From positions 2,272,501-2,336,500 of the forward strand of contig JAJFZO010000896.1 of assembly GCA_021397835.1 (NCBI GenBank): a DNA stretch of 64,000 bases, read 5' to 3'. Every line of letters starts with the position of its first letter. Positions within the stretch are counted from its first letter, which is position 1. Shown one piece after another: positions 1 to 64,000 of the stretch. Origin of the DNA: Moringa oleifera. Taxonomy: Eukaryota; Streptophyta; Magnoliopsida; Brassicales; Moringaceae. Position numbers and translations under genes: made by a program. Below the pieces are notes generated by a model, which did no database searches, had not been told where the DNA came from, and worked only from the letters and a program-made list of their open reading frames with translations.

Positions 1-130
1 TTGATATACGAAACTCTCAATGGCCCAAGGGTGAGACTCATATTAAACTGCCTTTAGTTCCTTTCGACATTGAAGGACAAGCTCATTTTTTTAGCAATTC
101 TTGTCTTGACATTGTTATATTAAACTAAAC

Positions 131-1943
131 TCAGACTAACTCGATCTTGGCGTTATCCATGTCAGCTTCAGCTTTTATCAGTAGGTTCTTTAACCTCTCA
201 GCTTCAACCACATGAGCATGGATGACATTGATTGTGTCAATTGCAAACTTATTTGTAGCTTTGACTTTTTTCATGTAATGATGGAGTTTGATGCTGATGT
301 GGTTGTACTTATTCATGAGAAGGATGATTCTTTAGGTGAAACATAAAAAGAAAAAAAAAAGCAAAGTTCTTAATCAAGAATGACAACGAAAAAGAAAGCT
401 AAGTAATTGATCAGGTGTAAATAATAGAAGAAAAGATGATTAGGAAGAAAAACTTACATTCGCGAAGTTTATCATTGCATTCCTAAGGAAAAGTGTCACT
501 GCTCTTGCCCTCCTTCCTTTTCAAGTCTTGGGGCAAGATAAAGTTGTAAATCCATTCCTCTACTAGTCTTGGATGGTTTAAAGACCCTCTAATAGGATAG
601 TCCTATTCAGGAAAGAATCTTTCTTCTTTGGGTAGCGCATGTGTCCCACTGAATGGCATTAAGAATGCATCCACGACACTTCAATCTTGTGGGTCCACAC
701 TTGCCTTACTCTTCCTCTAGGAAAGGTGGCCGGGAGCAACAACGGTCTTTGCTTTTTTTTATGCAAGGGTAATAATATTGGGCCTAGGTTGAGTGTCTTT
801 ATTTTTTTTTGGGCTAGCCTTGAAAGGTCATCTATGAAGGCCTTAGATGTGGCCCGGCAGGAGCATTGGGAGTAGGAGCAGCTCTAGGGGCAGTTCTCCC
901 CATGACAACATTCATGATCTCCCAGAGTTAAGCTTTGGTTAGTTGTGGTGGGTTCTGTTCGGGAGCCATTTGTCTAAGTTCTACAAAAGAAATAGTTTAC
1001 ATTTACCAACAAAAAGATCGAATGAAAATATTCTTAATAAAGCTAAAATTATCTCAATGAAAGATCTAGTGTGGCATTTATTTGAGAATTAATACCCAGT
1101 AAAGTTGGATTAGCAACAAGTGACCTTGGTTGGGCTAAGACTGTAGGTGCTGAGGTTGTCTCTTTATCAAGGTTAAGGAAAGATCAAGGTGAATGTTTAG
1201 ATCATGAATAGGTGTTAAGTCTAAGTCAAGGATATGAGCTAGAAGATGAGAAAACAAGTTCCTCTCTTTAGAGCTTGAGCTTATGGAATTATTGGCAAAT
1301 CAATAAGGTTTGTCAAAATGAAAGAGCTTATACCATGTTAAGTTGGCCCTAACTATCTCTATGTTGGTATCACTTATGTGATCCCTGAAGTTATTCTCCC
1401 CTTTATGAGTGGAAAGGTTTTAGTAAACTGGCTTAAGGTTAGGGTGTACTTTCTTCCTATAGATTTTCTTGGAGGGCTTTTTCTAGGTGATCAGTTTGGG
1501 ATAAATTTTGGGCTAGAAGACCTAAAAGTATTTTTTGACCCACCCCTTGTTATTGGAGGGTAGGTCTTTAGAGAAGAGTTTAGGCCTAACATTACTAAAA
1601 TAGTAAAATTTAAAATCAAAATCCTTATAATCTCTATTGAATTTTAACTTGAAAATTATGCAAACAAGGCCACAGAAAGATTTAAGCAATTCATTAAAAA
1701 AATAGTTTGGAAACGAAGGCTACCATACACCACTAGACGTTTGGGATAAGTTATGATGGAGACACTTGAAACTGGAAAACAAACATTTTAGAAAAAAGGC
1801 ATGGTTAGGCAAATCTTGCCCAACCTTGAGACTATCCTTAAAAACCATGACCAAGCCTTCACGATGGGTCCATTAGGAAAGTTGTTCTTCACCTATTCTA
1901 GGTCGTTAGCGATATAAATAGAAGGACCTATGTTCTTAACTAT
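131..1943 (-). pseudogene. Tat-type gag pseudogene, copy A (Transposase_28-like)
   Basis: Reading leftward this matches the gag-like ORFs at 28020, 51832 and 58624: a start region, then a motif for gacctagaataggtgaagaa-type sequence, then the EGW.MVF core, and near 131-316 a Lys/Glu-rich coiled-coil segment (AERLKNLLIKAEADMDNA). The family resembles PF04195, the 'putative gypsy type transposon' domain found in gag of plant Tat/Ogre elements. The ATGGCT start of the sister copies reads ATAGTT here (about 1943), two transitions. Stops and frameshifts break it throughout. A plus-strand ORF at 1378-1563 is only its antisense shadow; a similar antisense ORF exists in copy E. No protease or RT is visible before the window edge. 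The capsid-like role is family knowledge. Family assignment is by eye. Confidence 0.6.
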
Positions 1944-2679
1944 GAAGATTTCAAAGGAAAAGAGAAGAAAAACTCACCTAGAGAGGGAACAAAGGTGAAG
2001 ATGAAAGTGCAGAGAGACTAAGAGCTCAAGTTGTTAAAAAAGAAGAGGATACCTTGCACATGTGAAGTGAAAAAGTAAAGGAAAAGGGGGAGGTTTAAGG
2101 AAACCTTTTTAAATGAGTAATTATTCTTTAAGAAACCAAGAGATGGCATGCTAAATGTAACAACCTTTAATAAGTGCAACCTTTCTGAATCCTAATGTCG
2201 TAGGTTAATTATGAGCTGGTACCTAACCATTAAATTTGTTAGAAGAGGTAGCCTTTCAAAATAACTTAGTGAAAAGCTGAGTAGGCACTAAGAAAGCCTA
2301 ATTTTGGCTCGTGAAGGCAATGAACATAGATTCTCTTAACCAACTTAATCCTAATCTACTTAAATCTAGATCAATGTAAGCCTTGATCAATCATGGTAGG
2401 GGTGACTAGTAACAACCCCAATAAGTGCCATGAAGCTAGTTAAGCGAAGGCAGATCCCAAGATTGGTTGACTTTGCAAAATCTTGACTTTGATGGAATGT
2501 CCAAGACCTTTTGAGAAGACGTTCAATCTTGGGCAATGCTCTACAAACTTATAGAAGCTAACTTGTAATAACCAGAAGATTTTAGATTTAAAAAAAAAAA
2601 AGGTACGTAAGATGAAAAAGTCACACACTTGTGCATCATAGACCAATAGTGGGCACATGTGATTTTTATTAAGCACATC

Positions 2680-2706
2680 ATATATATATTATATATATAT
2701 ATATAT
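2680..2706. repeat. (TA)n microsatellite
   Basis: Nearly pure alternating TA over about 27 bp inside the leader of element A. Confidence 0.9.
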
Positions 2707-3605
2707 TGTTTTTGGATATTAGCTAGGCTTTTGTAGGGGACTTAACGTTTAAATGGCCTTTAAATGAAAAGGAAAGCCTTCGATTATGTACACTTATACC
2801 CTTGTTTTTTGTACATTGAGAAAGTCTTTAGAGCATTTACATCGATAGTAAACTTAAGAATTTTGTAAATTTTTCTTACTCTTTGGTAGAAGCCATATAG
2901 GACGATTCTCAGAATGTATCCGATAGGTATAAAATTATGTCCCTATGTTAAGCTCGACATTGTAATGATTTCTAATTGAATATATATTCTTTCTTGCTTT
3001 TTTGATATTTTCTTGCTGTTTTCTTAGTTTCTTTAATAAGCTAGTCCATTACCTTTACTCATGCATTGCGTGCCCATGATTTATGCATAAAACAAATTTT
3101 AGAATAACGTGTGTCCTAGATGGTACTCTTCTCGTGGATTTCTAAAGGAAATTATCTTGTTTAAAGGAAAACTAGGCTCGATTATGTGCTTTTTCTCATT
3201 CTTTACCAAATGAATTAGAGATCGGGCAATACATGACTCTTTAGGTCCTAAATCAAATCATTTTGGAAACTAAGATATGGGGATAACCATAATTAAAAAT
3301 TTACATCATTCATGCATTCATCAAAAGGTTTTCGTCATCATTATTATGTATTCCTTTCAATAGGAATCTGTTTTAAGTCTTTTTCACATCACTCAACACA
3401 ATATATTTTCATTTAAGTAGTACCAATTTAAGGTGTTTATCAGCGTGCTAATCCTTCCTCACATGTGATCGGCTCATGTATCCAAATTTTTTAATGAAGT
3501 TTGACTTTGCCTTATGACTTTTGTTTTGCCTTTCTTTAGGTTCTATTTTTTTAATAAAAAAAAGGGATTTGGGAAAAAGCAAAGGTAATTTTAATGATCA
3601 ATCAC

Positions 3606-3608
3606 ATC
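3606..3608 (+). repeat. CACTA target-site duplication, left (ATC)
   Basis: ATC directly precedes the left terminus and is repeated at 17379-17381 after the right terminus. Three base pairs is the standard duplication for CACTA elements. Confidence 0.85.
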
Positions 3609-3621
3609 TACTACAACAAAA
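3609..3621 (+). repeat. CACTA left terminal inverted repeat
   Basis: TACTACAACAAAA; pairs with the right end with two mismatches. The first base is T where the family has C, which may impair excision. Confidence 0.85.
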
Positions 3622-3650
3622 TAACCTTTTATTCATAGACTTTTAATGGC

Positions 3651-4242
3651 TTTTGTTCACAGTTGTAAAATGTGGACTATGTCGATGTGAACAAAAGTTA
3701 GTAAAAATAGATCACAGTTCTAAAACTGTGAATAAATCTGAATTCAGTTCACATTTCATTAATGTTTTGTTCACAATTATAGAACTGTGAATAAAACTAT
3801 ATTAGTTCACAGTTCACTAATGTTTTGTTCACAGTCATAGAGCTGTGAATAAAACTATATCAATTCACAATTCATTAATATTTTGTTCATAGTTATAGAA
3901 CTGTGAATAAAACTATATTAGTTCACAGTTCATTAAGGTTTTATTCACAGTTATAAAACTGTGAATAAAAGTTTGAATACCACACTTTAATTCACAGTTC
4001 AATAAATTTTTGTTCACAGTTCTAAAACTATGAATAAACCCACATTAGTTCACAATTCACAAAAGTTTTATTCACAGTTCTAAAACTGTGAATAAAACTC
4101 TCTACAATCATTTAATTTTTATTCACAGTTCTTAAACTATGAATAAAACAACATTAGTTCGTAGTTTATTAATGTTTTATTCACAGTTCTAGAACTGTGA
4201 ATAAAACCAATGTAGTTCACAGTTCGAAAACTGTGAATAAAA
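3651..4242. repeat. Left subterminal palindromic repeat array
   Basis: About ten units of roughly 55-60 bp, each holding a small palindrome of the form TTCACAGTTctaAAACTGTGAA followed by TAAAA. Inter-unit parts (gttcattaatgtttt, ctatatta) are also partly repeated. The same motif recurs at the right end. In En/Spm elements, short subterminal repeats bind the element-encoded TNPA-type protein and bring the ends together; by analogy these are the likely transposase binding sites. Confidence 0.9.
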
Positions 4243-4986
4243 TTATTACTTTTAATTTACTGATTTTTTTAAAATTAAAAAAATCAAAAATCTAATTGAT
4301 AAATAATTAAAAATTTAAATTACTATTTAATTTTTTTGTTTTTAACATATAATAATTTAAATTGAATCATTATTTAATTTTTAATAATCTTAATTCTTAA
4401 TTATAATTCATATTTTTAATTATTATTTGATTACTTTTTTTTTCAAAATCAAAATTTTTTGTTTACGAATTCACATTTTTCTATTTACCTAAAATTAAAA
4501 TTTGAAAATATACAAAAAATTTTGCATATAATTAAAAAGTAAACCATCACAAATGATTTTAATACTACTACTACACTTTAATAAAATGTAACACACTACC
4601 ACCACTTTTTTAACCAAAAAGTACTTTAATAGTACTCACACACTTTATTGCAATCTTACACCACCACCATACCTTAATACAATATGAGACCACCATTACT
4701 TCATTAATTCACAATATATTTTAATCCAATGTAGCACACATTCATGATCACTTCTTTTATAATAATATATTTCAATATAACACATATTGATTACCATTTC
4801 GAAACAATAGTGAATCATAATTCTCATCTATATAACCTTCCAACTATGTATGAAACGCATGGAGAAAAATTAATTTATAAATTAAAAGTTAAAAGGCAAA
4901 TACTTACAATTCCTAACTACTATATAATGTATTCCAAAATTTGAAATATAAGTCCTATATTTTTACCTGAATCCTATTATAATACT
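4243..4986. other. AT-rich spacer between subterminal repeats and the second CACTA gene
   Basis: No coding signal. Very AT-rich, with scattered caccacc and taataa runs. It would be the 3' flank of the minus-strand gene ending at 4987; no clear polyadenylation structure was identified. Confidence 0.6.
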
Positions 4987-7522
4987 TCATATATATTGCC
5001 AAAACTCTTGTCTGACATCATCAAGCTCAGACTGACTGTAGGTATCAATATCCATTAGCTATGCATGTGAAAAATATAAAAGTTAGTACAATTATAATTT
5101 CAATATTATACACAACATTTTACAGAAACAAATTATTTAAAAACTTATTATTTTCGAGTGTGGTGCATCATTGTTATATCTGTTAATGATATCCCTCATA
5201 TATTTCATCACATAATATCCACACTCATGGTTAAAAAGTTGACGTGGATAACATTAGTAATTTAGATGTTACATTTTGTGACTAAAGATAATGAAATTTA
5301 ATGTAACATATGGTCCATAATATACACACCTTAGAATAAAATACATACACAATGTAAGCTTGAATGATAGTAACACTTATCTCTTTCATGTGACAAAATT
5401 GTATTATATCTTCTCGCATCACATATATGGAGCCCTTATTAGCAAATACCTCTTTTTGCAAAGGAATGGTGATGACTCCATCATGATCCATTACCTATGT
5501 GACATGCTCATGCATGCTCATACCTTCAGTGATAATGGCAACCCAATAAAAGACAATTGCTGCAATGATGGTTGTTTCATCAATGTTGATGCTCGTCTAA
5601 CTTACAATTTTTGCATCTTTCCTCTATTCATTGACTAGAAATAAAATAGTTAAGAAGTCATGTCCAATAAATAACCAAAAAAAATTTCAACTTTTGACAT
5701 AAAATACCTCACATTCACGTGTGATGACCCAATCTCGTGGCCAAGCAACATGTGTGCTAACTGCTTCAAATACAGTAAAAATTTCTGCTCCTACTATTGG
5801 GTGAGGCAAACGAGCATTGCCCCGAATAGCTACATCCACTATCGCCCTAACATCTCCATTGAGCAGAGGATGCTCATGGATAGTTTGATTCATGGTAGTA
5901 TCTATGAAAACTGATCCATGGGCCACGATATCCTCCAAAGAACCAATGTACAAATCGCATTGTATACATTACAATGAATAATCAAAGCACAATTTAATGT
6001 CTCAAAACTTTAATTTTTTTCTTTAATAGAAATATAACATGTGACATACCTTACTACCAGATGGTGTAGGCTTCGACGGACCAACTAGTGAAGGTTCAGG
6101 AGGCGATGTCGGACTTTTTTCATTATCGTCTATTCCAGCCATGTTGTTGCTAGCTCTACTTGAATGAAATGGCATTTGAATGATGTTCGGTTAGGTAGTA
6201 ACTCTGTCTAACATAATATGATCTAAAACATCTTTATGTTGCGCGAACCACTTCATCATGTTCATAAAACCTTGTTTATCATATGGTGCTTCATTTATTG
6301 GTACGATATATGTTTTCATCCTCCCAAAATACGAGGTTATAGTTACCCCAGATCCCTGACCTCTAACACGACCAGGATGTTCAGGTGTGCCTAAACCTTT
6401 TGTGAGGACATCATTCACATATACTGGTTTAAATGTACCTTGACTCTCCTGTGTCATCAACTCATCCTACAAAGTCAGAATGCAATTGTTACATAAATGT
6501 GACATTTGAATAAATACAAATCAAATGGAAGTAAAGACTTATCAAATACGTATAATCCTTTCACCACACTTTTTGGTCGCTTCATTTGTGTATCGTCCTT
6601 GTTTGTTACATCTTGCTGCTTTCCATAATGTAGCATGATCAATTTCTTCCTCAGTACCCAATGACTTCTTCTACAAGCAATCATACAAAAACATTTAATG
6701 TAGTTAATTAAAGTAAACAAAATGGATCCAGCACATGTTAAAAAATTTATGCAAAAAAAAAAACCAAAACATAATTGACTTACAAGTTCGATCTCTATCC
6801 CTGCAAATCCTTTTCGAGCAAGATGATGATCATATGTATTTTTCTTTCTTCTCTCTATTGCAACAATTCTCTTTCGCTATAATATAAACGAATATCAATC
6901 TTTAGTGAAAGTTTCACAAATAAACATCTCTATTTGGTTAATGTAATACTTGAAACTCCTCTGAAAGGTAAGAGTTCACAAATGCATGCCAGACATCTAA
7001 ATCTATGAAACTCCTATATTCTGCTGGTGGCAGCCTTAAGTATTCTAGGTTATCCATAAAAGGCAAGATGTATTTCCTCATAAGAATGGTTTTGAAGCTT
7101 CACCATTTTTGTGCAGCAGATTGGAGTATAGACATTTTCAAAGTTACATCAATGTCATATGTCCCCTATAAAACACATTTACAAAAATCAATGAAAACAA
7201 ATCATAAGCATATAATTCAATTTTCAATGTAAGCACTTGCATATTTTATAACATGTACTGAAATTGTTTCCCAAATCTTATTCTTTAACTCCTCTGAGAC
7301 AACATGCCAATTGTTAAGTGTAATAGGCACTGTATGTCGCACAATGACACTAATATAACTGTTCATCGTTGCACCATGCTTTCCGATTGGCTATCCTTGC
7401 TCATTTAATTGGACTGATATTTTCTGTCCCATTGATCTACACTTAATGACATCAGGCACAGTGTTAATGCCTCGTTTTTTGCATTTCTGTGAGGCATGAT
7501 CGGGTTGATCTGATGGACCCAT
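4987..7522 (-). pseudogene. CACTA second gene: Ptta/En-Spm transposase (Transposase_24) with Ulp1-like C-terminus, broken
   Basis: The likely start is ATG at 7522 (MGPSDQPDHASQKCKKRG). Next comes a Transposase_24-like region with GKHGATMNSYISVIVRHTVP and a W-containing helix near 7290, then WHAFVNSYLSEEF near 6980. Further on are a basic block (RKRIVAIERRKK, about 6870), the typical GTPEHPGRVRGQG motif near 6380, and AVSTHVAWPRDWV near 5740. The C-terminus resembles a C48/Ulp1 cysteine protease: ITIPLQKEVF and REDIIQFCHM (about 5390-5470), then ECGYYVMKYM with the expected catalytic Cys near 5230, ending SELDDVRQEFWQYI at a stop at 4987. Only about 160 bp separate the FCHM and CGYY motifs, too little for the His/Asp part, so the protease is probably dead. 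Stops such as CGA-to-TGA are present. Several introns are likely but not fully mapped. Fusion of these domains is known in plant CACTA elements. Confidence 0.8.
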
Positions 7523-7685
7523 TAAATCTGTAAATTAAATACTAATAAATTAACAATACATATTCATAAAAACATATAAAGTTAAAAGTCAATGAAAACT
7601 AACATGTAAAAACTTACTTCATAAAAAAAATAGAATTAAAAAATTATAAGACATATGTAAAGTTTAACATTACCTATCATATTAG

Positions 7686-10600
7686 TTAAACCAACAATCT
7701 TTCACCATCTTCCCTAGCATATGTAACTGCATTGTCGTCTATTTGATCGAAGAGTTCAACAGATGGTAAATTATTACAAAAAGGCATATGATCTAGACTA
7801 ATGTCACCCAAATCATCTTCTTCATCAAAGTCTTTTCGAGGTGTTGACATTACAAGTGACCATTTTATATCAATTGGATCTTCAACATAAAATACTTCTC
7901 TCACTTGTGAAGCTAGTATAAATTGATCATTTTTATGCCCAATCCAATTAAGATCAACAAGGATAACTCCTAGATCATAAACTTTAACACCATGACTATT
8001 CTCAATCCAATCACATTTAAAAACTAGGACTCTAAATAAAGTGTAATCTAGCTCCCATATCTCTTATATTACCCCACAAAATACCATGTCACCATATACT
8101 GGATTTTTATCTTTTGCACTCGAAATTTGCATGTTATTAGCAATTAAAGTGACTCCACTATTTTGGTGCACTCTTGAGTTGTCTCTTTCTTTTGTATAAA
8201 AACGACAACCATTAATGATGTATCCAGGATACTTGATTACTGTGACTTGAGGTCCATGAGCAATCCATTGTAAAGTTGACGAGATATTATGATTAGACGA
8301 TGAAAGTTGATACCCAACCTACAATAAATAATTTATTAGATCAACCATTATGGACACATATAACTAAATGGTGGACTTGTAAAGATTCTTACCCGTGTGC
8401 GCAACCAATTGATGAAGGTGCAATTATGCTCATCATGCAACCACTTTCATCTTTTTGACTTCATGGGATTCTCAACAGTTAATTGGTTTAAATGCTCGCT
8501 GCATGATAAGAACAATTCATGTAAACAATTAAAATTGTCTTTGATGTGTTATAATAAATGGGTTATAAATATTACCTTATGTAAGGTTGAATTTCACTTA
8601 TATTCATCAAAACATATAAATGAGCTTATTGAAGAAAATCATAGGGAACTTGTTCAATCCATCCACCAGCTAAAGGTCTTCCGTTTTGGGTTGAATAATC
8701 AAATACATTCTTCCTTAGACGAATCCCAACAGAATCTGTATTCAATAAATAATCTACATAAAATTTTAGTGCCTCCTCTGTAATGTATGATTCAGCGATA
8801 CATCCCTCAGGCTTGTTACGATTACGAACATAACCCTTCAACACCTTCATGTATCTTTCAAATGGGTACATTCACCTCGAATATATAGGACCACATAGTT
8901 TTACTTCTCTAACTAGGTGAACAGTTAAATAAACCATAACATCAAAGAAGCTAGGAGGAAAGTACTTTTCTAGTACACATAGTGTTGTCACAAGTTCACG
9001 TTGGATGTCATCTAACTTAGAAATATCTACCACCTTTTGGCATAACAAATTGAAGAACATGCAAAGTCTAATTAAAGCATATCTGACATGTTTCGGTAAC
9101 ACTGCTCGTAGAGCAACAGGTAAGAGTTGTTGCATTAAAGTGTGACAATCATGCGACTTTAACCCATATAGATTTAAGTCATCCATAGAAACAAGATTTT
9201 TGATATTTGAAGAATACCCATCTGGCACCTTAATCTCACTGAGCACTTTACAAAATCTCCTTCTTTCATCTCTCGACAATGTATAACATGCATGTGGTAA
9301 AAATGTACGATTATTGTGATGTTGTGGTACCAATTCATACCTTAATCCCATTTCTTGCAGATCCATTCTAGCTGCTACCCCATCCTTTGATTTTTCCGCA
9401 ATATTAAGCAATGTGCTTACAAGACTATCACATACGTTCTTTTCTATATGCATAACATCAAGCATATGTTTGACATGTAAGGACTTCCAGTATGGTAAGT
9501 TAAAGAAAATTGATCTCTTCTTCCAACATTGTGAAACCACATCTTCATTATTTCGTTGATGTTGTTTTTTTGACTTCCCCCATGAATTTGATAAACTTTA
9601 AACCTTAGAGAAAACCTCTTCACTAGTTAATGGTTATGGAACAACTCTGAATTCCTTGTTCCCCATTAAAAGCTTTCTTTTGTTTACGATAAGGATGATG
9701 TCGTGGTAAAAATCTTCTATGTCCAATATATGAAATTTTTTTACTATGCTGCAAACGAACTGCATTAGTATTCTCAACACATATAGGACAAGCATTGTAA
9801 CCTTTAACTGTACAACCAGATAAATTACCATAAGTAGGAAAATCATTAATTATCCACAGCAAAATAGCTCTCAAGTTGAACGATTCTTTTTGGTACGCGT
9901 CATAAACTTCCACGCCAGTGTCCTATAATATCTGTAAGTTTTTTATGAGTGGTGCCAAGTAAATGTCTATATCATTACCAGGTTGTTTAGGGCTTGATAT
10001 TAATAGTGTTAACATCATGAACTTTCTCTTTATTGTTAACCATAGTGGTAAATTATATGTCACTATAACAACTGGCCAATAACTATATCGACTATTTAAT
10101 GTACTATGAGGATTAATCCCATCAGCTAAAATAGCAAGCGTTAAGTTTCTTGGTTCTGCTGCAAATTTTGGCCACATATAGTCAACTATTTTCCATGATG
10201 GTGTATCTGATGGATGCCTCAACTAGCCATCAACTTCTTTTTGACTAGAATGCCATGCCAGATGTTTTGATGTTTTAAAGCTTCTAAATATTCTTTTAAA
10301 CCTAGGTATTGGTGAAAAATACCATAACACCTTAACCGACACCTCGGTCTGTATCTTGTTACTATTCTTCATTATTTTCCATCGAGAAAGACCACAAGTC
10401 GGACACTGAATCTCATTTTGAATTTCGATATAATATGCAATCATTTAGACATGCATGGATCTTGTGATACTCCATGCCTAATGCATTTAATGTTTTTTTT
10501 TGGCATCATTCATAGATGTAGGCATTTTATTATACTCTGACAATATTTCAGATATCAAATTTAAAAGTTCATTGAAGCTCTAGTCAGACCAATTGCACTT

Positions 10601-11055
10601 CGCCTTTAAATTGTAAAGTTTAACTAGAGCAGAGAGTTTAGTGAACTTTGTTGATCCAAAATACAAAGGTTTCTCAGCATCACTAAGTAACTTCATGAAT
10701 TGGTTAGCATTACCATTGTACTCTACAAATGCATCTTAAACCATCTCTGCAGTGTTATTAACTTCTTCCTCTTGGACAACCTCCTTATTAGCTGTAGCAT
10801 TTCGACTTGTAGAAGACCCATCAAGACATGCTTCCCCATGCCATATCCAATTATTGTAACTTCGATCAACTCCATTAACAAATAAATGATCTTGTATCTC
10901 ACGTGGAGTTAGACGTTTCATATTACCACATTTAATGCACGGACAACAAACATGCTCAAGATTATCAGAATTTCGAATGGCATATTTCAAGAAATTAGTT
11001 ACACCTATATCGTACTTATCGACCTTCTATTAGCGAACATCCAAGTCTTGTCCAT
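7686..11055 (-). pseudogene. TNP2-type CACTA transposase, broken
   Basis: The catalytic gene of the element. The start is ATG at 11055 (MDKTWMFANRRS), the classic TNP2 N-terminus. Then come a Transpos_assoc-like zinc motif CCPCIKCGN and NNWIWHGE (10990-10820); CPTCGLSRWK and KVLWYFSPIPR (10444-10300); the Transposase_21 core with PGNDIDIYLAPLI and FNLRAILLWIINDFPTY (10222-9830); and VKHMLDVMHIEKNV (about 9450). The DUF4218 part has LKSHDCHTLMQQLLPVALR and EKYFPPSFFDVMV, continuing into MYPFERYMKVLKGYV (8871). The DUF4216 part has FKCDWI and QVREVFYVEDP (8000-7880), ending at 7686. Two small introns fit GT-AG: 8499-8575 and 8319-8392. Damage: a frameshift just after the start, one near 9660, and in-frame stops where the family has Trp or Gln (9920, 8872, about 8625, about 8070). 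Family identity is secure; function is lost. Confidence 0.92.
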
Positions 11056-13080
11056 TCTAATATTTAACACATCATATGTTAACACATTAACTTGTTTTTA
11101 TCAATGTATATATATGCATGTCAACCAATTTTTACAGGTAGGATGATCCTATGCCATTCAGAAATGCAACATCTATGTGGAGCACATGATAAATCATGCT
11201 TCATTTAATTTCAAAAAAAATTCAACAGCATAACCCTGTAGTTCTTCAAGTACATGACTTATGTAGATATTTTTTAGTGTTTTTTTCTTCAAATCAAAAC
11301 ACCTATAAATGTCCACTAGTATGTACTCGAAGAACAAAGGATATGTTACTCGAAATTCATTATGAAATAAAATGAATCAAGATTTATACACCATGTGCAA
11401 TACATGAATATTGCATTTATAAACTATCTAAACTGGACAATTAAAGAATTACAAATGAAAATTTTTATTTAATCCACATGTTATACACGTGGATTATAAT
11501 AAAATATTCATTTATAATTCTAAAACGGTATCTAAGTCTATATTTACTAAGCATAATGTGCTAATATTATACACATAAATGGATTTTTTTTACTAATTGG
11601 TGAAATAAATTTTAAATGTAAAATTGAAGAAGTATAACTTAAATTTATATTAAATTAAAAAATCAATTAAATAAAATTTTGTAAAAAAATAATGCTTACC
11701 TTGATGATGATTCCCCTATTAGCTTGCAATACTATATTCTCCTGCAAAAACACAAATCATGTTTCAAATAAAAATTTTGCTGATTAACTTATTATTAATC
11801 ACAATTACCAAATTTTTTAAGTTGTCAACTTTTTTAGGAAAAAATGAATATTCAAAAAATTAAAAATAAAAGATGAACTTACTATATAAACCCACTTCTA
11901 AAGACCTTCGAATTAATCATAATCTGAAAAAAAAAATATTTGTTAAAGTATCTGCAAGACTTTTGTCAATGACACACTAAACTATATTTACTAACAAAAC
12001 TCTAAATGAAATCAAATAATTAATAATATTATCCACATATTGCAATTATGATCAGACTAAATTTAAATTTTTATTATATAAACAAAAAATAATGAAATCT
12101 AATATTTTAATAATGTTAGTCTTGGGCTTCTGCCCATATGAAATTAGGGATCATATAATAATCTCCTCTATTGAAATAAATTTTTCAAATTTGGTCAATA
12201 TCATTACCAATTTTATTTTTTATTTAATGATGATCATTGTAGATATTATTACTATTTCATTTTTAATAATCGTTACAAAAATACAAATACAATTATAAAA
12301 TCTCATAAAATTAAATGATTAAAATATTTTAATTAATATCTTAATTTCATTTAATTATTACTTTTTAATTGTAATAATCAAATAGCACACAAATGATATG
12401 AAACAACAAATAACCAATCATCATTTCACATAAAGTCTTTAGATAAATTTGTAAATCTTTATAATCTATAAGTTATGAGACGTTTTAATTTGTTATAATC
12501 AATAATTATAATAATTAATTTAAATCCCATCTTATACTTCTTTTGTGTTGTTAAAAACTTTTTCTCATGCTACCATTATTCATGAAAAATAATATCGATT
12601 GGGATATTTTTCTTTCTTATGGTGACATTTGATTTTTCAATGTCATAGTATAAAGTTACTCAAGATACTGGAAAAATATTTGTATAGGAACAAGTAGATC
12701 GATGCAATTTTGTATTTATATATAAACAAAAAGTAAATAACTTGAAAATAAAGATATAAAAAGTTACAGATTCTTCCTCCTTGATTGTTACATACAATAC
12801 TATTATTTGCTCAATACTTTACTTATAACATAATCCTGAATATTAAACCATGAGTATTTCATTCGTCTTTTACTTTAGATAATGATTTATCTCATGCTTT
12901 AATTTAGGCTGCATGATAGTTCGCTTGCTATTAAAAATTTCTCGAAAAGCAAACTTAAATCAAGGTCCACAAAGCTCCTTTTTGGTCATATTTGCTGGAG
13001 AAGAGCCATGCCAATAGCTGGAAAAGAACAAAAAAACATAAAAGCTGATACTAATAAAGAGAAAAAAAGTAATTATAAAT
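11056..13080. other. AT-rich upstream region of the CACTA transposase
   Basis: Two kilobases with no recognisable coding sequence on either strand, dominated by AT-rich sequence. As the transposase is read leftward, this is where its promoter, 5' UTR or a first intron would lie. A plus-strand ORF at 12092-12298 has only hydrophobic low-complexity content and is not supported as a gene. Confidence 0.5.
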
Positions 13081-13117
13081 TAGGGAGAAAAGATTAATCT
13101 TACCAAAACTAAAAAGA
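13081..13117 (+). repeat. Direct repeat flanking the minisatellite, left copy
   Basis: tagggagaaaagattaatct-type sequence followed by taccaaaact; a near copy lies at 14444-14478 on the other side of the minisatellite. On the minus strand each reads as an exon end followed by a possible GT donor (ttggtaag). Confidence 0.6.
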
Positions 13118-13144
13118 TATTTTAATTAGCTAGATCTAAAAGCC

Positions 13145-14345
13145 GGATAAAAGTAAAACCACATCTTCCTTTGTTGCAATCAGTGAAGGCCAACATTTTG
13201 ATCTGTTAGATCTGGAACCTCGATGGAAGTAGAACCATGTCCAGATCTGTAAAACCTCGCACCCAAGTTTAAAACCCTCATCACAAATCTAGAACTCCCA
13301 ACATAAATCTAAAATCCCTAACCCAGATGTGAAACCACGATACAAGTAGAACCACGCCTAAATCTAGAATATCGATGGAAGTAGAAACTCGCACCCATAT
13401 CTAGAATCCCCAGCACAGGTTTGGAATCTGTAGGCCAAATTTAAAATCTTGAACCCAAATTTTGAACCTTCAAGCTCTGAAATCCTAACCAATATCTGGA
13501 ATCTCTAGCCCAAATCTAAAACCTTGCACCCATATATGGAAATCCTAGTATATGTCCAAAATCTCAACCAAGATCTAGAATACCTAGCCAAAATCTAAAA
13601 CCCCGAACCCATATTTAGAACATCTGGCATAGATTTTAAATTCTAACCCAGATTAAAAACCTCATACCCAAATTTGGAACTCCCAGCACATATCTGAAAT
13701 CCCTATGAAGATATCAAATTCCTAGCCTATATCTAAAGCCCTGCAGATAGTTTTATAATCCCCAGTATAGATCTGAAATAGGACTTCAGATTTAGAATCT
13801 TTAACCTAGATCTGAAGTCGTGCACCTAGATTTGGAACCTTTAACATAGATGTGGAATCTAGAGCCCCGAGCTAAAACCCCTACCCAGATCTGGAACCTT
13901 CAGACCCCTCACCTAGATTTGGAATCCTCAGTCTAGATCTAGAGCCCCTTAGCCAGATCTGGAACCCCCAGACCCCTCACTCAGATCTGGAACCTCCAGC
14001 CTAAATCTGGAACCTCCAGCCTAGATCTAAAACCCTTCACCCAGATCTGGAACCCTAGACCCTTTACCCAATCTGGAACGCCAGCCCAGATCTGGAACCT
14101 TTCACCCAGATCCAGAACTCTCAACCTAGATCTAGAACCCCAGCCTAGATCTGGAACCCCTCTCACCCAGATCCAAAACTCTTAGCCTATATCTGGAACC
14201 CCTTACCCAGGAACTCTCATCCCATATTCGGGACCCCATACATCTAAATCTGGGATTTTAACAAATATTTTGAACCTCAAAATAGATCTAAAATCCTAAT
14301 GAAAATGAAACCATGCACATATTTAGAATCCTAATGGAAGGAGAA
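13145..14345. repeat. Degenerate AGATCTGGAACC minisatellite
   Basis: About 1.2 kb made of 27-35-bp units built from two half-units around cccAGATCTGGAACCcc. Units are most regular at about 13860-14170 and more diverged toward both edges, a pattern expected when slippage and homogenisation act in the middle. A minus-strand ORF in the regular part (13981-14166; repeated PDLG and RFQIW) is produced by the repeat and is not a gene. Tandem blocks are common inside CACTA elements. Confidence 0.85.
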
Positions 14346-14443
14346 CCACATCCGAATTTGAGCTTAAAAATAATGAAACTAAAAGCCAAAAATCAAGGAA
14401 CAATAATTTCTGCATTTTAACAAAAAAAATGAGCATAATATTT

Positions 14444-14478
14444 TGGGAGAAAGGATTAAACTTACCAAAAAAAAAGAG
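14444..14478 (+). repeat. Direct repeat flanking the minisatellite, right copy
   Basis: tgggagaaaggattaaactt followed by accaaaaa; partner of the copy at 13081. The spacing of about 1.36 kb suggests the minisatellite grew within a duplicated segment. Confidence 0.6.
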
Positions 14479-14716
14479 AGGAGATTCAAGCTGCCAGTTG
14501 TGGAACCCAAAAGGAAGCAACACTGCACACATTCTTAATCCCTTCGATGTAAATAGTTAGGACCGATCGAATGTTCGGTTTGCACATCTACAACCCGGAG
14601 AGGCTCTCCTCATAGTGTAAACTTCATACCTGAAGAATCAAAGTTTATCTTTGAGTAATTGGAGAAAATGAATGAATGAATGAATTTTTTCGATGTTTCT
14701 GGAGAAGATGCAAGGC

Positions 14717-14790
14717 TTTTACTCACAGTTACAGCCATCACTGTGAATAAAACCCTTTTATTCACAGTTATGGCTGTAACTGTGAGTAAA
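14717..14790. repeat. Internal copy of the CACTA subterminal repeat
   Basis: Two palindromic units (ACTCACAGTTacagccatCACTGTGAATAAAA and ATTCACAGTTatggctgtAACTGTGAGTAAA, given here in parts) match the right-end array at 17148-17342, including the tGAGTAAA variant. It lies 2.6 kb inside the right terminus, just beyond the captured AGAMOUS segment. Confidence 0.8.
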
Positions 14791-15112
14791 GGTTGGTGCC
14801 TTTATTCACTCACTGCTCGCTCGCTCCTTCATTCACTTGCACATGAATTCACAGCTTCACCAGAAAAAGAATTAAAGCACGCGAGAGAAGAGGGAGGGCT
14901 AAGGAAGGTCGACTATAACTTTAGCGTGCTAGTGGTGGGCGTGCCCTTTATCCATAGTTATGGCTGGTGCCTTTATTCACTCACTGCTCGTTGGCTCCTT
15001 CATTCACTTGTACATGAATTCGCAGCTTCACCAGAAAAAGAAAGCGCACGAGAGAAAGGGGAGGGCTGAGGAAGGCCGACTGTAACTTCGGCTTGCTAGT
15101 GGTGGGCGTGCG
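14766..15112 (+). repeat. GC-richer tandem duplication, unit about 165-190 bp
   Basis: Unit 1 (about 14766-14950) and unit 2 (about 14956-15112) share ggtgcctttattcactcact, ccttcattcacttg and gctagtggtgggcgtgc with small indels and substitutions. The block is richer in G+C than its surroundings. An ORF runs through it (14680-15069) whose peptide repeats CLYSLTAR and HEFTASPEKE, but this is probably chance openness caused by the duplication. It could be a promoter or first-exon region of the element; I do not recognise a protein. Confidence 0.7.
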
Positions 15113-16119
15113 TGAGCATCCCTTTCCTTCTACTGCTGTGAGGTGGCAGAGGGATTTGCTTTTTATATATGTTTTCATCACCTTCTGGAGAGGGCATGAC
15201 TTTCATCTAAATAAGCTACACAATGTACACATGTACTTGTTACCACTTATATAATTCAAGCCTAATTCCCATGTATTTTCACAAGTTGAACATATTAAGC
15301 ATATTAACCATGTTTCTGACCGATTATTAATTAAGTAGCAGTGAAACATGGAAAAATAGGTTAAGTTTTCAAGGGGAAGGACATCATGCTAAACTTCAAG
15401 CAATTCTGCCCCACTGTTGGTCCCTGCCTCCCAAGCTTTGTCAAGGGAACACCTACAGAGAGTACATATCTTGTTTACAGCTTCATTAATTAAACCTGGA
15501 GCATTGGATCCTCTTAATTTGTTTGGAATGAATTCATGGTTTGGCTTAATTTTACAGCACATCTCCAATTGGATTTACTTCTTTATAATTGCAGAAGATC
15601 AGTTTGAATACCATAAATTTATGATCTTCTAGTTTCGTATACAAATTGATGTACAACTGCCATGAGACAGTGATGAAAATGTCTCTGTAAGCAGCTTAGA
15701 AAGAAGTAGAAGCATGCAAATCTGGGTCTTAAACAGTCCAAAGAGTCACTGTGTAATGACAAAGTAGCAAGCCTTTAGATAATTAAACAAAGTTGATTTA
15801 TGATTTGTAGAGGACACCCTATAGCTATGGTCTGGTCAAATACTAAATACCTTTTAGAGAAACTAGCAACAGCAGTACCAGATCATCCTTCAACCACATT
15901 AGCTTCACACAAAGAGAAGAAACTATTAGATATCTCAAAGTTATCTGAATTCAATGTTTTATCTACATAAAAGGCTTATAAAGGCTTTAGATACTTGAGT
16001 TGAACTGAAAGTAATATTCAATCCCAGAGGCTATTTACAGGAATCTTAAACAATTTAGAGAATCTGAAGTTATATTAACATTCTTTTGACATAATTATGT
16101 AGATGGTAATTTGTGGGAC
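15113..16119 (-). other. Probable 3' flank of the captured AGAMOUS segment
   Basis: Follows the stop codon of the AGAMOUS-type last exon on the minus strand and has the texture of plant intron or 3' UTR: unique, T-rich on the minus strand, without TE motifs. The stop lies inside GTAAGT, so a further intron may begin at 16123, as some AG genes have an intron at or after the last codon. A short open stretch on the minus strand near 15376-15540 (EAVNKICTLCRCSLDKAWE) is unrecognised. Extent of the captured DNA to the left is uncertain. Confidence 0.45.
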
Positions 16120-16301
16120 TTACACTAACTGAAAGGTCATCTGATCCTGGCATGAGTAGTGATGATTTGTGGGTTATAATGCACTGCCTTGAAAAAAGTT
16201 CCTGAAATCAAAGGGTTGAGACTAAATGACCTCATAGTTAATTACCTCATCTTGGCATCAAGTTCATGTTTTGCTGGTTCGTCTCATTCTCAGATATCTG
16301 C

Positions 16302-16324
16302 TTATATATATATATATATATACA
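16302..16324. repeat. (TA)n microsatellite in the AG-type intron
   Basis: About 22 bp of TA just upstream (minus strand) of the last AG-type exon, next to its acceptor site. Confidence 0.9.
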
Positions 16325-16658
16325 TATCCATCAAAAAATCACCAAAAGATGCAGAAACAGAGAAGAAAGAGAGGGAGAAGGAGGGAGAGAGTACCTTTGC
16401 TCGAAGAAGCTGGTTATTATTATGCAAGTTAATTTCTTGCAAGGCACCTGTGAATGGTTTGAATGAGATAGAAAGAAAACATTTACAAGTTATCTTCTAC
16501 ATATGGAGTTCACATTAAACAAGTAGTGGAAGTCCCAATTTACAAGAAAAGAGCTAATTTACAAGATGTAGGGGAAACATTAAATAAAGAGGCAAAAATG
16601 GCATTAGCGCGCATATCATTGTTGTCCTTCCTGGTCTTCGTCATAGTTGAATTATTAA

Positions 16659-16736
16659 AAACTGTAATGGCTTTAAGGCACCAACTGGAAACAACTTTTC
16701 TAACAAATGAAACTGTAATGGCTTTAAGGCATCAAC
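16659..16736 (+). repeat. Short direct repeat in the AG-type intron
   Basis: aactgtaatggctttaaggc occurs twice about 51 bp apart (near 16660 and 16711), a small tandem duplication within the captured intron. Confidence 0.75.
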
Positions 16737-17147
16737 ATTTCAAATGCCCAAGAAAGGTTAAGTAACCACGTGATCATCCAACGAGGTTTATCTTAATTAT
16801 GATTAAGTGGATGAAAAGCTTCAATGCATGCAGTCACATGATCTAGCTGATTTGATTATAAGCACTGCTGGTAATAAGTGGCCACTAATTTTCTAATTCA
16901 GACCTGAAGCTACTGAAGTGATTTTCAATGGCAGAATTAATAGAAACTCAATATGCTTGTTTAAACTATGCTACCATATTAGAAATTTAAGGGGATTATG
17001 AGCATAGAGTTACCCTCTTCTGCATGTACTCGATTTTGGCAAACAACAGCTCATTCTGGTTCAGAAGGGGGTTGAAAAAGCGAAAGAAGAAAAGAAAGGA
17101 AGATCTGTAACAGGGGCGAAAAAATCCAATGGTGAACAAAGCTCTCT

Positions 17148-17342
17148 TTTGTTCACAGTTATAAACATAACTGTGAATAAAAGTTTTTTTTTTAATTCAC
17201 AGTTATAAGCATAACTGTGAACATAAATGTTTTTATTCACAGTTTTAATAACAACTGTGAGTAAAAAAAACCTTTGTTCACAGTTTTGTTACAACTGTGA
17301 ACAAAAATTCTTTTATTCACAGTTGTTATTAAAACTGTGAAC
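17148..17342. repeat. Right subterminal palindromic repeat array
   Basis: Five palindromic units of the form TTCACAGTT(..)AACTGTGAA within 200 bp, matching the left array at 3651-4242. The captured AG-type intron ends within about 20 bp of its first unit, so the capture breakpoint is near 17130-17147. Confidence 0.9.
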
Positions 17343-17365
17343 TATTTAGTGTGAAATAATCTCGT

Positions 17366-17378
17366 TTTTCTTGTAGTG
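17366..17378 (-). repeat. CACTA right terminal inverted repeat
   Basis: Read on the minus strand: CACTACAAGAAAA, the canonical plant CACTA terminus, intact. Confidence 0.93.
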
Positions 17379-17381
17379 ATC
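17379..17381 (+). repeat. CACTA target-site duplication, right (ATC)
   Basis: Matches ATC at 3606-3608. Confidence 0.85.
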
Positions 17382-17520
17382 ACAAAAGAGATTGTTGGCA
17401 ACACTTGTTTTCTTGATTTTTATTAAAATGTCAGCAAAAATAAATTTCAAGATTTATCATTTTGTAATCAAATCAAACTGAAAAAATTAAAAGAATAAGA
17501 AGAGAATTTCTTTCTTCACC
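17382..17520 (-). mobile_element. Remainder of the LTR of element A, beyond the CACTA insertion
   Basis: acaaaagagattgttggcaa and the following gtcagcaaaaat and gagaatttctttcttcacc blocks align with 57650-57760 (acataaaaaagattggtggt, gccagcaaaaga, aagaatttctcacc), continuing the LTR alignment broken at 3608. It ends near 17520, where Athila-like sequence begins. Confidence 0.65.
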
Positions 17521-17544
17521 TTGGGGGTAGTACCCGATCCGCGA

Positions 17545-18440
17545 TCACCATCATGACCATTCCCATTTTATTTAATGGATAAAGCCAATTGGTGGCATTC
17601 CATCCCTATAGGAAGTTTGAACACTTGGGAGGAGGTGACCCAAGTATTCTTGACTAAATTCTTTCCCACATCAAAACTTGATAGTTAATAAGTGAGATTG
17701 CTTAGTTTACACAATTGGACCTCAAGCCTCTTTGTAAGACTTGGTAGCACTCTAAGGATTTAATCAGGAGATGTTAACAACATGAGTATCAAGACTGGTT
17801 TTGAATCCAAGTGTTCTATAGTAAATTGAACGGATATACAAGCATAATAATTAATGTCATAGTTGTTGGTGGTACACTACAGTCTATGATAACGCAAAAG
17901 GTGTAAAGAATAATAAAGATGGCTACCAATGATTCCCAGTGGCTTAATGAAAGGCCCATAATAATAAAACTAGTTGAGATTTATGAAGTAGACCCTTTGT
18001 TTCTCCAACTAAATAGATTTTGGTCTTAACCAATCAAATTTAAAATCTAAGAAAAATAAAACTAATAATTAGCATGGAATGAGTTATAATTATGGCACTT
18101 CAGGTTTTCAAGATACATCTAAATGTTAGTAATGCCAATTTATGGACAATATGAATTATAATTACAAGCTCAGGAGAAATTCTTGAATACTAACCCAAAA
18201 AATATCTTGTACTAATCGAGATCTGCACAATCACTAACCTAAAGAGAAAGATCCATCTTTAGCTGATCTAGCCAACACTTTTGTAGCAATATTAGTGCTT
18301 CAATGGAAAACCTTAGAGCTGAGGTGGCTCAACTAGCTAAATCTTTGAAAGGTAAGGTTGTTGGGTATTTTCCTAGTGATACTAAAAAGATTTAACCCCA
18401 AAGGTTAGTGCAACACATTCATCAAAGTGGGAAAAAAGTA
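17545..18440 (+). pseudogene. Athila-type gag pseudogene (element F)
   Basis: The plus strand near 17585-17660 encodes the gag core around WHSIPIGSLNTWEEVTQVFL and KFFPTSK, which corresponds to the Retrotrans_gag region of Athila elements. Near 18300-18400 the C-terminal segment NLRAEVAQLAKSLKG and VGYFPSDTKK matches the typical 'LxxQxGQLA...LPSDT' part that precedes protease. Many stops and frameshifts. The upstream N-terminus and 5' LTR are missing; the gag begins almost at the edge of the LTR of element A. Family role: capsid-like protein that packages element RNA. Confidence 0.7.
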
Positions 18441-18889
18441 AAAGATTTTGACCCTTAAGTTTCAAAGAACCTTGTATACAGATTTGACCATGAAAAAAGT
18501 TCTTAGGATACAATTGAGGATGAAGCAAAGAAAAAGAGCAAGGAAAAGTCAAACATTTAGACAATACAACTCACCGAGGAGTGTAGCACCACTTCATAAT
18601 AGAATTGTGCAAAAAGGTGAAATTCAAGATTGGTAAGGCTAAGAAGTCTTCTTGTAATGTATATTCTTGCAGCCAAGTTGATGAGAGTTCTCCTTTGGTA
18701 GAAAGTGTGTGTTATGGAACAAAGGTAAGTGAACCTTTAAAGCCTTGTGTGGTAAAGTCAATCTTAAGAATGAATGCGGATCGTGGTAAGGATCAGTGGA
18801 GATTAGAAGTAGTGGGAAAAAAGAGACATAGTCTTAGGTTAGAATGAAGAACCTATAAGGTAGAAACTCTAAGATAAGAATTATCCAAA

Positions 18890-19124
18890 AGACTTCGTAA
18901 TTTGAGTGGTCTGATGCCTTCAAGTTCATGGGAATCTTTTATAGTACGATGGAACTTCAAGCTAAGAATGGAAGAATCTTCAAGGTTATGGACTAAAAGT
19001 TGAGCATCATATTGGAAATGTCGGTAAAAAAGTAGTGAAAAAGATGATGATAGATCCATCATGACTAGACCACTAGCTACGTCTAACTAAAAACATTAAA
19101 TAAAGCACTTCTTGGGAGGCAACC
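18890..19124 (+). pseudogene. Athila integrase C-terminal tail and conserved post-integrase motif (element F)
   Basis: WSDAFKFMGIFYSTMELQAK, NGRIFKV and GLKVEHHIG match the C-terminal region after the integrase core in Athila-type polyproteins. It is followed at 19103-19124 by aaagcacttcttgggaggca, a conserved block also seen on the minus strand of element G near 44628-44648. Protease, reverse transcriptase, RNase H and the integrase core are absent between gag (18440) and here, an internal deletion of roughly 3 kb compared with element G. Confidence 0.7.
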
Positions 19125-20235
19125 TTAGCTTTTTTAAAAAAAAAAAATTGATTTCTTATGTTTTAAGATTAGTTTTAGATTTTATTTGTCCTAATGTTTT
19201 ATTATTTTATCTAGGACCAAAGAGACCAAGTGAATGGAAAAGTGAAGTAATGGAAAAAATAGTGCAAAAAAAGGAGGAAAAAGGAAACAAGCTCGATGAA
19301 AGAGTGGCTTGGATAGTGTGCTATCATTGTAGCGAGCCTATTATTCACTGTAATGAAATAAGTTACCTTGTTTTGGAAATAGTCACTCATTGTGGTGAGC
19401 TACAAAGCAGCCTTGTTGTATTGATTTTGCATAATGTATCCTCACTATAGCAAAATTTAAAATTCACATAATAAGATTGAGGGGTATAAGGGCTTCTTTT
19501 TTCCCTAGCCCTAAAATTTGAACCCTAAGCTGTTATGTCCTTCATTTTCTCCTCTTAAAGTGCTCTATAAATCTTGAACCTTATATTACTCTTCCTCATT
19601 CCCTCAAATCATCATCATTCACTATTATAAACAAAGATTCTTCGCTCTTTCTCACTAAACTTCTCACCCATTAATCTCTTTCTTTCTCTATGAAAATACA
19701 CAAAAGGAATCAAGTGTGAGTAAGCTTTTCACACTCTCCTAACTTGAAGAGTCAAACAGGTTATTAAATTTTTCATGTTATATTGTTTTGCATTGTCACT
19801 TAATGTATTTGAGATTACTTATATTGAAGTGTTTGTGATTTGAGTAAAGTTTTTGTTGACTTGAGGAGATTGTGAAAGAATTTTAGAAGTGTGAATTTGA
19901 ATTTGATTACTTTACCTTATGCATTGTTGTGTAGTGAGTTTTTGCTTATGCTTATTTTGCATATACATTAGATAGAGTAATTTGATTAGTAAGTCATTTA
20001 GCAAATGTTTTCTCAGAGAATCCTTAAGGAAAGTACATAGAGCTTTTTACGTTTTAACCATTCTATGATATCTTTAAGTTTGTGTCCTTTGAAGCTTAAA
20101 AGCACTTCAGTGAGTCGAGTACTAATTAAGAGAGTGGGACTTAAAGAAAGAGGATTAAGAGATATCTCCCATCATTACACTTTGATTGTACACATCATTG
20201 AAACACTTGGTTAGCAAACCTTTTGTAGGAAACTA
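19125..20235 (+). other. Athila inter-ORF region (element F)
   Basis: Between the integrase tail and the ORF3 remnant. T-rich, with a TATA-like ctctataaat at about 19560 followed by a pyrimidine-rich leader, which could be an internal promoter for ORF3. No further coding sequence recognised; the ORF at 19112-19450 does not resemble a known protein. Confidence 0.4.
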
Positions 20236-20760
20236 AGGGCTGCTGCCATGATTATAGTGACGGAGTTTTATGTTGATGCCATGGAAGCCTCTGATTGGTC
20301 TACCATGCTAAGGGGCAAAGTAGGTTAGATTTTATAATAGAATGATTAATGAATTCTATAACTTAGTTATCCTTGATGCCCATGAATTGAACATATTATT
20401 TGATGAGGAAGGCCTAGATGAGGTTACTCCATATGTGGGAGAAAAGTGCATTGGAAAGTCATGAGGGACATAAGGACTGCTTTTCTAAATAAGGAGCTTA
20501 AAAACCATTTAAAAGTGTGGAATCACTTCTTTTACTATAAGTTGAGCCCTAAGTCCATCTCTTTGATGTAGTTAAGATGAGAGCTTCTATGCTTTAGTAC
20601 ATAGAGAATGGGATTGCATTTAATGTAGGAGTTAGATCTTTTTCACTATTAAGAATGTTGCAAAATACTAGATAGGACTTCCTTTCTCTTCTTTGATTAC
20701 TAAGTTAATAATTATAACAAGGGTTAGTATTAAGGATTCAAAGGTAAGGTACCTAAAAAG
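20236..20760 (+). pseudogene. Athila ORF3 remnant, putative plant transposon protein domain (PF20167-like)
   Basis: In broken frames the sequence encodes TEFYVDAMEASDWSTMLRGK, INEFYNLVILDAHELN and FDEEGLDEVTPYVGEKC, then KSHEGHKRT, NKELKNHLKVWNHFF, YKLSPKS and VVKMRASML..IENGIAFNVG. This order matches a domain often annotated 'putative plant transposon protein' that lies downstream of integrase in Athila-type elements, at the position of env in retroviruses. Its biochemical role is not established. Frameshifts and stops make it non-functional. It survived although the enzymatic genes of this copy were deleted. Confidence 0.7.
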
Positions 20761-22578
20761 CCCTTAGAAAAGATAGTGATATGGCCTATATTAAGGAGCG
20801 ATCCTGCACTAAAAGATCCTAATGTAGGCACTTCTAAGGTAGTACGTAGGTCATCCTTCCATGCTTCATGACATTCTATCTTTGACCTTTACTCTATGAT
20901 GTAGTGATGGCAAAGGGAAATCCATAGGGTAGATTAATTGGTGTAAGCACTTCTAAATATCAACATGCTTGCTTCAACATTGTGGGAGAATTGCTCTTAC
21001 ACATGGGCATTTAGTGTGGCCATGATATAATAGGTGTACCTTAGTTCCCTTCTTGCAAGACTAATTTAATTTGGCTAGCCATTTAAGGCCTCTCCATTAT
21101 ATCATTAGTACCACCAGTAAGGCCCCATGGTGAGGTAAGGCAGTAGCCCCCATTTTTAGGTATGTTTTATAATTTTCATGACACTTTCATCAAAAATGAA
21201 CATTGAAGATAATGTTCCATCTAAGTTTGAGGATTGAAAGCATATTTTATATGTTTTTGTGCTATTTAGGACTTAAGAAGTTTTTATTGTTTTATATGTA
21301 TTTTGATTACTTTCCAAGTGTTAATAGTTGCCTAAGAGACATTGGTCAAGTCATAACTATTGTATAAGTTGAAATAGATGTATATACTAAATGGAATAGC
21401 AATGATAGAACTAGTTACCTAAACCTTAGGTCTTTGAAAATGATTCATGTTAAAGATTTTATGTGTTTGACTTTGAATACTAGCATAGGTTTATTTTCAA
21501 CTCTCAATAGTATGAGCACTAGACAAATCACTGAGTTAGCTTAAATGACATTTTAAGTATCTTTATGTGGTAAAATAGCTTTGCAAACTACATCACAGTT
21601 CTAGAACTCACTTTAGGACCACTCCAGGCGAAATCATAGTTGAAACCTTAACATCATGCCATTTTGACATGATTTTGATTATTAATTACCCTTTTTGCAC
21701 CTTAATCAATAGCTTTTTCTTTTCAATAATCCACATCCACCATAGCTTAGTTTTAGTCCTAAAAAAATGAATCCCCTTACCTTTTACATTTGGAGAAAAT
21801 GCTAAGTGGATATGTTTAAAAAAGGGAGAAAACCTTTATTAGTAGAAAATGTTGAAAAGAAAAGAAAAATAAATTCAAAAAGAAAAAGGAAAAGTAAAAA
21901 GTAGTATTGAAAAGATCTTATAGTATCAAAAATTCATTGGGGATATATATACATGAACTTTTTTGCATTGGAAAAAAAAAAGAAAATTACAAAAAAGCAG
22001 CAAGAAAAAGAAAAAGGAAATAAAAGAAAGAGAAAAAGAGAAGAAAAAGACAAAAAGAGAGAGAGAGAGAACTTTATTGTATGAGTTTATTCTTTAAGTA
22101 TAGCTCTCTTTAACATGTATACTCAATTAGTGTTTTTCTAGTTTGTTTTTATCTCCTTTACACGTTCTTTCTTAAGCCATCACCTCTTAGCCATGTTATA
22201 ACCCTTATGAAGACCTATTAATTTTTTATGTTGGTTGTTAGTTATGTTAGTAGAACATGGGATGAAAAGTGAGACTATGAAACACCCCATAGTTGTACTT
22301 GTCCAGTATCATTGCATCCTTGTCATATAAAGAGATTGGGGTTGGTAGGATAGGTGATGGTGATTTGTACATACACATATTCAAAGAGTCTTAAATAGAT
22401 TAGTACTAGCTTAGAGGTTGAAAATTCTACACAATTTAGATATTTTTCATTTCTTTAATTTTTGTAAGTTAATATTTTAATTGAATCATCTTGATCATCA
22501 TACTAAAGATCAAGTCACACATGTGTACTAAGATTGTACTATTGCCCAAGCCTAGCAAAACATTAAGTTTGGGGTATT
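20761..22578 (+). other. Athila 3' non-coding region with conserved block and polypurine tract (element F)
   Basis: Contains gaacattgaagataatgttc (about 21198-21217) followed by taagtttgagg, a block conserved in Athila elements and mirrored in element G near 44340-44381. A purine-rich low-complexity run (about 21840-22071, ending in GA repeats) precedes aagtttggggtattTGATAG at about 22565, which is the expected polypurine tract directly before the 3' LTR. No gene seen. Confidence 0.6.
21840..22071 (+). repeat. Purine-rich low-complexity run
   Basis: A/G-only stretches of mainly gaaaaag ending in (GA)n at about 22057-22071, within the 3' region of element F. Confidence 0.8.
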
Positions 22579-23770
22579 TGATAGCTAAAATATTTTAAGC
22601 TTTTTTAATTAGTATTTGGTCATAATATACTCCTATGATGCTTTTATATGTGTTTTAAGTGGATTGTTGAAAGTACAAGTATCGAAACACAAATAGAAGC
22701 AAATTGAGCAAAATGAGGCAAAATGAGGCTTTAGGATAATCATGATATTGTTGCAATACTTTAAGCATAACTTCCTAATTTCAACTCCAATTAAATGATT
22801 CAAGATGTTCTAAAAAGAGAAGATTGAGATATTTACAACTTTGGTGTTTTGAGTCTTGAGAGATTTGAGTTGCATTGGATGGTAAAGCAAGGCAAAAACT
22901 GAAAGTAATATATGAAAAAGCAAATTGTTGTACTACTTTGGTATTTTTGGTGTAGCTCTTTCCAAAATTTGAATCAAGTGACTCAAGAAAACATTACAAA
23001 GATAAGATTTAATGCCATAACTTTTGAGTTAGGAGATACTGAAGATCCATAACCAGCTAGTAGTTACTTGCCATAGCAAAGCAAACTTTCACCACAGCGA
23101 GAGAACATAGGAGCAAGATAAGTCGTACTTAATCATTGTAGCAAAAAGGAGTCTTATTATAGTAAGACTAACTACACAACAAAAATATACCTTTTCTCTC
23201 CATAGTAAGAATCTACTTTCACTATAGTGAAAGTTCCGTGCCAACAATTTGAATGCAAGGGAAGTTTCAATACAAATAGATCTCTTGTAGTCATCAAAAC
23301 GAGTTTTTGATCTTTCTTGTCTAGGCAACCTTCCACTATTTTAGGGATTATAAAAACCTTTCAAAAGAGGATCTTGACTAAGAAAGTTAGGACAAATCAA
23401 GAGAAGATGACAAAATTAAGGCTTTATTGAGGAGGAAAGCACAAGATTATTGATAACCTACTTGAGACTTTCCAAATCCTCCATAATTTTTTTTCATAGT
23501 TTTATTGTTTCTTATTGTTCATCTTTCTTTATCAAATTATTTGAAAAACCTTTAAATGAATCGGTGATTATGAATCTAAACATGAGGGGCTAAGTCCTAA
23601 TACTTGAGGGATTGATATAGTTTAATGGAATAAGTTAATATTGATTAATTCCTTATTAACGATATTCATTATTCACTTGTGATTATCTTAATACTTGGTA
23701 TGTTGAATTAATTATTGATTAAAAATGAGAAATTCTAGATGAGGTATAGGATAAACCACCCCTGGGCTTT
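22579..23770 (+). mobile_element. 3' LTR of Athila-like element F
   Basis: Starts TGATAGCTAAAATA right after the polypurine tract. The body has Athila LTR character, including a late segment rich in gattaattcc, tgaattaattattgatt and atgaggtataggataaacc. The 3' boundary is not clear; near 23770 the sequence changes to Tat-type LTR material. No matching 5' LTR was found, so the element is truncated at its 5' side. Confidence 0.6.
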
Positions 23771-24560
23771 AGGATATTTATGAATGCTTAGGGCCTAGGT
23801 GACACCGATAAAGTAAGTTTCTTTTTTAGGTCATTTTAACATATTAGGAAGACACAAATTAGAGTATTTGTAAAACCTAGGATCTATAGCTAAAAAGTGT
23901 TCTTTGAACTCTAAATTTGGGTACAAATAACAATAACTTAAGCCTTATGACCGTTACGGTTTAGGTAGTCACCAAGGGTAGAGCTTAAGGAAAGGTATGA
24001 CTTTTTAAGCGCTTTGAATTATTCAAGCAAGAAACTAAAAAATCACTTAATTTATGGTAAACATAAACCCATTTGATAACTTAGGATGAGTTATCTGATT
24101 AAGAAACTCAAAGGCTTCATCTACCAAAGCAAGTGTAGTAAGGATGGAAGATAACCCAAATTGGTTGTCACAATCAGGTTGAAAACTCAAAGTGAATTAA
24201 AGAAAAACTTGGGAAACGAGTTTTATGAATTGGAAGGAAAATAAAAGAATCACCCCTAAATTTTGTGTTATAATATGATTGGCTAACAGTGTTCATTCTA
24301 CTTTTGAAAATCTTTTTGCAAAAAGTTAACAAAAACAAATGAACTAAACAAAAAAAAACTCCATAGCTGTTGTGGTTTGAAAACGGGTTCGTGAGTCGAT
24401 TATGTTAGGGAAACGATTAGTACCTTTATAATGCCCATGATTGGTTTCAATTAAATAAGGCATTTTCTAGTTTTGGAATATGTTTAAAGCTCAAAGATGA
24501 TTCCCAAATAAACAAGAATATGCTATATATGTTAAAAAAAGGAAAGAGTATTGAGATTTC
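23771..24560 (+). mobile_element. Tat/Ogre-type LTR fragment
   Basis: Contains ggcctaggtgacaccgat, ttatgaccgttacggttta and then gggttcgtgagtcgattatg followed by a ttagtacc-type block, which are landmarks of plus-oriented Tat-family LTR ends. Relationship to neighbouring elements is unresolved. Confidence 0.5.
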
Positions 24561-25300
24561 TCTACTGTTACATCTTTTTACTTAAAACATTTTCGAGAGG
24601 ACATCAGATCTTGCCATTACAAGTTCTTCTATCCTTTAGTTACTAAAAATTCATTTTATGCAATTTTCATGATTGGATCAAGATTTTGCAACAACTTGGA
24701 CTTTTATTTCCTAAATCTAAAAACATGTTACTTGGAGATATTAAGATTTTGCTCTAGTAATCTTTTAGTCCTCAAAAGGTTTTTAAAAACATGTAATAAA
24801 CTACTTATCAATATTCGAAAATGACTAAAAGAGATTATAAATTATAATGAAAAGAAGAAAATTGGAATCAAACTACTAAATGCATTTGTAATTATCATTT
24901 ACTGAACAAAATTTCTACAGGGTTAAAGAAAAACAAAAGCCACTAGTCTTTTTTTCTTTTTCTCATATTTTGTTTATAATACATAACATTTATGATAATT
25001 GATGATCATCATAATTCAAAACAAATGTTAACTTGATTTTTTATGATATTGACTCTAAAAAAATCTCATTAATCAGTGAAGATATTGAGTAATCTTTGTA
25101 ATTTTTTATAACAAATACACAAATCCATTGTTATTGAAAACATTCTTAAGGAAAGTTTTATATATATATATATATATTCACAATACCAAGATATAAGAAT
25201 TTCAATGATCAATTCTTCATTTAATCGAACAAAATTTTTTACTTTGTAGGAACTATGTATACAAGCACAAATAATACCAAGAATTATAAAAGAAGTGGTC
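24561..25300. other. No gene recognised
   Basis: AT-rich unassigned sequence between two Tat-type LTR pieces, with a TA microsatellite at 25159-25178. Possibly internal or LTR sequence of decayed retroelements. Confidence 0.4.
25159..25178. repeat. (TA)n microsatellite
   Basis: Twenty bases of alternating TA. Confidence 0.85.
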
Positions 25301-27231
25301 GCTACCTTCAACTAAATAGCCAAACAGGTGATTAAAATCAATGATCTTTAGTAAAAGGCCTTCTTTTTAATAGTCATAAGCATAACTAAATCCTCATAAT
25401 CTAAAAAGTGAAAATGAAAGAAGAGATTTCTAGAAAGCAAATTAAGAAATCAAAAACTATCAAAGTGAAAAGTGTGAAAAATACAGTGAATATCAAAATA
25501 CTTCATTCGTTACCAATCAAGGCCTCTCTTTATAGGAGTGAGGATGGCACCAACCCACCAAAAATTCATAAAACGTTGGATAATCAAGGGACCACTGTGT
25601 GAGAGACGATCTTTTGTGTGTTATACGCATCAATGTGCACTTTTCCTTATGCATTTTGTGCAACAATATACATTGCTTCTCTTATATTTTTCTTATTCTA
25701 CTTGAAGCAAACATAAGGTGTTTGCATAATTCTCTTATTAAGAATGCTTAATAAAATTGAGATCATGATGATGATCATCGTATAGCCAACAATGAGATCA
25801 TGATCAACTTATCACTAGCACATTGTCCGCATCGAGATCTTCCTTCGATTTATATCGGCATCTTGATCACATTGCTTCTGTTACGCTAAAGCTAGCATTA
25901 GGATCACACACCACTTCTTAGCATCGAGAATGTCATTTGAACATCAAGCCTTGATTAGTATCAGGCTCTTCATTAGATCACCATTGTAATCAAATATACA
26001 AGGTCAATATCGAGAACAAATTAACATCTTCATCATTCAAAGGCTAGCTGGAAACTTCAATTTTAGATCAGCATCAAGATTACTGTCCATCAAGTCCTAA
26101 TCAGCATCAAGAATAACTTCAAACAAACAAGCATCGAGAATACATTTCTCATTGAATCAAAATTTCCTATGAGATAGAACTTTATTCTAAAATAACTAGA
26201 TCTCCATCCAAACAAAACCATTATATAATGTAGGTGTAGGAGTTTAAAAGTTTAAAAGTTAATTGAAACAATGTCGTTCTCACCATACTATTCTGTTTCT
26301 TACATATTTAATGTTGTTTTCCATGTGTCCCATGACAATGTCTTGGATTAGAACACGTGCGTAGAACAATACGTCGGCGCCTTTTCGTACTTTAGTCATT
26401 ATCTTTGTACACTCTCTCTTCCTTCATCACTTTCTTCATTGTTACGAGTACAAGAACTTTTTCTTTCGCTTATGGCAACTTTTCAATTCCTTCTTTGTCA
26501 AGACAAGGTTTAAAATTAATCTCGAAGTAAAAAATTTTCTTTATTAGATTTTAGCCGACTCATTTGATAAAAGTGGGGAGTGACCACCAATCTTTTTTAT
26601 GGATGTCATTAACCGCCAAGACTTTTTTTTTGTGATAAAAGAAAAACAAAGAAATAAAGATTTATAAGGCACTGATCTATCCCATGAAGAAATCCAAGTT
26701 CTAAAGTTGGTTAGGTGTAAGGAAGGATTAACATCCTTACGACGCTAAAAAATTGGTATTAGTTAAGTGAAGTTATATTTCATTAGGTGAATTAATAAAA
26801 TTTAAACTTTATTCTCACTTAGTAAATAAATTGATATTAATAACAATTAAATAGCACAAGCAGCAACATCTTATAATAGAAGGAAATTTTGAATAAAACT
26901 TTTGTCATTTCTTTACTTCTAAGATAGAAGCACATTTTATTCAAGATCGAGAAATAAGCTAGCACATCATTATCTGTCTCTTAGATACTGAGTGCTTACA
27001 ATCCTCACTACTCTTTCGCCAGTAGTAGAATTAGAAGTTAGAATATGCCTAAGAATTCAAGAACTCAAGAATTAACTCACTTTTTTTATATTTTATTTTA
27101 CTAAAAATGTAAAGGTCATTCTTTCCTTCGATTTTAAGTATATCTATTGACTATTCTACTAGCAAATGCTCACCGAAATCTTAAAAACTTTAGTGTTTCA
27201 AAAAGGACAATTGTACATTAGATGCTTTTCC
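25301..27231 (+). mobile_element. 5' LTR and leader of gag-only Tat-type element B
   Basis: Includes an imperfect array of gcatcgagat/gcatcaaga words (25770-26150), a probable promoter-leader part near 26390-26460 and, at 26560-26750, the Tat LTR landmarks ggggagtgaccaccaatctt and gtgtaaggaaggattaacat. These are the reverse complement of the same landmarks in the minus elements A and H, so this LTR is plus-oriented like the gag that follows. LTR start not determined. Confidence 0.55.
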
Positions 27232-28019
27232 TTGGTGAATGACACGTGGTTGTGCACTTCACTTCATATATCTTACACACCTTCTAGAAGCTTCCATAAT
27301 ACTAGTGATGTTTAAGTCCTCAAATTTTGAATTAAATCTTCTAATTTAAGTTTTACAGTCGTATTTCCTCTGATTATATTTGGATCTCGTACTTAGAGTG
27401 AAAAACTCGTCTTCATTCTTAAGGATCGTGATTATAGTATTTCTTCTGTCATTAAGTGTTACCTACATTCTTGTAAATGCTTTATATGATCTTTAAAAAT
27501 GGGATTGCTTTCCATCATCGCATCTAGCATTATTCCTCTTTAGATTAAGGCACTCTTAAGATTAAGATTTTTTATCGATTAAAATCATAATCAATTGATT
27601 GAGGTCTACTATTTTTATCTAAAGTCTCTTAAATGACACTTGGTATGATAGAATCTTCATTCAAATTGATCGGATCTTTTACAGAGAACGGGATCTCTTT
27701 TGATTAGGATCTAATGAAGATTGGTATCTACTAGTTTAAAATCTCATGGTGGTTGCTTTTTTGACACATTAATTACCATTTATAGTCCATTATTACCTAC
27801 CTTAGGGATTTAGAACCATCATGCCTTCTTGGGACAAGTCTTGCCTCTTTTTGAAACTTATTTTGAAACATATTTGCCATTTCATTTCATTTTCTCCTTT
27901 TTCTCATTTCATCTTCTTACCCATACACTCTCTTTATCTGCAACTTCAGGTCGACACAATTCCAACCTTTTCATCCTTTCTAGTGAGTTCTTTTTCTTTT
28001 TTTTTCTTTCTTTTTTATC
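27232..28019 (+). other. Untranslated leader of element B
   Basis: Starts ttggtgaatgacacgtgg and runs to the gag start; it is homologous to 51043-51831 in copy E. It includes a pyrimidine-rich stretch just before the ATG, which creates overlapping hydrophobic ORFs (27821-28035) that are not genes. They reappear in copy E at 51631 because the leader is conserved. Confidence 0.55.
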
Positions 28020-30365
28020 ATGGCTAAAAACTTAAGGAGTTCTTACACCATTAAGGATTTAGAATAGGTCAAGCAAAAATTCCCTGTCCTAAAATACATC
28101 CAGTTAGAACTTTTCTAACCCATCGATAAGTCAAGGTCTTACCGTGAAGGCTAGATCATGGTCTTGGAAGACTGCTTCAAAGATGGTTAAGATCTCCGTA
28201 TTCATCCTTTCTTCTAAATATCTCTTGCCAATTTAATATTTCTCCATCATAGCTTCTTCCAAACGCTTAGTGTTGCGTCACAGCTTTTGTTTCAAAACTA
28301 TTTATTTTAAACTATAAAAATTTATCAGTCCTTTTTTTGCCAAAGTCTTTGAGCTAAGCAAAACAAGGATGATAAAGATTTCAAAAATAATTTTTTCTAT
28401 TTTAGTAGTAGACATTCAAGGCTTTTCACAGAAGGCTTGCCTTGGAATAATAAAACTTTTAGGCTTCTTGGCCAAATTCGTAACTTGACTTTAACATTTT
28501 GAAAGAACCCACAAAAAATGCCTACCAAAAGAAAATTCATCTTCATGCTGAGCCTTTTCATCAAATATGACTCGAACATTGGGGTAGAGATAACTTTAAG
28601 ATACACACTTTACTAACTAGTATAGCAACTGTTAAAGCTACTGGGGCGTGGTACAAGGTTTTCCCTTTTGATAAGTTTCTAAATTTACCAGGTTTCATCT
28701 TGTTGTATTGATACCATTAGTGAAAATCCTCATTCTCATCTTCCTTCTCCAAATCTCATTCAAGCTCATAACCCTAATCATAATCCCTATCTAGATTAAG
28801 ATCTTAACTATGACCATAATCTTGATCACAATTCAATTCCTATGTAAGCTTTGACTCTTATTCCCACAGCTAAGCCAAACATTACTTCTACTTTTGATCC
28901 TCAAAATTTCTTATCCCCAATCCAATACAAAATGATTTTCCACATATCTGTTCAGTCAGTTCAAAGCATAAGCACATTTCTCCTAATGCACGTTTTCTTG
29001 TAATTTTTGCTTATACTCTTCCTTCTTTTTGTTTATTGTTATCTGGATTTTACTTGTGACTTTTGTTTTGCTCATAAATCATATTGACATGACTCGTTAC
29101 AAGATCTCATAATTGACTGAAGAAAAAATATAGGAGTAAAAAACCATGCCTTAGGCCAATCTCTCCCTCATCTAATAATGCAACATCGGGGGCTCAAGCT
29201 ATAGGTTAATCCTCTTGATCTACATAAAGAAAAAGGCCTAAAAGATCCTTTACCATAGCTACTAGTCAACTGCACCAACTAAAAGTTGAAATAGTCTAGA
29301 ATCCAAGCAGGTAACTAACTAGGATTAAAGATAAAACCAACTTTTTACCTAACAATTAGGGCATAATGGTTATGCTTTCAACCCGCTAAGAGGTCCTCCT
29401 CCTTGAAAAAATTTCTATAAAACTATAACATCCTTGAGGAAAGGAGTTTAAATCATCATCATTTGGTTAAAAAATGGCTCTACAAGTTCATCCTTCCTTA
29501 AGACATGAAAAAAAAAGTTTGATTTTAAACCTAACCTAGTACTTTTGTAAAACATTTTCATGTGCTTGGGCAAGGTAAGCCTCTTAATCCTGATCATTTT
29601 TTTGGTCTTCCTAAATATCCTTTTAATTTTTATCAAACATTCTCAAATTTTCCTGATCTTTCTTTACTCAATCTTATTTTGTCTGATCTTTCTTTTGTGG
29701 TGCAAGCAGCCTAGCGTTTGTTTATTCTCATAAATAAGTATAACCACACCATCATAAGCTTCACCATTTCATTAAAAAAAAAAAAAAGAGATGAAGTAAT
29801 AAATTCGTCAAAGATGCAATAAATAAAATACAAGATCATGTGGCCAAAATAAAGAGGCTAAAAACAATCATAAGTAACCTTGAATCAAAGTTAGACAACT
29901 CTTGAATCGAGTTAACCCAAATTAAGGCCCATATTAACACTAAGGTGGAGAAAGTGAAGCACAAGCTTGCCATCAAACTCCTAAATGATTTGAATAAGGT
30001 TAGGTAGGAGACCCGATCTCGAGCAAGTTAAGACTTTCAAACAATTCGATGAGTATAAAGCTAAGATCAAGGCTCAGACTGCATGGCTTTACTACCCAAT
30101 CAGGAAGGGGTTGATAAATGAGATCACGTAAATTTGGATTAGGTAAAGTTAGCTCCATCTACTGCTAATGTTTCTTCCACCATTGACTTTAAAGATTCAA
30201 AAGCATCTTTGGTAGACATCATTTAGGAGATTGCATTAGAGACCATTAGAGCCCATAGCTGAGATGACAAACCAACAAAATCCTTTGGCAGATCTTCCTA
30301 AAGTAACTCTTATACTTGATGTTATGGCTTTAGAGCCTTATGCCTAAACTAATCCCGATGTTATT
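28020..30365 (+). pseudogene. Tat-type gag pseudogene, copy B (Transposase_28-like)
   Basis: The start is ATG at 28020 (MAKNLRSSYTIKDLE). The EG.IMVLEDCFK segment (about 28145) is followed by PFF and by YFSSRHSRLF..GLPWNNK (about 28400), the order seen in PF04195 'putative gypsy type transposon' proteins. An Asn/Pro/His-rich spacer (NPNHNPYLD) follows near 28770, then a Lys-rich helical part near 29780-30010. It ends with a Pro/Ala-rich tail near 30250-30365. Many stops and frameshifts. Copy E has the same layout. No protease, RT or integrase follows, so the element appears to have been gag-only, like the TR-GAG elements described in coffee. Minus-strand ORFs at 28397 and 29448 are shadows. 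Confidence 0.65.
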
Positions 30366-30830
30366 AATGCTACTCCTTAATAATCATTTTTTTTTATAAA
30401 ATAGTCTTTTCTTTTTCCTTCTATTTCTTAGCAATGTACTCGTAATGTATAAACAATCATCTTCCTTTTTACAACACTAGTATTCTGGATTATGGCATCT
30501 CCTTTTTTTCTCAAGTTGTAATGATCTGATCCTTATCTAACTTAATTATCCCATCATCAAAATAATTAAGTAGTGACGATCGAACTTAATCACTTTCACT
30601 AATCAATCATTCTTTCACACAATGGAAACATTTAAGCATGCTTCGTCAAAATCTTGATTTGTGATAATGCCTAATGAATCATGATGCTTGGTCACTTTAA
30701 CCTTATGATTCTTTTTTTGATCATTCCAACCTAACCTCACCATTCAGTAAGTTATAACTTTTCCTCAAATATCTTTCGTAGTTTTATTAAGTGCAAAAGT
30801 AGGTATCAACAACTACCTTTTTTTATCTAT
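30366..30830 (+). other. Post-gag non-coding region of element B, shared with copy E
   Basis: Aligns end to end with 58040-58470 of copy E, including aagcatgcttcgtc, aagttataacttttcctcaa and ttaagtgcaaaa. Similarity stops near 30830, which may mark an LTR edge or an insertion boundary. Confidence 0.6.
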
Positions 30831-32487
30831 GTTTTGAAAAACAAAGCTTAAAGAAAAATGAAAAGATAGCTAATTGCTCCTAGATCATTAATTGCATCAT
30901 TTTTTGCTTCATTCAGTAAGTTTTGTTTTTTTCTCTAACATGTGATTCTAACCACCTTGGAAATTGAAAAAATGTTTTGTAATACTTAAGAATGATGTAA
31001 TCCTTAGTATCACCATGTGGTTTACACTCCTCTTATTTCTTAGAATGTGTTTCATAATCAGCCCTAATTCACATGATACAATTCATAATCATCTTAATTC
31101 TCTCCTTGATTTGCTTCATAATCATCTCAAAGTAATGCGATTCTTAGGTGCTGATACGATTCATAAGTGTCCTCCATGTAATGCAATCTTCACGTGTCAC
31201 TTTACTAATCCTCAAATGGCTTTCTTTCTTTTCTAGACAACGCGATTCACAAGCATTTTGAATTTCGTGATATGATTCTCATTCGACTAACTAGAACAAT
31301 TCGCACACGCTTTTGCAACATGGATAATAGGCATTGAGGTGATTCACAAGCATTTTAAGGTCCATCATCTAGATGGCTTCCTTTTGATGACGCAATTCAC
31401 AAGCATCCCAAAGTTCCATGATTTAAGTCACATTCACGAGATACAATTTTTAATAAAATTTTCTTGATTTAACATGATTCTTAATGTTTTTTAGCATGAT
31501 TCTTGATGCTTCTACTAGTTGAATACAATTCACAATGTCTTTCTAATCCCAAATGATTCTTGACTACTTTTTAACCTAACATGATTCTCGATGTTTTCGT
31601 ATTTTTGATGCTCTTCATGATTCCTTGGTTGTATCCTTCCCTTTAAGTTCTTGGAGTTATTTTTTTTCTTTTTTTCCCTTATTCCTGAGGTGATTTTCTG
31701 TTTTTCCTCGATCGATTAGTTTTTTAATTACCCATTTATAGATTTCTCGTGTTTTTTTGAGACTAATTTGCTCATTCATTAGGGATTCTTTTCACATCTT
31801 TACTAGGGATTCTTCATTGGGATGCTTCAACTTCTTTTTAAAAAGTGACAGCTATGTAAATATGCATGTGTATGCGTGTATGCATGACTATGCTATTATT
31901 TTGTTTTTCCTTCCTTTCTTTCCAACAAAGTAGCATATAGTCACTACACATAATCTCTTGCATTTTTTGGTCTTTTCCTCAATTATAAGTTCGCCTTGTC
32001 TATTTGATTTTTTCAAGTATTTTTGAGACCGAATAAAGCCACTTAATATTTTACTCTTCAAGAACCCTTTTCCTTTCCTTTTTCTTTTTGCACTCAATGT
32101 TTCCCTCTTATATGCCTTTTCCCTTGGATTTTAAATTTTTACCTTTCCTCTTAGGGATTTTCTTCACCCTTACTTGAATTTGTATTTCATAACCAACCAT
32201 GCTACTGGTTCTTGTGAAATGCAATCTTGAAAATGTAATATCACATAGGTACAAATAAGACTCAAAATTTTCCAAGTGCAAATTTTTCGATAGGATTTCA
32301 TTGATGTTGTTTGCATATAGTACAAAGAATTTATAAGTTCTAAAACCAATAACAAAAGATAAGTAGGGTCATCACTCTTCTAATGTTCAGTTTATCATAA
32401 CAATGAATACTTTGATTTTTCACTCATTAGTTTTTTGCTCGAAGAAAAATTAATCCAAATACTCATTTCTTTCATTAGATTTCTTCT
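30831..32487 (-). mobile_element. Presumed 3' LTR region of Tat element C, with imperfect gattcacaagcat repeats
   Basis: Lies just past the pol stop codon of minus-strand element C. Between 30960 and 31620 there are about 15-20 loose repeats of a gattca(c/t)aa(g/t)cat word at intervals of 40-60 bp. No coding sequence; the ORFs at 30964 and 31888 are products of the repeats or of T-rich sequence. LTR ends were not identified and no 5' partner was found, so the LTR label is an inference from position. Confidence 0.4.
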
Positions 32488-35400
32488 TTATGTGAAATAT
32501 CTTTTCACCACATCCAAATTAAAAAGATTAAGAAGTTTTTGCCTTTTTGTTTTTGTTAAAATCAATGTCTTTATCGGAAATGCCCTTTTAACCACGTACG
32601 AACCTTCCTAATTTGGCATCTACTTGACTTGAAGGTTACGAACATTCTTAGATTTTAACACTAGATCCCCTTCTTTATAGTTACGGGGATATATCTTTAT
32701 ATATATATATATGCTCTTTCATGCTCTTCTCGTATGATTAGCTATGATATAATGCCTTCAATCTTTTTTCATCAATTAAGTTAAGCTAATCATATCGAGC
32801 TTAAATCAACTATGCTTCGAACTCAACTTCTTTCAATACTTTGAGTGATGAAGTTTTCACTTTTACCAGCAATACAACTTTTATCTCGCATATTAAGGCA
32901 CACGAGGTTACTTTAGTTGAAGTTCTCACTCACGTTTTATATGCATATAGTGCTAGTATAAACATTTATTGCCAATCTTTGTATGTCACAGTTATTTTTT
33001 GATAATCTACTACATTGGTGTTGGCTACTTTAATTGCCCTATTCATTTTTGGCCTATGTGTTGCCAAATTATGATGCTTGATTTAGAATTACTTGCATAT
33101 TTCATCTATTGCTTTATTGTTTAGATTCTTGGTATTGTTTGAAATTATCCTCTTTAGTGGGTTATATCTATAAATTATCTATTTTTTCAAGAATTTGTTT
33201 ACAATCAACCTTCCTACTTAGGCAAATGATCCTGCCTTCACCCATTTTATAAAATAGTTTATGAAGAGTAGTATAAATCTATGCCTATTAGAATTATTTG
33301 GGTGATTGGATAAATCACATTGAACCCTAACATTTAAAATGGCTAAGAAGCATTCATCATGTCCAATGGTGTCAATGGAGCATGAATCTTATTTGCATAT
33401 ATTTAGTAGAAATGGTGACGATGGAGTATGAATCTTATTTGCATATATTTAGCATTTATGATATTTTCTTACATATTATATATAATCTCTCTCCATTATT
33501 AAGTAGTGATACCTTACTCTTATTATTTATTTAACCATCATCAGGCCATTCGCATGGGTACCATAGATCCTTCCATGTACTTCCTTTAACATTTTCTAAG
33601 CTTCTTTTGCACCTACACATCTCAAAGTGTGATCAAAGCATTTTTTATACAATATCTCTTTGTCTACTGGAAAATTCAATGACAATTTTCTTAAGGTTTT
33701 CTTTTAATTTTTAGTGGCTTTTTCTAGGTATTTTCATTCTTTGAGGAATTTTTGAATATCATAGTACCATGACTTTCCATTTAGTTTTTTTCTATTACAA
33801 TGTAATAAGCTAGAGTTGTCATATACTTATCTTTATTGGTATCACGTCTTCTCGATCATTTACTTGAAACATAGCCCCTAAGTTGGCCAATGTGTCTGTC
33901 ATTTGATTTTCTTCCTTATGGAGATATTAAAATTCAATTTTTTTGAAGTTCTCTTGAGACTCTTTCACTAGTTAAGAATACTTTATCAGTTCAGAATTCT
34001 TTACCATCCATTCTCCCTTTATCTAACAAACTACTAAGGCCAAATAATCGAACAAGTCTAGTCTCATTATTCCTTTATCAATCACAGTTTTAATCCCTAA
34101 TAACTACATTTATTTATGAAGTTAAAATCCAAATGGGCGATGAGTAGATAGTAATATCCTTTGAGAGATCTTAATATTGCTCTTATCCCTTACTTTTAAA
34201 GCATTTGATGCCTCGTCAAAATACATCTACTAGTTTATACTCTCTTTCTCTTCCATATCTATATTATGCATGAGATCTTTTTCAGGAAATTTGAATTCGA
34301 TAGATTGTCAATCTTCATTGGCTCTATAAGCTAATAATTAAACAATTGCATTCCTTTGATTGCTTTTGTGACACATAGGTCAACTCATATTTAAACAAGA
34401 GAACTTGCCATCTTGCCAATCTTCTTGACATCGATGGTTTTTTAAACAAATATATTATAGAATCAAGCTTTACTATGATTCATTTTGTATGACTCAATAA
34501 ATACAGTATAATCGTTGAGCAGCCCATGCTAGAGCATAATAAATCTTTTTGATTGATAAATATTTACACTCATAATTAGAGAATTTCTTACTCACATAAT
34601 ATATTACCTACTATTTCCTCTGTATTCATCCTATTATGCTAGCACACAACCCAAGGATTTCTCCTAAACTATTAGGTATAATATTAATGGTTTCTCTAAA
34701 ATCAATGGCATCAAAATTATTGGGTTTAGTAAATACTCTTTCATTTTTCTTCAAAGGCTATCTCGCATTCTTTATCCCACTCTCCTGGTTATGCTTCCTT
34801 AATATGAATCTCGAGATATAATTTAGCTAGTCCAAGAACCCTTTTGCTTCCTTTGCTGCTTTGGGTGGTGGCAACTTCTATGTGACTCTTACTTTATCCA
34901 ATCCACTTTAATCCCTTTTTCACTGACAATGGATCCTAATAAGTCTGCTTGATTTTACCTCAAAAATGTATTTGTTGTGTTTAGTTTTAGTTTATATTGC
35001 TTGAGTCTTTCAAAGAATCTCTAGATATCGTTATGTTGTCTTTATCTTTTGTCAACCTCGCTATCGTATCATCCATATGGACTTCTATTAATTTATGCAT
35101 CATGTCATAGGGTAGAGTTCCCTTAACCTTTTGATATGTTGACCTTAAATTCTTGAGTCCAAATAATCACCTTGTAACAAAATATTTCTCATATTGTAAT
35201 AAAAGTTATTTTCTCCATATATTTTGAAGCCATCTATGTTACTTTTAACTAAAGTAACTGCCCATCAAAGAGAATAGTGAAAATTTTGCCATGTTGTGTA
35301 CCAATATGTCTATGTGGGGTAGAGGGAAGTTATCTTTTGGTTTAGCTCCATTCAAATCCTTGTAATCTATACACATTTGTACTTGACCATCTTTCTTTGG

Positions 35401-36625
35401 TGTAAATGCTATCCTAGCAACCCATCATATATATTTGGCGACCGTTACTTTCTCTTTTATTTCAATAAGGTTTTCAGTATCATTCTTCTCAATTTTTATT
35501 GGATCAATGGGAATTTTAGTTTTAACAGTAACTTATGTTCCATAACATTCTTGTCCAAGCCAAATATGTCTTTTTATGACCAGATGCATTATTATACTTC
35601 TTTAATAGTTTAATCAGCCCCTTTTTTACTTCAATGGATATTATTATCGTCTAGATCTTTATTTCTTTCTTTTTTTTCATCTATCTTCATGTTTATTATT
35701 TTTGTTTCTTCTTAATGAGGTAATATTTGTTTTTCATCCTGTTCTAGTTGCTTGGCCAGTTCTAGTGGTAATTCAAGGTTTACTTCTTTTTTCTCAATTT
35801 CAGAGTCATCAAGAAAATTAATTTCTTCTTCACTTTGTTCCACGTGTGGATATTGTAGTATTCATCATTAGATTCTCTAAACATGAGTATGCATAACCTG
35901 GTATAATATAATAAAATGAATAATCTTATACGATAATGTAATGAAAGAAACGGAGACATAGATTTAATGCAAGATGTTTATTTATTGATAAGAATATATT
36001 TGAATATTACCTATTTCTTCTTTCTTGTATATCATACGAATCTTAGTTTCTCTCTAATCACGCAATTCAATCCACGGTGATCTAAAAATATTCCTAAATT
36101 TCTTCTTCTTCTCCTATCGTGTTAATCTTTAGCTAAGAGAAAAAGTAGGCAAATTTACTTCCTAGATAATAGTTGTATCCCTTATCATTTCTCTGCCACC
36201 TAACGAACTTGAAGTTTATCACTAGGGTTTCACTTTAATTAATTACCAATATACCCCTATCTTATTGGCCTTCTTTTCATTTTCTTTTATCTTCTATCTT
36301 CTGTGGTTTACCGATATCCCAAGGCCTATTCTTCCACATTTTCTGGTAATTCTAAAACCATAGCCATGCCTTGCAAGTTCTTGCCCAAGTCTTTGTCCAC
36401 TTGGCACCCTTTTCTTAATGTTTGATTTCTTTAAAATACCATATTTATCGACATATTCAAGGGTCTATCATAGATGAATTATATAGCATCGAAAAATTAT
36501 AGAGCCTAGAAAATGTTTTCTTCTTTATTTAGTGCTTTAATGTAAGAGAAGTCTTTCAAATTGGATGCTATCATATCGTCTTCTCCATGTATTATTACCA
36601 ACTTATCTTTAATTACCATTTCAAC
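32488..36625 (-). pseudogene. Tat/Ogre-type pol pseudogene: protease, RT, RNase H, integrase (element C)
   Basis: Reading leftward: a protease-linked segment KDKLVIIHGEDDMIASNL (about 36600-36560); RT with QVQMCIDYKDLNGAKPKDNF and FPLPHIDILV (35420-35300) and HMDD at the catalytic position (35065-35079, family YVDD); RNase H start MYFDEASNA (about 34230); HKEENQMTDTLANLGAMF (33930-33870); integrase KWVKAGSF, YRYNPLKRIISNN (33240-33120); integrase C-terminal YKEGDLVLKSK (about 32690). It ends NLDVVKRYFT at the stop at 32488. The order protease-RT-RNase H-integrase is that of Ty3/gypsy, and the motifs are of the Tat/Ogre lineage. It is riddled with stops and frameshifts. Plus-strand ORFs here are shadows. 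Confidence 0.8.
32697..32712. repeat. (TA)n microsatellite
   Basis: Short TA run within the integrase C-terminal region of element C. Confidence 0.8.
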
Positions 36626-36628
36626 ATT

Positions 36629-38780
36629 TTAATGAAGCATCAATGGTACTACTTTGGCAATGTTATCCATGATCTTTCCAACAATGTATTGAACATCACT
36701 ATTATATTCATTCATTAAAACTCCACTTTGCACATGCAATGCAAGATTATCATTGATAGATCTATTCTTCCTTGGACCTTTATGCCATTTCCGCTCGAAA
36801 GTTCTTACTGACATAAGATTGCCATGCCATATGGTGCTTTCGTTAATTGGCAACCTTTCTAATGTCTATTAAGATGAGGGAAATAGTGTGACATTTGTAT
36901 GTCATTAAAATGTATAGGGTTTTCATTGATCTTCTAGCTTCAAGTGGTAGCTCATCCCTAAGAAGGTAATGAAATTATACACTATAATGGGGTTATGTAA
37001 CTCACTCATCTTATTAGTTGAAATTTTAAAAGACACATAGGTAGTTTTCAGTATTTCTAACAATGTTTGCTTATGCGCCTTTAAACTCAATATTAGTGAA
37101 AGTATAGATATTTTGGCAAGAGTTTTTTGAAATTGATTTATCACGCTATACTTACTATGTTTTATGATTTTAAGAATTCCATGGCATATTCCTCTATGAC
37201 TAGCTGCGTGCTTTCCTTTTTAGCTTTTTTCGTGGCTTTTTCTTTCTTTGCCATTTCTTTTCCTTTTGCATTATTTTCTCATTTTGTTTCATAAAGTTGT
37301 GCCATCTCTTACTCCTGGTTATGTGCCTTGGTCATAAGATGTTTTCCATTTCTTCTTTGTTAGCTTAAAATTAATAAATTCGTGAGACCTCATGGTTGCT
37401 TTCATAATGAAACAAGGTTGGCACCTTTATCATTACCTTAGGCTTTTCCATCTACTTTCCTTCTTCTTTTACTTTTGCTATCTCTGCTTAACTCAGGGCA
37501 TTTTTTATTTTTATAAAAGGCTTGTGATTTTGTATCATGGCTACAGTTTTGTCTCCATATTTGATCAGCTTAATGATGTATATTTGATGATTGTGGGCTG
37601 AAAGAAACAACATTAGGACTTTTTTTTTTTTTTTGCTTCAAATGAAAATATATCCTTATTTACTAAAGACTGCACTTTATATTTAATATAAGGCAAATTG
37701 TTAATGTTATGTTCAATCGCTCCATAATGGTAAATGCAAGTAGTTATTGGATCGTAACATTTAGAAAATGGTGGTTGAAGGGGTCTTAAAACCACTTAAG
37801 CTACTAATTTCTACTCTAAAAGTTATAGGTATAGGTCACTGTATGAAATGGGGATTAGCTTGATTGGAATCCTTTATCGTATTTGACTGGGTTGATTACT
37901 GGTAAGGACTTTAATGCATTCAATATGAATTCTTTTGTTTATATTATTCATACAAATTTCTTATCCACCACTGTAACCAAATAGTTATATAATAATGGCT
38001 TTACAGTTCCTAGGAACTGAAAAAATTTAGTATCAGTCAGTGTAGGTTACACATGGGCAGCCAATTCTCATCATCTTGTAGCATACTCCTTGAACATCTC
38101 ATTGGGTTGTTGACTCATGTTTTGTAGAGTAACTTTGTTCGGGCCTAACCCTTCATATGTTGATAATGTACCGAGAATGCATGGGCCAAATCTCTCCATA
38201 TTATTATTTTTGTGGGTTCCAAATTGGTAAACCACTCAAGAGCTTCATCTGTAAGACAATCTTGAAAGTTCTTGAAAGTAGTAGATAAAAAGCTTTTACT
38301 TACCTTCATATCCATGTATTATATGAAGATAAATTCCTAAGTGAGTATGTGGACAACGATGATCCATCGTATTTGACAAATTTGGGCACCTTTAATTTCG
38401 GTGATAATATTAATCCTAAAACTAGATTTAGGTTTTTAATTATACACTAGTTGTTCCTTTTTCCCCTTTTAAAGCATTCACTTACTCTGACAAGTTCTCA
38501 ATCTTAGGTAATAACTCTTATTTGATTGCATTCCCTCATTCACATTCAATTCACTAAGATCATCTAGGTTGGGGACCTGAATAGGCTCAGTAACCCATAA
38601 AAGGGTTGTAGTTTAGCTCTATGTTTCTGGATGCCATTGCAATCACTAGATTAGCTGGATAGGCCCAAAAGGCTACATTGTTGGGGGCTCTTTCTTGTGG
38701 CTCCTATTTAGTAAGACCCTTCCTTCTGAGTCAAGTGCCAATAAATGCCATCATTTGTTGGAACTGACCTTGCGTAGCAT
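36629..38780 (-). pseudogene. Tat/Ogre gag core pseudogene (element C)
   Basis: A Retrotrans_gag-type core lies near 38300-38100 (DCLTDEALEWFTNLEPT, then WRDLAHAFSVHY). A Gly/Pro-poor linker with YPANLVIAMASRN-like text is upstream near 38650. The piece at 36853-36629 (LMSVRTFERKWHKGP..) belongs to the gag-protease linker. Broken by stops; the adjoining pol is in the same orientation. Confidence 0.6.
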
Positions 38781-41203
38781 TTTGTAGTTCCTGATGGTTT
38801 TCATCATGTTTTCGTTCATTAGCCCTTAAGAATTTTGGATATTTCTTTAAATTTTCAATCCTAACTAATTAGTCTTTCATTTCTCTTTGTTGATCACGAG
38901 ATCTGGTATTATATATCTTTTTTACTAGGTATTGCTTCTTTTTTTGCTTTTTTAAAGATTAGTTCACCTGTTTTTTCTCATTTATTCATGAATAAATGCA
39001 TATGTATGTTATGGTTAGACATGAATGCAACAATGGATATTAGGAAATTTATTTAATCTCAAGCATGAAAGTATAAAAGTTTCATTAATCTTGTTTGAAA
39101 TAACTAGGAGTATCTCATAATAGGTCCATAGTTAAACATGTCAAAAACTTTTTGATATAGATCCCCTAATTCTTCTATGAGATTCAAAAACTCTCTAGTG
39201 GCATAATTGTTTCTCCATGCTATCTTCTTTTCAAATTTATCAAGCATAACACATAATCGCGAAGCCACTTCGATGGTCTAATTAATCTGATCAAATAGGT
39301 TCTATACACTTTCTTGATCTTATTTTCTTTGTATGTTAGTTTCCTCTTTTTCTTGGCACCATTTTGCACATATCTCATTTGCTTAATTTTTTCAGAATTC
39401 CCCTTCCTCAATGCCTCTATAAATTCAACTTTGATCTTCTCTTAATCTATTAGTTGATGTAGTTTGCGAATCTTCTTTCTTGGTCAATATTTCCCATTAA
39501 ATGATGGATTTGGTTTTGATGTTCTTCTTCTTTCACCTTCGTTTTTGTAAATAAATCTTCCACCACTTTTTGATCCACTTTTATTCATTTTTTGAACTCA
39601 TTTTTTTCTTACTCTAGTTTCTATCTCATATGGATCAACTCTTCTTTTTACCTCTTCCATCCTCTATGTTGTTCATCTTTTGAGATCTGATGCTCTTTTC
39701 CTGTATCAATTTCTTGGCTTTTCTTAGCTATATGCAAGGCTTCTGATTTGTCTATTTTTAACATTGTCCTCTGCTGCATCCATTCTTTTATTCCTTTTTA
39801 GATCATTTATTTCTATCCTAACTTCGTCTTTTTCTTATTTGATTATGGTGATGATCAATGCTTGGATTGCAATTTCATGTTATAAAGACCTGATCTTCTA
39901 ATGCAGCATCATTTGTTGGGATCTAATTCTACACTTTGTTGATATCTTTCTTTTTCAATTATCTTACGCATTGATAATGGTGTTAAGGTGAATTAGTATT
40001 GTATCAGCCATTAGGGTAGAACCATGTCTTATATTAGTTTATTCCTCCACTTTTTATATCTCGATGTGACGCCATAAATCCATTTGTTTTTTAAGTATTC
40101 AATATGGTTGTTTCTATTTGGATGTTGCTTGTGCAATCATAAAGTTGCACTTGGCTTGTTGAAATCGAATTCTCCTTTTAATCCATGAGTGATCAGGATA
40201 AATTGCTCAATCTCGATCTATGTTGGTACCATTAATGAACTATATCTAATGCCTCTGCATATATCAAAAAATGTTATTGCATCTTGCTTTTCCCTTTGAA
40301 ATAATATCGAGTCATATCTTAAACAAAGAGCTATCTATCTTATATCATTTTCTTTCATGGTGAATAAAATGACTGGCCATTCATGTAGTGTTTTTTCTCA
40401 ATGCAAAGGATCTTTGAATATTTTGTCAGGGTAGTCTAAATAACTTTTAAGCCATGTATAAAGTGCTAGAAATCCCATGATCTTCCCTTTTCCTGATTTT
40501 CAAACATAGTTTAATGACCTGATGATTTCTGCCAAAAAGTCAAGGTTTTGTTGGCGCCATACATTAATGCTTCAATGAATTGTAAAATCTTTATATCTAC
40601 ATGTCCTAATGTTTCTAGGCAAATGACAAGGCCATATATTGCAATTGCCAAACCTATCAGTCGTTCCTTTCTTTCCTTGCGCCAAACTATAACTAGTTCA
40701 ATTGCATCCATTTTTTGACATACTTCGTTCCTATAGCATTTTACATTTCTTTTGATTTTTTCTTTAAAGATTTCTATCAATTTTGCTAATATTTTAATCC
40801 CTTAATCTTTGTCTTTTCTTTTTTTACATAAAGAGCATCTCATAATCTTCCAAGAGATATGACCCATTGAAATGGAAATAATGGTATGAAGGATCCTAAA
40901 AGTTCATTATAGCCCTAATCAAAGGTTATTCAACTTTCACTATTAGTAACTTTTCGATATATCCAAGGAGCTCTTCAAACTGGACCTTTTCTTCTAAATT
41001 GAATGTATTTCACATCTGTTGTAGTATTCTCCTATCCCTTTCATTTTTATCACAACTTCACTTTCTAGTTAAGGATGGAAGAATGACGTAGGCCATCTCC
41101 CACCCTTCATTATTCATCTTTAGACTATTCCTAAACTTGATGAGGTGTCACTATAAGTCACAGAGGATAGAGCTTCTCTAGGTCAAGAATCTTGATTTTC
41201 CAT
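38781..41203 (-). pseudogene. N-terminal DUF7745-like domain of the Tat/Ogre gag (element C)
   Basis: The likely start is ATG at 41203 (MENQDS). A recognisable part lies at 40780-40511: RLIGLAIAIYGLVICLETLG, then KILQFIEALMYGANKTLTFW. This resembles the 'LALYGLVIFPK..G..D..V..L...' core of the DUF7745 domain, common at the N-terminus of gag polyproteins in Tat-type elements of eudicots. Charged helical ORFs at 39411-39220 fit the coiled-coil part further downstream. Stops occur throughout. Function of the domain is not established. Confidence 0.55.
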
Positions 41204-41754
41204 GGTATCACAAGTTCCTTAATCGTAAAACAATGGCTTTGTGGACACCGACCTAGTTTCCTCAAAGATAATTAAGGACTTCTATTACCCAAAATGCTTT
41301 TGGCTAATAAATTTCTTGATGACATGTCATGAAAAAAAAAAGGAAATATAACACATGGTAAACAATATTAATAATAATCATAGATATTACCCTATTCTCT
41401 ATCTAATGTTCGTGTCTCATAAGCGTCACTCCAACCTAAGGTATCTTATATGTGACCTTCCTAAAAATCAATATGCATAGTTTCATGGTCCATGGCTAAG
41501 GCCTTTGCCTTAGGTATTTGGACTTCTAAAGGCTCTTAAGTTGGCCCTTATTGCCAGTTTAGTCGAAAAAGTACCCATAGTCAATAATCACTTACATAGA
41601 GTCGAAATGAGAAGAGATCTCCCATCCTTGCAAAAATAAAAAAGTTATAAGATTTGACCTGAATAGGATGAATAGCATAACATGAATGAAGGCTAGGTTT
41701 CCTTTCAAATGCTTGCTTTTTGGCTTCCTTCTAGTGTGAACATTGGCCATGCCG
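41204..41754 (-). other. Leader of Tat element C, cut by Athila element G
   Basis: No gene seen. It should contain the 5' UTR, primer binding site and LTR edge of element C; none could be located. The sequence is interrupted at about 41755 by the LTR of element G. Confidence 0.4.
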
Positions 41755-42978
41755 TGTCAAAATCTAAAAGTTTATGTTATGTCTCAAGTAATATAGGATA
41801 AAAGTCTAAATCGTTTCCATAAGGACTTAACTACCAAGATTTACTCAACTTATAAATTATTTAGACAGTAATAACTAAGATTTGATTCCTCAACCTATGC
41901 TATTAACTATGAATGCATTAATGTGGTTTTGAGAACAATATCCAAAAGAGATCAAGGATAATTAGGTATACTCAAACAAATCAGATTTAATCCAAAATGT
42001 GCAATAAACAATTTAATTATGCAAATCAATGATCAAATAGTTCAAAATGCATCGAAACTCCTTCCCAAGTTGAATTGAATATATTACCCTATATGAATTA
42101 TCTACTTTTCGATGATAATTACCTTATAGTACAATTCATTAAGTTCTTGATTATTGATTGTCTAATTAATCTATTGATAATTCAGTTAGTTAGTGAATGA
42201 TTACACAAGCCTAAGTGATAACTTCCACCCTAATATTGTTCTTGTGTTGCTTATTACCGTGATCTCATTAAACTAATTTAACCTTTTGGTATCAAGTTTA
42301 ATCAATTAATCAAATAAATGCAAACCTAAACATCCATAAGCATGAAGAATAACAATAAGCAATAGATTACATAAAGAATTATAAACTTAGGCTAAAACTT
42401 CAATGTATATTTTTCATCCAATTTTCCTAATTAAAAGTTTAGTTCCTATTTTATAATGGAAGATATAACAAAATGAAGAAAGGAAAAGAGAGACAAAGCT
42501 AATTTTTAAATGAACTCCAAGAAAATCTTTAATCTTCAATTTTAATCTTGATCTCACATTATTGGATCTTCCATTCTCTATCTCCTTCATTTTCAATTTA
42601 TCTTCCCTTTGGGATCTCACTTTTTACTATGTATCTCCCTATAGTATTTATCTCCTTCTAGTATCTATCTCCTTTTGGTCTATCTCTTTCTAGTATCTAT
42701 CTTTTTTTGATATATATCTCCTTTTGTTATCAACACTTAAAATCTTCTCTTTATATGTAAAAACAAATGAAAATGAACAAAAGCATAATTTTCATAAAAT
42801 CTCTCACTGAAACTACAATGTTAGAGTTGATTTTTTGTTTACATTTTGTTGTTTCTTCCAAAATGATATAAGAACAAGACAATCATTAAAAAAAAATTAT
42901 AAAAATGAACTAAAAATTTCTAATTAACGAACAAAATAACAAGTAAGAATACCTTAAATTGTTGGTAAAGCTAACTCA
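41755..42978 (-). mobile_element. 3' LTR of Athila element G
   Basis: Aligns along its length with 49944-51042: tctcaagtaatata/tctcaggtaatata near the left edge, ttataaattatttagacagta, gcaatagatta, and aagtaagaatacct..ctaactca at the right edge. On the minus strand it starts TGAGTTAG right after a polypurine-like aagtgtaggagtatttca. The copies differ at many sites, so the insertion is old. Left edge is approximate. Confidence 0.8.
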
Positions 42979-44626
42979 TGAAATACTCCTACACTTGAGA
43001 TTTTGGTAGTCCTCGATAAAATGAAATAAAGAAAGAAAAATTCTCTATTTCCTTTGAAGAAAGAAAACTGATTATGATGATAATAAATTCAAGTATTTCT
43101 ATGAGGCCTTCAAAAATTGCTTAATAAGTATAATCAATTGGACAAGAGAAAATTGAACCACAAGCACTAGAATTGACGCAAAAGTTTCTCCATTTCTTTT
43201 ATATATCCCTGTCTGTGCATTCACCTACCAAACCTCATCACATTCACATTCAGATGAGATTATACAATATGAAAGTAACACAAACTATTGAAGTGCGAGC
43301 ATATCATATGTTTGTTTTTTACTTCTCTCTCCACTAATGTAGGATATACATAATTGAGGATCAAGAGGATTTGCTAGGGTTTAGTTGTAGAAGAAGGAAA
43401 TTTTTGAGTTAACAACATTTTAAGCATTCTTTTCTTTTAAAAAATTGTTTAACAAATTTAAGCTCTTAGAATATTGACATATTTGCTTTCTTTTCAATTT
43501 CTAACCCATTTCTCCAAAAGATTTTTCTTTTCAACCTAAGGCTTTGCTTTTTATTTCTTTTTTTCTCCTTCTTTTTATCAAAAGGTTTGTTTTCTTTTTT
43601 TTTTTTTTTGTTTTCTAAATAGTAAGGATTTGCCTTTTATACATCCATCCCTTTCACCGAACCCATATTTTACTTAAAATTTTTAACAATCATTTTCCCC
43701 ACATCATGCTAAACTCAAGCTTTTCAACAATCCGGTTTAGAAAACACGTTTTTAGCTCAAATTTATCAACAAAAATCTATACCATAAAAAGTAAGATAAA
43801 AATGAGAAAAAAACTTTTAGACTGACATTTGTTAGGTTAACCAAGGGAAAGCTTTATAATTAGGCTTAAACTAGATGACTAGAAGCAAAATATAATCAAG
43901 TAGGCAAGAAAAACTGAAATTTTTGAAGAGTAGCCTAACTTGTCTTTCTTGTTAGTATAATCTAAAAGTTTTGCTTTAAAAAGGGATCAAACAAATTCTA
44001 AAATAATCTTATACATTTGATAGTTTATGCAATTTCAAAATCATATAAGCATTCTCTAAATGCATACATAGTTCAATTTCCAAGACATACATATGTGAAA
44101 GAAAGTATAATCGAATAATTTCAACCCTTGATTTCATCACATATTCACATCCCAATTTGTTTCATCCATAAGTCATACTTATTAATAATTCAATATCATC
44201 ATTAACATATACAGACACTTAAAATATAATATTACCATTAAAGTATACCTTAAATAAAAGATAATAGTTGTATTATTCATATCAAAGTTGTAAATATGAA
44301 ATTAAGTTCAATATAGGGTAAAAGAAATAAATCTAAATACCCCACACTTATAGTATGCATCGTCCTTAATGTTGAAAAGATTAAGAACATAAAAATAAAA
44401 GAGGACTTAACTAACTGCAATGCTCATAGATCATCAAGAAATAGGTTTTACTTCTTTAAACTTAGAAAAATTTTCCTTTCTAAATTTTTAAAACTTTGAG
44501 TAACATACTTCTTCCATCTTTTCTACTTACAAATATCACCAAATTAACTCCATTAAACAATCTTAACATAACATAAAAACTAATAGTTAAAATAAATTCT
44601 TAAAAATAAGTTTAAAATGCTTGTGT
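42979..44626 (-). other. Athila 3' non-coding region with conserved block (element G)
   Basis: Between the integrase tail and the 3' LTR. It contains, on the minus strand, ttcaacattaaggacgatgc then ataagtgtgggg (44381-44340), matching the block in element F, and the polypurine tract at about 42980-43000. No ORF3 was recognised here, unlike element F; T-rich runs near 43560-43610. Confidence 0.6.
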
Positions 44627-45565
44627 TACCTCCTAAGAAGTCCTTTATTTGTATTAGTTAAACTATCTCAGATTGACACTTAGGGATCAACCAATTTGAT
44701 GGAGATGACTTGCTCATCAAAGCTCTTTTCCAAGTAAGGTTTCAATCTTGCACCATTGACCTTAAAGGTTCGATCATCACTTTGTATCTAAATTGGTTTA
44801 TAAGGCAACACTTACACAATTGTGAAAGGACCAAACCATCTTGATTTTAGCTTACCAGAGACAAAATACCCTTTTACCCGACATGAAATTATTTTTTCCT
44901 TAATTGCTTGTCATGCTACTTCTTTGTCTTTTCCTTACAGATTTTGGCATATTCATAAGCACTAAGTCTAAATTCATCAAGCTTATTTATCTATGAAAGA
45001 CTGTTATCACTTGTAAGTTTCATATCAAAGTTCAAGAATTTAGTAGCCCAACAAGCCTGATGCTCAAGTTCAATAGGCAAATGGCAAGTTTACCCACCTT
45101 TCTTAGAAGTACTACTAGTTTTCTCTAAGATTTTTTTAATTTCTCTATTAGAAGCTTCTACTTAGCTGCTTGTTTATGGGTGATAAACTAATGTAACCTT
45201 ATTCTTCATAGCATTTAGTGAGAATGCCTTAAACGAATGGTTTTAGAAGTGAAACCCTCTATCATTAATAATAATTTTAGGGACTCTAAACCTAGAGAAT
45301 ATGTTATCTTTCAAAAAATTCACCATAACTCTAACATCATTAGTAGGTAAAGTTATAGCTTCTACCCATTTAAAGACATAATCAACAACCACTAACATAT
45401 ACTTGTTATTATGGGAAGAAGTAAATGGACCCATAAAATCTATTCCTTACACATCAAATATTTCTACTTCTAGCATGTTATTTAATAGTGTGTCATCTTT
45501 TTTAAAGATGTTACCAGTTTTATGACATTTATCACCTGCACAAAATATATATATATATATATATG
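44627..45565 (-). pseudogene. Athila integrase pseudogene (element G)
   Basis: The H2C2 zinc part leaves CAGDKCHKTGNIFKKDD (about 45540-45480). The integrase core follows: IDFMGPFTSSHNNKYMLVVV, DYVFKWVEAITLPTND and IINDRGFHF (45445-45243), including the D of FMG and IIND. The C-terminal part reads SAYEYAKICKEKTKK (about 44960-44910) and ends IKDFLGGNT near 44630. In-frame stops (for example before the second catalytic Asp neighbourhood and at Gln/Trp codons) inactivate it. Integrase inserts the cDNA copy into nuclear DNA. Confidence 0.8.
45545..45564. repeat. (TA)n microsatellite in integrase of element G
   Basis: Twenty bases of TA, expanded inside the pseudogene just upstream (minus strand) of the zinc-motif remnant. 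Confidence 0.85.
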
Positions 45566-45949
45566 TTCATCTTTAAATAAAGTAAGCCAATAAAACCCAT
45601 ATTGTAAATCCTTTTGCTGCTAAGTGGTTGGACCAAAGTGACCATCATACTGACTAAAGTGGTAATGATACAAGATGTTTACCATCTTATCCTCTAGAAT
45701 GCATCTCTTATTTATTTGATTTGCACATTGCTTGTATAAATAATTATCTTTCCAAATGCAATGCTTCAAATCTACAAAGAATTTTTACTTTTTCCAGAAT
45801 GAAAAATTTGGAGATGTCAATCATAAACTAAAAATTAACAAAATCAACATACCATGGCACTTGATCCTCTTTTACAGTAAAAAGTTACTTATCAAGGAAC
45901 TCTTATTTAATAGGAGGTGGTGTGTCATCCTTCTTAGGTAGCTCCATCG

Positions 45950-47130
45950 AGATGGGTGATTTGCTACAAAAGTTTCATTTTCCTTCTTATCCATGATCTT
46001 CAAGTCAAATTCTTACAAAACGATGATCCATCTGATAAGTCTTAGCTTAGCATCATGCTTTGTAACCAAGTATTTGATTACAGAATGTTTATGTAGACTA
46101 TCACATTTGACCCAGTTAAATAGAACTTGAACTTGTCAAATGCAAAACACCATTGCTAGCAATTCATTTTTTTGTGGTTATATAATTAAGTTACGTATCA
46201 AACATTGTGCCACTTGCATAGTAGATCACATGTAACTTTTTATCCATTCTTTGCCCCAACTTTACTCCAGAAGCATAATTGCTTATGTCACACATGAGCT
46301 CAAATTATAGTGTCCAATCAAGTGTCATAATGATTAAAGCTCATATGAGCTCCTTCTTCAACCTATCAAAGGCAATAAGATATTCATTAGTAAAATTGAA
46401 AGGAACATATTTTACTAATAAAGTACGCAAAGGTTTAGTGATTTTGGAGAATTTTTTTATGAATCTTCTATAGAATCGAGCATGTCTTAGAAAACTTCTC
46501 ACTCTTTTGACAGATGATAGAGGTAATAGCTTTTTTATTACCTTATCTTTGCCATATCCACTTAATTTCATTGGCCAAAATTTTATGGTCAAGTACTATA
46601 CCTTCCTTCACCATGAAGTGACACTTTTCCCCATTAGGTACTAGATTAGTTTTCCTGCATCTTTGAAGCAGTAAATCAATGTTAGATAAAATATGATAAA
46701 AACTAAACCAAAAACAAAAGAAATCATCCATAAATACCTGTATGCATTCTCTACCATGTCACTGAATATGGTCATCATACAATGTTGAGATGTAACTAGT
46801 GTATTACAAAGAACAAAAGGCATTCACTTATAGGTAAATTGCCATAAAACAGGTAAAGGTGGTCTTTTCTTAGTCCTTATGTGCCATTAGTATCTGATTA
46901 TATCTAGAATAACCTTCTAAAAAACAATAATGGGAATGTTAAGTTAGCCTTTCTAACATTAAATCAATAAAAGGCAAGGAAAAATGCTTTTCTCAAGTGG
47001 CTTTATTTAATTTCCTATAATCTATGCACACTCGATGACTTGTAATAGTTCTAGTGGAAATTAATTCATTATTTTCATTTTTGATCACTGTCATCCCACC
47101 TTTCTTAAGAACTACTTGTACTAGATTAAT
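45950..47130 (-). pseudogene. Athila reverse transcriptase and RNase H pseudogene (element G)
   Basis: RT: VLKKGGMTVIKNENNELIST and VCIDYRKLNKAT (47120-46990), LPFIDLMLERL, then MPFVLCNTLVTSQHCMM (46823) and FMDDF at the catalytic site (about 46733), EKCHFMVKEGIVLDHKI (46640-46590), SVKRVRSFLRHARFYRRFI (46510-46450). RNase H: MCDISNYASGVKLGQRMDKK (about 46300-46240) and LHVIYYAS. The order and wording are those of the Athila lineage. There are several frameshifts between these blocks. Confidence 0.85.
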
Positions 47131-47689
47131 CTAAAGGCAATAAAAAATAAGATAAATGACCCAAGCATTTTAAAGTTTAATAGCCTTTACCCTAACTGCC
47201 TCTTTCATGTGAGGTTAACCATCTTTGATCTTCAATACAAGATTTATAATTATAAGATTTTATTCATGCATAAGGAAGGGCTAGTTCCTTTAATATCAAT
47301 AATGGACCATCCTACCTCTTTATGTTTCTTTAATACTCTAATCAATTTCTCTTTTTCTACTTTACTCAATAATGAAGAAGTAATTAAATTAAGAGTAGAA
47401 AACTCACCTAAAAAAATATACCTTAATTAAGATAGTAGTGGTTTGATCTCAAGTTTAGGTACTGCTTCCACTAAAGGTTTAGATTTAGTTGGACTAGCTC
47501 TTCAGACATTTTGTATCTTGATGAAAAAGTCATAGAAGCTTCATAATAATTTGCAACCTATACCATTATATTTATTGGATGTTCTTGCTCAAACATCTCA
47601 AAGCCACAATTATCTATCACTTCTATTTTTCAACAAGATTCATTACCTTGTGGATGTATTATGGCCTTAAATACACTAAAGAAAGCTTT

Positions 47690-48010
47690 CTTTTCACCTA
47701 CTCATAGAGTTAGCTTACAATGTTGCACATTAATTAAAGCCGTACTAGTTGCCAAGAATGGTCTCCTTAAGAGCAAAGGAACATCTTTATCTTCATCCAT
47801 ATCAAGTATTATGAAATCAACAGGGAAGATAAACTTGCCAACCTTTACCAAAATATCTTTAATCATTCCTACACCTTTTTCACATAGCAATCTGCTAACT
47901 GTAGACAGACTATTATAGCCTTAACTTCTAAAAAATCTAAGCTTCTTAAAGATAGAAAAATATGTTAAATATAGGCTAGCACCTAGATCACACAATGTTT
48001 TGTCAAATTA
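47690..48010 (-). pseudogene. Athila aspartic protease pseudogene (element G)
   Basis: CDLGAS, the active-site motif, is intact at 47992-47975, followed by LYLTYFSIFKKL. VGKFIFPVDFIILDMDEDKD and PLLLRRPFLATSTALINV lie at 47860-47705, where the family normally has ILGRPFL; here the G reads R. Cleaves the gag-pol polyprotein in intact elements. Frameshifted between the two halves. Confidence 0.8.
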
Positions 48011-48199
48011 AGAACTACCAATGGTACAAGAAATAGTAAAACTTCCTCGATCTTTAAGCTTAGGGGGTAGCTTATTTTGAATACAAGCATTACATTCCTA
48101 TATAAGCATAATAGTTTCATACTGCTCTATTGTCCTCATATTAGCTGAAATATCCTTCAAAATTTTGGTATATTTAGGCATCAAAGCTAAAGCTTCCTC

Positions 48200-49689
48200 A
48201 AAGGGAATGTTAACATGCAATTTCTTAAAAATTTTTGAAAATTTAATAAACTACATATCATCATTCTACTTCTTTAATCTTTAGGGAAATGGAATAGGGG
48301 GCACTTATGCTTTCACAAATATAGAAAAATAGGAATCATCTATTTATCATTAGCCTTAGAAAATTTAGGTCCTTTTTCCTTGCCATTAGGTTAGGTATCT
48401 TTTGATAGGAAGTACCTTAGGATCTTCCAATTGCTTACCACTTTTGGCTGTGACAAATTTTACCGGCTCATTGTCTTTGGATTAAGTTTTTTATTACCAA
48501 GTAAAGCTCCTTGTGGTTTTACGATCAATAAGGTAGTAATTTGGCCAACTTGAGTCTCCAATTTTTGGATTGTAGTAGATTGGTTATTCAAGATAGACTT
48601 AATTTTTAACATGAATTAATATGTAGTTATTGTCAGCTTGGTCAAGGTATCCTCCAAAGATATTTTCTTCTGTTGCTGGGAAAGTGGTTGATGAAATCCA
48701 AGAGGTGGTCTTTGCATATTTGAATTGTTAAGTTGATTCCTCCATCCAGAATTGTAAGTATTAAAGTATGAGTTTTTTGGCTTAGGGTAGTTTTACACAT
48801 ATTACGCTTGCTTCTGAGTTAATCATGCAAAAAGACTATCCATCGGATAATTTGTACTCAAATATCCTCCTCCACATAGTTCATATTCTGGCACAAATAA
48901 AACAACATCAATAGTAAAAGTATCAAATTTATGAGTTAAGGAGTTAATTATATTTGCTAATGCTAAAAAGTCATCTATCTCATAAACTCCCACAATTCTT
49001 TCAACTTTCTATCTATTGACTATTGATAGTTATTGTAGGCCATCTCTTACAACAAGATATGGGCTTCATTAATAGTTTTACCCATCAAAGCTCCACTTGT
49101 AGCAATATCAATGATTGTCCTATTTTGTGTTCAATTCATTACAAAAAGTTTGTACCTACAACCACTTAGGTAAAGCATGATGTAGACAATGTTGTAGCAT
49201 GTTCTTATATCTTTCCCATGATTTATACAAATATCCAAATTCAGATAGCATAAATTAAGTTATGTCATTTCTCATTTTTGTAGTTCAATATAAGAAAAAT
49301 GTTTAGCTAAGAATTTTTTTTAGTCAATTGATTTCAAGTAGTAAAAGTACCTAGGGCATGGAAGTCAACTATATTTTGGCCTTGTCCCTCATTGAAGATG
49401 GGAACAACTTCAATCTTATCACATCAATAGTTACGCCATTCATTTTAAGCAAATCATAAATTTTTAAAAAATTTGTAATGTGTAAATTTAGGTCCTCACT
49501 AGGTAGCCCACTGAACTGCACCGAGGTTTGAATCATCTAAATCATAGATGCCTTGATTTCAAAATTATTCACAATAACTGTAAGACAGGTGATGCTTGAG
49601 CTTATTCCAGTAAAGTTTGAGATTACATAATCCTTCAAAGGCTTAGCATTACTATTGGCTAAGGGATTTTGTTTAGTATTATCTACCAT
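48200..49689 (-). pseudogene. Athila gag pseudogene (element G)
   Basis: The likely start is ATG at 49689 (MVDNTKQNPLANSNAK). Next come NNFEIKASMIQMIQTSVQFS, GLPSEDLNLHITNFLKI, NGVTIDVIRLKLFPSSMRDKAK (49570-49360), a zinc-knuckle-like CGGGYLSTNYPM (about 48870), YNSGWRNQL, and the SILNNQSTTIQKLETQVGQI segment (48610-48540). This is the standard Athila gag layout. Internal deletions and many stops. Confidence 0.8.
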
Positions 49690-49916
49690 TACGCCTGGTT
49701 GTTTTAGCTTTTCTTGCCCTTTTTTCTGCTTTTTTTTTAAGCTTCATTTTTTGCGATATCTATGTTCCTTGAAATTACTAAATAGTGCATGTCTCATGCA
49801 CTAATTAACTGCATCAAAAAATAAATTTACTCAAAGAAAGAAAGAATAAATTAATTAATAAATAAAATAAGTCTAATTTAACCTAAAATTTGTTTATTAT
49901 GTTATTAGGACTAAAA

Positions 49917-49934
49917 TCCTTGACAGTGATGCCA
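49917..49934 (-). promoter_or_regulatory. Primer binding site of Athila element G
   Basis: Minus strand TGGCATCACTGTCAAGGA lies just inside the 5' LTR. From memory, Athila elements use a tRNA-Asp-type site, TGGCGCCGTTGCCGGGGA. The two differ at seven positions, all transitions, six of them in the C-to-T/G-to-A direction. Confidence 0.6.
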
Positions 49935-49943
49935 AAATCTTGA

Positions 49944-51042
49944 TGTTTCAAATCCGTAAGTGAACAGATTGTCTCAGGTAATATAAGATGAAGTCTGTAT
50001 CATTCCCATAAAGATTTAGCCTAACTATCAAGATTTAAATGATTTATAAATTATTTAGACAATAATAAGTAAGATTTGATTCCTTAAGCTATGTTATTAA
50101 CTACAAATGCAATTAAAGTGGTTTTGAGAACTATGTGAGAAAAACATTAGAGACAATTAGGTTTACCTTAACAAATAAGATTTAATCCAAAGTATGCAAT
50201 AATAAATTAGTTATATGAACTAATAATTAATTAAGCTCTTGATTAAGATCATTGTCTAATTTACTTATTGACGATTTAATTAATTGATAAATGATCATAA
50301 AAGCTTGAGTGCTAGTTTCCCCCTTAATTTATTTCTTGTGTTATTCACTGCCATGATCTATCTAAACTAATTTTAACCTTTTAATACCAAGCTTAATCAA
50401 TTAATTAAATGAATGCAGACCTAAATATCCATAAGCATAAAATAATAATAAGCAATAGATTGCATACAGAAAACTATAAACTTAAACTAAAACTTCAATA
50501 TATAGGTTTCATCCAAATTTTCTAATCAAAAGGTTAGTTCTTATTTATAATGGAAGAAATAATAAAATCAAAGAAAGAAAAAAGACAATGCCAATTTTTG
50601 AATGAACTCAAGGAAAATCTTTAATCTTCAATCTTTAATCTTAATTCATATTCTTCGATCTTTCCTTCTCTATCTCTCTTTTTTTATATTTTGCCACCCT
50701 TTTATATCTCTCTCTTTTTACTATGTATCTCCCTCTAGTGTCTACTCGTTCTAGTATCCATCTCTTTCTCATTTCTTTTTAAATGTCTATCTCTTTTTGG
50801 TATTAATATTTCAAGTCTCCTCTTTGTACCTCAAGACTTATAAAAATGAATAAAAGCATAATTTCATAAATCCTTGACTAAAGCTACGATGCTAAAGTTG
50901 ACTTCTTGTTGAATTTTTTTCTTTCTTTTAAAATGATTTAGCTATAAAACAAACATAAAAAGGCATAAAGATAAACTGAAAATTCCTATTAACTAACAAA
51001 ACAATAAGTAAGAATATCTAAATCATTAGTAAAACTAACTCA
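49944..51042 (-). mobile_element. 5' LTR of Athila element G
   Basis: Partner of 41755-42978, about 1.1 kb. Minus strand begins TGAGTTAG at 51042 and ends ..CA at about 49944 before a short spacer and the primer binding site. No convincing 5-bp target duplication was found (ttggt after the right edge; tgccg, or ttggc a few bases further, on the left). Confidence 0.8.
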
Positions 51043-51831
51043 TTGGTGAATGATGCATGGGTGTAGACTTCATTTTTGTATCTTGTGCACACTTTAGGAA
51101 GCTTTCAACATCTTCTAGTATCTTCTAGTTACTTCTAGGGATGTCGAAATCCTTAGCTTCTAATCTAAGTCTTTTGATCCAAATCTTTCAAAAGTATTCC
51201 CTATGATTATATTTGGATCTAGTCTTCAAAGTGAAAAACCCATCTTTATTCTAGATAATTAGATTTACGATGTTTCTTCTATCATCGACTATGACCTTCA
51301 TTCTAGTGAATGCTTTGGATAATCTTTAGGAATGTGATTGCTTTCAATCATTACATCTAGCTATCCTTCTTTAGATCGAGGCATTCCTAAGATCAAAGTT
51401 TCTAATTGATCGAGGTCTTCCTTGTTTATCTAGAGTCTCTTAAATGATGTTTGGCAAGAGACCATCTACATTCTGATTAATCGGGTCTTTTACTTGGATT
51501 AGGATTTTTGTTGATTGAGATCTCATCAAGATTGGGCATTTCCTTATTTGCCAACTCAACATTTCATGGTAGTTACTTTTCTCACTCATTAATTACCACT
51601 TATAGTGTAGCTTAAGGATTCAGAACCATCATGCCCTTTTGGTGCAAGCCTTTTCATTCTTTTAGAACACATTTTGAAACATATTCACTATTTCCTTTCA
51701 TTTCTTCCTTTTTCTTACTTTTTTTCTTTAAAAACCCTCTCTCTCTTTGTTTACAACTTTTAGCCAATGCAACTCCAACACTTTCATCCTCCCTAATTAG
51801 TTTTTTTCTTCTGTTTTCTTTTCTTTTCATC
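51043..51831 (+). other. Leader of gag-only element copy E
   Basis: Homologous to 27232-28019 of element B, beginning ttggtgaatgatgcatggg directly at the LTR edge of element G. The ORF at 51631-51918 is this conserved leader plus the gag start. Confidence 0.6.
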
Positions 51832-53576
51832 ACGGCAAAAGATTTACGGCCTTCTTCTTATATCCTTAAGGATTTAGAATGGGTGAAGAATAATTTTCCT
51901 ATCCCTAAACATGTTTAATTGGAACTTCCTTTTTCGACCAATGGGCCATGGTCTCTTCATGAAGGCTAGATCATGGTCTTCAAAGACTACTTTAAAGGCA
52001 ATTAAGAGCTCCCAACTCATCATTTCTGCCAAAACTTCCATTGTCAATTTAATATTTCTTCACAAAACTTCTTCCAAACATTTGGTGTTGCTTCATAGCT
52101 TTCATTTCTAAACTATTTGCTTTACATTGCACAAATTTATCAATCCTTTTTTTGCTAAATTTTTCAAGTAAAGTATAATAGGGATGATAAGGATTCTAAA
52201 AAGAAGTTCTATTATTTTAGTAGTAGACACCCCATGCTTTTCACCAAGGACTTACCTTTGAACAATAATGGTTGGTCTAAGAAGTACTTCTAGGCTTCTT
52301 AGCCAAACATGTATCCCAACCTTAACATCTAGAAAGAATCCATAGAAAAGATCAATTGTAAGAAAATCCACCCCTACATTGAACCTTTTTATCAAATTAT
52401 TCTTGAACATCGAGGTAGAGATAACTATAGGATGCACACTTCTCTAACTAAGATAGCAACTGTTAGAGCTACTAGAACTTAGTATAAGGTATTCCCTTTT
52501 AATAAATCTTTTGGATCTAGCCAAATCTCATATTTTAACTTTGTTAACATTAGAAAAAATCCTTATTCTCATTTTTCATCTCCAAATCCCGATAAAGATC
52601 CTCACCCTAATCATAATCTTGATCTTGATCAAGTTCCCGATTCAATTCTTAAGCAAACCTTGACTCTCATTCCTACTTTCAAACTAAACATTGCCTTTAC
52701 TGCTAGTCTAATTCAAAACAATTTTTCACGTACCACTTGAGTTAGTTCAAGGCATAACCGTTCCTCTCCTAATGCAAGTTTTCCTTTAATTTTCGTTTTT
52801 GCTCTTTCTTCTTTTTATTTATTATTATTTAGATTTTACTTTTGACTTTTTCTTTGCTTGTAAATCTCATTAACATGGCTCCTCAAATGATCTTATAATA
52901 AATTGAAGCAATAATACCAAAATAGATTAATCATGCTATGGGTCAATCTTTCCCTCCCTCGACCAATGCAGCATTGAAGGCTTAAGTTATGGTTCAATCC
53001 TCCTAAAATGCACCAAGAAAAAGGTCTAAAAGACCTCCACCATGGCTATATAACCAGCCTTACTAACCAAAAAGTCACAGCAGCCTACAATTCCAAGTTG
53101 GTAATTGACTAAGATTAAAGACAAAAATAACTATTTGTCTTAAAAACAAGGCACAATGGAGACATTTTCAACCTCTCTAGAAGGTCTTCCTCCTCTCAAA
53201 AAGGAGGTTAAATTTCTATTGGACTAAAACATCCCTAAGGGAGTTTCAACTAGCCTTGTCTGGTTCAAAAATGGTTATACAAATCCATCCTTCCTCAGGA
53301 CCAAAAACAAAAATATTTAAGTCGATGGCCAACCTAGTGTTTCTAGGAAAACTTCTCCCTTAAATACTTGGATGATTTAAAAAAAAAAATTAGGAAGATA
53401 CCTAATCCTAAGATATTGGAGACTTTAAACAATTCAATGAGTATAAAGTTGAGATCGAGGTTCAAACTACATGCCTCTACTGCCAAATCTGAAAGAAGCT
53501 GGTAGATAAGATAAAGGACAAAATGCCCAAAGTAATTTGGATTTGGAGAAGTGACTACACCCAACACTAATGTTTC
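51832..53576 (+). pseudogene. Tat-type gag pseudogene, copy E, first part
   Basis: Same gene as copy B: AKDLRPSSYILKDLEWVKNN, then IMVFKDYFK, YYFSSRHPMLFTKDLPLNNN (about 52210-52260), an Asn/Pro/Asp-rich spacer near 52590 and a charged tail. The start codon of copy B reads ACG here. It is interrupted at 53576 by element H and continues at 57789. Stops and frameshifts throughout. Confidence 0.65.
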
Positions 53577-54234
53577 TGTAGACACTTAATTTATATCCTT
53601 GTATTAAAAGAGAAATAAAATTGGCTAAGTATGAAAAGTATAAGATCAAGATCACACTGCTATATAAGTTTAGCATTAAGATCAAGATAGTATTATGACA
53701 TAAAGATCACGATCATCTTACTTCACATTCAGTTATATTGAAATTAAGCTTAAATTGGGAGTTTTTCAATATTAGCGTTCAAAGTCGATGATCAAGATCG
53801 AGACTTTTCTTCATTTAGTCAAGATCAAGAGTTTTCTAATATCAAGATTTGAAGTAAAGATCAATCAGGATTTCTTTTCCTCCAAATCAAAGATCGAGAA
53901 TATTTCTAGCTCAAGCTTAAGTACTAAGTTCAGGAGTTATTTGATATAAAGATCAAGATTAGAATCACATTGTAGGGATGATTGTTAAAACATGATCGAG
54001 ATTGCAAAATTGTGTTAAAACTAAGATGTTGAAATTAAGATTATAATTAAGTTAAATTTTAACATCTGGATCATGCTAGATCAAAATTATGCTTAGGCTT
54101 TGATTTGGAATTATGCTAATGGATAAAAAGTTCACATTAGGTTGAAAATGGACTTTTTCATGAATTAAAGATATTAAGATCAATTAATTGAGATTGAGTA
54201 TAGTAAGATTGACACTAAAAAACATTTTTATTCA

Positions 54235-56170
54235 TTAAAAATGAATATTACATGCGAAACTAAAATTTACAAAAAGCACACAAAATTTACACGCTGGGGT
54301 TATTATGTCTGCTAGAACTTTAGATGGGATTGTCACCTGATATAAGATCGAGATGAAAGACTCTGGCCCATTTAAGATGATTGTATTTGGAAGTATTATT
54401 AGCATAGGCATTTTGAGATCAAGCATCCAAGTTTTCTCTCGAAGTAGCACAAGGAGTTATTGCCTCCCTCAAAGATCTTAGATTAAGTTCAGGATAAAGT
54501 CCTTAATCTTGATCCAAGATATTATATTTAAGAGCAGGCAATAACTCATATGCTCCCTATGCTATTATGACATCAAACTTTTCTCTTTACTCGTATTCTG
54601 CCATATTATTCACTCGAACTTCAGCGATCAAAGCTTTAGCTTGAATGGTGTTTTTAGTGGTTTGATAAATTCTCTCCTTTATCTCTTTAACCAATTTTGT
54701 TTGTGTTTATAGTAGAAGTTGATCCTTTTATGTTATAATAGTCTCTAACCATTCAACATTAACGACTAAAGCCCTAACTTTTTTTACGATCGACAATCGA
54801 TTTATTGGCGATATCTGTTTCTTTTATTTAGAGGATTCAAGCCTTATTCACGGGTTCATAACGCTCAATGAACAAAGACTATTTCATTGGCCAGCTACAC
54901 ATCACAAAAATCGATGCTAGATCACTTGAAAACGAAAAGCACAAAGAGAAGAATGGACTAAAATCATCTTAACTATTCAATGTGTAGAGTGATTTTGTTT
55001 GCTATGGTAGTGGTTTGCAACCCTGTGAGCCTTTGTTGATCTATCATGAGTATGCTCTTATGCATCCTTTCATAGGACATCATCGGGTTACGACTGGTGT
55101 CCTCAAGTTTGACATTCTAATCGAGATAATATCAATCCATAACTTTACAGAATAAAAAGTAAATAGTGCACTGTTGAAGGCATCGATCATGCCCTTGTTT
55201 AAGTTGTCCATAAATAAAGGTTCAACAATCGCATTGGCTAAGATGTCTACCTTGGCCTTATGAAATTTGAGATTGCCTTATGCTTCTTTGAGGAATTTTC
55301 AGAGCTAAGCTCAATGGTTCTCTTTTTCATTTGGGATTAGGATTGACTACTAGATCCTAAAATTTGAATTCCTTAGGATCGGGAAGCCGATCTCAATTCT
55401 TATTTGATGATTAGTGCAGGAAGAGCATCAATAGTGGGTGGCTAAGATCTCTTATAGAATATCTAACGAGATCACAAACCATTTGTAGTCTTCAAATTAC
55501 GACCATTTCATTATTAGCATATCGGGAATTGAAAGTTAGATCAGATTATGAAAAGAGAAAAGAAATAAGAGGTAAAAGTAATCTTATGTTAAAAGTGAGA
55601 TCAAGTTCTTTCTTATAGCTATAAACGGTATTTAGAGTTCCCCATGATGTGAGATTAAGGAAAAGTTCATGATATATGACCCAAAAGTACTATGCCTACC
55701 AACTTTTGTTTGATGACAACAAGCTGCTGTTAAAAAATTTCAACGACTTAGCTACAAAGTACCAAAATCCAAAAAAAAAAGAGTTTTTAGCACCACCATG
55801 ATCCCTAATAAGCTTAAAGAATTTAGAAAACAAATTGACAAAGATGGTTTGAACACTTAAATCTTTATACATTGATAAAAACTCGAAGACAAGCCTTTAG
55901 GCCTTTGGAACGATCGAGAAGGAGATAATCTATACCTACTACATAATACTATAATAAAAGGATAAAATGGTAGCCTAACACTGCCATAAAGTGACACTTT
56001 GAAGATAAAGATATGGTCAGGTTAGTTAAACCATAGCCTTTTATCATCAGAAGAAGTAGAGAGGAAGACCTGACCAAGAATGTCTACATTGGGCTCTAAT
56101 GGTTTTTAATGATTCAAGAGTAAGAGAAGAAGCCCTTATGCTTCAATGGTCAATTAGGAACTCAAGACAA
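54235..56170 (-). pseudogene. Tat-type gag pseudogene of element H
   Basis: N-terminal part near 56030-55880: HIFIFKVSL-type segment in broken frame, then RYRLSPSRSFQRPKGLSSSF and CFLNSLSLLGIMVVL, in the order of PF04195-type gag. A KKRTIELSSENSSKKHK basic segment near 55290 follows. Then a coiled coil, TKLVKEIKERIYQTTKNTIQ and AKALIAEVRV (54700-54600), similar to the helix in copy D at 60381-60617. Stops throughout. Confidence 0.55.
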
Positions 56171-56466
56171 GAATCTTTATAAAAAATAAGGTCCTAAAGT
56201 CACTAAAAAGTTGTCACAATTACAAAAAAAAGAAAAAAAAAGAAATGCAAAAGTAGTAAGAGAGTGAAAAGTAAAGTTAAGAAAGAAAAAGGCACTATTG
56301 AAAGAGATAACGGCTGAAGTGCAAGACTCATCCAGACATAATGATTATTGTATTAACCACTTACTAACACGTAGCAATCATCACTTATAGGAAATTATTG
56401 AGATGCTGCCTCTCGATCCCACGTTGAGACAAAGCAGGAAAGTGTTATAACAAAGTTTTCTAAAAG

Positions 56467-56760
56467 GATTAATATCGACCTCACATCGAAGTTTTTGAAA
56501 TTCAAATAGCATAATTGATGATCTCATGAAAAATTGATATGATTGAGGATTAATATCAATTTCACATCAAAGTTTAAAAATTGAATGCGATTGATTGTAA
56601 TCTCATGTTATGATAGACTTGTAGACTAATCTGATTGAGGATGATTTCACATCAAAATTCAAAGATATTGAACGTGATTGATAGTGACCTCATATTAAGA
56701 TGAAGACCTCTAGACTAATTTGATTGATAATGATCTCACATTAGCATTTAGGGACTTAGT
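56467..56760. repeat. Imperfect tandem repeats, unit about 90 bp
   Basis: Three units and a partial fourth, each with gattgaggattaatatc, ttcacatcaaag, and gattgat..tgacctcat words; units start near 56467, 56541, 56632 and 56720. They lie between the gag and the LTR landmarks of element H. Confidence 0.7.
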
Positions 56761-57788
56761 TGTTTACAAAGGAGCATGAAGATTCAAGAAGCTAGTAAAT
56801 GGTTCTTGGTGAAATGTGCATAAGAAGCGCATTTTAGTCCAAACCAATGAATCAGTACTATGGTCCCTTTAATTTAAAATAGATTTTTGAATTTTTTGCA
56901 GGCTTTGGCCTATTTATTTTCTATAAACAATGGGGAAAAGATATATACATATTATAATTTTGAGTATATTAGCTTGTATTCGCCCTAATAGAAAGTAGTG
57001 TCTTAAGTTCTTTCTTAGAGAGTTTCTTTAGGAGAGAATTCTTGTTTTTATGCTTTTTAGCAGAGAAACAGCACAAATATCATATTGAAGTACAATCCTT
57101 CTACTATTTATTTGTATTAGAATATTAAAAAGTCAATAAAAGAAATGGTTGCTTACATTCTCTTTATTTACAGTTTATTCAATTCATTATTATAGATTGA
57201 ATTATGCATCACGTGATTTTCTCAATTTATTTTTAAAAAATTTTTGATAAAGTTCATATTTCAAATCTTGAAATTAAAATATCTTTATTTTTAAAATTAA
57301 AGATCTAGTATTGGCTAAATTCTGAGATTTTTGCATAAAATTGCATGATAAATTATTTTGAGATTTGTCATATTATGACTAAGTTTAATTTGGCTTTTCT
57401 CTTAAAATTTTGAGACTGAGTGAAGGCCAATCTCACCTTGTTCTTATATATATAGATTATACTTTGGGATCAACATCAAATAAAGACAATTCAAGATATG
57501 TTACACTCAAATGATACTAATTCTTAGGTGCTTGTAGAGGTGCTAATCCTTCTCCATGTGTAATTGACTCTCGATCTTAGTTCTTTTAGTAAAGTAAACC
57601 ATTTTTCACATTTTTTTATCCAAATAAAAAGAAGTTTTTAGACAAGATCAGTGGCCAATCACAACATAAAAAAGATTGGTGGTGACTCCTTATTTTTGTT
57701 TACTTGAAAATCAAAGCCAGCAAAAGAATTTCTAAAATCAAAAAGAATTTCTCACCTCAAAATTTTGCCAAAAAAGTCAATTATGATT

Positions 57789-58470
57789 GTATCTTTCACC
57801 ATGAACTCTAAAGACTTGAAAGTATATTTGACAAACATCACCCAAGAGATTACACCAGAGCCTACAATTGAGATGCCAAACCAATAGACCCCTATGGTAT
57901 ATTTTCCTCAAGCCACTCTCGAACCTAATACTATGGTCCTAAAGCCCATGCCTGAACCAATCCTAATGTTGCTAAGGCTGCTCCTACTCATGATGAAGCC
58001 TCACCCCGTGGGTGAAAATGTTATTCCAAATGTTAATAATTAATTTTTCCTTATAAAAATTTTTTTTACTTTTTTCTTCTTTTTTTAGGAATATATTCGT
58101 AATGTATGAACAATTACCTTCCATTTTATGACATCAATATTCTAGATAATGGCATCTCCCTTTTTTCTTAAGTTATAATAATTTTATCCTCGCCTAAATC
58201 AATTAACTCATCAGCAAAATAACTATGTGGTAACGAGTGAACTTCATCACTTCCATTAATTAATCAGCCTTTCACATAGAAACATTTAAGCATGCTTTGT
58301 CCAAATATTGACCTACAATAATCCCTAATAAATCAAGTCACTTGGTTATTTTAACTCGAAGTCTATTTTCTCAATCATTTGACCCCGATTGACCATTCAA
58401 AAAGTTATAACTTTTCCTCAAACATCTTTCAAAGTTTCATTAAGTGCAAAATGAGTTATTTACCTCTCTA
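57789..58470 (+). pseudogene. Gag copy E, second part, and its 3' non-coding region
   Basis: Continues the alignment with copy B from 30175: EITPEPTIEMPNQ and QATLEPNTMVLKPMPEP (gag tail, to about 58040), then non-coding sequence matching 30366-30830. Similarity stops at about 58470. Confidence 0.65.
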
Positions 58471-58623
58471 AACCAAAAACTCTCTCTATAGTCTTTTTTA
58501 TTTTTTTTTTCTTTCTCAATCAAAGGTTTTCTTCAACCAGCCTAGGACTTTCTTCTTTGTTTTTAACCACTCCTTTATTATATTCACTGCTAAGTCTCTC
58601 TTCTCTTTTGCTTTTCATTAGTC
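58471..58623 (+). other. Pyrimidine-rich leader before gag copy D
   Basis: T/C-rich sequence comparable to the leaders before copies B and E; no gene. Confidence 0.45.
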
Positions 58624-60620
58624 ATGGCTAATTTAGGTTCCTTTACTCTTAAGGCTGAAACTTTAAAGAGATTTAGAATTGATTATTCCATTCCTGACTT
58701 CGCTTGGTAGAGCTCCTTTCCTTAGTGACTGCCTATCAACCTCTAGTCCTGGCTATATTTGTGTCTTTGAAGATGCTTTGGAGGTCAGTCTTAAGCTTCC
58801 TAATTACCCATACTTCTTAAAGGTTCATCATAAACTTAAAATTTCCCTTTCCTAACTTGTTCCTAATTATTCTTGGTGTTTCCTTGTCCTATTCCTAGCA
58901 ATGTGCCTTGAACTTGACATCATGACTATTTTCATTAGGCTTTTCACTAGATTCTTCAAGCTTATTCACAATAAAGGTGAACAACATTAGGCATTAGACC
59001 TTTGGTCTTTCATGTTGAGCTCTCCACTCTTGTTTAATGGAGGTTTGTTGTCCTTTGACAAAGGATGGAAGACCAAGTATTTCTAGGCTTCTTAGGATGA
59101 AAGTGATTAAGAACTTAATGAATGGCTAACCCCAAGAACAAACTTTATGAAGGATTGGTCACAAAGCCAAGCCATATCTAAATTCTTTTTTAAGATCATT
59201 AATCGAGTTAGGATCCATACTGTAAACTACTGCCTTACTAATAAGTGGATTGAAAGAGTCAATAAAATCCTCCTTATTGGACCTAGATCGGGATCGGTTG
59301 CCTCTTCAAATTCTCAAACCAATCCTTTTGATGTCTGACCTAATGCTATCATCCCTTTCACTACCAAACTCATTCATAATATCAACATCTTATCCATAAA
59401 TGAGTCAATTCTTAATGTCACTTATAAACCTTATTTTAATATCTTTTTTACACCCCAACTCGACACCACATTAGAAGAACTAAGAGTTGATGATAAATGA
59501 AGCTCTAGCAATCCTAATGTCCCTATATTTCATTCACTAGTTTCTTTCATCTGTACAGGCTTTTAACTTTCTTGTTTTCATACCTACCATCTTTCTTTAT
59601 GGTTGTCTTTATAATTTATTGATTTCTTTTTAATGCATTTATAGATCCCACCATTACCAACTCGAGTAAAGAGGCTAGCCTAAGCAAATAAAGGTTTACT
59701 TTGAGAAGGATCTGTTGCATAGCTCATATGGGTCAAATAACATCTTTGTAGCTGCATTAGGATCAAGATCCTAATCTTACACCATAACTTCAGGATTAGG
59801 GCCTTAATCTTGACCTATTATAAGATCCAATAATAATAAGAGGCTCATTGCCACTTCAACTACAGAGCCAGCCTTTAAAGAAAGGTAAAGCACTAGTGAA
59901 CATATTTGATTTTGAAGTTTTCATGATGATCAATTACAATTTAGGTCATGCAATGATTAGATAGGGCCATTCACATTATTAATACCCCTATTTCATAGCC
60001 ATTTGCATGTGCTAACATAGAAAAATTGTACCCATGGTGGCGGACAATGAAGATAGACTCTATGATCAATTAGGTCACAACTTTAGAGTTGATGTGAAAG
60101 GTGGTCTTTTCATTGGATCAAGATTGGTTATTAATAGAAGCGAAGATAGGATTGGTGATAAACTTAGTTAGTTGCATGAACAAGGTATATCTTGATACTA
60201 AAAACTTTTTCCTTCTGATTCTTTATTGCCATCGGTATCTACTAAAATTCTTTCCATTTTATATTCGCCTAAGGTGTTCTTCATAGTAGTTCTCATTATA
60301 TAGAAGTATAATCATTGTAATGGAGCTTAATCACCTCTTTAAAAGATGCAAAAGATGATAATAAGTCCTCAGACAACTCAGTGGAAAAAGTGGTTGAGAT
60401 TCAAGCCAAAGTGGACAGGTTGAAAAACATGGTCCCCCAACAAGAACAACCGGTGATCTCTTCATGGACTCAAATATATAATGCTTCATCCAAAGGCAAT
60501 CAAAAGCTAAAAGATATAGAAGTCTCCCATATAGCAATAATGAACAAGGCTAAGGAGGAGGCAATAGAGGAATTTAAGTGCAACAGGGCCTATAACGTCT
60601 ACATGGCTAAGGTTTAGCAA
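58624..60620 (+). pseudogene. Tat-type gag pseudogene, copy D (diverged subfamily)
   Basis: The start is ATG at 58624 (MANLGSFTLKAETLKRFRID). The layout matches the other gag copies but the sequence is more distant. An open C-terminal piece of the PF04195-like region lies at 59147-59335. A coiled-coil segment lies at 60381-60617 (VEIQAKVDRLKNMV, KDIEVSHIAIMNKAKEEAIE), similar in type to the helix of element H. Stops and frameshifts elsewhere. No pol follows. Confidence 0.6.
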
Positions 60621-61060
60621 AGTTGTGATCTACTCTGCAAAAAGATCTACTTGACAAGATCCAAGATCAGTATCCCAACTCAACTCTTAATGCTACTACT
60701 CATCAAACTAATACCACTCCTAATGTTGAGGGTTTGGCCAAATCTAATATTGCTTGTCCTACTTAATTTTCTTTTTTGCACTTATGTTTATATTCTAATA
60801 GTAATCCCAATTATATTACTTAATCTAATCTTAAATCGCATGTAGTTATATGCCTCGATGCTAACCCTAACTTTAATAACATCCACTTGTGTCTTAATGT
60901 TAATGCCAATCCCATCAACCCATTTATGGATTCTTAATTCCTTTAAAATGTTAAGTCGCTATTCTAACCTTAATGTCAATCCAGCATCGAGCCTCATTCA
61001 AAATCTTTATAACCATAGACATGTTTCTTCACTTATGCCTTCCCTAATATGATAATCTCG
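60621..61060 (+). other. Asn/Pro-rich coding remnant after the coiled coil of copy D
   Basis: In one broken frame the text is dominated by Asn, Pro and Thr (NPNFNNI, NVNANPINPF), like the low-complexity spacer of copies B and E. The open frames at 60651 and 60858 are the wrong frame of this spacer, hence their leucine-rich look. Confidence 0.45.
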
Positions 61061-62560
61061 ACCATGGACTTTTTAGGGGAAAATTAGGTGTTTATACTAG
61101 TGAAAGCCAATAATCATTAATAGAGGTATGACTTCATGGCCAATTATGAATCTTTAGCCTTTATTTATCCGACAAAGAGATTAGAAAAGTGCGACCTTAA
61201 CTCGAGATAGTAAAAAATTGTATCCTCAAACCCTAATGAGGATAGAGAATAACATGTTTTAGATAGATCAAACAACATTTAAAAAATTAAATGAAATCAA
61301 TCACTAAGTACTTTTTGTCATAAGAATCACATTTGCATATTTTATTCTTGCTTATTTTCCCTTTAATTGGCATTTTATTCTCTATTTATTTTACTTTTTG
61401 CCACCAAGTCAGTATTTGAATTTCTAAATAGAATTAGGTTCGGACACTAGCAGTACTCAACTTAGTAAAACTTAATCCTAGAGAATGATCATTTAATTTT
61501 GTTAGATCCACTTTATTATATAAAGTAATCTGTATACTTGCAAGAGTCGCAATAAAAAATCATGATCAAGTGGCATTGCATTTTCTAGTTATGGTTAAGG
61601 TGGAGGTAGGCGAGGGCGAAAAATTGCAGTCAACTTGTTCATAACAAGGTAGAGGTAGTGTTCCAATTCACTAAATAAGCTATTGATGATCAAACAACTA
61701 GTAGTATTGTTCTAGTTAATGCTCAAGGGTCTAAATTGGTGAATTAAGGCTTGATTATCCTCTATTAGTGCAATGGCATTAAGGATCATCGCCATCAAAG
61801 GTTAGGCTGTAGCAGTTGACTGCAAGTTATTTCTGGTTCTAATCCTATTAAAGGTGTTCTTCCTTGTAGCGATAACTTCCTGCTCTTCTCCTATAGATGG
61901 TTTCATATATTATCACCTGAAAACTATTCTAGACTTAAACTACAAGAGGTTAAATGCTTAGGTCAGCATACAAAAGGGAGAATACCTCCAACGTTCAAGT
62001 TAGAATTGAGTATCAAATGGACATTAAAAGTGTAAAAAAGTGATACATGTGTCTTTTACAAGTATCGGGGAAGATCTTCTAGTTTTGATAAAGAGATATT
62101 TTTGTTTTCTAATTGCCTAATTTGGAAAATTGCTTGATTTGTAGAGACTCATTATAGTAGTAATGATTGAAAGGATTTGGTATTAAATGCAGTAACTACC
62201 AGAGTTGTGAAGCTTGAAATCCTAGTTGAACTAGCATCATTATCCTAAAGACTCCAGACCAATATGATATGGACATACCTCGTGTCATAATTGAGCTAAC
62301 GAATAAGTACCATTTGTTGCGCTCCAGTTGGCCTCTATCAATTATGACGATGTAACCTTTTATCATTAGTCCAACTAAGTATCTGCATGTATATCACTAT
62401 ATAATCAAGATATGGCAACATATTCCTTATGTTTTGAGGTAAATTGAACTTATATCGAGCAACATCGTGATCTCCTCTGAATTAGCCTTGATATCTCTTA
62501 CATGATTATGTAATACTCAAGATGGTTCTTGGTAAGAGGGCCAACATCTAACTAGCTTAA
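61061..62560. other. Unassigned retroelement-like sequence
   Basis: No gene recognised. Around 61420-61620 there is a possible gypsy LTR end (tagaattaggttcggacac, ctgtatacttgcaagagtcg, cattgcattttctagttatg), by resemblance only. The remainder, to 62560, gave no recognisable motif on either strand. Confidence 0.35.
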
Positions 62561-62569
62561 TTTTAATTA

Positions 62570-63370
62570 TGATAAAAAAACTCTAAAAGCAAGGGCGACT
62601 CAAGGGTAAGGTCATCAAGGTAGTCATTTAAGGCCACCCTTTCAAATAGGGCCTCCCTTGAATTTTATTAAAATTCATTTTAGTGATTTTAAAAAATATA
62701 TATATATCTTCAAATATTATCTTTAAGTGAGTTCATTTTTAAGCTAATTATTTAATGTTATTTATTTATTATTCATCTTCATATATATATATATATATAC
62801 CTAATTTTTACACTCCTTTTCACTTCCTTCTTTCTTTTCACCAACTTATTTCTCTCTTTTTCAAGTTTCTTATTCTCTTGATTATAGTTCTTCAAGTCAT
62901 TATTTATTAATTAAATTTTCATAATTTTTAATAATTAATTACAAAAGAGATTTGTAGAGCAGACAATTTTATTAAAAATATAAACTCGTTTTCAAATGCG
63001 TAGATTGCCTATAGATTATTATTAATAATGCCTGTCAAAGTTGCTATTGTAAAAAAAAAAAAACATTAAAATTAATAAAAAACTTACTATATCATAGGAA
63101 AAATTAAACGGTTTAGTCATTTTATTAATTAAAAAAATTATCATTAAAACTTAAATATCAAAATATAACTAAAAGTAAATATCATGTAAAACTTTAAAAA
63201 ATACTCTCTCTCATAATCTTTACTTAAATTTTAAAACGTATCTATTTAAGTTTGATTAAATTTTATTTTAGTAACTTTTAAAAAATTAATAATATTATAT
63301 CTTCAAATGTTGTCTTCAAATGAGTGTTTTTTTTTAAGTTAATTTTTGTGGGCTTAATGAATAAATAAAT
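62570..63370. repeat. AT-rich segment with two direct repeats
   Basis: A roughly 100-bp unit occurs at about 62655-62755 and again at about 63255-63360: both have aaattttattttagtaactt-like, tatcttcaaat(a/g)ttgtcttcaa(a/g)tgag and tttaagtta words. The left part also has gggcgactcaagggtaaggt and ggccaccctttcaaataggg, reminiscent of non-autonomous hAT elements. Such a class is only a guess; no terminal repeats were found. TA microsatellite at 62780-62799. Confidence 0.5.
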
Positions 63371-63379
63371 AATATTAAA

Positions 63380-64000
63380 AAGAGATCATGTAACATTGGA
63401 AGGATCAGGCTGTATCTGTCAGTAAGCCAGGAGACACTTACATGGTTTACCTCATCAGACCGAGGTGAGGATCAGATACACGTTGTTTGCAGTAGTGATA
63501 GACACTTGGCTGTCTGAAGTTGTCTTCTCTTAGAAATCTCATTATCATATTGAAACAAAGAGATCATGGGATCATAAAGTGCATTTCCTTTTCTTGTCGC
63601 ATGGCAATGGGATCTCATAGTTGTTTGTAGACACCTTCATCCCCACTTGTTCCCTCACTGTAATGTTCACTTCAAGCTCAGCTGATGTGATTTGAACGTA
63701 ACAAATTAAATGATATATAAGACTTAAAGACCAGCTTATTATTAATGTAACGGAGATGGCCTTGGGAGCCAGCTGTTGAAAACCACTCTTCATTACGCTG
63801 AAAATAATGGTGCTCGTGCCTTTTGTCCTTCTGTATGCCGAGTACAGTGACAATGTGGCCCTAAGCGTGGACCTTGCTGGTTGCGTAGCCTTCTCTTCTG
63901 ACTACGGTATGAAAAATATTTAGAAAACAACGAAGATTGAACAAGAATTGTGGATGAAGAAGACGCTTCCCAAGTATACGTTGAGATGGCTGGACAGTCT
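63380..64000. other. Less AT-rich end segment, unrecognised
   Basis: Sequence texture changes here: higher G+C, few homopolymers. The only ORF of note is on the minus strand (63853-63572, 93 codons; contains LEVNITVREQVGMKVSTNNY and ends CDKKRKCTL). I could not place it in a family. It could be an exon of a host gene continuing to the right or a captured fragment. Confidence 0.35.

Follow-up and report, generated by a model that had tools for sequence, protein, structure and literature searches.

An AGAMOUS genomic segment carried and multiplied by CACTA elements in Moringa oleifera

The window analysed here, a stretch of 64,000 nucleotides in a 279.5 Mb assembly of Moringa oleifera, contains exons of an AGAMOUS-type (AG) MADS-box gene close to one end of a CACTA transposon. 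This raises the question of whether these exons belong to the chromosome or to the element, and, in the latter case, from which gene and by which route they were taken up. It is very probable that a CACTA family which carried a piece of a 3-ketoacyl-CoA synthase gene (KCS/FAE1) gained about 2.15 kb of AG genomic DNA, and that deletion, spread and decay followed.

The CACTA element and its AGAMOUS exons

The element around the exons (Table 1) has four traits of the CACTA superfamily: a terminal inverted motif, a 3-bp TSD, subterminal repeats, and a Tnp2-type transposase, which stops or frame changes have broken into PF02992, PF13963, PF13960 and PF13952 pieces. The element has its 5' end at 17378, and the AG segment is placed between this end and the transposase, which is read on the same (minus) strand as the AG exons. 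The 3' terminal motif reads CACTACAACAAAAT, CACTACAATAAAAT or CATTACAACAAAAT in related copies, with a CACTA or CATTA start in relatives. The rule for Pack-TYPE elements given in PMC8903248 (no transposase match, host coding sequence between the terminal inverted repeats) is not followed by the window element, as its transposase is present; under that rule it is autonomous or autonomous-derived. The definition of Pack-CACTA/Pack-TYPE elements in the same source does fit short derivatives of about 2.2 kb on C517 and at C25:7.92 Mb, which show no match to the window's transposase. The window element is dead, encoding neither a working transposase nor an AG protein.

Beside the captured region lies a direct repeat of about 160 bp (14785-14944 and 14956-15111), which is matched in relatives too. 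Outside the element, a Pfam scan of six of the 16 longest listed open frames had no match at E<=0.01, and the same holds for one scanned open frame inside it. At 46344-46595, an open frame resembles a piece of a retrotransposon polyprotein by eye, with no Pfam match at this threshold.

Translation and alignment place three AG exons on the minus strand, in order and with their introns, at 16120-17055, which is to the base the extent given in the original prediction. This prediction had also put the exons between CACTA termini, in agreement with the ends found at 3609 and 17378, each flanked by ATC, and had assigned them to the AG lineage. The assignment is supported by the peptide assembled from the window exons, for which AGAMOUS (8cra, E=2.1e-10, query residues 1-33) is the sole PDB match at E<=10, so that no non-MADS family matches better there. 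This match and the colinear DNA alignment to an intact AG gene (Table 1) show that the likeness is not accidental. The Pfam K-box match of this peptide is below threshold (E=0.0077, 16.8 bits, cut-off 30), and the other Pfam matches are weaker and unrelated. Of the traits of the lineage, the two 42-bp exons are found in both the donor gene described below (42, 42) and the window (42, 42), and the C-terminal part of the K domain and the C region match AG. The MADS domain is absent from the captured segment, which begins at the end of exon 2, and present in the donor. The window copy is a gene fragment and no gene: stop codons, a last exon lengthened by a 4-bp insertion, and an exon-6 acceptor changed from AG to AA bear out the decay that had been predicted for it.

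Table 1. Features of the CACTA element in the window and of the AG segment within it
Feature	Position	Strand	Basis or remark
Left 3-bp TSD, ATC	3606..3608	.	matches 17379-17381
CACTA (En/Spm) element, 13,770 bp	3609..17378	-	terminal motifs, TSD, subterminal repeats, transposase domains
3' terminal motif TACTACAACAAAAT	3609..3622	.	first base T, not C
Subterminal repeats, TCACAGTT...AACTGTGA units	3712..4225	.	sequence repeats
Transposase piece, DUF4216	7689..8063	-	Pfam PF13952, E=5.3e-16
Transposase pieces, DUF4218, stop-broken	8629..9597	-	Pfam PF13960, E=3.1e-17 and 6.3e-15
Transposase core, Transposase_21 (tnp2), stop-broken	9626..10222	-	Pfam PF02992, E=6.6e-40 and 4.4e-36
Transposase-associated domain	10739..11026	-	Pfam PF13963, E=3.4e-19
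Degenerate tandem array, ~20-bp units, inside the element	13262..14202	.	matched in related copies
Subterminal-type repeats (14710-14785), then two-copy direct repeat	14710..15111	.	sequence
Element segment 3' of the AG insertion	15112..15722	-	found in AG-free relatives too
Captured AGAMOUS genomic segment	15723..17108	-	donor C533:4308649-4307252; colinear, 91.2% identity
AG last exon (donor exon 7, MADS exon = 1)	16120..16297	-	NQQNMNLMP, SQPFD, RNFFQ and NHHYSCQDQMTFQLV, split across two frames; 4-bp insertion and stops
AG exon 6, 42 bp	16395..16436	-	encodes EINLHNNNQLLRAK (translation, alignment); acceptor AG to AA
AG exon 5, 42 bp	17014..17055	-	encodes NELLFAKIEYMQKR (translation, alignment); 1 difference from donor (E to K)
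Deletion junction	17108..17109	.	lacks, compared with C566, donor 4308650-4309399 and ~650 bp of element that includes the KCS fragment
5' subterminal repeats	17132..17342	.	sequence repeats
5' terminal motif CACTACAAGAAAAA (reverse complement)	17365..17378	-	sequence
Right 3-bp TSD, ATC	17379..17381	.	sequence

Donor gene, captured interval and spread

An intact AG gene lies on the minus strand of another contig, C533. Its seven exons have gt/ag borders and, once joined, form a 245-residue open frame that includes MADS, K and C regions; the first exon is cut at its acceptor, and this length may not reflect the actual start of the gene. Among the best 120 matches of its protein the nearest are AGAMOUS-type proteins of rosids, with 86% identity in Herrania and Jatropha, and Arabidopsis AGAMOUS is included at 74%; the named proteins are mostly AGAMOUS or AG-like, the remainder hypothetical. 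A tree of the donor and these 120 listed matches resolves no more than a rosid-like position for the donor, with Arabidopsis and Camelina as its sister (support 0.87), and the nearest proteins by distance are those of Theobroma, Herrania, Cephalotus and Hevea.

The window segment is colinear with this gene through exons and introns over 1,415 columns. Within the 20 kb fetched around the donor, neither a CACTA terminus nor a transposase was found. An uninterrupted AG gene at the window locus would have spoken against capture; the host gene is instead found elsewhere. The search of the host genome for a donor locus and the alignment of the retained introns, both proposed with the original prediction, thus support its view that genomic DNA of an AG gene was transduced.

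The capture was larger than the window suggests. An element on C566 contains the donor interval 4309399-4307252 (2,148 bp) whole, colinear and with introns at 93.8% identity; the stretch starts with about 21 bp from exon 2, covers exons 3-7 and ends 398 bp into the 3' flank, with outer limits accurate to a few bases. A second element with both capture ends, C532b (C532:3.16 Mb), has lost the middle of this segment and retains positions 1-32 and 1360-2148. In the window copy, as in 12 of the other 14 AG-bearing places that were fetched, AG begins within five bases of segment position 751. The window retains three exons because the deletion at 17108 removed the upstream part of AG. The prediction that the last three exons had been captured therefore describes what is present in the window and falls short of the original capture, which extended from the tail of exon 2 into the 3' flank.

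The captured piece is not confined to the window locus and has multiplied in the genome. A 34-base pattern on the donor-site region of exon 5, searched with three mismatches allowed, occurs at 88 places, 47 of them exact including the donor itself. One deletion derivative, marked by a 28-base pattern across its CACTA/AG deletion junction, has spread to 75 places, the window among them and the donor not; the reversed controls of both patterns gave 0. Counts from the DNA searches of the genome other than these two patterns are lower bounds, as 40 candidates were scored of 130, 122 and 94. Besides the window, a right terminus is found in 13 of the 14 fetched AG-bearing places and was not found in the one on C24. 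In six of the seven elements with both ends read the TSDs match (window ATC, C566 GAA, C573 CTA, C518 TTA, C517 AAC, C25:8.86 Mb AAC), which represents five distinct insertions; in the seventh, at C25:7.92 Mb, the TSD is off by one base. Common flanks identify the elements on C517, at C25:8.86 Mb and at C25:7.92 Mb as one duplicated insertion.

The outside flanks of the short elements L043:3304-5577, L044:2666-4900 and L021 (C517 and the two on C25) are alike, as if duplicated together with their surroundings. Another short AG-bearing element, C584:28183-28668 (L049), differs little from the donor in exons 5 and 6 and at the splice sites of both. The short group of the C584 type, numerous and similar, may have been recently active.

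These findings bear on the alternative that a CACTA element inserted in or beside a resident AG gene or pseudogene, which would make the exons chromosomal, as their position near an element end could be taken to mean. This is extremely improbable, since the AG segment lies between subterminal repeats and within TSD-flanked ends, a terminus accompanies nearly all other fetched AG-bearing places with TSDs that differ where they could be read, and one and the same junction is repeated at 75 places. Insertion into a resident gene was rejected, since the TSD is located beyond the AG segment and the junction recurs.

AG-free elements and the capture junctions

Relatives without AG probably display the site as it was before the capture. 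Among the 40 candidates scored of 122, at least eight places contain the element segment without AG and align unbroken across the site: C49 (the query), C18, C517, C566:259571, two on C25, C2 and C563. Seven of these eight were fetched and show GCATGCAGACTTG at the site, with two changes at most. The occupied site in the C566 element and C532b reads GCATGCAGA-TC-TGGGTC...(AG)...TTCT-AC-ACTTGAAA, which corresponds to about 2 bp of filler, no loss of element DNA and a target duplication of 0-1 bp. The junction sequences contain no terminal repeats at the ends of the AG insert.

Adjoining the site, AG-free elements have 650 bp whose encoded piece matches FAE1/KCS (PF08392, E=4.7e-11, tested on the letters of C566), and C49 encodes a piece related to that of C566. 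This piece has 57 matching places in the genome at E<=1. In 22 of them the match lies in an open frame of more than 200 residues and begins only at residue 15 of the piece, as expected of genuine KCS genes; these long frames match residues 15-45 at up to 84%. As the piece is present in elements without AG, the family held host DNA before AG arrived, and AG entered beside it. Within the family, the KCS fragment was located at L029:9076-9726 and L045:5254-5906; it is deleted from the window copy.

A tree of the flanking element segment groups six of the seven AG-free copies together, and likewise the seven AG copies that bear the deletion. C49, which is AG-free, stands in between with C566 and C532b, and the tree does not separate it from these two copies with both capture ends; support is mostly low. 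The tree agrees with a single gain of AG without proving it, and the shared junctions carry most of the weight.

One could suppose from the clean appearance of the insertion that AG was first carried by a Helitron or a Pack-MULE which then jumped into a CACTA element. Helitrons have TC...CTRR ends and insert between A and T. The insert here ends in CTAC, unlike this rule, its ends have no terminal inverted repeats and no clear target duplication (0-1 bp), and the CACTA terminus found in 13 of the 14 fetched AG-bearing places besides the window also speaks against another carrier, which is thus highly improbable. Both candidate carriers were rejected on the junction sequence.

A different route is in print for the CACTA superfamily: the model put forward for Pack-CACTA elements of Arabidopsis, as presented in a 2026 review (PMC13317346), is the fusion of tandem elements by aberrant excision. 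Applied to this family, two neighbouring elements flanking AG would have fused and enclosed it. This is very unlikely, as the fusion predicts terminal deletions in both elements, whereas here the element continues on both sides without loss, just as in its AG-free relatives. Judged by their sequence, the junctions are better explained by end joining that took in a copied insert than by a fusion of two elements, because the terminal deletions that a fusion should leave are not seen.

The preferred course, capture by a CACTA family that already had its KCS/FAE1 piece, would then be as follows. The 5' region of the family would have gained, most simply at a single stroke, about 2.15 kb of AG, from the end of exon 2 to the 3' flank with introns. 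For this step the evidence is in the junctions, which suggest that a double-strand break inside an element was closed by end joining that incorporated a copied stretch of AG; the copying may have been synthesis-dependent or due to template switching, either of which would leave the donor intact. A later deletion removed the upstream AG exons together with the KCS piece, and transposase supplied in trans would have multiplied the resulting version, with further internal deletions. The copies would finally have been methylated, silenced and left to decay with the AG piece as a passenger.

Decay, possible function and significance

The changes in the copies point to such an end. Over 14 copies compared with the donor, C-to-T or G-to-A changes affect 59 of 280 CG, 156 of 1104 CHG and 284 of 4107 CHH sites, the copies being related and hence these counts not independent, while the opposite transitions affect 114 of 8960 A/T sites. 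The order CG>CHG>CHH is that of the decay of methylated cytosines, and this C-to-T pattern is the reason to regard the copies as probably methylated and silenced. At sites covered by six or more copies, 19 differ from the donor in at least 80% of copies and may be changes of the donor, so that all divergence figures mix change in the donor after the capture with change in the copies. Exons are more diverged than introns and flanks in 11 of 14 copies (7.0% versus 5.5% in the window), which makes a coding function of the AG copies unlikely. The three exceptions, C566 (3.9% versus 5.2%), C86 (4.7% versus 5.2%) and C82 (5.7% versus 5.8%), would be compatible with weak past constraint on the exons. 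In the element on C566, the fullest capture, in-frame stops interrupt exons 3 and 7.

A function other than coding could be imagined, with the AG piece kept as a putative source of siRNA on AG, as a silencing decoy, or for exons that are spliced into host transcripts. The piece is in sense orientation with the transposase, the donor-site region of exon 5 is unchanged over 34 bp in many copies (47 of 88, donor included), and exons are the less diverged part in the three copies named above; captured genes act as siRNA reservoirs in maize (PMC13317346), and the fragments in soybean Tgm-Express1 are spliced into transcripts (PMC1947982). Retention for function is nevertheless unlikely: the other 11 copies show no exon conservation, the C566 copy has stops, the window copy has stops and a broken splice acceptor, and recent spread accounts for the similarity among the short copies.

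The capture of host genes by CACTA elements is a known process, and what distinguishes this event is that it is unusually well resolved and that the gene involved adds value. According to PMC1947982, the soybean element Tgm-Express1 likewise contains exonic and intronic pieces of host genes, but these come from five other genes; the element, 5.7 kb long and described as made up of host gene fragments, lies within intron 2 of a pigment gene, and its fragments enter transcripts by splicing. In Chenopodium, CACTA elements carry a floral gene piece in the same position, upstream of the transposase in a 5' region noted as a capture site (PMC8978399); this APETALA2 fragment is 80 bp long, whereas the Moringa capture is 2.15 kb with introns, a donor, AG-free elements and junctions. 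Transduplication by Cactavine-5 of grapevine likewise involves host coding and 3' untranslated sequence, of another gene and in two reported copies (PMC2528002). The matches listed in the literature searched included no case of a CACTA element that had captured AG. The Tpn1 family of morning glory also consists of CACTA elements with captured host segments, the captured gene there being other than AG.

The abstract of PMC1947982 called the mechanism by which CACTA elements pick up genes poorly known in 2007. Since this one genome still has the donor, elements without AG, the full capture and its deletion derivatives, the junctions can be read and mechanisms become testable. AGAMOUS is central to floral regulation, and visible effects follow when it is lost or silenced; because of this the consequences of its capture, such as small RNAs and the spread of methylation, are testable as well. 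It is improbable that the multiplied segment gives rise, throughout the genome, to small RNAs directed at the plant's own C-function gene, in an epigenetic conflict that could be a cause of floral variation in this lineage. If so, methylation would silence the elements and yet risk silencing AG, a floral homeotic gene.
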